64,000 nucleotides of DNA from Ferrimicrobium sp. (GTDB taxonomy: Bacteria; Actinomycetota; Acidimicrobiia; Acidimicrobiales; Acidimicrobiaceae): the NCBI RefSeq assembly GCF_027319265.1, contig NZ_DAHVNP010000059.1:1-64000 (forward strand), read 5' to 3'. A program made the position numbers and the translations under genes. Positions 1 to 64,000 of this stretch are shown piece after piece; positions within the stretch are counted from its first letter, which is position 1, and every line of letters starts with the position of its first letter. Under the pieces are notes generated by a model. The model had not been told where the DNA came from, made no database searches, and saw only the letters and a program-made list of their open reading frames with translations.

Positions 1-82
1 CTACCGTACTTTGATATCCCGTCTTGGTTTGCGACGCTAGTCGCGTTTGCTCCAGAACAAGCAATCGTAAATAAGGAGAAAT

Positions 83-2386
83 ATGTCGGCAATCAGTGTC
101 GAGCGTCAGTTCACGGGTATGGATACCCTGATTCGTTTTGAAACCGGACTTCTTGCTCCGCAGGCTCATGGAGCAGTGGTGGCCCAACTCGGCAGCACGA
201 TGGTGCTTGCGACGGCCACGACCAACAAGCAACCAAAAGACGGGATCGATTTCTTTCCGTTGACGGTTGACGTCGAGGAGCGGATGTATGCCGCCGGGAA
301 GATTCCGGGTTCGTTCTTCCGGCGTGAGGGCCGCGCAAGTGATCAGGCCATCTTGACCTGCCGGTTGATCGACCGTCCACTCCGTCCGTGCTTTCCCGAT
401 GGGTTTCGCAATGATGTCCATGTAGTGGTCACGATCCTTGGTGCTGATCTGATCAACCCGCATGACGTCCTCGCGATCAATGCGTCGTCGGCGGCGTTGA
501 TGATGTCGGGTATCCCCTTCGAGGGTCCTATCGGTGCGGTTCGCATTGCGTTGGCAGCAGATGGTCGGTGGATACCATTCCCGACCTATCAAGAGGGTGA
601 CGAGAGCTCCTTCGAGCTGGTCGTTGCGGGACGGATGACGAGCGATGGCTCCGATGTCGCTGTGATGATGGTCGAGGCTGGTGGTACCGAGTTCACTTGG
701 AAGGCCTACGAAGCCAAGGCCGCGATACCGACCGAAGAGGTCGTCGCCGCTGGTCTGGTGGAGGCGAAGCGTTGGATCGCTGAGTCGATCGCACTGCAGC
801 AGGAGCTTCTCGCCAAGTCGACGCCACGGGAGCCAATGGTTTGGACCCCCGTCAAGGACTACAGTGATGAGATCGCTGAAGCGGTCGCTACGAGTGGTCG
901 AGCAAAGCTCGTTGCTGCGAATGCCATCGCCGACAAGCTGGAGCGAGCGGCCGCGATTGAAGCCGTCAACGCCCAGGTCCAAGAGGAGCTCGCCTCCCGC
1001 TTCGAGGATCAAAGTGGAGCCATCAAGGCAGCACTGCGGTCCCTCCTTAAGGCGGTCGTACGCGATCGAATTGTGCATGAGGGCGTACGTATCGATGGTC
1101 GCGATACCTCCACTATTCGTCCCCTCTCTGCGGCGGTGGGGCTGATTCCTACGGCACACGGCTCTGGTCTTTTCCAGCGAGGTGAGACCCAGGTGCTCAA
1201 TATCTGCACGCTGGGTATGCCACGCATGAATCAGCTACTCGACACCTTGGGTGTCGAAGACACCAAGCGCTATATGCACCACTACAATATGCCCCCGTTC
1301 GCCTCCGGTGAGCCAGGCTTTATGCGTGGTCCCAAGCGTCGAGAGATCGGCCATGGCTTGCTTGCTGAGCGAGCGCTTCTTCCGGTGGTGCCAAGCGAGG
1401 AGGAGTTCAGTTATGCACTCCGTCTCGTCTCCGAGGTCTTGAGCTCCAATGGATCTACCTCGATGGCTTCGGTCTGCGGATCGACCCTCTCGTTGATGGA
1501 CGCTGGGGTGCCGATCAAGGCGCCAGTCGGCGGCATTGCCATGGGGCTCATCTACGAGGATGGCAAGTACGTGACGCTCACCGACATTCTGGGTGCCGAG
1601 GATGCTTTTGGTGATATGGACTTCAAGGTAGCGGGTACGCGTGAGTTTGTCACGGCCCTGCAGCTTGACACGAAGATCGATGGCATTCCAGCAGAGGTGT
1701 TGGCATCGGCGCTCAAGCAGGCCCATACCGCGAGGATGCAGATCATCGATGTCATCGAAGAGACGCTTCCGGCTCCGCGGTCTGAGGTCGCGGCGACAGC
1801 CCCGCGTATTGTGACCATCCAGATTCCGATGGACAAGATCGGCGAGATCATCGGTCCAAAGGGTAAGAATATCAACGCACTACAACTCGACACCGGTTGT
1901 GACATTTCGGTCGATGATGATGGTACGGTCGGACGAGTCGTTATCGGCTCGAAGGATGGCGAGATGGTCAAAGAGGTGCAACGTCGCATCGAGTTGATTC
2001 TCAACCCACCAGAGGCCACGCTTGGCGCTGTGTACCTGGGTAAGGTCGTTGGGATCACGAAATTTGGTGCATTCGTTAATATCCTTCCTGGACGTGATGG
2101 ATTGGTGCATATCTCCAAGTTGGGGCGCGGTAAGCGCGTCGAGCGGGTCGAGGATGTGCTCGAGCTCAACCAGGAGATCTCGGTGAGGGTCGATGAGATC
2201 GATCCCTCCGGCAAGTTGGCGCTGTCACTCGTTGATGAAGGTTCCCAGTCCGAGCCTCGAGAGTCCGAACACGTGCCTTCGGAGAGGAAGCATGCCCAAG
2301 CGGCGGCGCCTGAACCGACGAATCGCGTCTCGTTCGAGGATTCGTTCGAGTCCGAGCTCGCACGGGAGATCGGCGACCTGGGCTAG
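83..2386 (+). CDS. pnp: Polyribonucleotide nucleotidyltransferase (PNPase)
   Basis: This 767-residue protein is a full-length 3'-5' phosphorolytic exoribonuclease, active in cytosolic RNA decay. Two RNase PH-like domains span roughly residues 10-230 and 320-560; the second carries the conserved SNGSTSMASVCG stretch. A KH domain follows (IIGPKGKNINAL, about residue 590), then an S1 domain (GKVVGITKFGAFVNILPGR, about residue 655) and a short charged tail. An AAGGAG Shine-Dalgarno sits about 5 nt before the ATG. In related genomes rpsO lies just upstream; only 82 bp of leader is visible here, with a small hairpin (31-44) of uncertain meaning. The downstream hairpin at 2409-2441 probably ends the transcript. 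Confidence 0.97.
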   Translation: MSAISVERQFTGMDTLIRFETGLLAPQAHGAVVAQLGSTMVLATATTNKQPKDGIDFFPLTVDVEERMYAAGKIPGSFFRREGRASDQAILTCRLIDRPLRPCFPDGFRNDVHVVVTILGADLINPHDVLAINASSAALMMSGIPFEGPIGAVRIALAADGRWIPFPTYQEGDESSFELVVAGRMTSDGSDVAVMMVEAGGTEFTWKAYEAKAAIPTEEVVAAGLVEAKRWIAESIALQQELLAKSTPREPMVWTPVKDYSDEIAEAVATSGRAKLVAANAIADKLERAAAIEAVNAQVQEELASRFEDQSGAIKAALRSLLKAVVRDRIVHEGVRIDGRDTSTIRPLSAAVGLIPTAHGSGLFQRGETQVLNICTLGMPRMNQLLDTLGVEDTKRYMHHYNMPPFASGEPGFMRGPKRREIGHGLLAERALLPVVPSEEEFSYALRLVSEVLSSNGSTSMASVCGSTLSLMDAGVPIKAPVGGIAMGLIYEDGKYVTLTDILGAEDAFGDMDFKVAGTREFVTALQLDTKIDGIPAEVLASALKQAHTARMQIIDVIEETLPAPRSEVAATAPRIVTIQIPMDKIGEIIGPKGKNINALQLDTGCDISVDDDGTVGRVVIGSKDGEMVKEVQRRIELILNPPEATLGAVYLGKVVGITKFGAFVNILPGRDGLVHISKLGRGKRVERVEDVLELNQEISVRVDEIDPSGKLALSLVDEGSQSEPRESEHVPSERKHAQAAAPEPTNRVSFEDSFESELAREIGDLG

Positions 2387-2408
2387 TCGCCCTATCGTTA
2401 GTCGTAGC

Positions 2409-2441
2409 CTAGCCAACCAAGCGCGTAGCTTGGTTGGCTAG
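2409..2441 (+). terminator. Perfect 14-bp hairpin after pnp
   Basis: The arms CTAGCCAACCAAGC (2409-2422) and GCTTGGTTGGCTAG (2428-2441) are perfectly complementary around the 5-nt loop GCGTA. The hairpin lies 22 bp after the pnp stop. No U-run follows, so it is either a U-poor intrinsic terminator, as proposed for actinobacteria, or an RNA-processing/3'-protection structure. Confidence 0.7.
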
Positions 2442-2606
2442 CATACGTTATCTGGCGGGAGGCTTGGTCACGTAATACCCGCCCGCGTAGCTCTCTCCAC
2501 GTAAGGCGTTAGCAAACCTTGGCTCTGCGCGCGAGTGGTGATGGGATGTGTGAAGCCCGCCTCTTGCAGTCGTAGTGTGGTCAGGAGTGAACGAAGGCAA
2601 CGAATC

Positions 2607-3446
2607 GTGACCAACGGCATGTCGCCCACTAGCATGGCTCACATGCGAATTGGTGTGCTGGGTGCAGGTGGCAAGGTCGGCTCAAGCGTGTGTCGAGTGA
2701 TTCTCGAGAACCCGGCGTATGAGTTGGTTGCCGCAGTGGACCCCAAACTCGCGGGCATTGATCTCGGACAGATGCTTGGACGTCAGGCGGCGGGCCTCAT
2801 AGCGCGTCGCGATGTTGAGTCGTTGATCGCCGAGGGGCCGGAGGTAGTCATCGACTTCACTGAGGCCCGTGGATCCTACCGCAACTTGCTCAAGTTGGCC
2901 GAAGCCGGCATCCCTGCGGTGGTTGGCACGACTGGTTACACTCAAGAGGAGCTTGACGAGCTTGCGCAGGCCTTTGTCGGAGTGGGGTGTGTGATCGCCT
3001 CGAACTTCTCAATCGGCGCTATCTTGATGATGCGATGTGCGGCGCTGTGTGCCCCTTACTTTGAGAGTGTGGAGATCGTGGAGACGCACCATGACCAGAA
3101 GGTGGATGCCCCATCGGGAACCTCCCTTGAGACGGCGAAGTGGATTGCTCATGCCCGTCAGGGAGTGGGTGAGGGTGGTTTTCTCGGTGATCGAACGAGT
3201 AACCTGAAGGTTGAAGGGGTACGTGGTGGGCTCGTCGATGACGAGATACGGATTCATTCGCTCCGGCTTCGCGGAGCGGTTGCCCATCACGAGGTTGTTT
3301 TTGGTGCGGCGGGTCAGACGTTGACGATTCGGCATGACTCACATGATCGTGCATCCTTTGTGCCCGGTGTGCTCTTGGCGGTGGATCGGGTGAGGAGTCT
3401 TGACCGGCTCGTGATCGGGATCGATAGGTTACTCGGGGGAGATTGA
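2607..3446 (+). CDS. dapB: 4-hydroxy-tetrahydrodipicolinate reductase
   Basis: DapB reduces hydroxy-tetrahydrodipicolinate with NAD(P)H, the second committed step of the diaminopimelate/lysine pathway. The N-terminal Rossmann motif is GAGGKVG and the catalytic signature is ETHHDQKVDAPSGTS near the middle, with the proton-donor His pair and substrate Lys. The start is uncertain: GTG at 2607 has a GAAGG Shine-Dalgarno 9 nt upstream and gives 279 residues, while ATG at 2643 gives the more usual short N-terminus (MRIGVLGAGG) but lacks a ribosome site. The next gene is dapA, which catalyses the preceding step. Confidence 0.94.
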   Translation: MTNGMSPTSMAHMRIGVLGAGGKVGSSVCRVILENPAYELVAAVDPKLAGIDLGQMLGRQAAGLIARRDVESLIAEGPEVVIDFTEARGSYRNLLKLAEAGIPAVVGTTGYTQEELDELAQAFVGVGCVIASNFSIGAILMMRCAALCAPYFESVEIVETHHDQKVDAPSGTSLETAKWIAHARQGVGEGGFLGDRTSNLKVEGVRGGLVDDEIRIHSLRLRGAVAHHEVVFGAAGQTLTIRHDSHDRASFVPGVLLAVDRVRSLDRLVIGIDRLLGGD

Positions 3447-3515
3447 GACGACGAGAGTCGTGATGAAGGCAGGTTGGCCGTGGTTGGCATAGCAGATGAG
3501 GGGAGGATGACGTCG

Positions 3516-4436
3516 ATGACACCGATGTTTGGAGCAGTCGTCACCGCAATGGGCACGCCATTTATGGCCGATGGACGTATCGATGAGGATGGGGTCGTTG
3601 CGCTTGCGCGTTGGCTCGTCGCTAACGGTTCCGATGCGCTGGTGGTGACCGGCTCCACTGGAGAATCGGGTACGCTCTCCGACGCTGAGCGGCGATTGTT
3701 ATGGTTGTTGGTTCGCGAGGCCGTGGATTGTCCGGTGTTGGCCGGTGCGACCACCAATGATACTGCTCACTCGCTCCGTCTGATTGACGATGCCGAGGAG
3801 GTGGGGGCTGACGGGATCCTTGCAGTGACTCCCTACTACAATCGTCCGCCGCAAGCCGGACTCATCCGCCATTTCTCGACGATTGCAGCGGCGACTGAGC
3901 TGCCGGTGATGCTCTACGACATCCCCGCGCGCACCGGACGTCGTATCGAGTTGCCCACGTTCCTCGCACTGATGGAACGACACGCCAATATCGTGGCGGT
4001 CAAAGATGCTTCGGGAGATGTGGCCCGCCTTGCGAAGCTTGCCGCTGCCCTGGAGGGTCGTGCCCAGGTGTACTGTGGTGATGATGCATTGTTGTTGCCC
4101 TTCTTGAGCCTTGGAGCGGTTGGTATCGTCTCCGTAGCCTCCCACTGGGCCGGGGTGGGTCTCCAGGCCCTGATCGATGCCGCCCTGCATGGAGATCTTG
4201 AGCGGGCGGCGAGGCTGAACCGGGTGTTGATTCCGAGTTATGACTTCGAGAGTAGTGAGTTGTATCCGAACCCGATCCCAACCAAAGCGATGATGGCAGA
4301 GCTCGGGGTGTGTCAAGGGTTTACTCGATCACCATTGATTGACCCCCCTGAGGAACTGCGTAAAGAGGCGGTCAAACTCTACGCCCAACTACGTATGGCC
4401 CTGGCGAATGAAGGAGTGGAGCTCATCCATGAGTAA
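3516..4436 (+). CDS. dapA: 4-hydroxy-tetrahydrodipicolinate synthase
   Basis: DapA condenses pyruvate with aspartate semialdehyde. The 306-residue TIM barrel shows the N-terminal TAMGTPF (family usually TAMVTPF), the TGSTGES signature, YNRPPQ, the Tyr motif MLYDIPARTGR and the Schiff-base lysine in VAVKDASGD. ATG 3516 has GAGGGGAGG ending 9 nt before it; an in-frame TTG at 3474 and ATG at 3507 are possible but less well placed. It follows dapB by 69 bp and overlaps the RNase J start by 8 bp (4429-4436), so the two are probably translationally coupled. Confidence 0.95.
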   Translation: MTPMFGAVVTAMGTPFMADGRIDEDGVVALARWLVANGSDALVVTGSTGESGTLSDAERRLLWLLVREAVDCPVLAGATTNDTAHSLRLIDDAEEVGADGILAVTPYYNRPPQAGLIRHFSTIAAATELPVMLYDIPARTGRRIELPTFLALMERHANIVAVKDASGDVARLAKLAAALEGRAQVYCGDDALLLPFLSLGAVGIVSVASHWAGVGLQALIDAALHGDLERAARLNRVLIPSYDFESSELYPNPIPTKAMMAELGVCQGFTRSPLIDPPEELRKEAVKLYAQLRMALANEGVELIHE

Positions 4437-6096
4437 TGTTGTTGCCGCCGAGGAGACCGTTTCGGTCCGATTTCTTGGTGGGTTGGGCGAGATTGGACGG
4501 AACTCGCTGGTCATCTCCCAAGGCCGTGATGCGGTGGTGATCGACTGTGGGGTGATGTTCCCCAAGGCAGACATGCCTGGCGTGGATGTGGTCCTGCCCG
4601 ACTATCGGTATCTCGTTGAGGCAGATCTTGATCTTCACGGGGTGTTGGTCACCCATGGGCATGAGGATCACATCGGAGCGCTGCCGCACCTGCTGCGAGA
4701 GGTTCCGATGCCCATCTATGGTTCGGCGGTGACGATGGCGTTTGCCCGTTCACGGCTCGAACAATCGGGAGTCTCGGGTATCCACTATCGGGAGATTGCT
4801 GATTATGAATCGGTCAATGTTGGCCCGTTCCAGGTGGAGTTTATTCCAGTCACCCACTCTATTCCAGGCGCGACTGCGGTCGCGGTCTCGACGGCCCAAG
4901 GTTTGATTCTGCATACTGGCGACTTCAAGATCGATCGCACCCCGGTTGACGCTCGAGCTTTTGGGCTCGATCGTATGGCCACCCTGGGTGCCAACGGTGT
5001 GCGGTTGTTGCTCTCGGATTCGACGAATGCGGACGAACCGGGCTCGTCGAATTCAGAGAGTTCCGTTGGAGGAGTCCTCACCGAGGTCTTCGCCGAGAAT
5101 CGCGATCGAAGGTTGACGGTGGTGTGTTTTGCGTCACATCTGCACCGTATCCAACAAATTATTGCTGCATGCCAGGCCTCTGGCCGGCGCATTTGCCTCG
5201 TGGGACGTTCGCTGCAACGCAATACGAAGTTGGGCCAGCAGCTTGGCCTCTTTCCAGAGGGTGCGTTGAGTGGACTCATCGATGTGGAGGAGATCGACGA
5301 GCTCGATCCGGCGTCAGTCTGTATCATCGCCACTGGCTCCCAGGGCGAGCACTCGTCCGCGCTCCACCGGTTGGCGTTCGCTAAGGACCCTTGGTTCACG
5401 ATGGGCGATCGTGACACGGTGATCTTCTCGTCGGATACGATACCTGGCAACGAATCTGCTGTCTACCGGGTCATCAATCAACTCGCACGGCTAGGCGTCC
5501 GTGCGATCTACCCCTCGGTTCGGCGGGTCCACTCCTCTGGGCACGCGCGTCGGGACGAACTCTCGCTCCTCATCACCTTAGTGCGGCCGCAGTTTTTTAT
5601 ACCTGTGCATGGCGAGTATCGTCACTTGGCTGCGCATCATCAGTTGGCCATCGAAACTGGTGTGGTCAGCGGAGCGGCGCGTATCTGCAACGACGGTGAT
5701 GAGGTGCTGCTCACCTCCTCAGGAATGGCCGCTGGCGTATCACGGTCCGGTGATTATCTCTATGTCGATGGCAAGGTGGGTGATATCAACGCCAGTGTGT
5801 TGAGGGATCGCCGCAGCCTCTCCGCAGATGGTATTGTCGTGGCTGCACTCACGATGGCCGAAGGGCGGCGGCTCGTTGGGGAACCGGAGATTTTCTCGTT
5901 CGGATGGGTCCATGACGAACGTGAAGAAGGGCTTCTGCTCGCGATCCGTGATGTAGTCTCGGCTACTGTGATGAGTTTGAATCCAGATCAGGGGGTGAGC
6001 CATCTGAAGGACCAACTCAAGCGCAGGGTCGGTAAGTACATTCGAGAGCAGACCAAACGGCGACCGCTGATCGTCCCACTCGTGATCGAGGTGTAA
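4429..6096 (+). CDS. rnj: Ribonuclease J
   Basis: A 555-residue metallo-beta-lactamase/beta-CASP ribonuclease for RNA processing and decay. The metal motif THGHEDHIGALP lies near residue 80. The beta-CASP region contains SDSTNADEPGSSNSE, and a C-terminal domain follows. Length fits bacterial RNase J. ATG 4429 sits inside the end of dapA (8-bp overlap), with AAGGAG 12 nt upstream. The dapA-rnj-ftsK order is typical of actinobacteria. With pnp upstream, both main RNA-decay exonucleases lie within 6 kb. Confidence 0.95.
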   Translation: MSNVVAAEETVSVRFLGGLGEIGRNSLVISQGRDAVVIDCGVMFPKADMPGVDVVLPDYRYLVEADLDLHGVLVTHGHEDHIGALPHLLREVPMPIYGSAVTMAFARSRLEQSGVSGIHYREIADYESVNVGPFQVEFIPVTHSIPGATAVAVSTAQGLILHTGDFKIDRTPVDARAFGLDRMATLGANGVRLLLSDSTNADEPGSSNSESSVGGVLTEVFAENRDRRLTVVCFASHLHRIQQIIAACQASGRRICLVGRSLQRNTKLGQQLGLFPEGALSGLIDVEEIDELDPASVCIIATGSQGEHSSALHRLAFAKDPWFTMGDRDTVIFSSDTIPGNESAVYRVINQLARLGVRAIYPSVRRVHSSGHARRDELSLLITLVRPQFFIPVHGEYRHLAAHHQLAIETGVVSGAARICNDGDEVLLTSSGMAAGVSRSGDYLYVDGKVGDINASVLRDRRSLSADGIVVAALTMAEGRRLVGEPEIFSFGWVHDEREEGLLLAIRDVVSATVMSLNPDQGVSHLKDQLKRRVGKYIREQTKRRPLIVPLVIEV

Positions 6097-8373
6097 GTGG
6101 CGACATCTTCTCGCGGAAAGCAAGGTGCCCCAAGGAAGCCCACACCCACCAAGCGCAAGTCGGGCAGCCGACCGGCTACGGCGGCGACACCGGTGCACTG
6201 GTCACGCGAGGCGACAGGTCTTGTCTGGATGGTCGGAGCGCTGCTGCTCGGACTCGTGGCGTACTCGGGGCTGTTTGGAGGCCTGGGAAGGGTACTGTTA
6301 GGGCTGAGCCATGATCTCTTGGGAGATCCGGCATGGGTACTGTACCTGGTCGCTGCCGTCATTGGCTTCGCTGTTTTGATGAGGTACGCACGCTTACCCC
6401 GGCATACGTCCATCATCGCGGGCGTGCTCGTAATGGTGATCGCCGCGATCGATGCGGCGATCACGTTGGGGACGAGAGCCAATCTTGTACTACCTGGAGC
6501 ACACAATGGTGGTGTCGTCGGCGACCTGATTGGTTTTGGTGCAACCACCGTAGCGGGATCGATCGGGGGAACGATCATACTCATGCTGATTGGGGTGGTT
6601 TGTCTACTTGGCTTGGTTGGACTTAGGCCCCGGGAGTCGATGAACTGGCTTGTTGCACGACTCGCAAAGACACATGCACCATCATCGCCCGAGGCACGGG
6701 AGTCACAGGCCAAAGAGGAGGCTATCCCAGGGCGAACCCGCAAACGACGGCGTCTGGCGTCCTCTGAGGTGAAGGCCGCTGAGGAGGTCCGAGTAGCCAC
6801 CCCTGATGCCACTGAGACAGCTGTTGGAACGCCGATGCCTCTCGAGGAGCCGACACCCCTCGAGGAGCCGACACCCCTCGAGGAACCGGTACTCGTGGAG
6901 ACGCTGATGCCGCCCGCGCGGGAGGATAGCCCGTGGCGGCTACCACCGCAATCGTTGTTGAAGCGGGGGAGTCGCGCCAAGATCGACCGAGCAGACCTTG
7001 AGCGGAGAGGCCGGGTGCTCGAGAGTGCTTTAGGCTCACATGGGGTGACCGTCAAGGTCGTCAACATGACTGTTGGTCCGACCGTAACACGCTATGAACT
7101 GGAGTTGGCCGAGGGGGTCAAGGTTGCACGCGTTCTCGCGCTCCAGCGCGATATCGCGTATGCGATGGCCGCGACCGATGTGCGCATCCTTGCTCCGATT
7201 CCTGGGAAGAGCGCGATTGGGGTCGAGGTTCCGAATCGGGTTCGTGAGGTCGTGACCCTGGGTGACGTGCTGGCGAGTCCACAGATGGAACGAGCCAACA
7301 AGGTGCTTGAGGTGCCACTCGGTCGAGATATCTCCGGTACAGCGGCTGTTTTTGACATCGCGGCGATGCCCCATGTCCTGGTGGCAGGTTCGACGGGCTC
7401 GGGGAAGTCATCGTTGATCAACTCGCTTTTAACCAGCCTGTTAGTGCGCAATACGCCAAGAGAATTACGTCTCATCCTTGTGGATCCCAAGCGGGTTGAG
7501 CTCTCGCAGTACAATGCATTGCCTCACCTACTCACGAGCGTGGTAGTCGACCCCAAAAAGGCAGCGCACGCGCTCAACTGGGCGGTCGTAGAGATGGAGC
7601 GTCGCTATGATATTCTTGCCCATTGGGGAGTACGCGACATTGTCGGTTACCGCGAACTGATTGCGCTCTCTGCGGGAAGGGAAGATCCAGACGAGGGGCC
7701 ACCTGAGGAGCTGCCCTATATCTTGGTGGTCATTGATGAGCTGAACGATCTCATGATGGCGGCACCACGCGATGTTGAGGACTCAATCTGTCGGATCGCG
7801 CAGAAGGCACGTGCGGTTGGGGTCCATCTCGTGATCGCGACCCAAAGGCCCTCGGTCGATGTCATCACTGGGGTGATCAAGACCAATGTGCCCTCGAGAA
7901 TCGCCTTTGCGGTCGCCTCACAGACCGACTCAAGGGTGATTTTGGATCAGCTTGGGGCCGAGAAGCTTGTGGGGAAAGGTGATCTCTTGATGGTCACGGC
8001 TACGAGTTCCCAGCCTCGACGGTTGCAAGCGCCGTGGGTCTCGGAACATGAGGTGGCGGCGGTGGTTGGATATTGGCGCCGTCAGGGTACCCCCTCCTAC
8101 CTCGAGGAACTCGACAAAGTAGAGGATTCCGCCAAGCCTAAGAGTGATTTGGCTAGTGAGGTAGATCCCCTTTTCGCGACAGCGGCACGACTGATCGTTG
8201 AGACTGGTGCGGGGTCCACGTCGATGTTGCAGCGGCGTCTCAAAGTTGGTTTCGCACGGGCAGGACGACTGATGGACCTCCTTGAGGACCGAGGGATCGT
8301 TGGGCCAGCTGATGGTTCAAAGCAACGGCAGGTTCTCGTATCGCCAGAGGAACTTGAGGAGCTCGATATCTGA
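6097..8373 (+). CDS. ftsK: DNA translocase FtsK/SpoIIIE
   Basis: A 758-residue septal DNA pump. Four predicted membrane segments lie within residues 40-185, followed by an acidic, proline-rich linker with two and a half LEEPTP repeats (about residues 249-265). The RecA-like motor has Walker A GSTGSGKSS near residue 430 and Walker B LVVIDELNDLMM, and the C-terminal gamma winged helix (DPLFATAARLIVETG onward) should read KOPS-like sequences. GTG 6097 begins directly after the RNase J stop codon with no gap. The protein is on the short side because the linker is short. Confidence 0.95.
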   Translation: MATSSRGKQGAPRKPTPTKRKSGSRPATAATPVHWSREATGLVWMVGALLLGLVAYSGLFGGLGRVLLGLSHDLLGDPAWVLYLVAAVIGFAVLMRYARLPRHTSIIAGVLVMVIAAIDAAITLGTRANLVLPGAHNGGVVGDLIGFGATTVAGSIGGTIILMLIGVVCLLGLVGLRPRESMNWLVARLAKTHAPSSPEARESQAKEEAIPGRTRKRRRLASSEVKAAEEVRVATPDATETAVGTPMPLEEPTPLEEPTPLEEPVLVETLMPPAREDSPWRLPPQSLLKRGSRAKIDRADLERRGRVLESALGSHGVTVKVVNMTVGPTVTRYELELAEGVKVARVLALQRDIAYAMAATDVRILAPIPGKSAIGVEVPNRVREVVTLGDVLASPQMERANKVLEVPLGRDISGTAAVFDIAAMPHVLVAGSTGSGKSSLINSLLTSLLVRNTPRELRLILVDPKRVELSQYNALPHLLTSVVVDPKKAAHALNWAVVEMERRYDILAHWGVRDIVGYRELIALSAGREDPDEGPPEELPYILVVIDELNDLMMAAPRDVEDSICRIAQKARAVGVHLVIATQRPSVDVITGVIKTNVPSRIAFAVASQTDSRVILDQLGAEKLVGKGDLLMVTATSSQPRRLQAPWVSEHEVAAVVGYWRRQGTPSYLEELDKVEDSAKPKSDLASEVDPLFATAARLIVETGAGSTSMLQRRLKVGFARAGRLMDLLEDRGIVGPADGSKQRQVLVSPEELEELDI
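6841..6888 (+). repeat. 18-bp tandem repeat in the ftsK linker
   Basis: Two identical 18-bp units start at 6841 and 6859 and a partial third at 6877. They encode LEEPTP-LEEPTP-LEEP in the flexible linker between the FtsK membrane and motor domains. Confidence 0.95.
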
Positions 8374-8490
8374 GAAGCATGACTCTCGTCTTGGGTGCGC
8401 GCAAGGTCAGCGATACTCTGTCGACGACGGGTTTGGCGGATTCATGTTCCTCTCACCAAACTGTCTCTCTCGTCGGTTATGATGATGGGC

Positions 8491-8519
8491 TTGACAGGTA
8501 CGGACAAGTCGCGTACAGG
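8491..8519 (+). promoter_or_regulatory. Sigma-70-type promoter for the carboxypeptidase gene
   Basis: A consensus -35 TTGACA (8491-8496) is separated by 17 nt from TACAGG (8514-8519). The gene's GGAGG (8531-8535) and ATG (8542) follow, giving a leader of about 16 nt. This is the best canonical promoter in the window. Confidence 0.75.
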
Positions 8520-8541
8520 TAGTGGAAAATGGAGGGCGTGA

Positions 8542-9807
8542 ATGGCGCGCGGTGACCAGTGGGTGGCGGCAAAGGGCAGTCGACGGAGTTATTCCGGGCG
8601 CAATTCCACGATGCTGGCGAGGCGTTTGCTCGTCGTCGTATTGGTGCTGATTCTCATCCTGGGACTCGGCTCGATTATCCAGCTGGTGCGCGGAGTGCCG
8701 AGCCCGAGCTACGCTGCATCCTTGGCGGCCTCTTCGAAGATCCCAGGAACTCCACCCAGCGTTGCATGGCCAGCGCACGCCGAGGCGGCGGCAGAGATTC
8801 TCGGCGTTGGTCTGCTTGGTCAACACGGCGATCTGCATGAGACGGAGATCGCTTCAGTTACCAAGATGACCACTGCGCTCCTGACGCTCAAGGCTCATCC
8901 AATCTCGCTTGGTGAGAGTGGGCCGAGCCTCACCATGACTCCCCAGGACTACCAGATCTATGTCAACGATAAGAATGCCAATGACTCAGTCGGGGCGATC
9001 AGGGAAGGGGAGGTGCTCTCAGAGGAACAGCTCCTAGAGCTCCTGCTGATCCCCTCCGCTGACAATATTGCTAGTGTCTTGGCCAAGTGGGATGCCGGCT
9101 CGGTTAGCCGCTTTGTTGCCGAGATGAACAGTTACGCGCAGAGCTTAGGTCTCCACCATACCCACTACGGTGATCCAAGTGGTGTAACCCCATCGACACT
9201 GTCGATCCCGCGTGACCAGCTCAAGATCGAGGCGCTGTTTATGTCAAACCCAGTCCTCGCCAACATTGCGGCGATGCCACAGGCGACGCTGCCAGTCGCG
9301 GGCACGGTCTACAACGTGAACTATGCTCTTGGGCACGACAACATCGTCGGTGCCAAGACGGGCTCTATCTTGACCGGTAGCTTTGCGATGGCGACACAGA
9401 TCAAGGTAGGACAGTCCAATCTTTACGGCCTTGGTACCATCCTCGATGTCGGTGGCGTGGAACCACTGATCAACGCACTCCACGATGGCGAGGCGATGGC
9501 AAAGTCGCTGCAGACGATCCCGCGAGAGTTGACGGTCTTACATAAGGGGCAGGTGGTTGGCTACCTCGATGTACCCGGGGCCAATCCGGACCCAGTGGTG
9601 GCTACTGAGTCTGTAACGGAGATCGGGTGGCCGGGACTAACCGAGTCCTTTACGCCGACGATCGACAAGTCGGTCTATGGCCTCCCGGCTGGTGCTAAAG
9701 TTGGCACGGCGACGCTGACCGTTGGTGAGCAGCTTAAGATAGTTCCGTTAAAGGTCGCTAACGCCGTCGTGCACCCGTCGATTGTGTGGAGGTTGACCCA
9801 CTTCTAG
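8542..9807 (+). CDS. D-alanyl-D-alanine carboxypeptidase (S11 family)
   Basis: A 421-residue penicillin-binding protein expected to trim D-Ala from peptidoglycan stem peptides outside the membrane. One N-terminal membrane anchor or uncleaved signal spans about residues 25-48. The catalytic SxxK is S105-VTK108 and the third motif is KTG at 272-274. The SxN motif appears as S172-A-D-N: Asp sits where family members normally have Asn, and Asn follows. GGAGG 6 nt before the ATG and a strong promoter define the start. The gene lies between ftsK and thrB, separating ftsK from pgsA. Confidence 0.88.
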   Translation: MARGDQWVAAKGSRRSYSGRNSTMLARRLLVVVLVLILILGLGSIIQLVRGVPSPSYAASLAASSKIPGTPPSVAWPAHAEAAAEILGVGLLGQHGDLHETEIASVTKMTTALLTLKAHPISLGESGPSLTMTPQDYQIYVNDKNANDSVGAIREGEVLSEEQLLELLLIPSADNIASVLAKWDAGSVSRFVAEMNSYAQSLGLHHTHYGDPSGVTPSTLSIPRDQLKIEALFMSNPVLANIAAMPQATLPVAGTVYNVNYALGHDNIVGAKTGSILTGSFAMATQIKVGQSNLYGLGTILDVGGVEPLINALHDGEAMAKSLQTIPRELTVLHKGQVVGYLDVPGANPDPVVATESVTEIGWPGLTESFTPTIDKSVYGLPAGAKVGTATLTVGEQLKIVPLKVANAVVHPSIVWRLTHF

Positions 9808-9825
9808 GACAGAGGATGTGAAGTG

Positions 9826-10698
9826 ATGGGTTTCAAGAGTGTCCGGGTCCCAGGCTCCTCGGCGAACCTGGGACCCGGGTTTGATACGTTGGCGCTCGCT
9901 GTGCCACTGTTTCTCACCGCCACCGCCTACCCGTCGGACTCCTTTGCGGTCGAGCTGCATGGAGAGGGTGCTGCCGAGGTGGTAACCGGGAACCACCTGA
10001 TTCATCAGCTGGTAATCGAGGTTCTTGGCCATGATCATGTCGGGTTGGTCATCGACTCAGAGATTCCCTTGGCGAGGGGCCTTGGCTCATCGGCGGCGGT
10101 AGCTCTGGGTGTTGCCGGTGCTCTCGGGCATCCAGATCCTCTTGGGGTCGCGCTTGACTTTGAGAGTCACCCGGAGAACGTCGCCGCCTCCTATTACGGC
10201 GGTGGTGTTGCGGCGTTGGTCGCTCCCGGCGGTCCTGTCATTCGACGAATCCCCGTGGATCCTTTGTTGCGGTTGGTGGTCATTATTCCTCCTGATCGAT
10301 TGGTGACGGAGGTGGCGAGGCGGCTGCTCCCGCCGACGGTACCCTTTGGCGATGCAGTCTTTAACCTCTCTCACGCGGTGGTATTGGCCGCTTCGCTCGG
10401 CCATGTCGAAGATCTGGTACCTGAGCTTTTTGAGGACCGCCTGCATCAGGAGGCGCGCACGGCGGCCTTCCCTGCGGCAAAGCGACTGCTCGATATGCTC
10501 TTGGAGGCGGGCTGTTTGGGGGCCTCCTGGTCAGGTGCTGGCACGATCTGTGTCGGGTTTACCGATGTCGATGGAGTTGAACGGGTGCATCAGCACGTCG
10601 ATCAGGCGATGCGTGCGAGTGGCTTGGGCTACGAGGTGCGCCCTCTCGCCGTTGATCTTGACGGATTGACCACTCTGAAGGAGCCAAGCGAGAGCTGA
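9826..10698 (+). CDS. thrB: Homoserine kinase (GHMP family)
   Basis: Phosphorylates homoserine in threonine synthesis. GHMP features include the N-terminal SSANLGPGFDTLALA, the ATP loop PLARGLGSSAA, HPENVAASYYGGG and a C-terminal ASWSGAGTI segment. The length (290 residues) is normal. ATG 9826 has AGAGGA 9 nt upstream; a GTG three bases earlier is also possible. No other threonine gene (thrC, hom) is adjacent, so it stands apart from its pathway, immediately after the carboxypeptidase gene. Confidence 0.88.
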   Translation: MGFKSVRVPGSSANLGPGFDTLALAVPLFLTATAYPSDSFAVELHGEGAAEVVTGNHLIHQLVIEVLGHDHVGLVIDSEIPLARGLGSSAAVALGVAGALGHPDPLGVALDFESHPENVAASYYGGGVAALVAPGGPVIRRIPVDPLLRLVVIIPPDRLVTEVARRLLPPTVPFGDAVFNLSHAVVLAASLGHVEDLVPELFEDRLHQEARTAAFPAAKRLLDMLLEAGCLGASWSGAGTICVGFTDVDGVERVHQHVDQAMRASGLGYEVRPLAVDLDGLTTLKEPSES

Positions 10699-10734
10699 AG
10701 CGCGGATTGTGTAATCGCGGCACCGTAAATGGAG

Positions 10735-10740
10735 TAAACT
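10735..10740 (+). promoter_or_regulatory. Putative -10 of a leaderless pgsA transcript
   Basis: TAAACT lies 8 nt before ATG 10749, and no Shine-Dalgarno stands between. The expected transcription start would coincide with the start codon. No convincing -35 was seen. Confidence 0.45.
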
Positions 10741-10748
10741 GGTCGCAG

Positions 10749-11309
10749 ATGTCTACTCCACAGCGCCTCATCTATGGCCCCTCCGCCATAGCTACACCAG
10801 CAAACGCTATCACGGTGTTGCGCATCTGCTTTGCGCCGGTGTTTGTACTGTTGTTGCTGTCATCGCCCACCTCGATCGTTCCATTTTGGCTCTGGGCGGG
10901 GCTTGCGCTCTCCGACAAGGCAGATGGTTACATCGCACGACGCCAGGGTGTCACGCGCTCGGGTGCCTTCCTTGACCCCCTTGCCGACAAAATTCTTGTT
11001 TTCGCAGCGTTTGGTGCCTTATTTGTTCTGCACCGTATTGATGGTCTTCCTGTGCTGATTATGGGGCTTCGGGAGGTTGCGGTCTCTGTCTATCGCACAC
11101 AGGTGCTCGCTTCGGGTAAGAGTCTGCCCGCGCGACTGCCCGGCAAGCTCAAGATGCTGGTGCAAATTTTGGTGATTGGCTTCGCCCTGATTCCGTTTGT
11201 CGGCCAACACGACCATTCGCTGATTAACGTCGGAGTGTGGATTGCGGTGGTGCTGGCGTTGGTGAGCGCGGTGCAGTACTTCTTTGACTCCAAGAGCATC
11301 AAGGCCTAA
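10749..11309 (+). CDS. pgsA: CDP-diacylglycerol-glycerol-3-phosphate 3-phosphatidyltransferase
   Basis: A 186-residue integral membrane CDP-alcohol phosphatidyltransferase that makes phosphatidylglycerophosphate. The catalytic motif D-x2-DG-x2-AR-x8-G-x3-D-x3-D is visible as DKADGYIARR then SGAFLDPLADK. Several hydrophobic segments flank it. ATG 10749 was preferred because the family begins just before ATPANAITVLR and a -10-like element sits 8 nt upstream. The pgsA-cinA-recA order is conserved in actinobacteria. Confidence 0.93.
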   Translation: MSTPQRLIYGPSAIATPANAITVLRICFAPVFVLLLLSSPTSIVPFWLWAGLALSDKADGYIARRQGVTRSGAFLDPLADKILVFAAFGALFVLHRIDGLPVLIMGLREVAVSVYRTQVLASGKSLPARLPGKLKMLVQILVIGFALIPFVGQHDHSLINVGVWIAVVLALVSAVQYFFDSKSIKA

Positions 11310-11315
11310 CGTTCG

Positions 11316-12587
11316 TTGGAGGTAGCCGTCGTCGCCATCGGGACCGAGCTGTTGCTCGGGCAGATTGTCGACTCGAACTCGGCGCGCATTGGACAGATGT
11401 TGGCGGCCAATGGCTTCTCCTCTCACCTTCAGCTCAAGGTTGGTGATAATCACGAGCGCATCGTTGCCGCGTTGGAGCTAGCGCTTCGAGATGCGGATGC
11501 GGTGATCACCAGTGGGGGTCTCGGGCCGACCCAGGACGATATCACGCGAGAGGCGATTGCGGAGTTCGCTCGGCGACCGCTACGTGAGGATGCCGAGGTC
11601 CGTGTGGTCATCGAGGAACTCTTTGCCCAGCGAGGTCGGCCGATGTCGGCCAATAACTATCGACAGGCTCTGGTGCCCGATGGGGCAACGATTATCGCTC
11701 AGCGCAAGGGTACGGCGCCTGGGTTGATCGTTCCGGTTGGAGAGAAGGTTATCTTCGCTTTGCCTGGCGTCCCGTATGAACTCGACGATATGCTCGCTCA
11801 TGAGGTGCTCGCCGAGTTGCATGCACGGCGTAAAGACGCTACCGTGATTCGATCCAGGGTGTTGAGAACCTGGGGGCTTGGTGAGTCACGCCTTGCTGAG
11901 TTGATGGCACCGCGTTTCGAGGAACTTGAGGGTTCGAATGTCACCATTGCTTTTCTCGCATCGGGGATCGAAGGGGTAAAGGTACGCTTTACGGTCAACA
12001 CCACGAGCGAGGAGGAGGCCGCTATCCTACTTGATCGTGAGGAGGCCCAAGCGCGTGGGCTTCTCGGGGATGCCATCTTTGGAGTAGACGACGATACCCT
12101 TGAATCCGTAGTGGCCCAGCTCGCTCTCACGCAGGGTATCTCGATCGCGGTTGCGGAGTCGCTCACCGGAGGCATGGTGGCCTCGCAACTGGTACGTGTT
12201 CCTGGAGCCTCTCGGTGGTTCCGTGGTGGAGTCGTTAGCTACGCCACGGCCGTCAAAGAGGAGCTGCTTGGTGTCAAGACGGCTGCGGTGGTATCCGAGG
12301 AGGCTGCCTGTTCGATGGCTGAAGGTGTGGCTCGGCTGTTAGGGAGTGAACTCGGAGTCGCGACCACCGGAGTCGCCGGACCCGAGATGATGGAGGGCCA
12401 GGCTGTCGGCACGGTGTGGATTGGGATGAGCCTGCGTGGTCATTCTTCGGCACGTAGGGTGCAGCTCCTAGGAGATCGCGAGCGAATCCGCACGTATGCC
12501 ACCGCGACCGCGCTCGATCTGGTGCGATTGACCCTGAGTGGGTCGGCACGCGGATTCGAGCTTGCGGAGACGGATGTGAGACGCTGA
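11316..12587 (+). CDS. cinA: CinA: molybdopterin-binding domain plus nicotinamide-nucleotide amidase
   Basis: A full-length two-domain CinA of 423 residues. The N-terminal MoCF-like half starts MEVAVVAIGTELLLGQIVDS and contains TSGGLGPTQDDITREA. The C-terminal PncC-type half contains AESLTGGMVASQLV and TTGVAGPEMM, as expected for deamidation of NMN in pyridine-nucleotide salvage. The start is TTG 11316, since no ATG or GTG yields the conserved N-terminus; an AAGG lies 11 nt upstream. It begins 6 bp after pgsA and probably shares its transcript. Confidence 0.93.
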   Translation: MEVAVVAIGTELLLGQIVDSNSARIGQMLAANGFSSHLQLKVGDNHERIVAALELALRDADAVITSGGLGPTQDDITREAIAEFARRPLREDAEVRVVIEELFAQRGRPMSANNYRQALVPDGATIIAQRKGTAPGLIVPVGEKVIFALPGVPYELDDMLAHEVLAELHARRKDATVIRSRVLRTWGLGESRLAELMAPRFEELEGSNVTIAFLASGIEGVKVRFTVNTTSEEEAAILLDREEAQARGLLGDAIFGVDDDTLESVVAQLALTQGISIAVAESLTGGMVASQLVRVPGASRWFRGGVVSYATAVKEELLGVKTAAVVSEEAACSMAEGVARLLGSELGVATTGVAGPEMMEGQAVGTVWIGMSLRGHSSARRVQLLGDRERIRTYATATALDLVRLTLSGSARGFELAETDVRR

Positions 12588-12641
12588 GATGATCGGTTGC
12601 CACCGGAGTGAGTCGCTCTGTGGCGAATGTGGCGATTATAT

Positions 12642-12657
12642 TCGATCAGATGTACGA
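12642..12657 (+). promoter_or_regulatory. LexA (SOS) operator upstream of recA
   Basis: TCGATCAGATGTACGA matches the actinobacterial SOS consensus TCGAAC-N4-GTTCGA at 10 of 12 defined positions and sits in a wider imperfect dyad (ATTCG...CGAAT). It ends 50 nt before recA and abuts the -35 of the proposed recA promoter. A related box precedes lexA in this same window. Confidence 0.75.
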
Positions 12658-12658
12658 A

Positions 12659-12686
12659 TTGTCCGAGCTTCGATCTAGTCTATGGT
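12659..12686 (+). promoter_or_regulatory. Candidate recA core promoter
   Basis: TTGTCC (12659-12664), a 16-nt spacer, then TATGGT (12681-12686). The SOS box lies directly upstream, so bound LexA should hinder RNA polymerase. The element strengths are only moderate. Confidence 0.5.
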
Positions 12687-12707
12687 AAGAGTTGACGAGG
12701 AGGAACG

Positions 12708-13760
12708 GTGGAACGGGATAAGGCACTTGATATAGCGATCGCCCAGATCGAAAAGCAATTTGGCAAGGGTTCGATCATGCGCATGGGCGAGGCTCCGCAG
12801 ATGACGATCGAGTCGGTCTCGACTGGAGCGATGGCACTTGATCTCGCTCTCGGTGTCGGCGGACTCCCTCGTGGGCGTGTTGTCGAGATATTCGGTCCAG
12901 AGAGTTCAGGGAAGTCCACCCTTGCTCTTCACGTGGTCGCTGAGGCGCAACGTATTGGCGGTAATTGTGCCTATATCGATGCAGAGCATGCGCTCGACCC
13001 TGTGTATGCACAGGCGATCGGTGTGGATATCGATGGTCTTTTGATCTCACAGCCAGACTACGGCGAGCAGGCGTTGGAGATCTGTGACGTTCTGATCAGG
13101 TCCGGTTCGATCGATGTGGTCGTTATCGACTCGGTGGCGGCGCTCACCCCTCGTGCGGAGATCGAAGGGGATATTGGGGATGCCCATGTGGGGCTCCAGG
13201 CTCGGCTGATGTCGCAGGCGATGCGTCGACTGACGGCAAACTTGAATCACACCAATACACTCGCTATCTTCATCAATCAGCTGCGGGAGAAGATTGGGGT
13301 GATGTATGGTTCGCCAGAGGTAACCCCAGGCGGCCGCGCACTCAAGTTCTACTCGTCGGTCAGGCTCGATATTCGAAAAGTTGAGATCATCAAAGACGGC
13401 ACAGAGATGGTCGGATCGCGCACCAGGGTGAAGGTCGTCAAGAATAAGTGTGCACCGCCATTTCGTCAGGCGGAGTTCGATATCATGTATGGCCATGGCA
13501 TCTCGCGAGAGGGCTCGATCCTCGATGTGGGAGTGGAGCTGGGTCTGATCAAAAAGTCGGGTTCGTGGTACACCTATGAGGGTGAGCAACTTGGCCAAGG
13601 ACGAGAGAATGTAAAGACGTTTCTCGCTGCTAACCCACAGCTCATGGCGGAGTTGGATCAGAAGATTCGTGAAAAGGTCAGTGGGACGGTTGTTGAGGGT
13701 TTGACCCATGGGATGCTCCCAGCCGATGATGAGGAGGCATTTTCAGAGACGGCAAACTAG
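12708..13760 (+). CDS. recA: Recombinase A
   Basis: A 350-residue RecA, the strand-exchange protein of homologous recombination and the LexA co-protease. Walker A is GPESSGKST near residues 63-71. Walker B is [12 protein letters not shown], loop L1 lies near [20 protein letters not shown], and loop L2 includes [17 protein letters not shown] followed by [12 protein letters not shown] 12708 is preceded by GAGGAGG with ideal spacing. No intein is present. The usual downstream recX is absent; a hairpin and about 400 bp of non-coding DNA follow. Confidence 0.98.
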
Positions 13761-13799
13761 TTTGCGGCTCAGCAGCGGACTGCATTCGCTAACGGTGAG

Positions 13800-13840
13800 A
13801 GTGGTCGACGGATTCGGTGTCCGCCGGGTCGTCGACCACT
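13800..13840 (+). terminator. Hairpin downstream of recA
   Basis: The arms AGTGGTCGACG (13800-13810) and CGTCGACCACT (13830-13840) form a perfect 11-bp stem with a 19-nt loop, 40 bp after the recA stop. The downstream sequence is T/G-rich but not a true U-run. Confidence 0.55.
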
Positions 13841-13971
13841 TGTGTTTGGTGGCGATCTCTCTTCTCGCCATGGTCACATCGGTCAGAGGTTGTACGCGGC
13901 GGGTAGCCGGTGTTGTGTGCCAATGGCGGTGCGGGTTGGGGCAGATGAGGGGAGGGGCAGGGATTGCGTGA

Positions 13972-14001
13972 CCGCACCTCGATGCACCGCACCTCGATGC
14001 A
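13972..14001 (+). repeat. 15-bp perfect tandem duplication
   Basis: CCGCACCTCGATGCA occurs twice back to back (13972-13986 and 13987-14001) in the recA-miaB gap. Confidence 0.95.
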
Positions 14002-14146
14002 CACAGCACGCCGTGCACATAGATCGGCTGCCTGCGGACGAGTGAAGCCCAATATGATTGACCGGCGGTGCCATGCGGGCAACTTCGAGTGTTGATGAGC
14101 CGATCGTGAGTGGTTGCCCTTTCTCAGGTGGCGTTGCGCGGGCCAC

Positions 14147-14152
14147 TAGACT
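14147..14152 (+). promoter_or_regulatory. Putative -10 of miaB
   Basis: TAGACT ends 10 nt before ATG 14163, predicting a leader of only a few nucleotides. No ribosome-binding site precedes the start. Confidence 0.45.
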
Positions 14153-14162
14153 CCTTTGGTAG

Positions 14163-15581
14163 ATGAAGAGCTTTTACGTCAAGACATTTGGATGCCAGAT
14201 GAATGAGAATGATTCTGAGCGTATTGTGGCGTTGTTGCGCCGTCAGGGCATGACGCCAGCGACCTCAGAAGAGATTGCTGATGTGGTGGTCTTTAACACC
14301 TGCACCATACGGGAGAACGCTGATAATAGGTTCTTTGGGCAGGTCAATAAGTTGAGGGAGCGACGTGCGGCCGATTCGCATCTACGGATTGTGGTGGCAG
14401 GATGTTTGGCGCAGGGTGAACAAGAGGCGATCTTTGATCGGGCTCCCCATGTCGATGTCGTCGTCGGTACGCATGCGTTGGCGTCGATCGTGGAGTTGCT
14501 CGAACGTAGCGATCAAGAGCGCCGGGTGATCGACGTGAGAGAGATAGCCCAAGGACCTGATCCGCTGGCTGATCTTGGTGCCGAGCCGACGGAGGGACAC
14601 AAGGCTTGGGTGACCATTCAAACCGGATGCGACAACAACTGTGCCTTTTGCATCGTTCCCCAGGTGCGAGGGGGTGAGGTCAGCCGTCCTTTCCAGGCAG
14701 TCGTGGATGAGGTGCGCAGCCTTGCATCGCAAGGGGTGACCGAGGTCACGCTTCTGGGGCAGAATGTCAATTCCTACGGACGCGACCTTACTCGACGGTT
14801 GCGCACCGAGCAGGAAGGTTCGCATGACCGAGGTTACTTGACAGGACAAGTCTATGTCAGCGGCTCCATCGCAAGGATTCGCCCTCTCTTCGCCGATCTC
14901 TTGCGAGCCGTTGGTGCAGTTGACGGGATACGTCGTGTGCGGTTTACCTCACCGCATCCCAAGGATATGCGCGAGGAGACGTTTCGCGCGATGGCGGATT
15001 CACCAGCGGTGTGTGAGAGCCTACACTTCCCGTTACAGTCTGGCAGTGACCGCGTGCTCGCGGCGATGCATCGAGGGTATCGTGGCGCACGGTTTTTCGA
15101 AAAGCTTACCCAGGCAAGGGAGATCGTACCTGACCTTGCCGTGACCACTGATATCATTGTCGGTTTTCCTGGTGAGACCGATGAGGATTTCGAGGCCACA
15201 CTGGAGTTGGTGGCCCGGTGTGAGTTTGATTCCGCCTTCACCTTTATCTATTCGCCGCGTCCTGGCACCGAGGCCGGTGCTTGGACGGATCGTTTCGTCG
15301 ACCCGGAGGTAATCGCGCAACGATTCGCGCAGCTCAAGCTCGTGACTGAACGAAGTGCCTCGGCTAAACATCGGGATCGTGTCGGTCGTGTCGAGGAGAT
15401 CCTCATCGATGGTCCTTCGAAGCGGGATGCCTTAGTCGCCTCGGGGCGGACGCGGCAAAACAAGTTGGTCCATTTGACTGGGTTTGATGGCGAACGCAAT
15501 CGGGGACGTTACGTGCAGGCCCGTATTGTCGACGCTGGTGCCCATTTTCTCCATGGAGAGATCTTGGAGGCGCCCCGCTGA
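14163..15581 (+). CDS. miaB: tRNA-2-methylthio-N6-dimethylallyladenosine synthase
   Basis: A radical-SAM methylthiotransferase acting on i6A37 of tRNA, the product of MiaA encoded 7 kb downstream. The N-terminal UPF0004 domain shows its three cluster cysteines C11, C47 and C81; the radical-SAM CxxxCxxC is C156-C160-C163 (CDNNCAFC). A TRAM-like domain ends the protein. At 472 residues it is normal, with a short extra loop around residues 218-240. The start is the first codon of the canonical N-terminus, and the transcript looks nearly leaderless. Confidence 0.96.
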   Translation: MKSFYVKTFGCQMNENDSERIVALLRRQGMTPATSEEIADVVVFNTCTIRENADNRFFGQVNKLRERRAADSHLRIVVAGCLAQGEQEAIFDRAPHVDVVVGTHALASIVELLERSDQERRVIDVREIAQGPDPLADLGAEPTEGHKAWVTIQTGCDNNCAFCIVPQVRGGEVSRPFQAVVDEVRSLASQGVTEVTLLGQNVNSYGRDLTRRLRTEQEGSHDRGYLTGQVYVSGSIARIRPLFADLLRAVGAVDGIRRVRFTSPHPKDMREETFRAMADSPAVCESLHFPLQSGSDRVLAAMHRGYRGARFFEKLTQAREIVPDLAVTTDIIVGFPGETDEDFEATLELVARCEFDSAFTFIYSPRPGTEAGAWTDRFVDPEVIAQRFAQLKLVTERSASAKHRDRVGRVEEILIDGPSKRDALVASGRTRQNKLVHLTGFDGERNRGRYVQARIVDAGAHFLHGEILEAPR

Positions 15582-15641
15582 GTAGTGAGCCTTCCGCTGT
15601 GGCCACGTTCTCAGGCCGGGTCTAGGTTGCTGCAGGCGCGA

Positions 15642-17198
15642 TCACCAAGGGGACAGAAGTTCGTTAAGTTCCTTGCGCTCCGACGTGGGTTCGTGGGGTG
15701 AGGCGGGTCGATTCGATCGCTGTACCTGCCTCGTCTCTTCGGATGCGCTCGCAAGGGGTGCATAGCCCAAGCGCAGTGCTCCCCAATGGAGCCCTGCTAC
15801 GTAGATGGGTGCGGAGGCATCCTTCATCAAGAGGAAGTTGCCTCCTCCCATGTCTCTTCGGTAGGTCTGGAGGAGAAACTCGTCACGGCTGCGTGCAGCG
15901 TGGATCCCTGTCGGGTCGGCGAAGAATCGATGGTTACGACAGTGGGCGGCGTTCCAAACGGGGTCCCCAGGCGTGGGAGGGAGCGAGTACTTAAGGTTAT
16001 GGGTTGAGAGGTAGCCGTTGCGATCGACGACAGCCGCAAAGACTACTGCTGGTGAGTAGTCGAGGAAGTCTTCAAGGAGATCTTGGACAGTACGATCGAC
16101 GAATTCAGTGAAACGGGTGAGGTGTTGTTGGGGATTGGTGCCCGGAACCTCCTCGTACTCCTCGTCAAAGAGTGTCTCGATGCTCACTTCACCTGCGGCA
16201 AGAGCACGCTCCATCCGTTCCTCGATGACGTGAGCACAGCGTACAACCTCCATCACCAAGGGCGTATCGCTTGTTTCCACTCCAACCTTCGCGCTGAGTT
16301 GAACGAGCGAGTTCGTCCTCCGCATCAGGTGTTCAAGGCTTGCCGTCGCGGCGTTGAGGTCGTTTTCGGAGTGCTCAACGCCATCGAAGAGCGAGAGTAG
16401 TGAGTTCGAAAAGAGGCCGACCTTCTCATTGATCGTCCTTGAGAAGGTCGCGATCGCCTCAACTCGATGATCGAGGATCTGACTTTCCTCTTGAGAGCGC
16501 TTGATGGATGTGGCGACGATGTCGATCGCACTGCGGGCACGTTCAGCACCGCGACGCGCACCCTTGGTTGTGCCTCCCAACTCATTGACCGATTCGATCA
16601 GTGGATCAAGCGTGGTTGAGATCGACGCGGCTGCATCGATCGCTTGGTCAGCCAAATCTCGTATCGCGTTGGCGATGACGGTGAAACCGGTCGCACCAGT
16701 GCCTGCGCGAGCGGCCTCGATGTGGGCATTAAGGGCCAACACGTGGGTTTGCTGCGCGATGGAGTCGAGGTGGTGGGCGATACGCCCGACATCTTCCATC
16801 TCCTGTTGGAGGGTCTCAAGTTGGGTACTGGTGTCGGCCACCCATTGGATCATGTAGTTGACCTCTGCGAGTGATGCCGCCATCTCGTTGCTGGATTGTT
16901 CAAGCTCAAGGTTCATTTTCCGGGTAGCATCGGCGGCGGCTTCGGCATCATCAGAGAGGGAACGATTGCCATCACGCAGATCGCGGGCGGCCAAGGTCAG
17001 CTCTTTGAACAATTCGACCTGATCGGTGATGTTGGTGGCGATTGACTCCACCTTGGTGGCTGCCTCGACGACGAGCAGACCGGTTTCTCCGATCTCATCG
17101 GCCATCTGCTCGATCGTGGCCGCCTGTGCCGTCGTGATCTGTTTGACTTCGGGCGAGGCGGGGCGCGAAGAGGAATGCCTGCGTCTACCACGAATCAT
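15642..17198 (-). CDS. Soluble methyl-accepting chemotaxis-like protein with C-terminal sensor region
   Basis: A 518-residue protein without membrane segments or signal peptide. Residues of about 30-270 form long coiled-coil helices with an MCP-like hairpin tip (SIAQQTHVLALNAHIEAARA, then GFTVIANAIRDLA). The C-terminal 130 residues form a compact domain (VVDRNGYLSTHN, CRNHRFFADPTG, LLQTYRRDMGGGNF, HWGALRLGYAP) seen at the C-terminus of some cytoplasmic receptors. The signalling part thus precedes the sensor, the reverse of classical receptors. No che or flagellar genes are nearby. ATG 17198 follows AGGAGGA; a TTG 15 bp earlier overlaps that site and is less likely. Confidence 0.85.
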   Translation of the reverse strand: MIRGRRRHSSSRPASPEVKQITTAQAATIEQMADEIGETGLLVVEAATKVESIATNITDQVELFKELTLAARDLRDGNRSLSDDAEAAADATRKMNLELEQSSNEMAASLAEVNYMIQWVADTSTQLETLQQEMEDVGRIAHHLDSIAQQTHVLALNAHIEAARAGTGATGFTVIANAIRDLADQAIDAAASISTTLDPLIESVNELGGTTKGARRGAERARSAIDIVATSIKRSQEESQILDHRVEAIATFSRTINEKVGLFSNSLLSLFDGVEHSENDLNAATASLEHLMRRTNSLVQLSAKVGVETSDTPLVMEVVRCAHVIEERMERALAAGEVSIETLFDEEYEEVPGTNPQQHLTRFTEFVDRTVQDLLEDFLDYSPAVVFAAVVDRNGYLSTHNLKYSLPPTPGDPVWNAAHCRNHRFFADPTGIHAARSRDEFLLQTYRRDMGGGNFLLMKDASAPIYVAGLHWGALRLGYAPLASASEETRQVQRSNRPASPHEPTSERKELNELLSPW

Positions 17199-17578
17199 CC
17201 GTCTCCTCCTCAAACCAGCTCTCGTTAGCTGGTTTCGTCACGACCAGGGCATCGCTTGAGGTTTTGTCATCTGCCCGGCACCGTTGCTCGCTAGCGAGTG
17301 TTCTTGGTTGTCTGCCTGACTTGCGCCTGCTCGTCGTATCGCCGGGCCATGCGTCCCGGTGGAGCTGTTGAGGCGGGAGGGATGGCATCGTGTCGCATCA
17401 ACAATATCGCGTCCACAATATCGCATACACAGCCCTCTGGTGATACTTGTTCGTTGCGATCGTGGCACGTTCATCCAACAACCCAGTGAGCCTGAACGAT
17501 GCGGGATGGGGGAGTACGCACTTGGATGCCGTGGCAGGTGCACTTTTGTTTTGCGTGGAATCGACTAGCCTCGCTAGC
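17199..17578. other. Divergent intergenic region between the receptor and the pterin dehydratase
   Basis: About 380 bp with no supportable gene. It contains a perfect 12-bp palindrome CTCGCTAGCGAG (17287-17298) and two copies of ACAATATCGC with 14-bp period (17401-17410 and 17415-17424). These could be regulator sites for either divergent gene. Confidence 0.55.
17566..17571 (+). promoter_or_regulatory. Putative -10 of a leaderless pterin dehydratase transcript
   Basis: TAGCCT lies 7 nt before GTG 17579, which is the start giving the usual family length. No Shine-Dalgarno is present. Confidence 0.4.
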
Positions 17579-17896
17579 GTGGAGCAAGTTCCTAGAGGTT
17601 GGAGCGTTGAAGGAGCAAAGCTCGTTCGTCGCATTGAACTCGATGACTACTGGAAAGTCGTCGTTGCAAGCTTGGCGATCTCGTTGTTGGCGATCTGGCG
17701 TGATCATCATCCAACGCTTATCGTGGAGTTTCGAAGTCTCGTGGTTGAACTCTTCAGCCACGACGTCGGTGCGATCACCGACCGCGACCTTGAGCTGGCG
17801 CGTTTGATCAACGGGGTGATTCCGCCGCGTGCAATGGGCCAGGACGGGCAAGTTGGCGAGGAGCCCGTTGGGCCACCTCGCACTGCTCAATTTTGA
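17579..17896 (+). CDS. Pterin-4-alpha-carbinolamine dehydratase
   Basis: About 105 residues. The family pattern GW-x-VEG-x-KL, then a DHHP motif (H43, H44, P45), then SHDVGAITDRDLELA with H61 matches PCD/DCoH proteins, which dehydrate 4a-hydroxytetrahydropterin or serve as small dimeric cofactors. The first His is preceded by Asp rather than the more usual Glu. Residues after LING form a non-family tail of about 27 residues. GTG 17579 was chosen from the family length and the upstream -10 element; in-frame GTGs at 17531 and 17555 are alternatives. No aromatic hydroxylase gene is nearby. Confidence 0.72.
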   Translation: MEQVPRGWSVEGAKLVRRIELDDYWKVVVASLAISLLAIWRDHHPTLIVEFRSLVVELFSHDVGAITDRDLELARLINGVIPPRAMGQDGQVGEEPVGPPRTAQF

Positions 17897-17919
17897 TCCA
17901 GCCGCTATTGATCCAGCCG
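17893..17919 (+). repeat. 12-bp direct repeat, 15-bp period
   Basis: TTGATCCAGCCG occurs at 17893-17904 and 17908-17919; the first copy contains the stop codon of the pterin dehydratase gene. Confidence 0.85.
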
Positions 17920-18013
17920 GTTCAGTCAACGCTTCAAGGCGAGCGAGTCCGTTGTGTGGAGCCCGCGTCCGAGACGAGCCAGTGCCGGCAGAGCCGCGAG
18001 ATCTTACGCCCGT

Positions 18014-19126
18014 CTAGTTGATGTGTAGCTCTAAGAAGGGTGTATCCAGGAGCCAGTTGGGATCGGGCGTTCTTCCAAGACCAAGCCCCCTCGGGCACTC
18101 GATGCTCCCATCGTCAGAGAGAACAAAGGGCTCGGTGATGTCACGCGCAAAATAGTGATCGCTAGCGGCGAGGTCGCCAACGCGGTCGAAGGCAGGGTGG
18201 GAGGCGAGGGCGAGATTGTGGGCCCGACCGATGCCGGTCTCGAGCATACCACCGATTCTGAGGTGCAACCCCTCGTGTTGACAGCGGTCAATGATCTTGA
18301 GTGACTCCACGTATCCACCCACACGGCTCGGTTTGAGATTGATCGTAGGCGCCATCCCCAGCCGTAGCGCGGTGATGATGTCGTCGACACCGCTGATCGT
18401 TTCATCAAGACCGATAGGGGTGGTCAGTCGTTTGGCGAGCTCCACATGACCGACAAAGTCCCGCTCTAAGAGGGGTTGCTCGATGAGCGCGGCGCCGGTG
18501 GCGTCAATGCGGTCGAGTTGGGTTCCACTGGCGCCCGCATAGCTCTCGTTGGCATCGAGAACTAAATGTTCCATCGGGAAGGAGGTGCTCGCTAGTTCCA
18601 GAATGGCCGAATCGGCATCGGGTGCGACTTTGGCTTTGAAGAAGCGATACCCTTGCCGCCGGAGATCGGTGAGTTCTCCAACGAGAGCCTCGATGTCGGT
18701 GCTGAGCGATAGTGTGACGCCGGCGGGGACGTGAGTGCGGCTGGTCGGAATGCCGAGGAGCTCGGAGAGGCTCACCCCCTCATGCTGGGCCCAGAGGTCA
18801 AAGAAGGCCATCTCGACACTTGCCCGAGCCATCTGATTGCCCTTGACCGTTGCCATCCTGGTGGCGATCTCAACGTGCGAGGAGAAGTTGCGAGCCAGGA
18901 GAGGAGCCAAATGGTGTTCGATGATCTCAAGGCAGGTAGTGACCGTCTCTGGCCAGTAACTCGGATCATTTTGCGCACTGATCTCAGACCAACCGCTTGT
19001 TCCCTCATCGGAGAGCAGTTCAAGCAGGTAGGTGCGCTTCGCTTGTTGGATACCTTCGGCTGACCGAAAGGGCGCCACCAGATCGAGAGTAACGGGGTAC
19101 AGGCGGAGGCTCGCTAGCCGGATCAC
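18014..19126 (-). CDS. menC: o-Succinylbenzoate synthase (enolase superfamily)
   Basis: A 370-residue enolase-superfamily enzyme. The acid/base lysine pair is K164-x-K166, the metal ligands are D191, E216 and D241, and the second catalytic Lys is K265 (NLKPSRVGGY). The closing IGGMLETGIGRAHNLALASH block is typical of the OSBS/N-acylamino-acid racemase branch, so menaquinone synthesis is the first guess and N-succinylamino-acid racemisation the alternative. No other men gene is nearby. Its GTG overlaps the TGA of the aldehyde dehydrogenase gene by 4 bp (GTGA), indicating translational coupling. Confidence 0.85.
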   Translation of the reverse strand: MIRLASLRLYPVTLDLVAPFRSAEGIQQAKRTYLLELLSDEGTSGWSEISAQNDPSYWPETVTTCLEIIEHHLAPLLARNFSSHVEIATRMATVKGNQMARASVEMAFFDLWAQHEGVSLSELLGIPTSRTHVPAGVTLSLSTDIEALVGELTDLRRQGYRFFKAKVAPDADSAILELASTSFPMEHLVLDANESYAGASGTQLDRIDATGAALIEQPLLERDFVGHVELAKRLTTPIGLDETISGVDDIITALRLGMAPTINLKPSRVGGYVESLKIIDRCQHEGLHLRIGGMLETGIGRAHNLALASHPAFDRVGDLAASDHYFARDITEPFVLSDDGSIECPRGLGLGRTPDPNWLLDTPFLELHIN

Positions 19127-20661
19127 GTCAGGTCAGGATACCGTTGATACTCCGGGAAGTTGCCATAGAGCCGGGACTCCGGTGGCCCCTCGGTGACGGC
19201 CTGCACCAGATATTCACCTCCGACGAAGGCACCCTTCCACGAGGCTCCTCGTCCTCCAAAGGGCTCCGCTTTATCCCCTCGAGACTTGGGCTGATTGATA
19301 CCCACCTTGAAGGCATTGACCTCTGTGGCAAGAGTTCCCGCCAGTTCAAGGTCGTCGCTGGCAATCGAGGAGACGAGAGCGCCGTTGGAGACGTTCATCT
19401 TGGCGAGGAGTTCAGCGGTCGTATCGACGATGACCAAGGTATCGACTGGTCCAAATGGCTCGGCATGGTAGAGAGGTGACGAGCGTGGAGGGTCAAGAAT
19501 AGCGACGGGGGCCACGTAGGCACTCAAGTCTTGACCTTCGATGAAGCGCCCTGGATCAAGCTTGCCGCGATAGATGGGCACGCCTCCACGGTCGATCGCA
19601 TCAGCGATGTTGGTCCGCAGGTCGGCCGCCTTGGCAGCGTTGATCACGGGTCCAAAGTCCACATCGGGGATCGGGTCGCTGGGATCGGCGACCGCGAGTG
19701 GGTGGCCGACGGTCAGTGAGGAGACGACGGGGATATACATGGCGAGGAAGTCGTCAAAGAGCTGTCGTTGGATGACGTAGCGAGGATAGGCGGTGCATCG
19801 TTGTTTGGCGTACTCAAAGCCCTTTTTGATCATTGGGGCGAGTAGATCCCACTGGGAGAAGTTCCAGATTCCCCAGGCGTTGAGTCCTTCCTGCTCAAGC
19901 ATGTGGCGCTTGTCGGTACGAACCAAGTCGGAGGCGATCTTGCCACCAGTATCTCGCCCACCGACGAAGGCGAGTGCACCGATCTCGGGCGAGCGTACCA
20001 GCACGGAAGAGAGCTTACCCCCGAGGCCACTGACGAGGGTAACAGGCAGACCCTCCTCGATGGCGAAGGACATGGCAAGCGTGAGTGCTACGACGCCACC
20101 ATCGGTTGGTGCCTTCGCGATGACGGCGTTGCCAGAGAGCATCTGGACATAGAGGGCGTGTGCGAGTACTGACAAAGGGTAGTTCCATGAGGCGATGTTG
20201 GATACCGGGCCAGGTAGTGGGCCGCGTCCGTCAAGCATGCGGTCGATCTCAGCGAGATACCATTCGACGCCCGAGGTAGTCCGATCGACCGAGACCAGTG
20301 CCTGACGATAGGGTTTGCCGATCTCCCAGGTGAGGAGGAGTGCGAGGAGCTCGCGATGTTGCACGATCTTGGCGATGGCGCGTTCTGTCCGGGCCTTGCG
20401 CTCGGCTAGTGGAACCTTGATCCACTGGAAGTGCTCGGCGACGCAGCTATCGAGGGCAGCTGCCGCCTGATGGGTCTCAAGGAGAAGGGGGCCGTGAATG
20501 CGTGTCTGGTCGATGGGGGAAGTGGCGGGGTGAACCTCGCCCTCTTCCCGCCATTGACCACCCCAATAGTTTGCTACTCCTGATTTCGTAAAGGCTTGTG
20601 GGGCGATCGCAGCTGCCTGCGCGTAGAGTTCTTCCCAACTTGTTCCGGGCTTGAGTTGCAT
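19123..20661 (-). CDS. Aldehyde dehydrogenase family protein
   Basis: A 512-residue NAD(P)-dependent aldehyde dehydrogenase-fold protein. The cofactor region includes SNIASWNYPLSVLAHAL and LSGNAVIAKAP. The general-base Glu lies in MLEQEGLNAWG (family ELGGK region, strongly altered) and the nucleophilic Cys in AKQRCTAYPRYV. The substrate cannot be inferred. ATG 20661 has AAGGAA just upstream. It is followed by menC with a 4-bp overlap; the pairing suggests a joint pathway but none is obvious. Three 16-bp tandem repeats lie upstream. Confidence 0.85.
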   Translation of the reverse strand: MQLKPGTSWEELYAQAAAIAPQAFTKSGVANYWGGQWREEGEVHPATSPIDQTRIHGPLLLETHQAAAALDSCVAEHFQWIKVPLAERKARTERAIAKIVQHRELLALLLTWEIGKPYRQALVSVDRTTSGVEWYLAEIDRMLDGRGPLPGPVSNIASWNYPLSVLAHALYVQMLSGNAVIAKAPTDGGVVALTLAMSFAIEEGLPVTLVSGLGGKLSSVLVRSPEIGALAFVGGRDTGGKIASDLVRTDKRHMLEQEGLNAWGIWNFSQWDLLAPMIKKGFEYAKQRCTAYPRYVIQRQLFDDFLAMYIPVVSSLTVGHPLAVADPSDPIPDVDFGPVINAAKAADLRTNIADAIDRGGVPIYRGKLDPGRFIEGQDLSAYVAPVAILDPPRSSPLYHAEPFGPVDTLVIVDTTAELLAKMNVSNGALVSSIASDDLELAGTLATEVNAFKVGINQPKSRGDKAEPFGGRGASWKGAFVGGEYLVQAVTEGPPESRLYGNFPEYQRYPDLT

Positions 20662-20699
20662 AGGTTCCTTCCAGGGCCAGCGATCTCAATAGTCTCTCC

Positions 20700-20747
20700 C
20701 CTTGGTGTCGATGTACCTTGGTATCAACGCACCTTGGTGTCAATGCA
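20700..20747. repeat. Three 16-bp tandem repeats between divergent genes
   Basis: Units at 20700-20715, 20716-20731 and 20732-20747 follow the pattern CCTTGGTRTCRAYGYA. Read on the minus strand each has a TTGACA-like core (TTGACA, TTGATA, TCGACA). They lie 40-90 bp upstream of the aldehyde dehydrogenase start and could be regulator-binding iterons. Confidence 0.85.
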
Positions 20748-20840
20748 CCGCCACAGCGGATGGGACGCACGGATTGAGCTACGGGATCGGGTCTTCGTCG
20801 TTGCCTCCATCCTAGTGGCTAGGCTGGACAGGGTAGGTGC

Positions 20841-22931
20841 ATGATCGATTGGGCTGGTGAGGGAGGACGAACGCGAAAGTTAACGGGTGTAGCGATCGTA
20901 GGACCGACGGCGTCGGGCAAGACCGAGTTTGCCCATGTGCTTGCCCATAGACGGCGTGATCTTGTGCCGGTCGCTGTTGATGCGCTGACGGTCTATAAGG
21001 CGCTACCCATCACCACAGCGATGCCAGAACCGACGGCCATTGCTGAACTCGACTATCGATGTGTAGCGCATGTGCCTGTTGATGAGGAGTACTCCCTCGG
21101 TCAGTTCCTTCAGGACCTTGATCGTGAGCTGTGTCGACTCAGCGAAGGGGGACAACGGCCACTTTTTGTGGGAGGAACGGCACTCTGGATCCGTGCGGTA
21201 GTGAATGGTTTCGTCCCGCCCAAAGGGGCACCTGGCCTGCGGCATTGGTTGGAGACTCGTCTGTGTGACGACGCTGACGATCAATCTGCTTATCATCTTC
21301 TCACTCAACTCGACCCACGGGCGGGGGAGTTGATCGACCCCCGTAACCGTCGGCGTCTTCTGCGCGCGCTCGAGGTAGCGCTCGCCAGCGGTGCGACTGA
21401 GTCGGTAGCCGGTGACCGGTTGGGTGTCGACGGTCCTCAACGATACCCGCAGATTGGACTCGCGCTCGAACCAGAGGTGCTTACCCGCCGAATCTCGCTG
21501 CGCATCGAACACCAGATCGCCCGCGGATGGGTTGATGAGATAGCACGGGTGCTCACCATGGACCCATCACGAACAGCGCGTGCCGCGATCGGTGTCACAG
21601 AGCTCAGCGACTACCTCGCAGGCAAATCCTCCCTTGATGAGGCGATTGAACGCATCGCGCGACGAACCCGCCGCCTCGTCAAGCGTCAGTTGAGTTGGCT
21701 GCGACGAGATCCTCGGATCGTGTGGGTGTCGAGTATCGACGAAGGATTACACCAGGCTGATCGGCTTCTCGACCAGATAGTGAGCGGACATTGGAGCCCA
21801 GACACAATCCATGGTCCTCGCAGGGCCGCCGGGCCTTTCGCAGAGAGCCCAGCCAAAGAGAATTGGATCGAGAACGATCTGGGGGAGATCGATCCAGCGT
21901 TTGTCACTCCCGCCGCAGGAGCGCCCTACAATGGCCGCGATATGCAGCGAGTGGAGTCGGCGCTCGCTCAGGATCACAGCATTGGGGAGGGGGAAACACT
22001 CCGAGGGGTGTTCCGGCCACAGATTATCGAGAGGAGAGATGACGAGTTGCAAGTAGTGAAATATACGGGAGCAGGCAATGATTTTCTGATTGGGGAGATG
22101 CCGAGCCAGCTGCCTGATGGTGTCATGATCTCGGCGTTGCTCGATCGGAGCCATGGGGTGGGCGCTGACGGACTGATCCTCGTTGAGGTAGCTCAAGGGG
22201 CTCAGCCACGGATGCACCTCTATAACCAAGATGGATCGCGCGCTGAGATGAGTGGGAATGGCCTACGCTGTCTCGGTCATTATCTTGTGGAACGGCATGG
22301 ATTGGGACCCTCACTCTCGATCATGACCGATGCAGGGCTTCGCTACTATCGTCTTGTCGAGCAGGGTAACTGGGCATGGATTGGTGAGACGACCATGGGT
22401 GTGGTGGAGATGACTATTGAGCCTGACGGGAGCTTTCTCGTCGATGTTGGGAACCCTCATCGGGTGATCGTGATGGGTGGGCTCGCCGAGCTCGAGGGTC
22501 TCGATATCGCTGCCGAAGGAGCTAAGCAGCAGGGGCTCGCTCTTGCAACCGATGGTATCAACGTGGAGTGGATTGTGCGCAGTGAGGACGGCTGCGTGAT
22601 GAGGGTTTTTGAACGCGGTGTCGGACCGACGATGGCATGTGGAACTGGTTCGGTGGCCGCCGCCTGGGTAGCTCGCTCTCTTGGATGGATTCGAGAGCGG
22701 GCGGTCGTTGAGAACCCGGGAGGTGAGCTTTCCGTCCACTTTGGGGCGCCATCGACGAACGGACTTGCCGCCGATAACGGCGACGAGCATGGTGCGCCGA
22801 CGCGATTGAGTGGAGCTGTCGATCGTGGCGAGTCATCTGGTGTCGTTCAAGCAGCACCGGAGGTATGGCTGCGGGGCCCGTCACTGCTGATCGCTGATAT
22901 CACCCCGGCTCGGTGGTTGTTCTCCTCATGA
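20841..22931 (+). CDS. miaA-dapF: tRNA dimethylallyltransferase MiaA fused in frame to diaminopimelate epimerase DapF
   Basis: One uninterrupted 696-codon frame. Residues 1 to about 315 are MiaA: P-loop GPTASGKT (21-28), VDALTVYK in place of the usual DSMQVYR, and VGGTALWIR. About 85 linker residues resemble neither family. Residues 403-696 are DapF, with the two catalytic cysteines in NGLRCLGHYL and ACGTGSVAA. MiaA prenylates A37 of tRNA; DapF makes meso-diaminopimelate for lysine and peptidoglycan. The neighbour order miaA-dapF-hflX is usual in actinobacteria, but normally as separate genes. An internal TTG (22047) with good ribosome site could yield free DapF, so fusion, dual products, or an open linker are all possible. 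Confidence 0.85.
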   Translation: MIDWAGEGGRTRKLTGVAIVGPTASGKTEFAHVLAHRRRDLVPVAVDALTVYKALPITTAMPEPTAIAELDYRCVAHVPVDEEYSLGQFLQDLDRELCRLSEGGQRPLFVGGTALWIRAVVNGFVPPKGAPGLRHWLETRLCDDADDQSAYHLLTQLDPRAGELIDPRNRRRLLRALEVALASGATESVAGDRLGVDGPQRYPQIGLALEPEVLTRRISLRIEHQIARGWVDEIARVLTMDPSRTARAAIGVTELSDYLAGKSSLDEAIERIARRTRRLVKRQLSWLRRDPRIVWVSSIDEGLHQADRLLDQIVSGHWSPDTIHGPRRAAGPFAESPAKENWIENDLGEIDPAFVTPAAGAPYNGRDMQRVESALAQDHSIGEGETLRGVFRPQIIERRDDELQVVKYTGAGNDFLIGEMPSQLPDGVMISALLDRSHGVGADGLILVEVAQGAQPRMHLYNQDGSRAEMSGNGLRCLGHYLVERHGLGPSLSIMTDAGLRYYRLVEQGNWAWIGETTMGVVEMTIEPDGSFLVDVGNPHRVIVMGGLAELEGLDIAAEGAKQQGLALATDGINVEWIVRSEDGCVMRVFERGVGPTMACGTGSVAAAWVARSLGWIRERAVVENPGGELSVHFGAPSTNGLAADNGDEHGAPTRLSGAVDRGESSGVVQAAPEVWLRGPSLLIADITPARWLFSS
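22031..22049 (+). promoter_or_regulatory. Internal ribosome-binding site and TTG start for dapF
   Basis: GAGGAGAG (22031-22038) lies 8 nt before an in-frame TTG (22047). Initiation there gives M-QVVKYTGAGNDF, the normal DapF N-terminus, and a 294-residue enzyme (22047-22931). A weak promoter-like pair, TTGTCA at 21901 and TACAAT at 21927 with a long 20-nt spacer, lies in the linker upstream. Confidence 0.65.
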
Positions 22932-24247
22932 CCCTCATTGAACGGAGCTTTCAGGAACGCATACTACTTGTTGGGGTAGCGGCGAGTGGCCGTGAGCGGC
23001 AGATGGTCAACGACCAGCTCGACGAGCTGGCCAGTCTGGTCGATACCGCCGGTGCACTGGTGGTGCATCGAGAGATACAGGTTCGCGAACGTCCCGATCC
23101 GGCAACCTATATCGGTAAAGGTAAGGTTGACGAGTTAGCGGCGCTTTCTGAGAGCTTCGACGTCGATACAGTGGTCTTTGACGATGAGCTGACCCCTGGA
23201 CAGCAGCGCAACCTTGAGAAGGTTTTAGGCCGGACAGCCATCGACCGTACCGCCGTAATTCTCGATGTGTTCGCTCAAAATGCGAGGAGTCAAGAGGGTA
23301 AGGCGCAGGTTGAGCTCGCGTTATTGCGCTACCGATTACCTCGATTGGTGGGTCGACGAACGAACCTCTCTCAGCAGGTTGGGCGCATTGGTACACGGGG
23401 CCCTGGTGAGACAAAGCTCGAGGAGGATCGTCGACGCATTCAAGAGCGCATCGGCCAGCTGCGTCGTGAGTTAGCAGCGCTTGAGCGACAGCGGCGGCTG
23501 CAGCGTAAGTCACGTCTGTACGGTCGCAACTTACAGGTGGCGTTGGTTGGTTACACCAACGTAGGTAAGTCATCCCTACTCAACGCGCTCACCGGTGCCG
23601 ATGTCGTGGTCGAGGATCGTCTCTTTGCTACGCTCGACCCTCGGACCAGACGTTTGAAGCTTCCAGGGGGAGAGACGATCCTCCTCGCCGACACCGTTGG
23701 ATTCATTCGCAAGCTCCCGCATCAGTTAATCGAAGCCTTCCGATCAACCCTCGATGCGGTGGCAGAGGCTGACCTTCTAGTCCATGTCGTTGATGCATCA
23801 AGTGCGCACGCACTGGACCAGATGCGTGAGGTGCGGGCGACATTGGCCGAGATCGGAGCGAACCAGGTGCCCGAACTGGTGGTGTTGAACAAGATCGACC
23901 TTGGGTATGCCACGAGTGATCTGCCAGCGGGATTCCCCATCTCGGTGGCGTCTGGAGAGGGCATTTCCGAACTGCTCGGGGTGATTGGAGACCGCTTGCG
24001 GGCGTTGAACCGGATCGAGATCTTTCGTGTCCCCTTTGATCGGGGTGACATTCTGGCGGAGATCCATCGAGAGGCTGAGGTGCTTTCGGAGGAGAGTCTC
24101 GATGGTTATGTCGAGCTGAAGGTGCGAGCCGACGATGCGGCGCGTGCACTCCTGCGCCGTCATATTGATGGTGCCGATGGTGGCGCCAGTGATAGTGCCA
24201 TTGACGGCATTCAGGAAGAGGTTGCCAACGATTCGGAAGGCCGATAG
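22928..24247 (+). CDS. hflX: GTPase HflX
   Basis: A 439-residue ribosome-associated GTPase involved in rescuing or splitting stalled ribosomes. The N-terminal HflX domain contains PATYIGKGKVDEL. The glycine-rich linker GPGETKLEEDRRRI precedes the G domain, with G1 GYTNVGKSSLLNAL, G3 DTVGFI and G4 NKID. ATG 22928 overlaps the dapF stop as ATGA; a GTG at 22913 is a weaker alternative. The last 25 residues are a divergent acidic tail. Confidence 0.94.
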   Translation: MTLIERSFQERILLVGVAASGRERQMVNDQLDELASLVDTAGALVVHREIQVRERPDPATYIGKGKVDELAALSESFDVDTVVFDDELTPGQQRNLEKVLGRTAIDRTAVILDVFAQNARSQEGKAQVELALLRYRLPRLVGRRTNLSQQVGRIGTRGPGETKLEEDRRRIQERIGQLRRELAALERQRRLQRKSRLYGRNLQVALVGYTNVGKSSLLNALTGADVVVEDRLFATLDPRTRRLKLPGGETILLADTVGFIRKLPHQLIEAFRSTLDAVAEADLLVHVVDASSAHALDQMREVRATLAEIGANQVPELVVLNKIDLGYATSDLPAGFPISVASGEGISELLGVIGDRLRALNRIEIFRVPFDRGDILAEIHREAEVLSEESLDGYVELKVRADDAARALLRRHIDGADGGASDSAIDGIQEEVANDSEGR

Positions 24248-24293
24248 TGAGGTTCTCAGAGATCGTCGAGAGACATTGGTGCGTGGTGACGGT

Positions 24294-24299
24294 TAAGGT
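24294..24299 (+). promoter_or_regulatory. Putative -10 of a leaderless dapC transcript
   Basis: TAAGGT lies 6 nt before GTG 24306. The G-run between them is too close to the start to act as a normal Shine-Dalgarno. Confidence 0.4.
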
Positions 24300-24305
24300 G
24301 GGGCT

Positions 24306-25409
24306 GTGAAGGAGTTTGCAACAACTGGAATTTCTACGGTCGCGATGCTACGGGAGATTGCCTATGAGAGTGGGCTTGAGGTGGTCGATGCTGCCGTTGG
24401 TTCACCCGTCGATCCTCCGCCGGCGGTCGTTCCGCGTCTGCTCGCTTCTTCAGGAACCGAGCGACACTATCCGCGATCTGATGGGTCGACCGCCTTCAAA
24501 GAGGCAGTCTTAGGCTGGCTGACCAGTGAAGTCGGTGTGGATCTCGACGCCCATCAAGTGGGCGCTACGATCGGATCGAAGGAATTTATCTCCTCCCTGC
24601 CACTGCTCCTGGCCAGGGGGCGCCCAGATCGTGATGTCGTGCTGATCCCACCGATCGCCTATCCGAGTTATGCAGTAGGTGCCAAGTGGGCAGGACTCGA
24701 GACCTACCGTGTTCCGGCGAAGACAGACGGGACGCTGGATCTCGATGCGATTCCGGAGGAGGTCGCAAGACGGGCGTTGCTGTTCTGGGTCAATTCACCA
24801 AACAATCCGACCGGGATGATCGAGAGTCTTGCCCCGGTGGCACACTTTGGAGATCGACATGGCGTGATCATTGCCTCCGATGAGTGCTATCACGACTTCG
24901 GTTGGACTCGCGAACCTGAGTCGTTGCTTGGATTCGGTGTTTCGGGGCACCTTGCGCTCTATTCGTTGTCCAAACGCTCAAATCTTGCTGGGCTTCGCAT
25001 CGGTATGTACGCTGGTGATGGCGATCTCGTCCAAGAGATCGCCCTCGCGAGACGCGAACTTGGACTCATGCCTCCAGGTCCGGTGCAGGCGGTCGCTGCT
25101 GGAGTCCTGGGAGATCGAGAGCATGTCGTTGAACAGCGTCGTCGGTACGCTGAACGGCTGCGTTTGGTCTCCGGCTGGCTAGAGAACCTGCTTGGTGTTC
25201 CGGTGCGGCTTCCCGATGGCGGGATCTATCTCTGGGTGCGCGCGCCCGAGGAGTTCAATCAAGACGGCGCAACGCTCGGTGTAATGCTGGCCAGAAAGTT
25301 TGGATTGGTCACGGCGCCAGGTGCCGACTATGGTGATGCTCGTTTTCTACGCGTCTCCATGACGATATCTACCAAACAGATGGAGACATTAGCGTCGCGG
25401 CTTGGGTGA
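24306..25409 (+). CDS. dapC: Succinyldiaminopimelate aminotransferase (DapC-type)
   Basis: A 367-residue class I/II PLP aminotransferase. Visible marks are NSPNNPTG, the D/Y cofactor contact in SDECYHDFGW, the Schiff-base Lys in LYSLSKRSNLAGLR, and a C-terminal Arg in ARFLRVSM. The function as N-succinyl-L,L-DAP aminotransferase is assigned from context, because dapD and dapE follow immediately; on sequence alone other substrates are possible. GTG 24306 is the only suitable start. Confidence 0.85.
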   Translation: MKEFATTGISTVAMLREIAYESGLEVVDAAVGSPVDPPPAVVPRLLASSGTERHYPRSDGSTAFKEAVLGWLTSEVGVDLDAHQVGATIGSKEFISSLPLLLARGRPDRDVVLIPPIAYPSYAVGAKWAGLETYRVPAKTDGTLDLDAIPEEVARRALLFWVNSPNNPTGMIESLAPVAHFGDRHGVIIASDECYHDFGWTREPESLLGFGVSGHLALYSLSKRSNLAGLRIGMYAGDGDLVQEIALARRELGLMPPGPVQAVAAGVLGDREHVVEQRRRYAERLRLVSGWLENLLGVPVRLPDGGIYLWVRAPEEFNQDGATLGVMLARKFGLVTAPGADYGDARFLRVSMTISTKQMETLASRLG

Positions 25410-25415
25410 CCCGGG

Positions 25416-25421
25416 TAGGTT
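25416..25421 (+). promoter_or_regulatory. Putative -10 of a leaderless dapD transcript
   Basis: TAGGTT lies 8 nt before ATG 25430, and no Shine-Dalgarno separates them. It sits only about 7 nt after the dapC stop, so dapD-dapE may have their own promoter. Confidence 0.4.
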
Positions 25422-25429
25422 AGACCGGT

Positions 25430-26254
25430 ATGGTTGTTTCTGCCGAGATCGAGGCTCTCTATGAGCGACGCAACTCGTTGTCACCCGATGACGTGCATGC
25501 AAGGCGACAGGTGTTTGAGGTACTTACCGAACTCGACCAGGGCAGGTTACGTGTCGCAGAGTTCGATGAGTCCACTGGGACGGTCATCGTTCACGAGTGG
25601 CTGAAGAAGGCGATTCTGCTCTCCTTCCGCCTCCGTGGACTATCGACGCATACGGTTGGTCCTTTTGAATTTGTGGATCGACTGCCACTGAAACGCGATT
25701 ACGCCAAGGCCGGTGTACGTGTCGTCCCTGGGGCTTCGGCGCGTTTTGGATCCTACCTCGGCCCAGGAGTTACCCTCATGCCGAGCTATGTTAATATCGG
25801 GGCTTGGGTTGGAGCTGAGACGATGGTAGACACGTGGGCTACTGTCGGCTCCTGTGCGCAGATCGGCGAACGTGTCCACCTATCAGGGGGGGTCGGAATC
25901 GGTGGCGTGCTTGAACCCCCTCAGGCGGTACCGGTCATTGTCGGTGACGATGCCTTTGTGGGCTCTCGTGCCATGGTGGTGGAGGGTGCGCGCGTGGGGG
26001 ATGGCGCCGTGATTGGCGCTGGGACAATTGTAACCCCTACGATCCCGATTTTTGATCTTGCTACCGGTCAGGAGCTTGAACGAGGAGTGATTCCTGCATG
26101 GTCGGTCGCGGTGACAGGGACGAGACTGCGTGAGAGTGTGGGGGCCACCTTCGGCATGAGCTGCATTCTGATCATCTCTCGGCTTGACCCGGGGCGGCGG
26201 CACGAGAAGACGGAACTCAACGCGATTCTGCGAGATCACGGTGCGGGTCTGTGA
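25430..26254 (+). CDS. dapD: Tetrahydrodipicolinate N-succinyltransferase, proteobacterial type
   Basis: Transfers succinyl from succinyl-CoA to tetrahydrodipicolinate. The 274-residue protein has an N-terminal helical domain (WLKKAILLSFRL), a left-handed hexapeptide-repeat helix with LMPSYVNIGAWVG, TMVDTWATVGSCAQIG and HLSGGVGIGGVLEP, and a short C-terminal domain. These blocks match the E. coli-type DapD rather than the longer, divergent form common in mycobacteria and other actinobacteria. It ends in a 4-bp GTGA overlap with dapE. Confidence 0.94.
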   Translation: MVVSAEIEALYERRNSLSPDDVHARRQVFEVLTELDQGRLRVAEFDESTGTVIVHEWLKKAILLSFRLRGLSTHTVGPFEFVDRLPLKRDYAKAGVRVVPGASARFGSYLGPGVTLMPSYVNIGAWVGAETMVDTWATVGSCAQIGERVHLSGGVGIGGVLEPPQAVPVIVGDDAFVGSRAMVVEGARVGDGAVIGAGTIVTPTIPIFDLATGQELERGVIPAWSVAVTGTRLRESVGATFGMSCILIISRLDPGRRHEKTELNAILRDHGAGL

Positions 26255-27303
26255 GTGACCTCCTGGTCACGTACGCTCGAGAGCTGCTGGCAATCCCCTC
26301 GGTCTCGGGGGAGGAGAAGGCTATCGCCGATTACGTGGTAGCGCAACTGAGCAGTAAGGCGAACTGGCGAGTGGATCGGGTTGGCGACACGATCATCGCT
26401 CAACGCGACGGGAAGGTCGGTGCGAGAATCCTTCTCTGTGGGCACCTCGATACCGTCCCTGGCGATCCACATATTGATGAGGACGATGAGGCGTTCTACG
26501 GTCTGGGTTCCTGCGACATGAAGGGTGGTTTGGCGGTGATGCTAGCCCTTGCCGATCGGGAGTATGCCAGCGCGCTGACCTTGGTCTTTTACCCTTGCGA
26601 GGAGGTTGCCTTCGACCGGAATGGTCTGCATTCCCTTAGTCCCTCCTGGGAGGCGATGGTGGCTGACCACGATCTAGCGGTCTTGCTGGAACCCACCGAT
26701 GGGGTCGTGGAACTCGGGTGCCAAGGGACTCTGAGAATGCGTTTTGAGCTGATGGGTGCGCGCGCACACACCTCTCGACCATGGATGGGTCAGAACGCGA
26801 TCGATCGCCTGGGGGTGGTTCTGGAGCGGGCATCGGAGTTTGAACGACGGAGTCCTGTCCTTGGGCGGGTGAGCTTCCAAGAGTCATTATCGCCAGTACG
26901 TGTCGAGAGTTTTGTCGCCAACAACGTGGTGCCAGACGAGGCAAAGTTATGGATCAACTACCGTTTTGCGCCGGATCTCACCACTGCCGAGGCCCAGGCA
27001 CGACTTCTTGCTTGGTTCAAACCAGTGCTCGGTGAGAACGATATCGTCGTTCTTGAGGATGGCGCGGCCGGAGCCAGGCCCGTATCGAGTGGCTTTGAGG
27101 GACTGATCGATGCTGCAGGCCAGCCCAAAGCGAAACTTGGTTGGACAGATGTGAGTTTTCTCGCCTCCCTGGGCCTTCCTTCGGTGAACTATGGACCAGG
27201 GGAACCGCTCCTGGCGCACAGTGGACATGAACGATTGGTCAAGTCGGCGTTAGCGACGACGCTCGAGACGCTCTCTGAGTGGATCTTGAGCCAAGCAGGC
27301 TGA
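26251..27303 (+). CDS. dapE: Succinyl-diaminopimelate desuccinylase
   Basis: A 350-residue M20-family zinc hydrolase releasing L,L-DAP, the substrate of DapF. The metal and catalytic pattern is CGHLDTVPGD (His and Asp), LGSCDMKGG (bridging Asp), YPCEEVAF (catalytic Glu pair) and LEPTDG. A lid/dimerisation domain includes RAHTSRPWMGQNAI, and the final metal His lies in LLAHSGHE. GTG 26251 overlaps the dapD stop. The last codon and stop lie inside a 14-bp tandem repeat. Confidence 0.93.
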   Translation: MSDLLVTYARELLAIPSVSGEEKAIADYVVAQLSSKANWRVDRVGDTIIAQRDGKVGARILLCGHLDTVPGDPHIDEDDEAFYGLGSCDMKGGLAVMLALADREYASALTLVFYPCEEVAFDRNGLHSLSPSWEAMVADHDLAVLLEPTDGVVELGCQGTLRMRFELMGARAHTSRPWMGQNAIDRLGVVLERASEFERRSPVLGRVSFQESLSPVRVESFVANNVVPDEAKLWINYRFAPDLTTAEAQARLLAWFKPVLGENDIVVLEDGAAGARPVSSGFEGLIDAAGQPKAKLGWTDVSFLASLGLPSVNYGPGEPLLAHSGHERLVKSALATTLETLSEWILSQAG

Positions 27304-27337
27304 ATCAATCAGGCTGAATCAATCAGGCTGAAGCAAT
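27296..27337 (+). repeat. Three 14-bp tandem repeats over the dapE stop codon
   Basis: CAGGCTGAATCAAT occurs at 27296-27309 and 27310-27323, with a one-base variant at 27324-27337. The dapE TGA is in the first unit. Because 14 is not a multiple of three, copy-number change shifts frame downstream of the stop only. Confidence 0.95.
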
Positions 27338-27456
27338 CGGGCCCGGCTCATCAGGCTGGGGTCAGGCAAGGCCGACGTTGTGTACATCGGTAAGGTCGTC
27401 CATCGGTATGGTCTGGTTGCTAGCGATACCACTCAGGTGCTGAACTACCCTTGGAA

Positions 27457-28071
27457 CTAGAGAGTGCGCCAGATGGCGATCACCTTTCCTTGGACTCGCC
27501 CTCGGTTGGTGATCTCTGTTGGGAGCTGTAGGTTTGGGTCCCGCCGATTGCGAGCCTCTAGCAACACGCGATTGCCCACCTTTCGTAACACCTTGATCGT
27601 TCCGAATTGATCGTCGATTGTCGCGATCACGATCTCACCGTCGTGAGCATCGGCTTGCTGATGCACGATGGCGTAATCACCGTCAAAGATCCCGACGTCG
27701 ACCATGGAATCACCGCGGACTCGCAGGGCAAAGTGATCACCGCTCCCGATCATCGATGCTGGGACCGCAAGCGTCTCGGTGGTGGTTGCCTCTGCGACCA
27801 CCGAGTAACCAGCGCCAACATCAGCCAGCAGCGGCAGCTCGATAGCTCGCGGTGGTTCGTTGGCAAGCGAGATCGCCCGCGAGCGTGTAGGGTCGCGATG
27901 GATCAACCCATCGGATTCAAGTCGCCGAAGATGGTGCTGCACGGAGGCAGGAGAGGAGAGTCCAACATGAACGCCGATCTCTCGAATCGAGGGTGGGTAG
28001 CCACGCTGGTCGAGGGTCTCTTTCAGGAAACTTACGATTTCGGTTCTCACATCGTTGTTGGTTCTTGGCAC
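27457..28071 (-). CDS. lexA: LexA repressor
   Basis: The SOS regulator, 204 residues. An N-terminal winged helix (PPSIREIGVHVGLSSPASVQ) binds the SOS box. The S24 autoprotease domain has the scissile bond A87-G88, the nucleophile S122 in RGDSMVD and the general-base K160 in FGTIKVL, so RecA-stimulated self-cleavage should be intact. Start GTG 28071 has an AAGGGG about 8 nt upstream. Its promoter region carries a SOS-like box, which predicts autorepression, and recA with its own box lies 15 kb away. Confidence 0.97.
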   Translation of the reverse strand: MPRTNNDVRTEIVSFLKETLDQRGYPPSIREIGVHVGLSSPASVQHHLRRLESDGLIHRDPTRSRAISLANEPPRAIELPLLADVGAGYSVVAEATTTETLAVPASMIGSGDHFALRVRGDSMVDVGIFDGDYAIVHQQADAHDGEIVIATIDDQFGTIKVLRKVGNRVLLEARNRRDPNLQLPTEITNRGRVQGKVIAIWRTL

Positions 28072-28095
28072 GGCGAGACCCCTTTCGTTGCCACT

Positions 28096-28101
28096 AGTAT
28101 A
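28096..28101 (-). promoter_or_regulatory. lexA -10 element
   Basis: On the minus strand TATACT lies about 25 nt before the lexA GTG. The -35 region is weak and overlaps the SOS-like box, as expected for a LexA-controlled promoter. Confidence 0.5.
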
Positions 28102-28111
28102 GCAGAGGTTC

Positions 28112-28127
28112 TCGTACAGATGTTTAC
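28112..28127 (-). promoter_or_regulatory. SOS-like box upstream of lexA
   Basis: The plus strand reads TCGTACAGATGTTTAC. The left half and central GT agree with TCGAAC-N4-GTTCGA, while the outer right half is degenerate. The core CAGATGT is identical in sequence and register to the recA box (12642-12657), which raises confidence in both. Confidence 0.6.
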
Positions 28128-28195
28128 CACCAGCCGTACTATCGCGTTGGCGGTTATGCTAGGCATCGTAGCCCCAGTAAAGGAAACCAAATTAG

Positions 28196-28684
28196 GTGCG
28201 ATGCCCCTATTGCAATGCGGATGACACGCGAGTCATCGAGTCTCGTGTGGTGGAAGATGGTGAGGCGATTCGTCGCCGCCGTGAATGTGGTAGCTGTTCG
28301 AGGCGATTTACTACCTTTGAGCGCTACGCCGGTGCGAAGACCATGGTGATCAAACGTACTGGCGAACACGAGGAGTTCGATCGCGAGAAGATTGTTCGCG
28401 GTATGCTGGCCGCATTGAAGAATCGACCGGTGGCCCCAGCGGAGGTTGACCGGATCGTCTTCGACCTTGAGGAACAACTTCGATCCCTTACCGAGGTCAC
28501 CTCGACGGAGATTGGTCTGCGGATACTGGAGCAACTGCGTACGTTAGACGAGGTCGGCTATCTCCGCTTTGCCAGCGTGTATAAGAACTTCGATGGGGTG
28601 GATGATTTTCGACGCGAGGTTTTGGAAATTGATGATCGGAGTTTTACGTTGCGTAAGAAAGAGGATGAAGGAGGACGCGAGTGA
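28196..28684 (+). CDS. nrdR: Transcriptional repressor NrdR
   Basis: A 162-residue nucleotide-sensing repressor of ribonucleotide reductase genes. The N-terminal zinc ribbon has CPYC and CGSC cysteine pairs within the first 35 residues. The ATP-cone domain starts TMVIKRTGEHEEFDREKIV. GTG 28196 yields M-RCPYC, the canonical start, with AAAGGA 11 nt upstream. It is divergent from lexA; no nrd structural gene lies in the window. Confidence 0.96.
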   Translation: MRCPYCNADDTRVIESRVVEDGEAIRRRRECGSCSRRFTTFERYAGAKTMVIKRTGEHEEFDREKIVRGMLAALKNRPVAPAEVDRIVFDLEEQLRSLTEVTSTEIGLRILEQLRTLDEVGYLRFASVYKNFDGVDDFRREVLEIDDRSFTLRKKEDEGGRE

Positions 28685-29124
28685 ATCGGGTCAAAAGTAC
28701 GGAAATAACGATTCACGCTCCGGCAGAGGAGATTTTTGACTATCTCGCTCGGCCGGAGAATCATGTCGCGGTCGATGGGTCAGATACAGTCCGCCAAGCC
28801 CTCGTTGGGCCGGAGCGGCTCTACCCCGGCGCGAAGTTTCGTATGAAGATGCATATGTTTGTGCCCTACACCATCACGAATACGGTCGTGACCTTCGCAG
28901 AGAACTCGGAGATTGCTTGGCGCCATTCGGGGCGACATATCTGGCGGTACCAGCTACAGGATCTTGGCGATGGTACTACCAAGGTGACAGAGTCCTTTGA
29001 GTGGGGTAAGGCTCCTTTGCGCTTGGTCTATGAACTGACTGGCGTTCCCAGCCGTAACCTCACCGCCATGGTCAACACGTTGACCAACCTAAAGAAGCAC
29101 TTTGAGGTCGACGTACAAAAGTGA
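28681..29124 (+). CDS. SRPBCC (START-like) family protein
   Basis: A 147-residue helix-grip protein of the polyketide cyclase/START-like superfamily. The N-terminal STEITIHAPAEEIFDYLARPENH motif, split by family convention into a beta strand and helix, and the closing amphipathic helix (LTAMVNTLTNLKKHF) are typical; ligand unknown. GTG 28681 overlaps the nrdR stop by 4 bp, so it is co-translated with nrdR, though no functional link is known. The following 240 bp before the inositol-phosphatase gene hold nothing I recognise. Confidence 0.8.
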   Translation: MNRVKSTEITIHAPAEEIFDYLARPENHVAVDGSDTVRQALVGPERLYPGAKFRMKMHMFVPYTITNTVVTFAENSEIAWRHSGRHIWRYQLQDLGDGTTKVTESFEWGKAPLRLVYELTGVPSRNLTAMVNTLTNLKKHFEVDVQK

Positions 29125-29364
29125 TCTGAGGGTGCTCACGCGTTCGATCGGCGCACGCGGCACGCTTACTTCTCACTGCTACCCACCGGTATGGTGGAAA
29201 CCTGTACGCCGGCCGTGTTGGCGTCGCATTGGTGAGGCAGAGCTGACATGGTGGTGTCGGCAACGAAGGATCGGTTGGATCCCTTTTCGCGAAGAGGGCT
29301 GAGAGGGAGTAGCTAACTCGCCTGGCCTACTCGTTCGAGGCTAGGCCGTTGACCCGTGGTGGCC

Positions 29365-30150
29365 TTAACGCGCTAGCCCTTGGTAGAGCCCGACGATGCG
29401 GTCGCTAAGAGCGTCAAAAAGGCCCGATCCTGCGGCGACGGTAAGCCCATCATCGCCAATCCCCGGCAGATCGGTTGCGAATCTGGCTCCTGCCTCCGTA
29501 GCGACGAGGGATGCAGCTGCATAGTCCCAAACCTTCAGCCCTGTCTCGAAGTACCCATCGACTCTACCCGCACCAGTCCAACAGATGTCGATGGCTGCCG
29601 CTCCAAAGCGCCGAATGTCGCGTATCTCGTCGATGACTTCGTGGAGGACCTGCGCCTGGAGTTTACGAGTGGTGGCACTGTAGCCAAAGCCGGTGCCACA
29701 GAGCGCCCTGGCCAATTCAGTCTCCTGGCTCGCCTGCAGGGGTACGCCGTTGCAGGTGGCTCCCTGGCCCCGGACGGCTTGAAAGAGTTCGTTGTGACCG
29801 ACGTCAAAGACTAATCCAACCTCAACCCGGCCATTGATCTCCGCCGCGATGGAGATCGCATAGGAGGGGATCGAGTAGCTGTAGTTGACGGTCCCATCGA
29901 TTGGGTCGACAATCCAACGAGTGGTGCCAGCCGCATGATCGGTGGCGCCGTACTCCTCGCCGATAAAGGTATCGTTGGGCCGTTGCTCGGCAATGGTGTC
30001 GCGGATGGCTCGTTCGAGGGCTCGATCGGCCGCGGTGACGGGATCGGTGTCAGAGGATTTGGTATCAATGACCTGACGAGATTGCTGCGGCAGGGAGGCG
30101 CGAGCCTTGGCAAGGGCATCGAGGGCAGTGGGCAAGAGTTCGTGGTTCAC
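29365..30150 (-). CDS. Inositol monophosphatase family protein
   Basis: A 261-residue Mg-dependent, Li-sensitive-type phosphatase. The metal ligands lie in GEE (about residue 65), DPIDGTVNY (about 82-90) and WDYAAASLVATEAGA near residue 215. Substrate could be inositol phosphate, histidinol phosphate, fructose bisphosphate or PAP; sequence alone does not decide. GTG 30150 is preceded, on its strand, by TAACTT 6 nt away and divergent from the threonine aldolase gene. Confidence 0.88.
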   Translation of the reverse strand: MNHELLPTALDALAKARASLPQQSRQVIDTKSSDTDPVTAADRALERAIRDTIAEQRPNDTFIGEEYGATDHAAGTTRWIVDPIDGTVNYSYSIPSYAISIAAEINGRVEVGLVFDVGHNELFQAVRGQGATCNGVPLQASQETELARALCGTGFGYSATTRKLQAQVLHEVIDEIRDIRRFGAAAIDICWTGAGRVDGYFETGLKVWDYAAASLVATEAGARFATDLPGIGDDGLTVAAGSGLFDALSDRIVGLYQGLAR

Positions 30151-30156
30151 CCCTCC

Positions 30157-30202
30157 AAGTTAGTGTGTAGGTCACCTTGGTCGGGACCGGAGGCCCTAAA
30201 GT
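30157..30202. promoter_or_regulatory. Divergent pair of leaderless-type -10 elements
   Basis: On the minus strand TAACTT (plus coordinates 30157-30162) is 6 nt from the phosphatase GTG. On the plus strand TAAAGT (30197-30202) is 7 nt from the threonine aldolase ATG at 30210. Only 59 bp separate the two start codons. Confidence 0.45.
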
Positions 30203-30209
30203 GAGAGAG

Positions 30210-31223
30210 ATGGAAGTGATCGACCTCCGCTCTGATACCGTTACCAAGCCTTCGACGGCGATGCGAGCGTTCATGATGGAGGCTGAGGTGGGTGATGACG
30301 GCTATGGGGAGGATCCAAGCGTTGCAGCACTGGAGCGTCGGGTCGCTGAGCTGACTGGCTTTGAAGCTGGCCTCTTTGTCGCCTCCGGTACCATGGGCAA
30401 CCAGGTCGCACTGCGCACGCTGGCCCAACCGGGTGATCCAGTCATCGTAGCAGCTCGTGCACACCTCTTACAGTTTGAGGCGGGGGCCTCGGCCAAGAAT
30501 GCGAGTATTCAGTTGCTTACGGTGGACGATGGATTGGGTTATCCTGACCCATCACAGGTCGCTGATCTGGTACGCCAGTATCGTCGGCTGCACAATCCGA
30601 TTCGTCTCATCGCCATCGAGAACACCCATATGCCAAGTGGTGGAAGGCCGATCGATCGCGATGCGCTCGTGACGCTCCTTGCAGCCGCTGACGGCACCCC
30701 TGTGTATATCGATGGAGCACGTCTGTGGAATGCAGCGGTTGCTCTCGATGTCGCGCCAGCGCTTCTCTGTCAGGGATCCGTTGCGGTGAGTACCTGTCTG
30801 TCAAAGGGGTTGGCAGCTCCGATGGGCTCGGTTCTGTCCGGTTCGACTGAGTTCATCAGCCGTGCTCGAGTGGAGCGTGCACGACTCGGCGGACGTCTTC
30901 GTCAAGCGGGTATCATGGCGGCCGGTGGCCTCTACGCGCTAGACCATCATATGACCCGCCTCGCGGAGGACCATCGACGCGCCCAGCGTCTAGCCTCGTT
31001 GATCAGCACTCAATTGCCAGCCACGACTGCCGATGTTCAATCCGTGGCTACCAATATCGTACTTGTGAAGGTCAAGGATCCGACGGAGAGCCAACAGCGC
31101 TTGGCCGACCAAGGCGTCCTCTGTAACGTTCTACCCGCTGGCGAACTACGCCTTGTCACCCATCGCGATCTCGACGATCGCGCGATTGAACTCGCCGCGA
31201 GTCGCATCGTTGCGAGCCTGTAG
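30210..31223 (+). CDS. ltaE: Low-specificity L-threonine aldolase
   Basis: A 337-residue fold-type I PLP enzyme cleaving threonine or allo-threonine to glycine and acetaldehyde. The N-terminal signature IDLRSDTVTKPS, GDDGYGEDPS, the cofactor contact FVASGTMGNQ, and the Schiff-base Lys in STCLSKGLAAPMGS are all present. ATG 30210 gives the standard N-terminus and lies 7 nt after TAAAGT. Confidence 0.94.
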   Translation: MEVIDLRSDTVTKPSTAMRAFMMEAEVGDDGYGEDPSVAALERRVAELTGFEAGLFVASGTMGNQVALRTLAQPGDPVIVAARAHLLQFEAGASAKNASIQLLTVDDGLGYPDPSQVADLVRQYRRLHNPIRLIAIENTHMPSGGRPIDRDALVTLLAAADGTPVYIDGARLWNAAVALDVAPALLCQGSVAVSTCLSKGLAAPMGSVLSGSTEFISRARVERARLGGRLRQAGIMAAGGLYALDHHMTRLAEDHRRAQRLASLISTQLPATTADVQSVATNIVLVKVKDPTESQQRLADQGVLCNVLPAGELRLVTHRDLDDRAIELAASRIVASL

Positions 31224-31237
31224 CCGCTAGATCCGCG

Positions 31238-31942
31238 ATGCACACCTATACAAAAATTCCCCACACGGCGTTGGCTATCTTTGCCCATCCTGATGATGCA
31301 GAGATCGCCTGTGGCGGCACCCTTGCTCGATGGGCCGCTGAGCGTTGTCACGTTATCCTCGCGGTAGCGACCCAAGGAGACAAAGGCGGTGATGGCGGTG
31401 ATCCAGGTCGACTCTCTGAGGAACGCACGCGCGAACTGCTCGAAGCAGGAAGACTACTCGGGGTTAACGATGTCATTCAACTTGCCTATTTGGACGGAGA
31501 GCTTGAGAACTCGTTGGAGCTGCGCCGCCGATTGGTGACGCTCATCAGAAGTTTCCGCCCGGAAGTAGTACTCACCGGAGATCCGACTGCCGTCTTTTTT
31601 GGGGATCTCTACTACAACCATCGTGATCATCGGCAACTCGGTTGGGCGGTACTCGATGCGGTGTTTCCGGCGGCTCGTCAGCGCGCTTACTTTCCTGAGG
31701 CGGGGGATCCGGTCGAGGAGCTTGAGGTGCTCCTGGCGGCGTCGCTGGAGCCCAACACATCGGTCTCGATCGATGGACTGGTGGAGAAGAAGGTTGCAGC
31801 CATGAGGGCGCATCGAGCGCAGTTGGCGAGATATCAGGACGCGCTTGATCGTGTGGTGGCGGAGCGGGCGCGGCAGGCGGCGCGGCAAGCCGGCTTCTCT
31901 GGGGAGGCGGAGCTATTTCGCATGGTCCGGGGAGGTGCTTGA
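31238..31942 (+). CDS. PIG-L/LmbE family deacetylase
   Basis: A 234-residue zinc-dependent N-acetylglucosaminyl deacetylase-like protein. The zinc motif AHPDDAE is near residue 16 and the second ligand group is NHRDHRQLG. The family includes mycothiol and bacillithiol pathway enzymes (MshB, Mca, BshB) and GlcNAc-PI deacetylases; nothing here decides which. It starts 14 bp after ltaE and is followed with no gap by an unknown small gene (TGA then ATG), so the three may be co-transcribed. Confidence 0.88.
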   Translation: MHTYTKIPHTALAIFAHPDDAEIACGGTLARWAAERCHVILAVATQGDKGGDGGDPGRLSEERTRELLEAGRLLGVNDVIQLAYLDGELENSLELRRRLVTLIRSFRPEVVLTGDPTAVFFGDLYYNHRDHRQLGWAVLDAVFPAARQRAYFPEAGDPVEELEVLLAASLEPNTSVSIDGLVEKKVAAMRAHRAQLARYQDALDRVVAERARQAARQAGFSGEAELFRMVRGGA

Positions 31943-32302
31943 ATGCTCGAAATCCGGGGCCCGGGTCATCATGAGCGGAGTCAGCTCGCTGCCCTTGTGG
32001 CACGGGTCTTGTCGGCGCAAGGACGCGAGGTATGGGTGCGCATGGATCTTCGGCCTCGTCTCGCTGCTGATATCGCCGGTGTCCTCGACGAGGGGGCGTC
32101 GCGAGTATTGCTCGTTGGCGAGGGGATGTATGGCATCGCATCCCGCGAGGACTTCGACAACGAAGTACCTAAAGGGGCGGTGCTGCTTGAGCTCCGCGCT
32201 ACTGGAGATCTCCTCGGTCTGTATGACCCTTACGGAGAGCTATCCACCGGAGAGGTGGATGTGCTCCGACGTGAGGGAGTACTGGTCGATGGAGTTTCCT
32301 GA
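31943..32302 (+). CDS. Small protein of unknown function with degenerate P-loop-like N-terminus
   Basis: 119 residues, starting at the base after the deacetylase stop. I do not recognise the family. The pattern IRGPGHHERSQLAALVARVL followed by a V-W-V-R-M-D strand resembles the start of a P-loop NTPase, but the lysine and Ser/Thr of Walker A are replaced (ERS), and no Walker B-like partner is clear apart from SRVLLVGEG. Tight coupling to the deacetylase suggests it is real and functionally linked. Codon composition matches its neighbours. Confidence 0.6.
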   Translation: MLEIRGPGHHERSQLAALVARVLSAQGREVWVRMDLRPRLAADIAGVLDEGASRVLLVGEGMYGIASREDFDNEVPKGAVLLELRATGDLLGLYDPYGELSTGEVDVLRREGVLVDGVS

Positions 32303-32386
32303 AGGATCGGCAAGATGATGGACGGACAGATAATGGAATTCTCGTGAAGCGATGATGGTTTTAGAGTTCGTGAGAGTCCAAACGAC

Positions 32387-32392
32387 TACAAT
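32387..32392 (+). promoter_or_regulatory. Putative -10 of the DUF3040 gene
   Basis: TACAAT in an A/T-rich patch 48 nt before ATG 32441. The -35 is weak. Confidence 0.35.
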
Positions 32393-32440
32393 AATAAGCG
32401 CTACTTCGTACGAAGGTTGGATGTTAGGAGAGGAGGAGTC

Positions 32441-32797
32441 ATGCCGCTAAATGAGGACGAGCAGCGGATTCTCCAGGAGATTGAGAAGACCTTCTACGAG
32501 AACGACCCGGAGTTCGCTGATCGGGTTCGCTCGGAGACGGTCTACAAGCACTCGGGCAGAAACCTTAAATGGGCAACGCTTGGTTTTGTCGTCGGCCTTG
32601 CCTTTACCATCCTTACGTTCACGATATCCGTTATCCTTGGTGCCGTTGGCTTTCTTGTGATGTTGGGGTCAGCGGTCTACTTCGAGCGCAACCTTCGAAG
32701 GGTTGGCAGAGCCTCGCTTCAAGATCTCTCGTCGCGCCAATTCAAACAGGGTGGGTTCAAATCGATGGGCAAGAAGCTTCGGGGTGAGGATCAATAG
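32441..32797 (+). CDS. DUF3040 membrane protein
   Basis: 118 residues. The N-terminal MPLNEDEQRILQEIEKTFYE is the hallmark of the actinobacterial DUF3040 family. Two adjacent hydrophobic segments (about residues 45-85) span the membrane, and a basic tail follows. The function of the family is unknown; in many actinobacteria it lies near mraZ and cell-wall genes, unlike here. ATG 32441 has GGAGGAG 2-8 nt upstream. Confidence 0.88.
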   Translation: MPLNEDEQRILQEIEKTFYENDPEFADRVRSETVYKHSGRNLKWATLGFVVGLAFTILTFTISVILGAVGFLVMLGSAVYFERNLRRVGRASLQDLSSRQFKQGGFKSMGKKLRGEDQ

Positions 32798-32863
32798 ATT
32801 GCTGCTTCACCATCGCGACCGAGGACCGCTGTGGTATGAGTTGGCGATTCCGGGTGCGTAGCG

Positions 32864-34126
32864 GTGGATCTCTCCCTCTCTGAGGTTGCGGAGGAGTTTC
32901 GTCTTCAGTTTCGCTCCTTCCTCGCCGAGGAACTCCCCGCCGGTTTCGCTGGTGTTGGCGCACTCGCCATTGCATCAGTGTCCGACTTTGTGAGGTGGTG
33001 GAGGCTCCGCCTGTACGAGGGAGGCTTTCTCGCCGTATCGTGGCCAAAAGAGTACGGTGGTCGTGGACTGACGGTGGAGAGCGAGATTGTGATCGCTCAG
33101 GAGAGCGCCGCCGTTGGGGTTCCGACTGGGGGGCCTAACGACCACTTTGGTATCCAGATGTTGGGCAATACGCTGCTCGTTCATGGTTCCGAGGAGCAAC
33201 GGAGGCACTTTCTACCTCGGATTATCGATGGCAGTTACCGTTTTGCGCAGGGGTATTCGGAACCCAACGCTGGGTCAGATCTGGCCGCACTTACCCTGCG
33301 TGGGCGTGTGGATGGAGATGAGGTCATCCTTGATGGTCAAAAGATCTGGACCTCCGAGGCGCACTTGGCTAACTGGATGTTTGTCTTGGCTCGAACCGAC
33401 CCCGAGGCACCAAAACACCGCGGTATCTCCTTTGTGCTGGTACCGATCGAGGACGATGGGGGAACGGGGGATCTTCCAAACTCGGTAGGGCACCAAGCCA
33501 ACGGAGTCGAGGTCCGCCCGATCCGGATGATCTCCGGTAAGTCTGAGTTCAACGAGGTGTTCTTCACTGGGTCGCGCGCAAAGCTCGATCATGTAGTTGG
33601 CGGACTTCATCAGGGCTGGGGCGTCGCCATGACCCTTCTGGGGTTCGAACGGGGTGAGGCTGCAGCAACCCTACCGATTCGATTCCAATCCGAGCTTGAT
33701 CGTCTGGGCGAGTTACTCGCGGCTCGTGGTGCGTTCGATGATGCGGATCTCCTAGATCGGTTTGTCCTTTGCCAGACCCGACTCTTCGCGCTTCGGAGCA
33801 TGGGTTACGGGTGGCTCTCAAATGTCCTTGCCGGAACGGAGCAAGGGGCGCAATCCTCTGTCTTTAAGCTCTTTTGGTCCGAATACCATCAACTTGTGAC
33901 CGAGCTCGCGGTCGATGCGCTGGGTGGTGAGGCCCTCCTGCCCACAGGGCGTCCAAGCTCCTCCGCGTTTCGGACGGATGATGTGGGTGCTCCGAACTCC
34001 ACACGATCATGGGATGAAGTCTTTCTCCATGCGCGAGCAGGCACGATCTATGCGGGGACCTCTGAGATCCAGCGCTCAATCATCGGAGAGCGTCTGCTCG
34101 GTCTTCCGCGGGAGCCACGGGGATGA
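32864..34126 (+). CDS. Acyl-CoA dehydrogenase family protein
   Basis: A 420-residue FAD-dependent acyl-CoA dehydrogenase. The FAD/substrate region shows GYSEPNAGSDLAAL and KIWTSEAHLANW, and the C-terminal block is GTIYAGTSEIQRSIIGERLLG. Chain-length preference is not evident. GTG 32864 is the upstream-most sensible start; the ribosome site is weak. A 67-residue gene overlaps its stop as ATGA. No beta-oxidation cluster is present. Confidence 0.9.
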   Translation: MDLSLSEVAEEFRLQFRSFLAEELPAGFAGVGALAIASVSDFVRWWRLRLYEGGFLAVSWPKEYGGRGLTVESEIVIAQESAAVGVPTGGPNDHFGIQMLGNTLLVHGSEEQRRHFLPRIIDGSYRFAQGYSEPNAGSDLAALTLRGRVDGDEVILDGQKIWTSEAHLANWMFVLARTDPEAPKHRGISFVLVPIEDDGGTGDLPNSVGHQANGVEVRPIRMISGKSEFNEVFFTGSRAKLDHVVGGLHQGWGVAMTLLGFERGEAAATLPIRFQSELDRLGELLAARGAFDDADLLDRFVLCQTRLFALRSMGYGWLSNVLAGTEQGAQSSVFKLFWSEYHQLVTELAVDALGGEALLPTGRPSSSAFRTDDVGAPNSTRSWDEVFLHARAGTIYAGTSEIQRSIIGERLLGLPREPRG

Positions 34127-34326
34127 TTCTTGAGGCGTTTCGTCAGCTTTGGGCATTGACGGTAGGTTCGCGTGGTCGGCCGTGGTCGGTGAAACGACAG
34201 CTTCTCTGGTTGAAGTTTCGGATGGAGACCTACGCTGGTCCCGAAGGATCCATGGACTATGGCGAGGTGCTGCGTTTTCTTCGTTGGTCTGCAAGGGAGC
34301 GTGCCAGTTGGAGGCGGTTAGACTAG
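34123..34326 (+). CDS. 67-residue hypothetical protein coupled to the acyl-CoA dehydrogenase
   Basis: The ATG overlaps the upstream TGA by 4 bp, the arrangement used by many certain gene pairs in this window. The product is basic and Trp-rich (W10, W21, W29, W55, W63) and looks largely helical, without a membrane segment. I do not recognise it. A chance reading frame cannot be excluded. Confidence 0.45.
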   Translation: MILEAFRQLWALTVGSRGRPWSVKRQLLWLKFRMETYAGPEGSMDYGEVLRFLRWSARERASWRRLD

Positions 34327-34527
34327 CGCTATGGAGAGTAGAGTCCATGCGTGATAGGCGGTCGAGTGCCGATAGCCGCTTGGTTGGGGACGTCTTCCCC
34401 CACAAGCTAGGTCGGTGTCGCGTTGATGGTTGCTATGTCTCCTTCGAGCCTAAGACCCCCGCCCTCCGAGGATACGCTTTTGAGTATCGCTGTTGTGGTG
34501 ATGGGACGAGGCTGGTCAGGTAACGCC

Positions 34528-35061
34528 ATGGCAGGGGTCCTCGTTCTGAATGCGAGCTACGAGGCTCTCTGTGTTGTTTCGACCCATCGGGCTATTGGCT
34601 TGGTCGTCGTTGGTAAGGCCGATGTGGAGCTAGGGACCTCCACGCTTTTGCATTCGGCTCGTATGGTGATCCCCGAGCCGTCGGTGATCCGGCTTCGCTA
34701 CTTTGTGCGTGTTCCCCATCTGCGAAGAGTCGCACCCACGAAACGAGCTATCTTCGCCCGTGACCAGTATCGGTGTCAGTATTGCGGGGCACCAGCCGAG
34801 AACGTCGACCACGTGATTCCCCGCAGCCGTGGTGGACCACACCGGTGGGATAACGTGGTGGCTTCATGCCGGTCCTGCAACTCGCGGAAACGTGATCGCC
34901 TGTTGTCTGAGACAAACTTCGTGCTGCACCGACCGCCTCAGGTTCCGCGCGGCCGCACCTCGGCCATCATACTGCTCGGCCTCGTTCGAGACGAGTGGAT
35001 TCCCTATCTCGACTACGAATTTGCCGCAGCTGAGCGCCCGTTCCAGGAGCTCAGCGGTTAG
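34528..35061 (+). CDS. HNH endonuclease domain protein
   Basis: 177 residues. The N-terminus VLVLNASYEALCVVSTHRAI is typical of a widespread actinobacterial and cyanobacterial HNH family. The HNH core is CQYCGAPAENVDHVIPRSRG, then N in RWDNVVASCRSC, with two CxxC zinc pairs. Family role is unclear. ATG 34528 was chosen because the conserved N-terminus begins there; the Shine-Dalgarno is weak. The 200 bp upstream contain no recognised gene. Confidence 0.85.
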   Translation: MAGVLVLNASYEALCVVSTHRAIGLVVVGKADVELGTSTLLHSARMVIPEPSVIRLRYFVRVPHLRRVAPTKRAIFARDQYRCQYCGAPAENVDHVIPRSRGGPHRWDNVVASCRSCNSRKRDRLLSETNFVLHRPPQVPRGRTSAIILLGLVRDEWIPYLDYEFAAAERPFQELSG

Positions 35062-35084
35062 CGGATTCGCGACGAGAGAGAACG

Positions 35085-35130
35085 CTGGTGGCTTGGACGG
35101 TGTCTGGTGGCTTGGACGGTGTCTGGTGGA
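35085..35130 (+). repeat. 19-bp tandem repeat after the HNH gene
   Basis: CTGGTGGCTTGGACGGTGT occurs at 35085-35103 and 35104-35122, followed by an 8-bp partial third copy. Confidence 0.95.
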
Positions 35131-35190
35131 GTCGTTGGGTTGACCGACCTTCGATGCCGACGCATCACAAACCGATGGATCCAGCGTCGC

Positions 35191-35742
35191 CTACGAGTGG
35201 GATGGCTTGAGGTCCGTGGTGGCGAGTGCACGGATGGTTGTCGTGTCCTTGCTCGCGAAGATAGGGGTCATCGAGTAGTGCGTGATCGTGGGCTTGGCAT
35301 GATGGTCGACGATGACGAGACCATCGGTATTGGGGAGTCGAAGTCCGTACGGTGTCGTCGCCGGGGATATCAGGATCCGGTCGGGGGCGCTCGACGTTGC
35401 CGTGAGCGTGACCGGGGTCAGACCAAATTGTGGCCCGAGATGTGTCACGACGATGTCACTCAAGCGAGGTGTCACGAGCGTTGGGTAGCCCGCCAGCGTA
35501 CATGCGACACCCCTTCGGGGAGTGATGGTAAGGATTGCAAAGGATGCATGTTGGCTAGTGGCCGGGACGACGGTCGTTTCGGTGACACTTACCTGTTGAG
35601 CGCGACATTCGTTGCGTTGATTGACGAGCCGTTCGTGACTGCCGAGTGTCTGCCCGAGTACGAGCCCAACGAGGATGAACAGTACTGCTAAGACGACGGG
35701 GATAGTGAATGCGCGTCGATAGGGGGGGCGATAGGCCGTCAT
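35191..35742 (-). CDS. Secreted or membrane-anchored hypothetical protein
   Basis: 183 residues: a short basic N-terminus, one membrane helix (about residues 12-32), then an extracytoplasmic domain with two cysteines (ECRAQQ and VACTLAGYP), likely disulfide-bonded. The CTLAGYPTLVT segment resembles the DUF4232 family, but the match is by eye only. ATG 35742 has GAGGAG 5 nt upstream on its strand, whereas a longer frame upstream has none. A frame on the opposite strand covering the same DNA is very Arg-rich and was rejected. Confidence 0.65.
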   Translation of the reverse strand: MTAYRPPYRRAFTIPVVLAVLFILVGLVLGQTLGSHERLVNQRNECRAQQVSVTETTVVPATSQHASFAILTITPRRGVACTLAGYPTLVTPRLSDIVVTHLGPQFGLTPVTLTATSSAPDRILISPATTPYGLRLPNTDGLVIVDHHAKPTITHYSMTPIFASKDTTTIRALATTDLKPSHS

Positions 35743-35914
35743 GTGACTCCTCATTGGACCGAAGGCGAACTCGGTTCGCTCAACAGGATTATCTCCTCCG
35801 CCGCGACGCAACTCCGATGTGCCGAAGTGGCGGAGGGGGAACTTTTGTTGCCGGTGCTACGACTATTGCCGACCCCGTGACTCATGTTGGTCGTCCGAGG
35901 AACGAGGGGACAGC

Positions 35915-36226
35915 TTAGGCCTCCGGTGCAGTCTGGTCTTCACCAGTTGCAGAGTCACCAGTTGCAGAGTCACCAGCTGTCGGCTTGATCTGGTCCTCCT
36001 GTGCATGAATGGCACTGACGAGACGTTCGGTCTCAGATTTTTGCACTTCTGGGGTGATCTCTTCGTTCGCACCACGATAGGTGATGGTGCCGAGTTCGCG
36101 ATACAACGCATCGAGTTGACGCTTCACTTGGAGCTGATCGAGCTTCACCTGACCTTTTTGGGCAGCTTCGGTAGCGGTTTGGCTGAGCGTTTGTGCCTGC
36201 TCCTTGACCTTGTCGAATAGTCCCAT
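35915..36226 (-). CDS. Small coiled-coil protein, unknown function
   Basis: 103 residues starting MGLFDKVKEQAQTLSQ. The first half is an amphipathic Ala/Gln-rich helix (KVKEQ...KGQVKLDQLQ), followed by a helical middle and an acidic tail with two GDSAT repeats. Similar short phasin-like or zinc-ribbon-less proteins occur next to thiL or rpsI in actinobacteria, but I cannot name a family. ATG 36226 is preceded by GAGGAGGA on its strand. An inverted repeat and two TACACT -10-like elements lie upstream. Confidence 0.75.
   Translation of the reverse strand: MGLFDKVKEQAQTLSQTATEAAQKGQVKLDQLQVKRQLDALYRELGTITYRGANEEITPEVQKSETERLVSAIHAQEDQIKPTAGDSATGDSATGEDQTAPEA
35941..35970 (-). repeat. 15-bp tandem duplication within the coiled-coil gene
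   Basis: CACCAGTTGCAGAGT occurs twice in tandem on the plus strand; on the coding strand it gives the GDSAT-GDSAT repeat in the acidic tail. Confidence 0.9.
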
Positions 36227-36248
36227 CGTCTTCCTCCTCATGAGTGTA

Positions 36249-36273
36249 GGATCTCTCCAGTGTAGCGAGATCC
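36249..36273. promoter_or_regulatory. Inverted repeat upstream of the coiled-coil gene
   Basis: GGATCTC (36249-36255) and GAGATCC (36267-36273) form a perfect 7-bp dyad with an 11-bp centre. Minus-strand TACACT elements lie within and just downstream of it, so it may be an operator. Confidence 0.4.
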
Positions 36274-36332
36274 AGCCTAGCCTGCCAGTTGTATTGCCGG
36301 TAGAGCCGATAGTACGGATGCGTTGTATCCAC

Positions 36333-37238
36333 TCAGTGTCGATAGCCCATCGGATCCAGTGGGGCGTCGTGGAGCGTACGATCCGCGGAATTGGGGACGA
36401 TGGTGCCAATGGCAAGTGGCCGTGTGAGTCGCGCCTTGGCAAACTCGCCATAGACGAGATTGGGCTGAGGTGCCGTGAAGAGCAACTCAAAGTCCTCACC
36501 TCCGCCAAGAGCATCGGCGATACCTGCGCCTGGGGCGATTGGCACCGTGTGCAAGTGGAAGCCAACACCTGAGGCGTTGGCAAGTCGGTGAAGATCGAGG
36601 GCCAACCCATCAGAGATGTCGATGGCGGCGTTTGCCCCAGCTCGAGCAGCGGCAAAGCCCTCCTCGATGCGTGCGCTAGGATCTAGGAGTGCCCTCCGGG
36701 TGCGATCATCTAGGTGGCTGGCCTGTGAGAGGTGTGAGAGAGCGACCGATGCCAGGCCAAGGGGTCCAGTGACAAAAATTGTGTCCCCTGCATGCGCGCC
36801 TCCACGGCGCAGCGGTGGTAGAAGTTGGGCCCCGATGGCGGTGACTGAGACCACCACGTTGTCGGACCGCGTGAGGTCGCCTCCGATGAGTTGCGCTCCG
36901 TAGCTTTGGGCCCGACTCTCGATGCCGAGCAGGAGTGCCTCGACATCAAAGTTTTTGGGTGCCGCGATGGTTGAGAGGATCCAGAGTGGCGCGGCAGCCA
37001 TCGCTGCAAGATCAGAGATATTGACCGTCACTGCTTTGGCCCCGATCTGGGCCGGAGTCCAATAGGCGAGATCGAAATGGATTCCTTGGACCAAAGCATC
37101 GGCACAAAGGGTAAGCGAGGTACCCTGAACCGGCATAACGGCCGCATCATCGCCGAGAACTTCCTTGGTCGGATCCCATTTGGCTCGTTGGGCGATACCC
37201 GCGATGAGAGCGAGTTCATCCCACTCTTGACCCGTCAC
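36333..37238 (-). CDS. thiL: Thiamine-monophosphate kinase
   Basis: A 301-residue AIRS/PurM-fold kinase that converts thiamine phosphate to thiamine diphosphate. The metal/ATP motif GDDAAV is near residue 29, VNISDLAAMAAAP follows, and GGDLTRS near residue 120, with SDGLALDL in the C-terminal half. GTG 37238 has a GGAG 4 nt upstream. No other thi gene or TPP riboswitch was seen nearby. It is divergent from pckG. Confidence 0.93.
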   Translation of the reverse strand: MTGQEWDELALIAGIAQRAKWDPTKEVLGDDAAVMPVQGTSLTLCADALVQGIHFDLAYWTPAQIGAKAVTVNISDLAAMAAAPLWILSTIAAPKNFDVEALLLGIESRAQSYGAQLIGGDLTRSDNVVVSVTAIGAQLLPPLRRGGAHAGDTIFVTGPLGLASVALSHLSQASHLDDRTRRALLDPSARIEEGFAAARAGANAAIDISDGLALDLHRLANASGVGFHLHTVPIAPGAGIADALGGGEDFELLFTAPQPNLVYGEFAKARLTRPLAIGTIVPNSADRTLHDAPLDPMGYRH

Positions 37239-37263
37239 CGTACTCCGATCATTGAATGAAAAC

Positions 37264-37293
37264 TTGTTCTGGACGCAATAAATTTGGCATAAT
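37264..37293 (+). promoter_or_regulatory. Candidate pckG promoter
   Basis: TTGTTC (37264-37269), an 18-nt spacer, then CATAAT (37288-37293), in the most A/T-rich stretch of the thiL-pckG gap. A second -10-like TATAAA at 37316 is also possible. The leader to ATG 37392 would be about 90 nt. Confidence 0.5.
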
Positions 37294-37391
37294 CAATCTA
37301 CTGTGTTGAGCACACTATAAAGTTGGTGCATCGTTTGCCTTGCCCGTGTGGATGGCTCGGTCAGGTACAACGAGGGAGGAGTGAGGAACTG

Positions 37392-39173
37392 ATGGAGTTT
37401 ACGAATCCAAAGGTGGTGAACTGGCTCGACGATTGGATCGCATTGATGCAACCCGAACGCAGCGTAGTGTTGAACGCAGATCCCGAGACGAAAGAGATGC
37501 TCGTCTCTACACTGGTAGAGCTTGGTACCATTGAGCCGCTTAACCCGCAGCTGCGACCTGGGAGTTATCTGGCTCGCTCCGATCCCCGAGATGTGGCTCG
37601 TCTTGAGAGCCGAACCCTCATCTGCTCGGAGCGCGAAGAGGACGCTGGTCCGACCAACAACTGGCGTGAGCCTGGTGAGATGAAGGAGATGATGCGCACC
37701 CTCTACGCAGGAGCGATGCGAGGACGAACGATGTATATCATCCCATTCTCCATGGGTGAGGTGGGTTCACCCTTCACGCTCTATGGGATTGAGATTACCG
37801 ACTCTGCCTATGTTGCTCTTTCGATGATGACGATGGCCACCGTTGATGATCGGGTCTTGTCTGCGATCGATGCCGCTGGCGCATTTGTCCCTGCGGTGCA
37901 CTCGGTTGGTTATCCGCTGGCGGGGCGGGACGACGTCGCCTGGCCGTGCAACCCCGAAGACACCTATATCGCCCATTTCCCAGAGACCCGAGAGATTTGG
38001 TCCTATGGCTCAGGCTATGGTGGCAACGCTCTGCTCGGGAAGAAGTGTCTCGCGCTGCGGATCGCCTCTGTGGCAGCGCGCGATGAGGGGTGGCTGGCCG
38101 AACACATGCTGATCCTCAAGCTGACATCGCCGAGGGACGAAGTTTATTATGTAACCGGAGCCTTTCCCAGTGCGTGTGGCAAGACCAATCTTGCGATGCT
38201 CGTTCCGACACGGCCTGGCTGGCGAGCCGAGACGGTGGGCGATGATATCGCCTGGCTGCGCCGTGGCGAGGACGGGCGACTCTGGGCGATCAACCCTGAG
38301 ATGGGCTTCTTTGGTGTCGCTCCAGGTACCTCGGTGAAGACCAATCCGGTTGCAATGGAGACGGTGTCCAAGAACACCATCTTCACCAACTGCGCTCGTA
38401 CCGCAGACGGCGATGTGTGGTGGGAGGGCATGACCAAGGAGCCACCTGAGGGGTTGATCGACTGGCAGGGCAAACCCTATACCGGTGAGGGTCCCGCTGC
38501 CCACCCGAATGCGCGCTTCACGGTCTCGATCCACGAAGCACCCAACCTCGCGAGCGAGCGTGATGGGGTGCCGATATCGGCGATGCTCTTTGGGGGGCGA
38601 CGCTCCAGCCTGGTCCCACTCGTGACTGAGGCGCGTACCTGGGAGCACGGGGTGTTCTTGGGTTCCATTATGGCCTCCGAGACGACGGCGGCAGCTGAAG
38701 GGGCCGTCGGTAGGGTTCGGCGTGATCCGTTTGCCATGCTGCCATTCTGTGGTTATCACATGGGTGATTACTTTGGGCACTGGCTCAGCATGGCCGAGAC
38801 GGATGCGCAGGCGTTGCCAAAAATCTACTTGGTGAACTGGTTCCGTCGTGATGCTGACGGAGGCTTTGTCTGGCCGGGTTATGGAGACAATGTTCGTGTT
38901 CTAGCCTGGATCATCGATCGTCTCGAGGGACGAGTTGATGGTGTCGATAGCCCATTGGGCACGATCCCTTCGGAGGGAGACCTCGATGTCGAAGGGTTGG
39001 AACTTGGACCAGAAGGCTACGATCAGCTCTTCGCGATGAACGCGGAGGAGTTGGAGATGGAGGTGGAGCTGATCCGGGAGCACTACGCCCGCTTTGGGGA
39101 TCACTTGCCCAAGGAGCTCGCCATCCAACTCGAGGAGTTCGACCAAGCCGTCCAGGCTCAGTCGAAGGGGTAG
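37392..39173 (+). CDS. pckG: Phosphoenolpyruvate carboxykinase (GTP)
   Basis: A 593-residue GTP-type PEPCK interconverting oxaloacetate and PEP. The phosphate loop [11 protein letters not shown] is followed by [13 protein letters not shown], with substrate-site motifs SMGEVGSPF and the lysine/metal region [15 protein letters not shown]. Length fits the GTP family rather than the ATP family. ATG 37392 follows GGAGTGAGG; longer in-frame starts lack family similarity. Confidence 0.96.
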
Positions 39174-39505
39174 GAGGCTAGCGCGTATCAGCTGGGCTGC
39201 TGGCGGAGGCGAGCTTGCGGACCGGCGCCGATGCTAAGCCTCGCACGCTAAGCCTCGAATGCCAAGTGATGCTGGCGTGTGAGGCGGCAGGTGTCGTGCC
39301 GGTCTGTGCAACAGGCCACTTGTGTCCGGTGAGCGCACAGCACCGTTCATATCAGAGGGAGATAATCGTTCGGGTCAACTGATGTTGCCTATCGGGACGT
39401 GCCATTACCACATGACATTTGGAGGTGTTGTTCCCAGTCGCTACCCTTGCGGTTCGGCATGGTGAGCCAGCGTTCCGGTGGGAGTGCGCTGGGGAACCCG
39501 ATCAG
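39174..39505. other. Convergent intergenic region
   Basis: About 330 bp between pckG and hemH. It contains GCTAAGCCTCG twice with a 14-bp period (from 39234) but no gene, RNA or clear terminator that I recognise. Confidence 0.5.
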
Positions 39506-40498
39506 TCAGACTCCAGGGAGGCAGCAGGTTTGGTGGCACAGGAGTTCGGCACCGGGGATCTCGTCGTTAGGGTCGCCTCCATCGAGCCAAGCCATCACCA
39601 GCTGGGTCAGCATCTCGATGAATGCTGGCGCGGTGCCAACGGTCGGTAGCCGATCAAAGCTGAGACCGTGGCGAGCTGCCCCATCACGAGCGAGGATGTC
39701 AAGGTCATAGAGCACCTCTTGGTGATCGCTTATGAATCCAATGGGGATGACGATGATCTGGCGAAGCTTTGGGTTGTTGGTGTAGGCATCAGCAATGGCA
39801 TCTCCGATATCGGGGACTAGCCAGGGGGTCCGGGGGCTACCGGACCGACTCTGATAGGCGAGTTCGATGGTGATCGCATCCGGGAGGAGGGATTCGAGAT
39901 GCTGACAGACGTTGGTGAGCTGCTGTTGGTAATCACATGTCTGCGCCATTGCGGTCGGGATCGAATGGGCGGTCGCAAAAATCTTGGTCACGCCGGGCTC
40001 CGGCAACGGGTGAGTGGCTAAGTAATCAGCCAGGATTGAGGTCTCCGCGGCAAGGAAGAGCGGGTGTTGCGAGAAGGGCTTGATGGTGTGGGTTTGAAAT
40101 GCGACCTCACAACCCTCGAGATCCTCGCGATACTGGCGGCAGCCCGAATACGAGCTGTAGGCCGAGGTCGGAATGATGAGCGCTTCATCGACACCGGCTT
40201 GCGCCATCTGTTCGATGGTATCAGCGAGGTACGGATGCCAGTTCCGGTTTCCAAAATAGATGGGGAGATCCACTGCGCGTTCGCTGAGCGCTGCACCCAG
40301 ACGTTCTATCAACTCACGATTCAGTGCATTGAGCGGACTTGAACCGCCGGTCTCGAGGTACTGTTGGGCAACGATCCGCAGGCGATCCTCTGGTACGCCG
40401 CGTCCACGAGTGACGTTCTCCAGGAAGGGCCAGATGTCATCAGGTGCTTCGGGTGATCCGAAGGATTGCCAGAGAATGGCTCGCTTGCCTGTAGCCAT
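39506..40498 (-). CDS. hemH: Ferrochelatase (coproporphyrin type likely)
   Basis: A 330-residue class II chelatase. The catalytic His lies in FATAHSIPTAMA and the Glu in GFISDHQEVLYDLD. Three cysteines near the C-terminus (C321, C325, C326) plus internal cysteines in SGCRQYREDLEGC resemble the [2Fe-2S] ligand set of actinobacterial enzymes, which act on coproporphyrin III. Gram-positive placement favours that activity (inference). It starts 8 bp after the rpmB stop and is probably co-transcribed with it; the ribosome site is weak. Confidence 0.92.
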   Translation of the reverse strand: MATGKRAILWQSFGSPEAPDDIWPFLENVTRGRGVPEDRLRIVAQQYLETGGSSPLNALNRELIERLGAALSERAVDLPIYFGNRNWHPYLADTIEQMAQAGVDEALIIPTSAYSSYSGCRQYREDLEGCEVAFQTHTIKPFSQHPLFLAAETSILADYLATHPLPEPGVTKIFATAHSIPTAMAQTCDYQQQLTNVCQHLESLLPDAITIELAYQSRSGSPRTPWLVPDIGDAIADAYTNNPKLRQIIVIPIGFISDHQEVLYDLDILARDGAARHGLSFDRLPTVGTAPAFIEMLTQLVMAWLDGGDPNDEIPGAELLCHQTCCLPGV

Positions 40499-40505
40499 CG
40501 TCGAG

Positions 40506-40694
40506 TTAGGGCTTTACCAATCTGTTTGTCCGGATGCAAGAGGTGCAGACGTTCCTCCGTCGAGAGGTTCCGTTCTCGAGCACGCGGATGCGTTGGATGT
40601 TCGGATTGAAACGACGCTTGTTACGCTTGTGAGAGTGCGACAGACTCATTCCAAAGCCGGGCTTCTTGCCACAAATTTCGCACACGCTTGCCAC
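40506..40694 (-). CDS. rpmB: 50S ribosomal protein L28
   Basis: 62 residues with the family signature [21 protein letters not shown] and a second CTSC pair near the end, so this is the zinc-binding (C+) form. GTG 40694 has GGAG 7 nt upstream; a longer in-frame extension is not conserved. It is divergent from the DAK gene, as in other actinobacteria. Confidence 0.96.
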
Positions 40695-40754
40695 GATGGG
40701 GCTCCCTTCGGAAACGGTTTTAAACAACTGGACTCAAGAGTCGACCCTCTAGGC

Positions 40755-40760
40755 TATCAT
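40755..40760 (+). promoter_or_regulatory. Putative -10 of a leaderless DAK-gene transcript
   Basis: TATCAT lies 7 nt before GTG 40768 with no ribosome site. A palindromic GACTCAAGAGTC-type sequence lies about 20 bp upstream. Confidence 0.45.
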
Positions 40761-40767
40761 GCCCTGA

Positions 40768-42399
40768 GTGGAGTCAGGGCAGTTTCGGCGTTCCAATCAG
40801 GTTGCAGAGGGTTTGCGCGCGGCGCGTGTCGGTTTACAACGGCATTACGCCGCTGTTGACCGGTTGAATGTGTTCCCCGTTCCTGACGGCGATACCGGTT
40901 CGAATATGCTCGCTACGTTGGCCGCTGGTGTCAAAGCCCTCGATGAATTAGGAGATCAACTGGATGCCGACTGGTATCGAGTGGTTGCCAAGGCGAGCCT
41001 GCTTGGCGCTCGCGGAAACTCCGGGGTGATTCTCTCCCAGATTCTCCAGGCGATGCTGCGGAGGTTGCCGGATGACCTTCCCCTTGCGGAGGCCTGGCAT
41101 GCAGCGCTCGTTGAAGGTTCTGAGGCGGCCACCAGTGCGGTCTTGAATCCGAAGCAGGGTACCATCTTGAGCGTCATCGCTGCCGGCGCAGCGTCGCCTA
41201 TTGAGCCGATAGGTGAGAGTCTGGTGCGCATGCGAGAAGCGTTGATCAAGACACCCGAACAGCTGGAGGTGCTCAAGCGCGCTGGGGTTGTTGACTCTGG
41301 CGGCGCGGGACTGATCGTGGTTCTTGAGGCGTTCGCCGATGCGCTCGGTGTCGAGGTTGCCGATGCTGGGACCTATCCGTGGCTTGAACACGCCGCCGAT
41401 CTCACCGCTCCCGTTCTGCCTGACCTCTCGTCGGTTGAACTCGACAGTGCTGGAGAATCTGAGATGCGCTTTGAAGTGATGTTCTCGCTCGAGTCTAGCG
41501 ATCAGCGAGTTACGGCCATGAAGACGGTTTGGTCAGGGATTGGTGACTCTATTGTGGTGGTTGGCGCCGAGGGCATCTATCGGTGCCACGTACACACCAA
41601 CGAGATTGGCCCTGCGATCGAGGCAGGCATCCAGGCAGGTACGGTCTCCGATATCAGCGTCACCGACCTTGTCCACCAAGTTGATGAGCTCACGTGGGTA
41701 CGCGAGGGTCTCGCCGCACCGGCCGCTGCTCAACTTGACCAACGCACCGCTGTGGTTGCGGTTGCGGCTGGCGCTGGCGTGGCGAGACTCTTTAAGTCGT
41801 TCGGCGTTCAGTCGGTGGTGATGGGAGGGCAAGGTAGGAATCCGTCCATCAAGGAGCTCTTAGACGCGGTGCAATCAGCAAATTCGCACTCGGTGTTGCT
41901 ACTCCCTAACAACTCCAACATTCAGGCGGCGGCCCAGTCGGTGGTTTCGTTGGTCGATAAAAAAGAGGTCTTGATCATCCCTACCGTGAATGTGCTCGAG
42001 GGCTTTGCCGCATTGATGGCCTTTGATCCTGAGTCGGAGAGTGCCGTCAATCTCGAACGTATGACCCAAGCCGCGCGCCGAGTCTCGTGGGGAGAGGTCA
42101 CGACCGCGGTGAGAGCTGGAACGTACGAACATGGGACCTTCTCGGTGGGCTGCTTCATTGCTCTCAGCGCGGAGGGAATTGTCGCCGCAGCTGACGACCT
42201 TGAGCAGGTCGTGTTAGCGTTGATTGCGTCGCTGGTGCACGAAGGATCTGAGATCGTTACCGTACTGATCGGGGAGGGTGTGGACTCTGGCCGTGCTACT
42301 ACGATCGTGAGGAAGGTTGAGGAGATCTATCACGAACTGACGGTGGAGGTACTCCATGGCGATCAACCCCTGTACCCCTTTTTGGTCGGTGTCGAGTGA
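40768..42399 (+). CDS. DAK2/DegV-fusion kinase subunit (FakA-like)
   Basis: 543 residues. The N-terminal DhaL/DAK2 domain has FPVPDGDTGSNM and LLGARGNSGVILSQ, the ATP- and Mg-binding loops, and a C-terminal YloV/DegV-like part follows. This architecture matches FakA, which phosphorylates FakB-bound fatty acids for phospholipid synthesis; no fakB is in the window. Position between rpmB and recG is conserved in many Gram-positives. GTG 40768 gives the family N-terminus. Confidence 0.9.
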   Translation: MESGQFRRSNQVAEGLRAARVGLQRHYAAVDRLNVFPVPDGDTGSNMLATLAAGVKALDELGDQLDADWYRVVAKASLLGARGNSGVILSQILQAMLRRLPDDLPLAEAWHAALVEGSEAATSAVLNPKQGTILSVIAAGAASPIEPIGESLVRMREALIKTPEQLEVLKRAGVVDSGGAGLIVVLEAFADALGVEVADAGTYPWLEHAADLTAPVLPDLSSVELDSAGESEMRFEVMFSLESSDQRVTAMKTVWSGIGDSIVVVGAEGIYRCHVHTNEIGPAIEAGIQAGTVSDISVTDLVHQVDELTWVREGLAAPAAAQLDQRTAVVAVAAGAGVARLFKSFGVQSVVMGGQGRNPSIKELLDAVQSANSHSVLLLPNNSNIQAAAQSVVSLVDKKEVLIIPTVNVLEGFAALMAFDPESESAVNLERMTQAARRVSWGEVTTAVRAGTYEHGTFSVGCFIALSAEGIVAAADDLEQVVLALIASLVHEGSEIVTVLIGEGVDSGRATTIVRKVEEIYHELTVEVLHGDQPLYPFLVGVE

Positions 42400-42669
42400 C
42401 GCGGGGACATGACTGAGCTTGCGTGGTGACCGTGAGTCACGGGTCGGTGGGAGCAACGTTTCGTAACAGCCATGGTGGGACCAAGGGCGTGGCGGGATAG
42501 ATCCACGGTGGGATGCGGCTCATGACGTTGGCCTACGCTCAGTTCCTAGCGCGTTCGGGCGTGGCGTGAGGTGATTCGTCCCTCCGATGCGCGACTGCGA
42601 CCGCTCTCTCTTTGGAATGGTGTCCGTACTAGCCTGTGATCAACGAGAGAAGTGGAGGTTAAGTCCCTC

Positions 42670-44832
42670 GTGAGTGCGGTAGTTCGGCTAGATGAGTTGA
42701 CTCGGCTAAGCGTGCAGGAACTCTCGGGCATCGGTCCTAGCCGTGCTCGCGCCTTGGAGGCGCTTGGGGTCCAGAGCGTCTATGATCTCGTCACCTACTT
42801 TCCACGCCGGTACATCGATCGCTCGCGCCAGGTCGCGATTGGTGAGGCAGTCCCTGGTGAACAGGTGCTTTTGGTCGGGCGTATTATGGACGCCCGCCGG
42901 ATTCCTACACGAGGTGGTCGCGTGCTGGTGGAGGCGCAGTTGGTGGATGCGTCGGGCAAAGTCACCCTCACCTTTTTTGGCCAACCCTACCGTGCTAAAC
43001 AGCTTGCATCGATCGACGGTGAGGTTGCCGTATTTGGGCGGGTTGAGCTGTTTCGGCGTCGTCGACAGATGACAAACCCGCTGGTCGATCCTATCGGGGA
43101 TAAGACTGGTGCGATTGTTGGGCTGTATTCGCTCCGAGAGGCCTCCGGTCTGACCTCGGCCGATATCGCCCGCGCCATAGCACAGGTATTCTCGACCTAT
43201 TCAGAGTTCGTGGATGTGCTCCCTCCTTCGTTGCGTGGCTTCCTCGGTATGTATGACGTCTATCAAGCCTTTTGGCAGTTGCACTTTCCCGCCAACGAGG
43301 CCGCCCGACAAGCAGCACGCCGACGCGTGGCTTTTGACGAACTCTTCCTGCTGCAGCTCAAGTTAGCGCAGTTGCGTGCGGAGCGTGAAGCGGCTGCGGT
43401 TGCGACGGTGCATGATGCGCATCCATTGGTGCCAGGCAAGGCTCGCCTCGTTGAGGAGTTCCTCGCCGGTCTTCCCTACGAGCTCACCGTGGGCCAGTTG
43501 AGCGCTATTGGCGAGATTGCTAAGGACATGAGCTCTGATCGGGCGATGCACCGCCTGTTGCAAGGAGATGTGGGTTCAGGAAAGACACTAGTTTCAGTGG
43601 TGGCGATGCTCTTTGCGGTCCAGAGTGGCCACCAGGCGGTGCTCGTTGCGCCGACTGAGGTGCTCGCTGAGCAACACTACCGTTCGATCACGTCGCTAAT
43701 TGCCGAGACCAAGACTCCAGACGCCTCGACCGGTCGCCTCTTTGCGGGGATGCCTCGGCCAGTTTCGATTGACTTGTTGACCGGATCCACGCCTGCCGCT
43801 CGTCGTCGCAAACTTCTTGGTGAACTTCGTGATGGCAGCCTCGATATCGTCATCGGCACGCACGCTCTTTTTAACGATGAGCTCCAGTTCGCTTCATTGG
43901 GGCTTGTGGTCGTTGATGAACAACATCGTTTCGGCGTTGAGCAGCGTTCAGCGTTGACTGATCGGGTGACCGCCCAACAGGGTAGCTCACCCGACACCCT
44001 GGTGATGACGGCGACACCAATTCCTCGTACCGCCGCCATGACCGTCTATGGCGACTTGGATGTCTCCATCATCGAAGGACTGCCTCCGGGGCGCCGTCCG
44101 ATCGAGACACAGTGGGCGCGATCGCCGCTTGAGGTGGCTGAGACCTTCGCACTCCTGCGACAACAGGTGGCTCTCGGTCACCAGGGGTACGTTGTGTGTC
44201 CAGTGGTTGATGAGAGTACCAAGCTACAGGTCAGAGCCGTAACTGACGAATTTGAACGCCTCCAAGCGGCGGAACTTGCAGGCCTACGGCTGGGGTTGAT
44301 CCACGGCAAGATGCCCTCCAAGGCCAAGGAGGAGGTGATGACCGCTTTCCGGGGCCAGGAGATCGATGTGTTGGTGGCGACAACGGTGATCGAGGTAGGT
44401 GTGGATATCCCGAATGCTACGGTCATGATCATCGAGGATGCGGATCGGTTTGGGATAGCCCAACTTCACCAGCTCCGAGGTCGCGTTGGACGCGGAGCCG
44501 AGCAGTCGTATTGTTGTCTCTTGTCGGAGGCCGATAGTGAGGTGGCACGAGCAAGGATTGGTGCGTTGGTGGCAAGCGAGGATGGCTTCGCCCTCGCGGA
44601 GGTCGATCTTGCGTTGCGAGGAGAGGGGACGGTGTTGGGTGGGCGACAGGCCGGCCGGACCGATCTGAAGGTAGCCTCGCTAAGCCAGGACCGGGAGCTG
44701 GTGCTCGAGGCGCGTCAGCATGCCCGGGCGATCATCGCCGAGGATCGAACACTTGAAAGACACCCACGGCTACGCGCGATGATGCAGGCGCTCTTTGGAG
44801 AGGACGAGGCTGATTTTCTACTCAGGAGCTAG
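42670..44832 (+). CDS. recG: ATP-dependent DNA helicase RecG
   Basis: About 720 residues. The wedge/OB domain (residues of about 60-150) precedes the helicase core: motif I GDVGSGKT, motif II DEQHRFG, motif III TATPIPRTAAM, and motif VI HQLRGRVGRGAEQSYC. RecG remodels stalled forks and branched DNA. GTG 42670 has GGAGG 11 nt upstream; GTG 42652 (six residues longer) is also plausible because a -10-like TGTGAT ends 11 nt before it. The 270-bp gap upstream otherwise holds only a small GTGAC/GTCAC dyad. Confidence 0.95.
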   Translation: MSAVVRLDELTRLSVQELSGIGPSRARALEALGVQSVYDLVTYFPRRYIDRSRQVAIGEAVPGEQVLLVGRIMDARRIPTRGGRVLVEAQLVDASGKVTLTFFGQPYRAKQLASIDGEVAVFGRVELFRRRRQMTNPLVDPIGDKTGAIVGLYSLREASGLTSADIARAIAQVFSTYSEFVDVLPPSLRGFLGMYDVYQAFWQLHFPANEAARQAARRRVAFDELFLLQLKLAQLRAEREAAAVATVHDAHPLVPGKARLVEEFLAGLPYELTVGQLSAIGEIAKDMSSDRAMHRLLQGDVGSGKTLVSVVAMLFAVQSGHQAVLVAPTEVLAEQHYRSITSLIAETKTPDASTGRLFAGMPRPVSIDLLTGSTPAARRRKLLGELRDGSLDIVIGTHALFNDELQFASLGLVVVDEQHRFGVEQRSALTDRVTAQQGSSPDTLVMTATPIPRTAAMTVYGDLDVSIIEGLPPGRRPIETQWARSPLEVAETFALLRQQVALGHQGYVVCPVVDESTKLQVRAVTDEFERLQAAELAGLRLGLIHGKMPSKAKEEVMTAFRGQEIDVLVATTVIEVGVDIPNATVMIIEDADRFGIAQLHQLRGRVGRGAEQSYCCLLSEADSEVARARIGALVASEDGFALAEVDLALRGEGTVLGGRQAGRTDLKVASLSQDRELVLEARQHARAIIAEDRTLERHPRLRAMMQALFGEDEADFLLRS

Positions 44833-44878
44833 TAACTGAAGACAGGTTATCGACCAAGACCTGTTATACGCATACTCG

Positions 44879-45010
44879 ATGGCCGAAACCTTTAGCGCGG
44901 GGGAGTTCGCCAAAAGGATCGGTCGTAGTGCCGAGACTGTGAGACGGTGGAGTGCGCAGGTGAACTGCACCCCAACCGACTGCTGCACACACGCTGATAC
45001 TGAGACCTAG
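44879..45010 (+). pseudogene. Fragment of IS607/MerR-type recombinase N-terminal HTH
   Basis: A 43-codon frame begins MAETFSAGEFAKRIGRSAETVRRW, the helix-turn-helix of IS607-family serine recombinases (or a MerR-like regulator). Similarity stops after the recognition helix at the position where a GKL...GGHRRY wing should follow. The catalytic recombinase domain is absent. It is truncated and presumed non-functional. Confidence 0.6.
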
Positions 45011-45027
45011 GGGCTGAGACCTAGGGG
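45000..45027 (+). repeat. 14-bp tandem duplication inside the scar
   Basis: CTGAGACCTAGGGG occurs twice in tandem (45000-45013 and 45014-45027), immediately at the end of the plus-strand recombinase fragment. Confidence 0.95.
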
Positions 45028-45076
45028 GCTGCTCGCGCATGGGCAACTGTTTGCGGTCTGGTTGACCAACCGGTCG

Positions 45077-45218
45077 AAACCTCATAGCCTGGATTGTAGT
45101 AAGATCGTAACGTCGGTGACCACAGGTGGTGATTTCAGCGGGCTTCAACAGCCCCTCGTGATCGCAGCGTCTGCATTGCTACCCCAAGAGCTTGTGCGGT
45201 CTCACGGATGGTTAACAT
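45077..45218 (-). pseudogene. Frameshifted IS607-type recombinase N-terminal fragment
   Basis: From ATG 45218 the minus strand reads MLTIRETAQALGVAMQTLR. After a one-base shift it continues DHEGLLKPAEITTCGHRRYD followed by LTTIQAM. Together this is the complete HTH-wing of an IS607-type TnpA, with the characteristic GHRRY. The serine-recombinase catalytic domain and the partner TnpB are missing. It is convergent with the other fragment; the two are different in sequence, so they derive from two copies or two elements. Confidence 0.65.
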
Positions 45219-45243
45219 CTTCACCATAATAAGTATGGTGAAG
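45219..45243 (-). promoter_or_regulatory. Perfect hairpin abutting the recombinase-fragment start
   Basis: CTTCACCAT (45219-45227) and ATGGTGAAG (45235-45243) pair perfectly around AATAAGT, ending at the base before the minus-strand ATG. It would sequester the GGTGAAG ribosome-site-like sequence, or be an operator or element end. Confidence 0.5.
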
Positions 45244-45498
45244 GACATTTCTTGAAGAATCAATGCACGGTATTAACCCCTTAGATGGCGTGGTGTCACT
45301 TCGGTCAGAGCGCCTAGGTCGGGTGGGGTTTGGTGCTAGCACGTCGGTGCAGGAGGGCATCGATCACAATGGTCGGTGTTGGCGGTGGGTTCGACACCGA
45401 AGTGATCATGATCGCCGTCGAAGCGATGCGATGCGTCGATCCTGGCTGCCCTCACGTGTGGGTGGCTATGGTCGATAGAGGTGAGAGGTGATGGTGTG

Positions 45499-46047
45499 GT
45501 GAGGATTGTCGCAGGTACCCTAGGCGGGCGAAGATTGAAGCTGCGTGTTCCCGCGGGGGTTCGTCCAACGACGGAGCGCTTGCGAGAAGCACTGTTTTCC
45601 ATCCTCGAGAGCATGATGGCCCTCGAGGGGACGAGCTGGCTTGACCTTTTCGGAGGATCAGGGGCCGTTGGCTTTGAGGCCATCTCGCGGGGTGCCTCCT
45701 CGGTCGTCTATAACGACTGCAATGCCAGTCTGGCAGACCAGGTACGTAAACAAGCGCTTGTTCTGGGCATCACTGATCGAATGCGATGGCATGCGGTGGA
45801 GGCCCTCGGGTGCCTCGATCGTCTGCGCGACGATGAGTTTACGATCGTTTTCCTCGATCCACCCTATCGTTACACAGGGTTTGAAGAGCTTGGCCGGAGG
45901 TTGCCATCTGCTCGGTTCGTAGTGGTAGAGTCTACTAGCGAGGTGACGCTTGGTCCACGTTGGAGGGTGTGTTGGTGGCGTCGCTACGGAGACACGCGTC
46001 TGGGGCTCTTTGAGCCAGTTGAGCATGAGGGGCAAGAGGTCCGATGA
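45499..46047 (+). CDS. rsmD: 16S rRNA (guanine966-N2)-methyltransferase
   Basis: A 182-residue Rossmann methyltransferase. N-terminal RIVAGTLGGRRLK and RPTTERLREALFSIL, SAM motif LDLFGGSGAVGFEAISRGA and the catalytic FLDPPY are all present. GTG 45499 has GAGAGG 9 nt upstream; earlier in-frame GTGs add nothing conserved. It is upstream of coaD, the usual order. Confidence 0.93.
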   Translation: MRIVAGTLGGRRLKLRVPAGVRPTTERLREALFSILESMMALEGTSWLDLFGGSGAVGFEAISRGASSVVYNDCNASLADQVRKQALVLGITDRMRWHAVEALGCLDRLRDDEFTIVFLDPPYRYTGFEELGRRLPSARFVVVESTSEVTLGPRWRVCWWRRYGDTRLGLFEPVEHEGQEVR

Positions 46048-46357
46048 TCGCAGGATGGTTGTGCGCGAGTCGCAAAGGGGACAAAATGACGGGGTGCGGG
46101 GCTGGCCAGAGTGCTCGTGATGCAGAGGTGCATGGCTGGGGCGTGCAAGTGACGATGGTGCAAGTGACGATGGTTCAAGCTACCTGGATCCCAGGGAAGG
46201 TCTTGCAAAGCGTGACCGGGCGACAAGCCAGTGGCAAGCTATTTGTCGATAAACCCGCTCGAACTCATAACGGGGAGCAAGCTCAGAACGGGGCGCGACC
46301 TTTGAATTTGGTAGCAGCTAAGAATCTACGTAGAGAAGAGAGGGTGGTGACGTCGTC
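46048..46357 (+). other. rsmD-coaD spacer
   Basis: 310 bp. An open frame from 46044 spans it, but its composition (tandem V-Q-V-T-M repeats, no recognisable motif) argues against a protein. It contains a 15-bp tandem repeat at 46143-46172. Confidence 0.55.
46143..46172 (+). repeat. 15-bp tandem duplication
   Basis: GTGCAAGTGACGATG occurs at 46143-46157 and 46158-46172, with a partial divergent third copy after it. Confidence 0.95.
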
Positions 46358-46840
46358 ATGAGGCGCGCGCTGTTTCCTGGGTCCTTTGACCCTTTCCACA
46401 ACGGTCATCTTGAGGTCGTCGAACGGGCCAGCCGACTCTTTGATGAGGTGGTGGTGGCCGCGATGCGCAACCCCCAGAAGGCGGGTCCTCTTTTTTCGCT
46501 TGAAGAACGGATGGAGCTCGTGCGACTCGCTGTTGAGGGCATGGAGAACGTTACCGTTGTTGCACTGGCATCGTTAGTCGTCAATCTTGCTCGGGAAGTC
46601 GAAGCAACGGTGATTGTCCGAGGATTGCGGGCCGTCTCAGATTTCGAGATCGAGCTCCAGATGGCCCAGATGAACCGGGAACTCTCCGGCATCGACACCT
46701 TGTTTGTGCCAACCTCCTCAGAGTATTCGTACCTCTCATCGAAACTGATCAGGGAGGTGGCGGCCTATGGGGGTAATGTTGCGTCCTTGGTGCCAAAGCC
46801 GGTTGATGCAGCTCTTCGCGAACGGAACCAACGATCGTGA
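46358..46840 (+). CDS. coaD: Phosphopantetheine adenylyltransferase
   Basis: A 160-residue nucleotidyltransferase for the penultimate step of coenzyme A synthesis. The signature GSFDPFHNGHLEVVERA contains the nucleotidyltransferase HxGH, and EYSYLSSKLIREVA closes the active site. Its TGA overlaps the GTG of the next gene by 4 bp. Confidence 0.97.
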   Translation: MRRALFPGSFDPFHNGHLEVVERASRLFDEVVVAAMRNPQKAGPLFSLEERMELVRLAVEGMENVTVVALASLVVNLAREVEATVIVRGLRAVSDFEIELQMAQMNRELSGIDTLFVPTSSEYSYLSSKLIREVAAYGGNVASLVPKPVDAALRERNQRS

Positions 46841-47421
46841 CCGCAGCAGCCGAGCCAGAGTCGATAACTGAGCTGCTCCGGAAGCTACGAGCAATGGTGG
46901 CCGATGGGAAAGGGGTGCCACTTTCGGCGTCGGTCATGATCCCCCGTGATCAGGCACTTGAGCTCATCGATCGTTGCCTCGATGCATCCCCTCGGGAGGT
47001 CGCCGAGGCTCGCGAGGTTCTTGCGGAGCGGACCCAAGTGCTGGAGAGAACGAGGCTTGAGGCCGAGCAGCTCTTGGCCGAGGCACGTCGGCGAGCGGAG
47101 GCGATGATTGAACAGAGTGAGCTCATTCAGGCCGCGCAGGCCGGAGCGCACAGTATTCGTACACAAGCAAGTGAACAGGCAAATCATCTGAAGCGCCAGA
47201 CTGAGGACTACATTGATCGTCGTCTGGCCAATTTTGAGATCGTGCTCTCGGACCTCTTGGACCAGACGCGACGTGGACGGCAACGACTCGCGGACAGCTC
47301 AGAACCCAGGGCCACCGAGTCTAGGGTCACAGAGTCCGAGTCGGCTGGTGATTTTTTCCAACCTGTTGAGTCGGGATCTGCTCCCGACAAGCGCGAGGGA
47401 GGCGAGGAGAACGGTGCATGA
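46837..47421 (+). CDS. DivIVA-like coiled-coil protein (SepIVA-type by position)
   Basis: 194 residues. An N-terminal PLSASVMIPRDQALELIDRCLD segment precedes about 100 residues of coiled coil (EVAEAREVL...RQTEDYIDRRL) and an acidic disordered tail. This resembles the mycobacterial septal DivIVA-family protein SepIVA, whose gene also lies next to DUF177 and rnc; the assignment rests on architecture and synteny. It starts with GTG overlapping coaD and overlaps the next gene by 8 bp. Confidence 0.7.
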   Translation: MTAAAEPESITELLRKLRAMVADGKGVPLSASVMIPRDQALELIDRCLDASPREVAEAREVLAERTQVLERTRLEAEQLLAEARRRAEAMIEQSELIQAAQAGAHSIRTQASEQANHLKRQTEDYIDRRLANFEIVLSDLLDQTRRGRQRLADSSEPRATESRVTESESAGDFFQPVESGSAPDKREGGEENGA

Positions 47422-47905
47422 TTTTGAGATCTCGGTTTCGAATCTGCTCAAGGGCAGTGAGCGTGTCTACGATTTCGTACTGCAAGGAAGCATTCCCGAT
47501 CTCTTTGTTACCTCATCACGGATCCCCGATGATGCGTTGATTCGCGTCGATGGACGCGCTGAGGCGGTGGGAGAGGGCGTCTTCGTCTCCCTCGAGGTCC
47601 ATACGAGATATGTGGGAGAGTGCGTACGCTGTCTTGGAGGGGTGACTGGCGAGGTGGTTGGTCAGTCGCGAGAACTCTTTGTAGAGGGTGATGATGCTGA
47701 AGAACACTACGGCTTTCGAGGAGAGACCCTTGATCTCCGGGCTGCGGTGAGCGATCTCTGTGTACTAGGTTTGCCGCCGGTCCCACTCTGTCGAGACGAT
47801 TGCAAGGGCCTGTGCCAGTTCTGTGGAGCTGATCTGAACGAGGGGCCCTGTGGATGCTCTGGCGATAGTGGTGACCCACGCTGGGCTGCACTCGACCAGC
47901 TCTAG
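47414..47905 (+). CDS. YceD/DUF177 family protein
   Basis: 163 residues of the YceD family, linked to 23S rRNA synthesis or processing and usually encoded directly before rpmF, as here. A CVRC motif lies mid-protein, and a C-terminal cysteine-rich block (LCRDDCKGLCQFCGADLN) could bind zinc. GTG 47414 has GAGGAG 4 nt upstream; earlier codons in frame overlap the coiled-coil gene and are not family-like. The 240 bp to rpmF contain only a short TGGGC/GCCCA dyad. Confidence 0.87.
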   Translation: MHDFEISVSNLLKGSERVYDFVLQGSIPDLFVTSSRIPDDALIRVDGRAEAVGEGVFVSLEVHTRYVGECVRCLGGVTGEVVGQSRELFVEGDDAEEHYGFRGETLDLRAAVSDLCVLGLPPVPLCRDDCKGLCQFCGADLNEGPCGCSGDSGDPRWAALDQL

Positions 47906-48147
47906 TCGAGCGCGACGTTCTGATGGATGCCGAGAGTGTCAGGATGCTTTGTTCGTGCGCAGCGCGCAGGTGGGTCGGATGAGGTGATACGGCGCTGATC
48001 GCTCGCGTCGCAGTTGACCGGGTCGCTGACATGGTTCGTAGTCAGAGCGATTAGAGTTACTTGGTCAATTTGAATTCCGGAGGGTACGCGCAATTGGGCG
48101 AAATTGCCCAGGCGGTGCATATCAGAGCAACAGAGGAGTGAGTGGTC

Positions 48148-48330
48148 ATGGCGGTTCCTAAGCGATCTACGTCGAAGGCAAAGACGAGGAGTCGTAGAGC
48201 TTCCTCGTGGAAGCTGATGGCGCCAGCTGCCAGCCTTTGCCCAACCTGCTCGAGTCCTAAGCGACCGCACTACGTCTGCCCAAGCTGTGGTTACTATAAG
48301 GGCCGCCAGGCGCTCGAGGTAGAAGCGTAA
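48148..48330 (+). CDS. rpmF: 50S ribosomal protein L32
   Basis: 60 residues beginning MAVPKRSTSKAKTRSRRA, with zinc cysteines CPTC and CPSCGYYKGR. ATG 48148 follows GAGG by about 10 nt; a GTG two codons earlier is unlikely. plsX starts 5 bp downstream, the common rpmF-plsX arrangement. Confidence 0.96.
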   Translation: MAVPKRSTSKAKTRSRRASSWKLMAPAASLCPTCSSPKRPHYVCPSCGYYKGRQALEVEA

Positions 48331-48334
48331 CCAC

Positions 48335-49318
48335 GTGAATCCTGTTGCCGTCGACCTCATGGGGGGCGATAGCGGCCCAGCAGTGATCGTTGAGGGTGTC
48401 CTTGAGGCGCTTGACTCCACTGGTGGCGAGATCGTCGTCGTCGGAACTGAAGAGGCATGCCACCCGTTGGCAGGGGATGCTCGTGTGCGTGTGGTCCACG
48501 CTAGCGAGGAGATCCTCATGAGCGATGACCCGGCTACTGCACCTCGGCGCAAGCGAGATGCTTCCATGGTGGTTGGTGCGACTCTGCTCAAGGAGCAACA
48601 AGTGAGTGCCTTGATTACCTTTGGTAACTCGGGGGCTGCAATGGCAACCGCCCTCGTCAAGGTTGGCCGCATTCGCGGAGTAGCCCGCCCAGCGATTACG
48701 GTCGAGCTCCCGGTGCCAGGAACTACCTCCACGATTATGTTGGATGCTGGCGCAAACACCGAGGTTACACCGGCCTGGCTCCATCAATTCGCGGTCATGG
48801 GTTCGGTGTTCTGTGCAGCTCGCCTCAATATCGATCGACCCCGTGTCGGACTGCTCTCCATCGGTGAGGAGCCAGGGAAGGGGAACGCGTTAGTGAAGGA
48901 GACCTATAAGCTCCTTGTCGATGAACCATCGATTAACTTCCTGGGTAACGTCGAGGGCCGGGATATCATGAGTGACCGGGTCGATGTCGTCGTCACCGAT
49001 GGATTTACTGGAAATATTGTGCTGAAGTCGTTAGAGGGTGCTGCGCACCTCTTCGCCCAAGCGATCCTGGCTGCGCTCTCCTTGGGCGATGACGGCGTGC
49101 TCGATCTCGCACTGCCCAAGTTGTTGCCCCTTTGGAATCAGATGACTCCTGATGACACGGGAGCTGCGGCATTGCTAGGGGTGAATGGATTATTCTTGAT
49201 CGGTCACGGCGCCTCCAACGCCCGTGCTGTCGCCAGTGGTATCCGTAACGCACGTCAACTCGCCCAGGCCGATGTGGTCGGGACGATTCGAAGATTAGAG
49301 GGGAGTGCAGGTGAATAA
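48335..49318 (+). CDS. plsX: Phosphate acyltransferase PlsX
   Basis: A 327-residue acyl-ACP:phosphate acyltransferase that feeds acyl phosphate to phospholipid synthesis. The N-terminus VAVDLMGGDSGP, the ITFGNSGAAMATAL segment and VVTDGFTGNIVLKSLEG are diagnostic. GTG 48335 is the canonical start. The acyl carrier protein gene overlaps its end, and FakA-like acyl-kinase chemistry lies 8 kb upstream. Confidence 0.96.
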   Translation: MNPVAVDLMGGDSGPAVIVEGVLEALDSTGGEIVVVGTEEACHPLAGDARVRVVHASEEILMSDDPATAPRRKRDASMVVGATLLKEQQVSALITFGNSGAAMATALVKVGRIRGVARPAITVELPVPGTTSTIMLDAGANTEVTPAWLHQFAVMGSVFCAARLNIDRPRVGLLSIGEEPGKGNALVKETYKLLVDEPSINFLGNVEGRDIMSDRVDVVVTDGFTGNIVLKSLEGAAHLFAQAILAALSLGDDGVLDLALPKLLPLWNQMTPDDTGAAALLGVNGLFLIGHGASNARAVASGIRNARQLAQADVVGTIRRLEGSAGE

Positions 49319-49589
49319 TCCGCCAACGAGGGAAGATATTTTCCAAATCATTCGTCATCAACTAGCGGAGATACTGGAGATCAATGAGGATCGTATCAGC
49401 GAGGGTTCGTCTTTTGTCGATGATCTCGATGCCGACTCGCTCGCTTTGATTGAGCTAGTCGAAGCGATTGAGGGTGAGTTCTCCAAAGGGGAACATCAGT
49501 TCCGCATCGAGGACGATGATCTTGAGGATCTTCGAACCATGCGTGATGCGGTCGACTATGTTGTCCAGGTACTCGGAGTAAGCCAGTAA
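49311..49589 (+). CDS. acpP: Acyl carrier protein
   Basis: 92 residues. The phosphopantetheine serine lies in DLDADSLALIELV. Helices I and IV are recognisable, with an unusual acidic EDDDLEDL loop before the last helix. GTG 49311 has GGGAG 5 nt upstream; GTG 49305 (two codons longer) is an alternative. It overlaps the plsX stop by 8 bp. Position between plsX and rnc supports a role in fatty-acid/phospholipid synthesis. Confidence 0.93.
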   Translation: MNNPPTREDIFQIIRHQLAEILEINEDRISEGSSFVDDLDADSLALIELVEAIEGEFSKGEHQFRIEDDDLEDLRTMRDAVDYVVQVLGVSQ

Positions 49590-49591
49590 CG

Positions 49592-50362
49592 TTGACCGAC
49601 CGGCGTGCTCGGGGTCCTCAAGCGAGGATTCTTTCGCTGTTACCGGCTGATTTTGTCGATCATCCGCTCTTTGCCCAGGCACTCACCCACCGATCCGGAG
49701 CGAGCGACACGCTCGATTCGAATGAACGACTTGAGTTGCTCGGCGATGCAGTCTTAGAGCTGGTGGTCACCGATCAGCTCTATCATCGTTTCCCCGTGGC
49801 CACCGAGGGAAGGTTGACAAAACTTCGAGCCGCACTCGTGAGTCGGGTCGCCCTTGGGGAGCGCGCCAAGGAGCTAGGTCTTGGAGAACTCTTAGTCGTC
49901 GGTCAGACGGATGCCAAGAGCGCCAACGCCCTCTCGAACGCCCTTGAGGCCATCGTCGGGGCGGTCTATGAGGTCAAGGGACTCGATAGTGCGCGTCGTT
50001 TTGTTGGAGCTCTTCTTGAACCGTTGGTCGCTCTAGCCAGCGATGATGAGATTCTGGGCGACTATAAGTCGCATCTCCATGAACTACTGGCTCAACTTCG
50101 ACGGAGCGCGCCGCACTATGACGTTGACTGGAGTGGCCCAGACCACGAGCGTCTCTTTCGTGTACGTCTATCTGTCCCAGATCTGGGGAGTTTCGAAGGG
50201 GTCGGCCACTCCCGCAAGGAGGCCGAACAGGCTGCCTGTCGAGCGGCGCTCGAGCAGCTGGAGGTGGTTGGCTCTTTCGTTCGCGCAGGCGTCGATGAGG
50301 AGGCGGCGGAGGCCGCGAGCGTACAATCCCATGAGGCAAAGGGGTCACCACCCGGTGCCTGA
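49592..50362 (+). CDS. rnc: Ribonuclease III
   Basis: 256 residues. The catalytic helix NERLELLGDAVLELV retains the Glu, Glu and Asp of the nuclease signature. In the second metal site the family D-x-x-E appears as N116-A-L-E119, with Asn for Asp. A C-terminal double-stranded-RNA-binding domain (YKSHLHELLAQLRR onward) and an acidic tail follow. TTG 49592 begins 3 bp after acpP. It overlaps mutM by 8 bp. Confidence 0.93.
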   Translation: MTDRRARGPQARILSLLPADFVDHPLFAQALTHRSGASDTLDSNERLELLGDAVLELVVTDQLYHRFPVATEGRLTKLRAALVSRVALGERAKELGLGELLVVGQTDAKSANALSNALEAIVGAVYEVKGLDSARRFVGALLEPLVALASDDEILGDYKSHLHELLAQLRRSAPHYDVDWSGPDHERLFRVRLSVPDLGSFEGVGHSRKEAEQAACRAALEQLEVVGSFVRAGVDEEAAEAASVQSHEAKGSPPGA

Positions 50363-51191
50363 ACTGCCCGAGGTCGAGACTATCCGGCGCCAGCTCGCGG
50401 CCAGGATAGTCGGTGATGTGGCCGAGACGGTTGCACTCCTCGGACCAAGGGTCCTACGTCGTGGGGACGCGATGAGCCTAGCGCGGATGCCCCCCGAGCG
50501 GGTGACACGAGTCGACCGAGCGGGAAAGTTTCTCGCAATCTGTCTGGAGAATGGATCCGCCCTCGTGGTTCATTTGGGCATGTCGGGTTACCTGCGCCTC
50601 GCCTGTGACGGTGAGCTAGGGCACCACACCCAGTTTGCGCTGACGCTCGCGAGTGGGCGTACGCTCGCTCTTGTCGACCCGAGAACCTTTGGTGAGGTGT
50701 TCCTGGTTCAAGAGTGGCTCCCACAGTGGCCGTATGCTCCGGAGCTGAATGGGCTGGGAATCGATCTGCTCGAGGATCCCCATCGGGTGGCCCAATACGT
50801 CACAGATCGCTTCCACCACACCCAACGCGCGGTGAAGACCTTTATCATGGACCAGAAGGTGATGGCGGGACTTGGCAATATGTACGCAGACGAGGTGCTC
50901 TACCGAGTGGGCATCCACCCTGAAGAGCGTTGCGCCCCGATGGGGGACGACCGATTGTGGTCGTTGATCAGCGCGATTCACCAGGTGTTCGAGGAGGCGA
51001 TTGACGCTGAGGGATCGACCTTCATGGATCGTAGCTATCGCAACCTTGAGGGGGTGGGTCGCTACTATCCCTCGCTTCTTGTCTATCAGCGCCAGCAGCG
51101 GCGCTGTCTCTTGTGCTACGCCGTGATCGAACGTCTGCGATATCAAGGCAGGTATTCGCATTTTTGCCCAAAGTGCCAACGGAGGTTGTAG
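50355..51191 (+). CDS. mutM: Formamidopyrimidine-DNA glycosylase
   Basis: A 278-residue Fpg/MutM that removes 8-oxoguanine. Initiation at GTG 50355 gives MPELPEVE, exposing the catalytic Pro and Glu after Met removal. The conserved lysine lies in DRAGKFL, the helix-two-turn-helix around DQKVMAGLGNMYADEVLY, and a C-terminal zinc finger has CLLC and CPKC. Overlaps rnc by 8 bp and smc by 1 bp. Confidence 0.96.
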   Translation: MPELPEVETIRRQLAARIVGDVAETVALLGPRVLRRGDAMSLARMPPERVTRVDRAGKFLAICLENGSALVVHLGMSGYLRLACDGELGHHTQFALTLASGRTLALVDPRTFGEVFLVQEWLPQWPYAPELNGLGIDLLEDPHRVAQYVTDRFHHTQRAVKTFIMDQKVMAGLGNMYADEVLYRVGIHPEERCAPMGDDRLWSLISAIHQVFEEAIDAEGSTFMDRSYRNLEGVGRYYPSLLVYQRQQRRCLLCYAVIERLRYQGRYSHFCPKCQRRL

Positions 51192-54100
51192 TGAGGCTAC
51201 AGCGACTCAAGATGATGGGTTTTAAATCCTTTGCTGACTCGGTCACGATCGAGTTTGATGCAGGGGTGACTGCGATTGTGGGGCCGAATGGTTCTGGCAA
51301 GTCCAATGTTGTTGATGCATTGGCGTGGGTTCTTGGAGCGCAGAGCCCACGATTGTTGCGGCTAGCAAAGATGGAGGAGCTGATCTACGCCGGTGGTGAT
51401 GGTCGCCAGCCGCTGGGACGTGCTGAGGTCACCATCGAATTTGACAATGGGGACCATCAGGTAGCGTTGCCGATGGCTGAGATCGCGATGGGCCGCGCAA
51501 TCACTCGCGCCGGTGACACCCAATATCGGCTCAATGGCGCGCAGTGCCGTCTGGTGGATCTGGTTGACACGCTAAGCGAGGCGAATCTAGGTAAGACCCA
51601 GCACGTGATTATCTCTCAGGGGGAGATCGAGTCACTCGCTAACGCAAAGGGGGACGAGCTCCGCGGAGTTCTTGAGGATGCGGCGCAGGTGACCACGCTC
51701 CGTCGGCGATTGAACCAGTCACAGCGCCATGTCGAGAGTGTGACCCAGAGTCTCCATGAGGTGTCGGTCAAGGAGAGGGAGTTGCGTCGTCGGATCAAGC
51801 CACTACGTGCCCAGGTCTCGCTCTATGAACAACGAGCCGAACTGACCAAACGACGGGATGCGGTCGCACTATGGGTGCTAAGGCGACGGCTCGAGGACTA
51901 TCGCGAACAGGCACAACAGGCCGAGGAGGCGCTTGCCAAGGTCACCACGCGCCTGAGCGAACTCCAAGAGCCTCAAGGTGACGCCCAAGAGCGCCCTTCG
52001 ATGCTGGAGCCGCTACTCCTTCGCCTGCGGGCGACCCGACAGGAGGCGGCTGACCTACGTGGGGAGGTGCTCGCGGCGATGTCGCCGCTCACGGAGCTCG
52101 AGGCCAGGATCGTTCGCAGCGATGCGGAACTGACCATGATGAGCGATGAGATCGGTCGGATTGAGGCGTCGAAACGGGAAGTGATCCGACGAATCGATGA
52201 GCTTGAACAGGAAGGCGAGGCGCTCCAAGCGCAACGAGTAAAGCTCGGAGTTGAACGACATCAATTCGATGACGAGGCCCCCACCCGGCCCGTTGAGCTT
52301 GAGGCCCAGGTGGCCGACTTGCGTGGTCGGCGATCGCATCTGCTGGCGGAGCAGCGTCGACGATCCGCAGAAGAGCAGCGCCGTCGTGCCGAAGAGGAGT
52401 CGCGCCAACAACGTTGGGCACGAGCGAGTGCCCGCTTCGATGCGATCGAGGCAGAACGGAGGGAGCGGGAGGCTGAACTCGCCAAGGTAGCGCTTGTGCG
52501 GCAAGATCTCGCCTCGGGTTTGGATCCTCAACGACTCGAACTCGCCAAAGCGCGAGAGGAGCTGACAGAGGCGAGTGGTCGCGAACGAGAATTACAGGGT
52601 CAGCTCCGTGCGCTTGAATCCCAGGTCAATTCGTTGGTCAAGCTTGCAGGGAGCGATGCGGCCACCTCGTTAGGTCAGACTCTCGTGCCTCGCGATGGAC
52701 TCGCACAGGCCGTCGCGGGGGTACTTGGGGAGCTCAGTGATGCTCATGTGTATGACACCATCGATGAGCTACTCGCTGCCTTGGACGCTGGGCAAAAGGA
52801 TTCCTTCGTGGGTTACGTACCCGTGAGCGACGGTTCCGATGATGCGTCGATCTTTCTCGAACAGGCACCGAGCTGGCTCGGTCCGCGGTTTCATGGGGTT
52901 CGCCTGGTGGAGAGCGTGCTTGCGCACCTTCGCCAGGGCGATTACGAGGGGACCATGGTCGATCGGAGTGGGACCATCTATCGCGAGGGTCTGCTCCGCG
53001 TAGGTGCCTCCCAGCGCGCAGTTGCGCAGTTGCAGCTGGCTACCCATCAACGCGAACTTGCCGAGCTCACGCAGGAGAGCCAAGCGATGGTAGCACAGGT
53101 GAGCACGACCCGATCACGAGTCAAGACACTTCAGGAGTCATTGGCGGCCGCTGAAGCCCAAGTGGATACGCTTGCCCGACGGGAAGCGCAGATCGCGAGC
53201 CGTCTGGCGAGCTTGGCTTCGGAGGCCGGAACACTCGCCGTCGAACTGGAGTTCTTGCAGGCTAGCCCCCAGGTTGCCGAAGAGGAGTTCTTGGATGTCG
53301 ATGCAGAACTCGCCCAAATCGATGCACAACTCGGAGCCGCCACCGAGCAACTCGAAGAACGCCGACAGGCAACACAAGAGTACGAGAAAAAGCGAGGAGA
53401 GCTTGAGCGTCGCGATGTGAGCATTCGTCTCAAAGCAGCGGATCTCGCCGCCCAATCCAAGGCTGCAAGCGAGCGGCTCATGGAGTTCGAAGCACGAGAG
53501 ACGGCTCTCCAGCAGCGGGTCGAGCGTGTTGGCCGGCACCAGGTGGCACCATTAGTGCGAGTGCGCTCGCTCCTTAGCCAGCTCGGTTCGCTCGCTGACC
53601 AACTCCACGAGCAGGGCAACCTTCTTCGTCCGCTCGAGGATCGAGTGACCACGGCGCGGGCCGAAGAGGAGCGAGAGTACGCGCTTGTAAAGGAGCGGCA
53701 GGCAGCCAGGGCGCTCGAGCGTGAAAACCTCGCTAATCAACGGCTGCACTATGCCACCGAGGAGAGTCGGTTGCGAAGCCGACTCCTCACTGAGGAGGAG
53801 GCGGCGCAGCGAGCGACAGGTATGCCACTGGCACATATCCGCCAAGCGGTCTTGCCCGAGGGTATCGCACCAACGGTCGCTGAGGCGATGCTGGTGGAGC
53901 TCGAGGGTCAGATCACCCAGGTGGGCCAGGTGAATCCATTGGCAGCGTTGGAGCTAGCCGAACTTGAGGAGGAGTTGGAGCGGTTTCGTGTGGAGACCAC
54001 TGACGTACGCGAGGCCCATGAGCAGGCACAGCGGGCGTTCGTTTTGCTCGAAGGTGAGATGTCGGCTCGCATTGGCGCGATGATCGCTGAGGTCACGGTC

Positions 54101-54559
54101 GAGTTCGATCGACTGATGGAGCGGTTGTTTCGCGGGGGTAGCGGAGCGGTGCTCCTCGATGACCCAGGGGCCCCCTTGACGAGTCCGATCAGCCTCGACA
54201 TCAAGATACCGGCCAAGCGAGTGCGTCGGCTCGGACTGCTCTCAGGCGGGGAACGATCGCTGGTGTCGTTGGCGTTCCTCTTTGCCGTGCTCAAAGTACG
54301 GCCAGTCCCTTTTGTGGTCCTCGATGAGGTTGAGGCTGCGCTTGATGACAAAAATCTCTCTGCCTTTGCAACGTTGATCGAGGATGTGAGCCGCGACTGC
54401 CAGGTGATCGTAGTGACCCACCAACGCAGGACAATGGAGGTCGCGGCGGTGTTGATTGGAATATCGATGTCACCTCGGGGGTCCTCTACGGTCGTTCGCC
54501 ATGTGCTCACCGATGCTCCGCAAGACTATATCGAGGGCGAGTTTCCCGACGTTGGGTGA
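51191..54559 (+). CDS. smc: Chromosome segregation protein SMC
   Basis: 1122 residues. The N-terminal ATPase half has GFKSFADSVTIEF and Walker A GPNGSGKSN; about 350 residues of coiled coil lead to a hinge near residues 500-630 (GLAQAVAGVLGEL, then YEGTMVDRSGTIYREG), and the returning coil leads to the C-signature LSGGERSLVSLAFLFA and Walker B FVVLDEVEAALDD. GTG 51191 shares its G with the mutM stop and has GGAGG 5 nt upstream. No scpA/scpB nearby. Confidence 0.96.
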   Translation: MRLQRLKMMGFKSFADSVTIEFDAGVTAIVGPNGSGKSNVVDALAWVLGAQSPRLLRLAKMEELIYAGGDGRQPLGRAEVTIEFDNGDHQVALPMAEIAMGRAITRAGDTQYRLNGAQCRLVDLVDTLSEANLGKTQHVIISQGEIESLANAKGDELRGVLEDAAQVTTLRRRLNQSQRHVESVTQSLHEVSVKERELRRRIKPLRAQVSLYEQRAELTKRRDAVALWVLRRRLEDYREQAQQAEEALAKVTTRLSELQEPQGDAQERPSMLEPLLLRLRATRQEAADLRGEVLAAMSPLTELEARIVRSDAELTMMSDEIGRIEASKREVIRRIDELEQEGEALQAQRVKLGVERHQFDDEAPTRPVELEAQVADLRGRRSHLLAEQRRRSAEEQRRRAEEESRQQRWARASARFDAIEAERREREAELAKVALVRQDLASGLDPQRLELAKAREELTEASGRERELQGQLRALESQVNSLVKLAGSDAATSLGQTLVPRDGLAQAVAGVLGELSDAHVYDTIDELLAALDAGQKDSFVGYVPVSDGSDDASIFLEQAPSWLGPRFHGVRLVESVLAHLRQGDYEGTMVDRSGTIYREGLLRVGASQRAVAQLQLATHQRELAELTQESQAMVAQVSTTRSRVKTLQESLAAAEAQVDTLARREAQIASRLASLASEAGTLAVELEFLQASPQVAEEEFLDVDAELAQIDAQLGAATEQLEERRQATQEYEKKRGELERRDVSIRLKAADLAAQSKAASERLMEFEARETALQQRVERVGRHQVAPLVRVRSLLSQLGSLADQLHEQGNLLRPLEDRVTTARAEEEREYALVKERQAARALERENLANQRLHYATEESRLRSRLLTEEEAAQRATGMPLAHIRQAVLPEGIAPTVAEAMLVELEGQITQVGQVNPLAALELAELEEELERFRVETTDVREAHEQAQRAFVLLEGEMSARIGAMIAEVTVEFDRLMERLFRGGSGAVLLDDPGAPLTSPISLDIKIPAKRVRRLGLLSGGERSLVSLAFLFAVLKVRPVPFVVLDEVEAALDDKNLSAFATLIEDVSRDCQVIVVTHQRRTMEVAAVLIGISMSPRGSSTVVRHVLTDAPQDYIEGEFPDVG

Positions 54560-54759
54560 GAGTTGACCCGTCCGACAATGGCCGGTCCGACACTGACGGA
54601 TTTCACCATTGCGAGGTCGAAGCTATGACTGCTCGGCGTGCGCTCACCATGGGCATCTCGGCCCTTGTCAATCGGCTGAACGAGCTGAGGACGCCGGTTT
54701 CGCTTCGGCGCTCACGAGTGTGGCGAAGGTAAAGGGCCAAGATGCCATGCCTTGGGGTC

Positions 54760-54765
54760 TACGAT
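54760..54765 (+). promoter_or_regulatory. Putative -10 of a leaderless ftsY transcript
   Basis: TACGAT lies 8 nt before ATG 54774, after a 214-bp non-coding gap behind smc. No ribosome site is visible. Confidence 0.45.
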
Positions 54766-54773
54766 GAGTAGCA

Positions 54774-55976
54774 ATGGAATCACTGCTTATCCTTGTCTCA
54801 CTCTTTGTCATCCTTGCGTTCGGGTTGGCGCTCGTTCGGACCCGTTCGCATTCGGGTCGGCGCCAGGTTGATGGCACTGCCGCAACAGCGGTTGAGACCA
54901 AGACTCCCGAGATCGATAGCCAGACTGGCGATGACCAGGACCCCACTCGTGTATCCTCTCGGGGTGCCCCACCGGAGTCCCTCGTCCCGGATGGGAAGGA
55001 TGCAGCGCCTGATGACGCTGAAACAGGCGACGGTTCGTCTTCCACGATGCCGCCACCACCAGCACCCGCCTCGATCAGCGCCTCACTCACTCGTTCCCGC
55101 GGCCCGTTCGCCTCGCTGTTTTCCCGATTGCGTTCAAGTGATGCTGGCATCGATGCTGCCGAATGGACCCGTCTTGAGGAGACGCTGATCCTCTCTGATA
55201 TGGGACCGTCATTGGCCGCTGAGATCGTCGCCGAGTTGAGATCCCAGCTCGGGAAGAGCCCATCGCCAAGCGTGCTCCGCCAAGCACTGACCGAACTGCT
55301 GGAGTCGAAGTTCTTGGAAACGACGAGGGAGCTCGAGTTCTCCAAGGAGACAAAACCGAGCGTCATACTGGTGGTGGGAGTGAACGGTACCGGTAAGACC
55401 ACCACGATCGGCAAAATTGCGAGCTTGTTGACCGTAGCGGGGCGTTCGGTCATGATCGCTGCAGGTGACACCTTTCGAGCGGCGGCTACCGAACAGGTCG
55501 GTGTATGGGCAGCCCTAACCGGTGTCGAGGTGGTCTCGGGCCAGCCGGGAGCGGACCCTGCCTCAGTTATCTTCGATGCCATTGAGCATGCCAGGGCCGT
55601 CGGTAGCGACGTGGTGCTGTGCGATACCGCCGGACGTCTACAGACAAAGACCAATCTGATGGAGGAGTTGAAGAAGATTCGTCGTGTGGCGGCAAAGTCC
55701 TCTGGCGAGGTCACTGAAGTGCTGTTGGTGATCGACGCTACCACTGGGCAGAATGGCTTACGCCAGGCCGAAGTTTTTCACGGTGCCGCCGAGGTGACTG
55801 GGATCGTGCTGACCAAGCTCGATGGGAGTGCGAAAGGGGGAGTAGCACTCGCTATCGAGTCCCAGTTTGGCCTCCCAATTAAACTGGTGGGACTTGGAGA
55901 GGGGTTGGCGGACCTCGCACCCTTTGACCCGAAGGCCTTTGTTGCTGCGCTGCTAGGAGAAGATTCGGATGTTTGA
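54774..55976 (+). CDS. ftsY: Signal recognition particle receptor FtsY
   Basis: A 400-residue SRP receptor GTPase. An N-terminal membrane helix (MESLLILVSLFVILAFGLAL) and an acidic, disordered A-domain precede the NG domain: G1 GVNGTGKTTTIGKI, G3 DTAGRLQTKTNL, G4 TKLDGSAKGG. It overlaps ffh by 8 bp, so receptor and SRP54 are co-translated. Confidence 0.96.
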   Translation: MESLLILVSLFVILAFGLALVRTRSHSGRRQVDGTAATAVETKTPEIDSQTGDDQDPTRVSSRGAPPESLVPDGKDAAPDDAETGDGSSSTMPPPPAPASISASLTRSRGPFASLFSRLRSSDAGIDAAEWTRLEETLILSDMGPSLAAEIVAELRSQLGKSPSPSVLRQALTELLESKFLETTRELEFSKETKPSVILVVGVNGTGKTTTIGKIASLLTVAGRSVMIAAGDTFRAAATEQVGVWAALTGVEVVSGQPGADPASVIFDAIEHARAVGSDVVLCDTAGRLQTKTNLMEELKKIRRVAAKSSGEVTEVLLVIDATTGQNGLRQAEVFHGAAEVTGIVLTKLDGSAKGGVALAIESQFGLPIKLVGLGEGLADLAPFDPKAFVAALLGEDSDV

Positions 55977-57303
55977 GACACTCGGAGAACGCCTCGAGGG
56001 GGCGTTATCGCGTATTCGCGGGAAGACCAGGCTCACGCAAGCCGATGTCGACGAGGCGCTCGCCGAGATCCGCCGAGCCCTTCTCGAGGCTGACGTCAAC
56101 ATCGGCGTCGTGAACCGCATCAGCGAACGGGTCGGCCAGGCAGCCGTTGGTGCCATGAGTTCGCCTTCGTTAACCCCTGGTCAACAGGTGGTCAAGGCCG
56201 TACATAACGAGTTGATCGACGTGCTCGGACAGGACACCTACCGTATTCGTTTCGCCTCGACACCCCCCACGATTCTGCTTCTCGCGGGTCTGCAGGGATC
56301 CGGAAAGACCACTGCTGCGGCCAAGCTAGCCCTCTTGCTCCGGCGCCAGGGACGCTCTCCCTACCTGATCGCCGCCGACCTGGCTCGACCTGGTGCGGTG
56401 CGTCAGTTGGAGATCCTCGGCGAGCAGGCGGGTGTCCCCGTCTTTAGCGAACCAAGCACCCCTGTGGAGGTCGCTACGAAGGGTGTCGCTGAGGCCAAGC
56501 GCCTCGCCCGTGATGTTGTGATCATTGACACCGCTGGTCGACTCGCGATCGACGATGCGCTGATGAACGAGGTGAGCGAGATTCAGAAGGCTACCCAGGC
56601 GCATCTGCGCTTTCTGGTAGTTGATGCGATGATCGGCCAGGATGCGGTAGTGACGGCGCGGGCCTTTGATGAGCGACTTGAACTCTCGGCGGTCATACTC
56701 ACCAAGCTCGATGGGGATGCACGTGGTGGTGCCGCCCTCTCAGTCAAGGAGGTCGTGGGTAAGCCGATTGCGTTTGCCTCTGTCGGAGAGAAGCTTGAGG
56801 ATTTTGAGCCCTTCTATCCCGACCGGATGGCCTCCCGTATCCTTGGGATGGGTGACGTACTCAGCCTGATCGAACGGGCTCAGGACACCATGGATGAGGA
56901 GGTTGCCAAGAAGGGCGCCGACCGTCTTCGCTCTGGCAACTTCGATCTCGAGGACTTCCTCGAACAACTCCGCCAAGTCCGGAGGATGGGCCCCCTAAAG
57001 GGAGTGCTTTCTATGCTGCCAGGGGTGCCAAAGGAGCTCAAGAACCAGGAGATCGATGAGGGTGAGATCAGTCGCATCGAGGCCATCGTCTCCTCGATGA
57101 CCAAGGCTGAGCGTAAGAACCCGGCGATGATCGACACCTCCCGCCGAGCGCGCATTGCGGCGGGTTCTGGGACGACCCAATTGCAGGTCAACACGTTGCT
57201 CAAACAGTTTCGTGATATGAACAAGATGATGCGCCAGATGGGGGTAGGTCCACCATCGGCGACACGTAGCCGCGCCAAGAGCAAGCGCAAGAAGCGCAGG
57301 TAG
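55969..57303 (+). CDS. ffh: Signal recognition particle protein Ffh (SRP54)
   Basis: 444 residues. The NG domain has G1 GLQGSGKTTAAAKL, DTAGRLAIDDALMNE and TKLDGDARGG. The methionine-rich M domain (MTKAERKNPAMIDTSRRARI, then MNKMMRQMG) binds SRP RNA and signal peptides. ATG 55969 lies within the ftsY end. No SRP RNA gene was identified in the window. Confidence 0.97.
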   Translation: MFETLGERLEGALSRIRGKTRLTQADVDEALAEIRRALLEADVNIGVVNRISERVGQAAVGAMSSPSLTPGQQVVKAVHNELIDVLGQDTYRIRFASTPPTILLLAGLQGSGKTTAAAKLALLLRRQGRSPYLIAADLARPGAVRQLEILGEQAGVPVFSEPSTPVEVATKGVAEAKRLARDVVIIDTAGRLAIDDALMNEVSEIQKATQAHLRFLVVDAMIGQDAVVTARAFDERLELSAVILTKLDGDARGGAALSVKEVVGKPIAFASVGEKLEDFEPFYPDRMASRILGMGDVLSLIERAQDTMDEEVAKKGADRLRSGNFDLEDFLEQLRQVRRMGPLKGVLSMLPGVPKELKNQEIDEGEISRIEAIVSSMTKAERKNPAMIDTSRRARIAAGSGTTQLQVNTLLKQFRDMNKMMRQMGVGPPSATRSRAKSKRKKRR

Positions 57304-57375
57304 ATGTCGGCGAGCGCCTACACTTTAGAGGTTGATCGTTTCCAACGTTGACTAAGTTTGTTGAGGAGAAGTTCT

Positions 57376-57624
57376 GTGGCAGTCAAGTTGCGCCTAGCTC
57401 GCACCGGTAAGAAGAAGCAACCGCACTATCGGATCGTCGTCGCCGACTCGCGCGTCGCTCGCGATGGCCGATTTCTCGAGATCATCGGTTGGTACTCTCC
57501 GCGCAATGAGCCATCCAAGTTCAACGTCGACGTCGATGCGGCACAGCGCTGGATCGATAAGGGTGCCACTCCGACCGAGCGTGTCTCGAAGATTCTAGCG
57601 CTAGCAAGCAAAGAGGGTGAATAA
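57376..57624 (+). CDS. rpsP: 30S ribosomal protein S16
   Basis: 82 residues beginning with VKLRLARTGKKKQPHYRIVV, the S16 signature. GTG 57376 has GAGGAGAA 5 nt upstream; six upstream in-frame codons overlap this ribosome site and are excluded. Its TAA shares a base with the next ATG. TTGATC and TAAGTT elements about 20-45 bp upstream of the ribosome site may form a promoter. Confidence 0.96.
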   Translation: MAVKLRLARTGKKKQPHYRIVVADSRVARDGRFLEIIGWYSPRNEPSKFNVDVDAAQRWIDKGATPTERVSKILALASKEGE

Positions 57625-58109
57625 TGACCGAGCATGAAGAGGTCATGAATGAAGAACCGATGGCGACGAGCCAGGAGCATGAGGCCCCTGAGGCGCAAGA
57701 CACCGTCGTCACTGCTGAGACGGGTCACTCCGCTGAGCCTGCTGGCTCAGTGACCCAATCAGGCGAGTACATCAGCTCGCTGGTTGGCTACCTTTCGCGT
57801 TCACTGGTGCGAGGTGGGCAGGACCAGATCACGGTGCGCCATGCCGAGGGTGCTCATGAGGGCGAGGTCAAGGTAACCGTAACCGTACCCCAGGGCGAGC
57901 TCGGTAAGGTCATTGGGCGTGGTGGTCGAACAGCGACGGCTATTCGCACCATCGTCGGGGCTGCTGCTCAGCGTTCTGGTTTGAGTGCCCAGGTCGAGTT
58001 CTCCGATGGCCGCCCAGGCGGTGGTCGTGGGCGTCCTTCGAGGGGTGGAAATAACGGTGGTAGGCGTGGTGGACCACGAAGAGACGACCGACCCCGTCGA
58101 CAGGGTTGA
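57624..58109 (+). CDS. khpA: KhpA-type KH RNA-binding protein with long tails
   Basis: 161 residues, about twice the usual KhpA length of roughly 75-80. The KH core carries VPQGELGKVIGRGGRTATAIRT in family terms: the G-x-x-G loop (GRGG) is intact and flanked by GKVIG. An acidic N-terminal tail of about 45 residues and an RGG-rich basic C-tail (GGRGRPSRGG, GGRRGGPRRDD) are additions. It overlaps rimM by about 41 bp in another frame, so its basic tail and the rimM N-terminus share DNA. Confidence 0.88.
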   Translation: MTEHEEVMNEEPMATSQEHEAPEAQDTVVTAETGHSAEPAGSVTQSGEYISSLVGYLSRSLVRGGQDQITVRHAEGAHEGEVKVTVTVPQGELGKVIGRGGRTATAIRTIVGAAAQRSGLSAQVEFSDGRPGGGRGRPSRGGNNGGRRGGPRRDDRPRRQG

Positions 58110-58560
58110 GGTAGCTCAACTCGGACGAAGTCACGGACTGGCTGGCGAACTCTACCTACGTCCCTTAAGTGATGTGCCCGGGCGTATTCATGTGGGCCTG
58201 CGAGTCGTTACGAAGCTCGATCAAGAACTCGTCATCTCCGATGTACGCCCACTGGGTGATCGGCTCCTCGTCCGTCTGGAGGGCGTGAACTCCATGGAGG
58301 AGGCCAAACGCTACTCCGGTCTCACACTCTATGCAGAGCCCCTCGATGAGCCGCCAGTGACCCTGGTTGGTCAACTCATCGGCAAATCGGTCGTCGATCA
58401 GCATCACGTTGCGCATGGGGTTGTTGTTGCCGTGCAGGCGAATCCAGCGAGCGAGTTGATGGTGCTAGAGAGTGGGGCCTTGGTGCCCACTCTTTTCATC
58501 CTTGAGGTCGAAGATGAACGCGTGCTCATCGAGGCACCTGAGGGGTTATTCGAGCTATGA
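58069..58560 (+). CDS. rimM: Ribosome maturation factor RimM
   Basis: 163 residues. N-terminal VEVAQLGRSHGLAGELYLRP is the RimM barrel signature and a PRC-barrel follows (LIGKSVVDQHH). It helps 30S head maturation by binding S19. The start is uncertain: GTG 58069 or 58066 is used because no ATG, GTG or TTG lies closer to the conserved core; this creates a 41-bp overlap with khpA. The TGA overlaps the trmD ATG (ATGA). Confidence 0.9.
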   Translation: MDHEETTDPVDRVEVAQLGRSHGLAGELYLRPLSDVPGRIHVGLRVVTKLDQELVISDVRPLGDRLLVRLEGVNSMEEAKRYSGLTLYAEPLDEPPVTLVGQLIGKSVVDQHHVAHGVVVAVQANPASELMVLESGALVPTLFILEVEDERVLIEAPEGLFEL

Positions 58561-59324
58561 CCTTGCGGGTCACGGTTGTGACCATCTTCCCCCAACTGAT
58601 CGAGCAGTACCTTGACGCATCGGTGTTGGGGAGGGCCACCCAGCGCTCCTTGCTTGAGGTCACCGTGCTCGATCTTCGCTCCTACACCGATGATCCTCGT
58701 CGTTCCATCGATGATGCCCCCTATGGCGGAGGTCCGGGGATGTTGATGATGCCCGAGCCGGTGTTGCGGGCCTTGGCTGACCCACGGGCTGTTCGGCCTA
58801 CCATTGGACTCAGTCCAGCGGGAGCGACCTTTCGCCAAGCCGATGCGGTCGAGTTGAGTCAGGCAGATGGTTTCACGCTCGTCTGCGGTCGCTACGAGGG
58901 ATTTGATGCGCGCATCGAGGACGCGTGTGATCGACTGATCTCCATCGGCGATTTTGTTTTAGCCGGAGGAGAGCTGGCGGCGCTCGCGATCATCGAGGCG
59001 ACCGCTCGCTTGCGTACTGGTGTACTTGGCAACGAAGAGAGTGCAAGGGAGGAGTCCTTCGCCCTCGACCAGCTACTTGAGTATCCCCAATACACTCGCC
59101 CACGGGTCCTTGACGGGCACGAGGTCCCCGAGGTGTTGTTGTCGGGCAACCATGAAGAGGTGCACCGTTGGCGCTACGCACAACGTCTCGTGCGGACGCT
59201 CCAGCGGCGTCCTGACTTGATCGAGGCCCGAGGGGGGATCTCGCCCCAAGAGGTAGAGCTCCTCCATCGCTACGGGTATGATGAAGTGTTGCAAACTATG
59301 AACAAGGAGCGTTTGGAGCGATGA
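58557..59324 (+). CDS. trmD: tRNA (guanine37-N1)-methyltransferase
   Basis: A 255-residue SPOUT methyltransferase. [25 protein letters not shown], and [15 protein letters not shown] build the SAM knot, and [10 protein letters not shown] and [14 protein letters not shown] the C-terminal domain. The residue before SF in the loop EESARE-E-SF is E166; known TrmDs have Asp (D169 in Haemophilus), the proposed general base. Otherwise intact. ATG overlaps the rimM stop and its own TGA overlaps rplS. Confidence 0.94.
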
Positions 59325-59662
59325 AGCCCACCGACATGTTAGACCAGGAGTCCCTCAAGACGGATATCCCCGACTTTGCCCCTGGCGATACGCTCAAGGT
59401 TCATGTTCGCGTGGTGGAGGGCTCGAGAGAGCGTATCCAGGTGTTTCAAGGAGCCGTCATCGCCAGGAACGGATCCGGACTTGGGGAGACCTTCACGGTT
59501 CGCAAAGTCAGCTTCAGTGTTGGCGTTGAGCGCATTTTCCCCATCCACTCACCGATTATTGCCAAGATCGAGGTCGTCACCCGTGGCGACGTTCGACGAG
59601 CCAAACTCTATTACCTGCGCGACCGAATCGGCAAGGCGGCGAAGATCAAAGAGAAGCGATGA
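59321..59662 (+). CDS. rplS: 50S ribosomal protein L19
   Basis: 113 residues with [21 protein letters not shown] and [16 protein letters not shown], the L19 signature. The ATG overlaps the trmD stop by 4 bp, so the rpsP-khpA-rimM-trmD-rplS operon is continuous. In most actinobacteria lepB and rnhB follow; here the next gene is DUF2469. Confidence 0.97.
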
Positions 59663-59696
59663 GCCACTCGCTGCTCGGGCTGAGGTTTTGGTTGGC

Positions 59697-59990
59697 ATGA
59701 GTTCCGAGGATCTCGAGCGATTTGAGACCGAGGTGGAGCTTGCGCTCTATCAGGAATATAAGGCCGTCCTTCCCCTGTTTAAGTTCGTAGTAGAGACGGA
59801 GCGCCGTTTTTACTTGGCGAATGAAGTACAGGTCGAGCCAAAACAGCAAGAGGGTGTCAATTTCGTCGATGTGGTGCTCGAAGACGCGTGGGTCTGGGAT
59901 ATGTATCGTCCAGTCCGTTTCGTCGAGCGAGTCCGAGTCATCTCGTTTAAAGATGTCAACATCGAGGAGATCGCAAAACCGTCGGCGTAG
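59697..59990 (+). CDS. DUF2469 family protein
   Basis: 97 residues. MSSEDLERFETEVELALYQE and RRFYLANEV followed by DAWVWDMYRPVRFV mark the actinobacterial DUF2469 family, of unknown function, usually encoded after rnhB. ATG 59697 gives the conserved start; the ribosome site is weak. Its position 34 bp after rplS suggests that the lepB-rnhB pair was lost between them. Confidence 0.9.
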   Translation: MSSEDLERFETEVELALYQEYKAVLPLFKFVVETERRFYLANEVQVEPKQQEGVNFVDVVLEDAWVWDMYRPVRFVERVRVISFKDVNIEEIAKPSA

Positions 59991-60011
59991 GCTCCAAAGT
60001 GATGGGGATAG

Positions 60012-61109
60012 ATGGATACCTTTACGAAGTTACAGCTTCCGGTGGTCGAGGATCGCCTGCATGGCCCCAATCCTGCGGTATCGCTGAACGCGACCTACTA
60101 TGAGGGGCAGCGAGTTGTCTATGGTCGACATTCCAACTCCACCTGGGAGGCGCTCGAGACCCTGATCGGGGAGCTTGAGGGTGGCACTGGGGTCTCCTTT
60201 GCCTCAGGGCAAGCGGCGATGTTCGCCTCTTCACTGCTGGCGAGCTCTCGGTTGGTGATCTCTGAGGATACCTATGTAGGTTCCCGCGATCTGGCGGATT
60301 TCCTCAATCAGCGTGCGCTGATCCCCTGTACGTACGTCTCGGAGGCCTCCTTGCACCACCCCAGTGGGCTGACAACCCTGCAAGAGGGAGATGTGTTGAT
60401 GATTGAGTCACCGTCAAACCCCCTCTTAGTCGCCTATGATATCGCTGCACTCGCCGAGGCCTGCCATGCGCAAGGCGCTTTGCTCGCGGTTGATAACACC
60501 GTCGCCACCCCGATCCTCCAGAGTCCGCTGAGGCTCGGGGCAGATATCGTCGTGCATTCGGCCACGAAGTTCATCTCGGGGCACTCTGATGTCCTTGCTG
60601 GCTTGGTGATTGTCGCCGATGAGGAGCTCGCCGAGCGGCTCTTCGAGATTCGTGCGGTCGTTGGTTCGATCATCGGTCCCGTGGAGGCCTATCTCTGCTT
60701 TCGTGGCGCCAAGACGCTCGGCGTGCGAGTTCGTCATGCCTCTGACTCGGCACAATGGCTGGCAAATGCGCTCGTTGAGCGACTTGGTCGCGAGGCGGTC
60801 TGTTACCCGGGATTCGATGAAAAGCTCGTTGGGGAGGGTCGCCAGCAGAGCGCAGGCGGTGCTTTGTTGTCGCTGATTCTCGACACCGCAGAGCGTGCAG
60901 ACCGGTTTGTGACCCAGTTGGCGGTCTTTCATCACGCCACCTCTTTGGGTGGCGTCGAGAGTCTTGCTGAACGACGCTCCAAATACAGTGGTGAGGAACG
61001 ACTCCCGGCCGGCCTGGTCCGTCTCAGCGTTGGACTCGAGGCGACCGAGGACCTATGGGCCGATATCGATCAGGCATTGCGTGCTGCGGGGGTTGACGAT
61101 CCCACCTAG
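60012..61109 (+). CDS. Trans-sulfuration enzyme family (cystathionine gamma-synthase/lyase-like)
   Basis: A 365-residue Cys/Met-metabolism PLP enzyme. The phosphate-binding FASGQAAMFAS segment, ESPSNPLL, VDNTVATP and the Schiff-base Lys in HSATKFISGHSD are all present, as is the C-terminal RLSVGLE. Whether it synthesises or degrades cystathionine, or acts on another gamma-substituted amino acid, cannot be told. It follows DUF2469 by 21 bp and is followed by 700 bp of empty DNA. Confidence 0.88.
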   Translation: MDTFTKLQLPVVEDRLHGPNPAVSLNATYYEGQRVVYGRHSNSTWEALETLIGELEGGTGVSFASGQAAMFASSLLASSRLVISEDTYVGSRDLADFLNQRALIPCTYVSEASLHHPSGLTTLQEGDVLMIESPSNPLLVAYDIAALAEACHAQGALLAVDNTVATPILQSPLRLGADIVVHSATKFISGHSDVLAGLVIVADEELAERLFEIRAVVGSIIGPVEAYLCFRGAKTLGVRVRHASDSAQWLANALVERLGREAVCYPGFDEKLVGEGRQQSAGGALLSLILDTAERADRFVTQLAVFHHATSLGGVESLAERRSKYSGEERLPAGLVRLSVGLEATEDLWADIDQALRAAGVDDPT

Positions 61110-61836
61110 TGACGACAACTGCGCCTACCAGCAAGGATTGTTGACGGCTGAAACCCTTGGAATGGCGCGACTTCTTGGATGTGATCGCATCACCAGGGAA
61201 GAGTTTGCTCATGTGGGATGAATAGCGAACCTCGGTTGAACGGTAGGGCGCAATTTGGCGGTACCCGGTTTGCGTGGAGCGCATTGTACCATGAGGACCC
61301 ATATAGGCGCACCGGAATTGTGATCGCTGATTTCTGCCCTCCAACGAGGGCTCGTCGAGTCAATACTCATATCAACGGGTAAAGTCCCACAGCGCAACCG
61401 ACTCCCATCGTCACCGATGATGGTCTTTTATGCCTTGGCTCGATGGCTGGGGCACTGGAGGCAGTCAAAGGACGTCCCTGTTTGGATCCGAGCGAGTGGG
61501 GTGGCGGGAATGAATCGACATGGTGGTGACATGGCCAGCGGAACTCGACTATGGTGCCAATCCGGATTTTGGGATGGAGCCTCATGATGGAGTGACAGCG
61601 AGCGTTCTATTGGTTGACGAATTCTTGTGGTTTGACCCATTACGGCGTGGGCCAGCAGTCACCTATGTGGACGCTGGTGGTAGAAGCACGTTAAGAAGAG
61701 ATCCAGATCTGCCGACAGCTTAGGTAGTCGATTGACGCCGACATTGGGACTGGACGGTGAGTGTCCTTCTCTCAATGTTTGGGAGATCGATCAGATTTGT
61801 CTTCTTTGAAGATTGAGGGTTCTAGGAGGTTGGTTG
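61110..61836. other. Long intergenic region with no recognised gene
   Basis: About 730 bp. Short frames exist (for example 61520-61723 on the plus strand, 67 codons, starting MVVTWPAELDYGANPDF), but none shows a motif, ribosome site or coupling. I saw no tRNA-like cloverleaf, CRISPR or insertion-element end. It may be a decayed gene. Confidence 0.5.
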
Positions 61837-62544
61837 ATGAAGGTTTTTGTGCGGGGAATCGCCGTTTCGACGGTGGCGGGGTTGGTCGCAGTCTTGGGAA
61901 TGACACCGGCCGCATGGGCCAGTGGCAGCCCTACTCCAAGCAGCCCTTCAGCTCCGGCTCCCATCGCTGGTTTTCAAACCACTGTTCTGAACCAAAGCGT
62001 TGCCCCTTCGTCGAAGACGCAAACCTTTCATACAACCTCCAACGTTTCGAACGTAACCATTTCCGTACCCCCAGGTGCCTTCGGGAATGTAGTCGTCCAA
62101 CTTGTGGTGACCGAGCCTACCCTCTCCTCTCTCACCTCTTCCCTCACGAGCCTGGGGCTCTCCGGGGACACCGTTGGAGCTGGTGTTGGTGTTGAAGTGC
62201 TCGATAGTGCCACCGGGCAGGCGCTATCTGGCACGTTCGCGTCAGGCGTGACGGTCACTATTCAGTCGAGTTCGATTACGTCGAAGTCCAAGGTGATTGA
62301 GTATCCTGTTGTCGGGAATCCTTACATTGTCAATAGTGCGACGGTAACGAACGGTCAGGCGGTGGTCACCGTTACCAGCGATCCGGGCTTTGCGGTGGCA
62401 ACACCGGTGTCGTCATCTTCGGTGGTTCCAGGGGCTACCTCTCCCGTAACCGGAAAGAATTTCCTTCCCGAGGCTGCTGGTGCTGGTCTGCTTCTCGTCT
62501 TTGGCGGTTCGCTCATGATTGCATCAAGGCGCCGACAGGCTTGA
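61837..62544 (+). CDS. Secreted surface protein with C-terminal anchor-like tail
   Basis: 235 residues. A signal peptide (MKVFVRGIAVSTVAGLVAVL, cleavage after about AWA) leads to a Ser/Thr/Val-rich beta-type domain of about 170 residues without cysteines. The C-terminus reads LPEAAGAGLLLVFGGSLMIA then RRR, the layout of a sortase sorting signal (LPxTG, hydrophobic helix, positive tail) with Ala in place of the Thr-Gly. No sortase is in the window. ATG 61837 has AGGAGG 7 nt upstream. It overlaps the lipoprotein gene by 4 bp. Confidence 0.75.
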   Translation: MKVFVRGIAVSTVAGLVAVLGMTPAAWASGSPTPSSPSAPAPIAGFQTTVLNQSVAPSSKTQTFHTTSNVSNVTISVPPGAFGNVVVQLVVTEPTLSSLTSSLTSLGLSGDTVGAGVGVEVLDSATGQALSGTFASGVTVTIQSSSITSKSKVIEYPVVGNPYIVNSATVTNGQAVVTVTSDPGFAVATPVSSSSVVPGATSPVTGKNFLPEAAGAGLLLVFGGSLMIASRRRQA

Positions 62545-63440
62545 GGGTTAAGTTCCACCAGATCGCAATGCTGGCGCTGGGCCTTGGCGCACTCCTTGGT
62601 GCCTGTGGTACTGCGACAACATCTACTGCTCACAGGAGTACTACGCCCGGGTCGACTCAACAGCGCCCTAGTGAGATTATCCCAGTCTCTTCTGGCGCCT
62701 TGGCGATGGGGCCATTGCAATCGAATGGCACCATTGCGGTGCTGGCCGGGACGGAGCACTCGAAGGGGGTCTTCCTCTACGATATCGCTGATCATCAGGA
62801 GATTGGGAGCTTTTCGGTCTCGAATCTTGCACAGTCGATCACTCAGCTGCCCAATGGTGATATCGCAATCGGTTTTGGGGGCGGTTCGGTAGGAGCGGTG
62901 CAACTGTACGCCGAGAGTGGCCGAGAGCTTGCCTCGGTTCCTGTCGCGGAACCAGTGCTATCGTTGAGCGTGGGTAGTAATGGAGGATCCGTTCTTGTTT
63001 TGGAGGGCACCAGCCGTGCCCGTGCCGTTGCCCTCTTAGACGTTGCGACTCGCCAGGCCTCCTCAACTATTCCGGTAGCGTTACAGACCGTTGCGATTGC
63101 ATCGTCGTTGCAAACCCCGAATGAGTTGTATGGGCTGGGATCACAGGGGATCGTTGCTGTGTACACCACGACAACCGGTCAAGAGATCGGAGATTTCACC
63201 GTGGGTCACTCAGGCCGTGCCCTCGCTATGGGACCTGGTGGAAATCATCTCTTTGTTCTGAAGGGTTCTGCTCAAATTCGCAATGTCGCCGTCGTAGACC
63301 TTGCGACTGAACGCGACGTTCGCGTGCTGCCAGCACCAAAAGGTGCAGTTGCCATTCAGACTGACCTTACCAGTCAACATCTGATCGAACTCGCGAGCTT
63401 GCCAAATGCAGCCAATATTCAGGTGGCGTCGACGTCGTGA
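62541..63440 (+). CDS. Lipoprotein with beta-propeller-like repeats
   Basis: 299 residues. The lipobox LGALLGAC places the lipid-bearing Cys at residue 22. The body shows four to six weak repeats of about 40-45 residues of the form V-x-VLxG(T/S)-x(4-6)-V-x-L-x-D-x-A-T (AVALLDVATRQ, NVAVVDLATER), as in YVTN/WD-like propellers. Start TTG 62541 overlaps the previous TGA (TTGA) and is needed for the basic n-region of the signal peptide. Function unknown; extracytoplasmic binding is likely. Confidence 0.72.
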   Translation: MRVKFHQIAMLALGLGALLGACGTATTSTAHRSTTPGSTQQRPSEIIPVSSGALAMGPLQSNGTIAVLAGTEHSKGVFLYDIADHQEIGSFSVSNLAQSITQLPNGDIAIGFGGGSVGAVQLYAESGRELASVPVAEPVLSLSVGSNGGSVLVLEGTSRARAVALLDVATRQASSTIPVALQTVAIASSLQTPNELYGLGSQGIVAVYTTTTGQEIGDFTVGHSGRALAMGPGGNHLFVLKGSAQIRNVAVVDLATERDVRVLPAPKGAVAIQTDLTSQHLIELASLPNAANIQVASTS

Positions 63441-64000
63441 AAACCCTCGATGTACTTCCTGCACGTGAAGTGGTCGAGAAGCGATCAGAGGAGATAAGTC
63501 CCAGTCTGGGGGTTGCGGGTGTCGCTCAGGGTGCGGGTCCCTGGATGCTTGTCGGAGCGGTTCTCGTCCTCTGGGGGCTTCGTTTTGGGCTAGGAGTCGG
63601 AGAGAGTGTTTGGTTCAGCGTAGCTGATGTGGGTGCGGTGGCATCGGGTCTTGGCATCGCTGTTGCATCTCCGTGGCTAGCGAGTTCGCCAAGGGCGCGA
63701 TTTGTTCACTACGTGATCTTGGCGGTTGTCCTTGGAGCGTTCGTCGCCTGGGCTTGGCAGCAGATCTTGTTGGCCCCCGCCTACGCGACGGATGAACTCG
63801 CATTTGACCAGTATGCAGCCCATCTTCTGTTGCATGGAGTTGATCCCTATCGCGCGTCTCTTGCTAACGCCTTTCCACGCTATCAGGTATCACCAGATGC
63901 CTACACCCTGCGTTTCAATGGATCGCCAGTCACCAGCCTGTCCTACCCTGCGCTCTCATTCCTTGTGTACGTACCGATGCTGTTGGCCGGGATCCACATG
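63437..64000 (+). CDS. Multi-pass membrane protein, N-terminal part, runs off the window
   Basis: 188 codons without a stop, beginning at GTG 63437, which overlaps the lipoprotein stop (GTGA). After a 35-residue cytoplasmic start come at least three hydrophobic segments, then a loop DELAFDQYAAHLLLHGVDPY that resembles the first extracytoplasmic loop of GT-C/GT87-like polyprenyl-linked glycosyltransferases, with acidic residues after the first membrane helices. The identification is by eye and tentative. Confidence 0.65.
   Translation, partial: MKTLDVLPAREVVEKRSEEISPSLGVAGVAQGAGPWMLVGAVLVLWGLRFGLGVGESVWFSVADVGAVASGLGIAVASPWLASSPRARFVHYVILAVVLGAFVAWAWQQILLAPAYATDELAFDQYAAHLLLHGVDPYRASLANAFPRYQVSPDAYTLRFNGSPVTSLSYPALSFLVYVPMLLAGIHM

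Follow-up and report, generated by a model that had tools for sequence, protein, structure and literature searches.

Several described systems share particular features with the miaA–dapF locus analysed here, from the acidophilic iron bacterium genus Ferrimicrobium, which lies in a window of 64,000 nucleotides (the whole stretch of DNA under analysis). In the case of SctQ/YscQ, one gene gives rise to a full protein and, through an internal start, to its C-terminal part. The study of YscQ describes the product of this internal start, YscQC, as interacting with the full protein and as needed for its assembly (PMC4295842). However, both YscQ parts belong to one structural protein, whereas the C-terminal part of the gene in the window is a complete, unrelated enzyme domain, and the internal start demonstrated for YscQ is a putative one in MiaA–DapF. 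E. coli DapF offers a second parallel, since it is reported to interact directly with RppH, another RNA enzyme (PMC4227774), so that there, too, DapF is physically partnered with an RNA-acting enzyme. The partnership is non-covalent, however, and RppH, unlike MiaA, is no tRNA prenyltransferase but works on the 5′ ends of mRNA. The NCBIfam family NF038284 (DapF/glutamate racemase) likewise names DapF together with a second activity, but the fusion scores 82.6 bits against its cut-off of 350 bits, and the second activity in the window belongs to a separate domain. Finally, the separate miaA–dapF pairs of relatives place the same two families side by side, followed by hflX, an aminotransferase gene, dapD and dapE in all four loci inspected; these pairs differ in comprising two genes with a stop between them, often overlapping or in different frames, and in having no linker. 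A MiaA–DapF fusion was not found in the literature searched, subscription journals lying mostly outside that search.

Compared with the separate pairs, miaA and dapF in the window occupy one frame of 696 codons with no stop inside it (Table 1). This had been proposed in a preliminary description made from the sequence alone, and the open reading frame, the Pfam models and the TIGR models all confirm it. The TGA stop of the fusion overlaps the ATG of hflX (ATGA). Residues 51–290 match Pfam IPPT and residues 406–523 match DAP_epimerase; furthermore, both halves score above the cut-offs of equivalog models, the MiaA half reaching 176.2 bits with TIGR00174 (cut-off 148.65) and the DapF half 154.2 bits with TIGR00652 (cut-off 114.65). 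The connecting segment of about 85 residues had been described as resembling neither family, and Pfam indeed gives no match of weight across 21771–22100, which contains the linker, the sole match there (E-value 0.078) scoring 13.6 bits, below its cut-off of 27. An AlphaFold2 model of the fusion (43 sequences) has a mean pLDDT of 82.9 and a pTM of 0.55. In this model, 421 of the 696 residues reach a pLDDT of at least 90, and values below 50 are confined to residues 1–11, to 328–395 in the linker, which is predicted to be disordered, and to 643–662. A Foldseek search of the PDB places structures of DapF and of MiaA at the top, together with O-ureidoserine racemase, a relative of DapF, and 6d13, from the E. 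coli DapF–RppH system, is among the structure matches. Neither half has a second match in the genome (2.88 Mb in 82 contigs, 95.9% complete). The same window also carries, at 14172–15563, miaB, which encodes the next enzyme in the MiaA pathway. The run miaA-dapF-hflX-aminotransferase-dapD-dapE recurs in five of the six other loci of the genus; in the sixth (G005, locus L035), hflX follows, and the aminotransferase gene, dapD and dapE were not found within 8.8 kb beyond hflX.

Table 1. Positions of the features of the miaA–dapF locus, in coordinates of the window.
Feature	Position	Strand	Description
MiaA–linker–DapF fusion ORF	20841..22931	+	696 aa, 75.6 kDa, ATG start, TGA stop
MiaA (tRNA dimethylallyltransferase) domain	20889..21770	+	aa 17–310, P-loop GPTASGK
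Linker	21771..22028	+	86 aa (311–396), fast-evolving, open in 7/7 genus genomes
GAGAGGAGA, Shine–Dalgarno-like block	22029..22037	+	codes E-R-R, identical in 5/7 species
Free DapF reading frame from internal TTG	22047..22931	+	294 aa, 31.0 kDa, putative second product
Ser471 codon AGT	22251..22253	+	position of first catalytic Cys
Cys600 codon TGT	22638..22640	+	second catalytic Cys position (ACGTG)
DapF C-terminal hairpin insert	22743..22859	+	39 aa here, 18–91 aa in genus
hflX	22928..24247	+	next gene of the run miaA-dapF-hflX-aminotransferase-dapD-dapE

In the MiaA half, the P-loop GPTASGK and the Asp of the D-S-x-x-x-Y motif, which we take to be catalytic, are invariant in all seven species of the genus and align with those of solved MiaA proteins. 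In the window, DALTVYKALPITTAMP stands in place of the common but non-defining MiaA motif DSMQVYRG..GTAKP, which the nearest genus and E. coli likewise match only partly. The sequence DALTVYK, singled out beforehand as making this half unusual, is present as described. At this position the genus has DAL[ST]VY[KED], while DAM[TA]VYR is found in the nearest genus and DSALIYK in the MiaA of E. coli. The change has the look of drift within the lineage that spared the Asp, and the MiaA domain would be expected to prenylate A37 of tRNA (i6A37).

The DapF half retains the second of the two catalytic cysteines, C600, and has Ser471 in place of the first, the residue that presumably corresponds to C73 in the numbering of H. 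influenzae/E. coli DapF. In a set of 105 distinct loci, drawn from the genus, from the family and order to which it belongs and from the best matches of the scan of relatives, the first position is Ser in 99 and Thr in one, the remaining five being unmatched by the search pattern; other DapF proteins of the phylum have Cys there in 18 of 20. At the second position, Ser (SGSG/SGTG) was observed in L133, L134, L135, L138 and L141, two of the 20 being uncovered at this site, and L141 has Ser at both positions. The genome yielded a single DapF homologue, which belongs to this Ser/Cys type and shares a gene run with dapD and dapE. For PddB, a related racemase, less than 0.1% activity is reported to remain after a Cys-to-Ser replacement, an outcome that the authors compare with earlier reports on the DapF of M. 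tuberculosis (PMC8225329), and in a histidine racemase the same replacement is reported to lower turnover greatly (PMC11602996). By model and fold, the DapF half is a DapF homologue with one defining residue missing, and because Ser471 stands at the first catalytic Cys, its epimerase chemistry is not assured. The domain would be expected to convert LL-DAP to meso-DAP; meso-DAP is recorded in some members of the class, one being listed as dd-DAP (PMC12263773). In addition, the DapF half carries a C-terminal hairpin insert, predicted to be disordered in part (643–662), which contains no in-frame stop in 286 codons across the genus, is absent in the nearest genus and has a shorter counterpart in the outside locus L099.

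The reading that we regard as probable is a genus-specific fusion that would also make free DapF by internal initiation, and the evidence for it lies at the boundary between the linker and the DapF domain. Here the preliminary description had placed a TTG at 22047 with GAGGAGAG 8 nt upstream, and both are found as stated, the latter at 22031–22038; the complete site, GAGAGGAGA-N9-TTG, spans 22029–22049. Five of the seven species (G000, G004, G001, G003 and G006) read GAG AGG AGA, nine variable bases and TTG, and the neighbouring and intervening residues differ among them. The other two, G005 and G002, do not share these letters, which counts against a second product; they use ATG at the boundary, preceded by AAGGAG in G005 and by GAAGGG in G002. 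Within the five species, three of the 43 conserved Arg columns keep a single codon, two of which are the AGG and the AGA of the site, and the same holds for six of the 51 conserved Leu columns, one of which is the internal TTG. Among 338 groups of four conserved residues, a group size picked after the site was seen, the internal site is the only one whose four codons are all identical in the five species, which share descent and so are not five independent tests.

The strength of this site was ranked by anti-Shine–Dalgarno pairing energy among the in-frame start codons, those near the 5′ end of the frame being excluded. The DapF start ranks first of 45 in the window, and 1/49, 2/41, 2/50, 3/44, 2/49 and 19/46 in the other genomes, the last being G002; a ribosome site with a start at the domain boundary is strong in six of the seven species and weak in G002. 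At least one in-frame start codon scores higher in each of G001, G003, G006 and G005, which also speaks against a second product, and in G003 and G006 one of these higher-ranked starts is the likely MiaA start. Judged from the codon counts, the conservation of the buried DapF start is not chance. Since the letters of the site are fixed while the flanking linker has diverged, we take the codon-level conservation as a sign of selection on the message, and hence of free DapF.

It is unlikely that the fusion is the sole product and that E-R-R is kept for the protein, for instance for a contact or for the edge of the DapF fold, and not for ribosomes. Such an arrangement would agree with a frame open in all seven genomes and with the weak ribosome site of G002, but the codons are fixed and not just the residues, and AGG and AGA make up 8.5% and 5.3% of the 318 Arg codons in these five genes; moreover, G005 and G002 do without E-R-R and have an ATG at the boundary in its place.

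The linker itself measures 86 residues in the window and 96, 83, 50, 50, 50 and 73 in the other six genomes. None of its 488 codons in the seven genomes is an in-frame stop. The two other forward frames contain 13 and 16 stops in 481 codons each (29/962), and the reverse frames contain 7/488, 11/481 and 8/481 (26/1450); the frequency expected from the base composition of the linker is 3.5%. To allow for shared descent, one linker was counted from each of five unalignable groups (342 codons), for which the probability of finding no stop is 5e-6, rising to 3e-5 if the stop frequency observed out of frame is used. Given this lack of stops in 488 fast-evolving codons, the frame of the linker is, on these counts, being kept open. 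In two close pairs, dN/dS is 0.57 and 0.62 for the linker, 0.20 and 0.07 for MiaA, and 0.09 and 0.08 for DapF; in two wider pairs, the linker values are 1.26 and 1.24, which count against the favoured reading, the alignment being untrustworthy there. An unconserved linker had been named in advance as an argument against the fusion, and the comparison of miaA–dapF loci divides this point: the sequence of the linker is unconserved, but its openness is conserved.

These properties also bear on a post-translational cut in the disordered linker, which would release separate working enzymes and leave the fusion as a means of one-message production. The predicted disorder of residues 328–395, the fast evolution and the variable length are what a merely passable stretch would present. 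Even so, we hold such a cut to be quite improbable: inspection of the linker alignment by eye revealed no conserved motif besides E-R-R, and cleavage leaves the conserved internal ribosome site unexplained.

Codon-by-codon reading finds no stop between the MiaA P-loop and the end of the DapF frame in any of the seven Ferrimicrobium genomes, among which the protein identity of the fusions falls to 59%. A total of 129 loci were classified as fused (16, all from these seven genomes), separate (108) or incomplete (five, which were dropped), and removal of duplicate contigs left seven fused and 98 separate distinct loci. The fusion was found in none of these 98 relatives, which form a non-random sample, 79 of them coming from a scan of which the best 80 of 348 were taken. 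In the separate loci, the aligned start of DapF lies −17 to 116 bases from the miaA stop, with one at 1110, and 17 of the 98 have both genes in the same frame with a stop between them. In three relatives (L012, L015 and L017), no in-frame ATG, GTG or TTG was found near the start of the separate DapF.

Among the matches listed by a phylum-wide search of 149 genomes, only the window's own spans both halves; this absence is weak evidence, because a fusion with a different linker could give two matches, as happens in three genomes of the genus. The listed matches include 21 adjacent pairs, only one of which, in G072, is in the same frame (frames worked out by hand). A check of 20 distant stretches of the phylum found both halves in 13 and a fusion in none of the 13, G072 having a TGA between the halves. 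Two further candidates, G017 and G033, were set aside: both halves share an open-frame number, yet a stop lies between them. A scan of viral contigs for a relative gave 34 pattern-matching stretches and no confirmed one, and an origin from a phage or virus was rejected on this result. On the sequences compared, the fusion is real and genus-wide, and within what was searched it is restricted to one genus.

The best outside match by identity (48–50%), taken as the nearest genus, is g5 (genomes G010 and G016, loci L040 and L041), in which the two genes share 14 nt, read in different frames, and AAAGGAG precedes the ATG of dapF. If this arrangement is ancestral, the fusion required a change of frame and not the loss of a stop alone, so a simple loss of the miaA stop would be too simple a route. 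The MiaA of the nearest genus ends about where the linker of the window begins, and the linker has no counterpart there; it therefore looks like new coding sequence. Its repeats, of the EEGP type in G004 and RGSGAT in G001, suggest growth by in-frame duplication. The preliminary description had offered either a real bifunctional protein or a lost stop with two products. The present comparison favours a conserved fusion together with free DapF, but the lost-stop route is insufficient, because the genes of the nearest genus are in different frames and the linker is missing from them.

A recent accident, in which the miaA stop was lost without consequence, is very improbable. The two genes do adjoin or overlap in relatives, but the whole genus examined carries the fusion despite its divergence, the genes of the nearest genus lie in different frames, and the linkers are free of stops; the spread of the fusion across the genus refutes a recent stop loss. 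A sequencing or assembly error that restored the frame in the linker, raised beforehand as an objection, is practically ruled out, for although the assembly behind the window is a draft in 82 contigs, seven genomes agree.

The fusion begins with ATG ATC in the window and in G004, and G003 and G006 have TTG ATC at this place. Two genomes depart from this pattern, which counts against the making of both products: in G001 an in-frame TGA precedes the P-loop by 16 codons and no in-frame ATG, GTG or TTG intervenes, and in G002 the sole in-frame start codon is a TTG two codons before the P-loop. A sequence error at the 5′ end of G001 is possible, because the coverage of its contig is 3.5. A draft error, an odd start codon and decay of the MiaA start are the alternatives for the two genomes, and the gaps bear on the fused product in these two. 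Six of the seven species conserve a block upstream of the fusion, reading GGGTCTTCGTC ... GCTAGGCT at about 20788–20825, which is perhaps a promoter close to the start codon.

In the proposed mechanism of a fusion accompanied by free DapF, ribosomes from the miaA start would produce the 696-residue protein, comprising the MiaA domain, a flexible linker and the DapF domain. A second set of ribosomes would enter at the internal site and produce free DapF. DapF works as a dimer; cells would therefore hold free DapF dimers along with mixed dimers bearing one or two tethered MiaA units. We infer the making of both products, their pairing and both enzyme activities. We do not propose substrate channelling, since the MiaA and DapF reactions have no substrate in common. 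More tentatively, the fusion may act as a functional tether, a possibility to which we give a limited chance. All MiaA of the genus would be bound to DapF, the internal start would set the ratio of free to MiaA-carrying DapF, and mixed dimers would form, so that the amount or location of tRNA modification would be coupled to the DAP/lysine branch; the partner would then be a Ser/Cys enzyme and not the usual Cys/Cys one.

Fused enzymes usually serve one pathway. MiaA, which modifies tRNA, and DapF, an enzyme of cell-wall and lysine synthesis, do not, and they are an unexpected pair for a gene fusion with internal initiation. The locus also warns that annotation may report one product only. The Ser that replaces the first catalytic Cys of DapF, in the window as in almost every relative examined, is relevant to meso-DAP synthesis in these bacteria. 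In Ferrimicrobium, two neighbouring genes appear to have merged into a single protein, with selection still acting on a ribosome site that now lies within the coding sequence; the locus lends itself to the question of how cells maintain the dose of an essential enzyme once a fusion has captured its gene.
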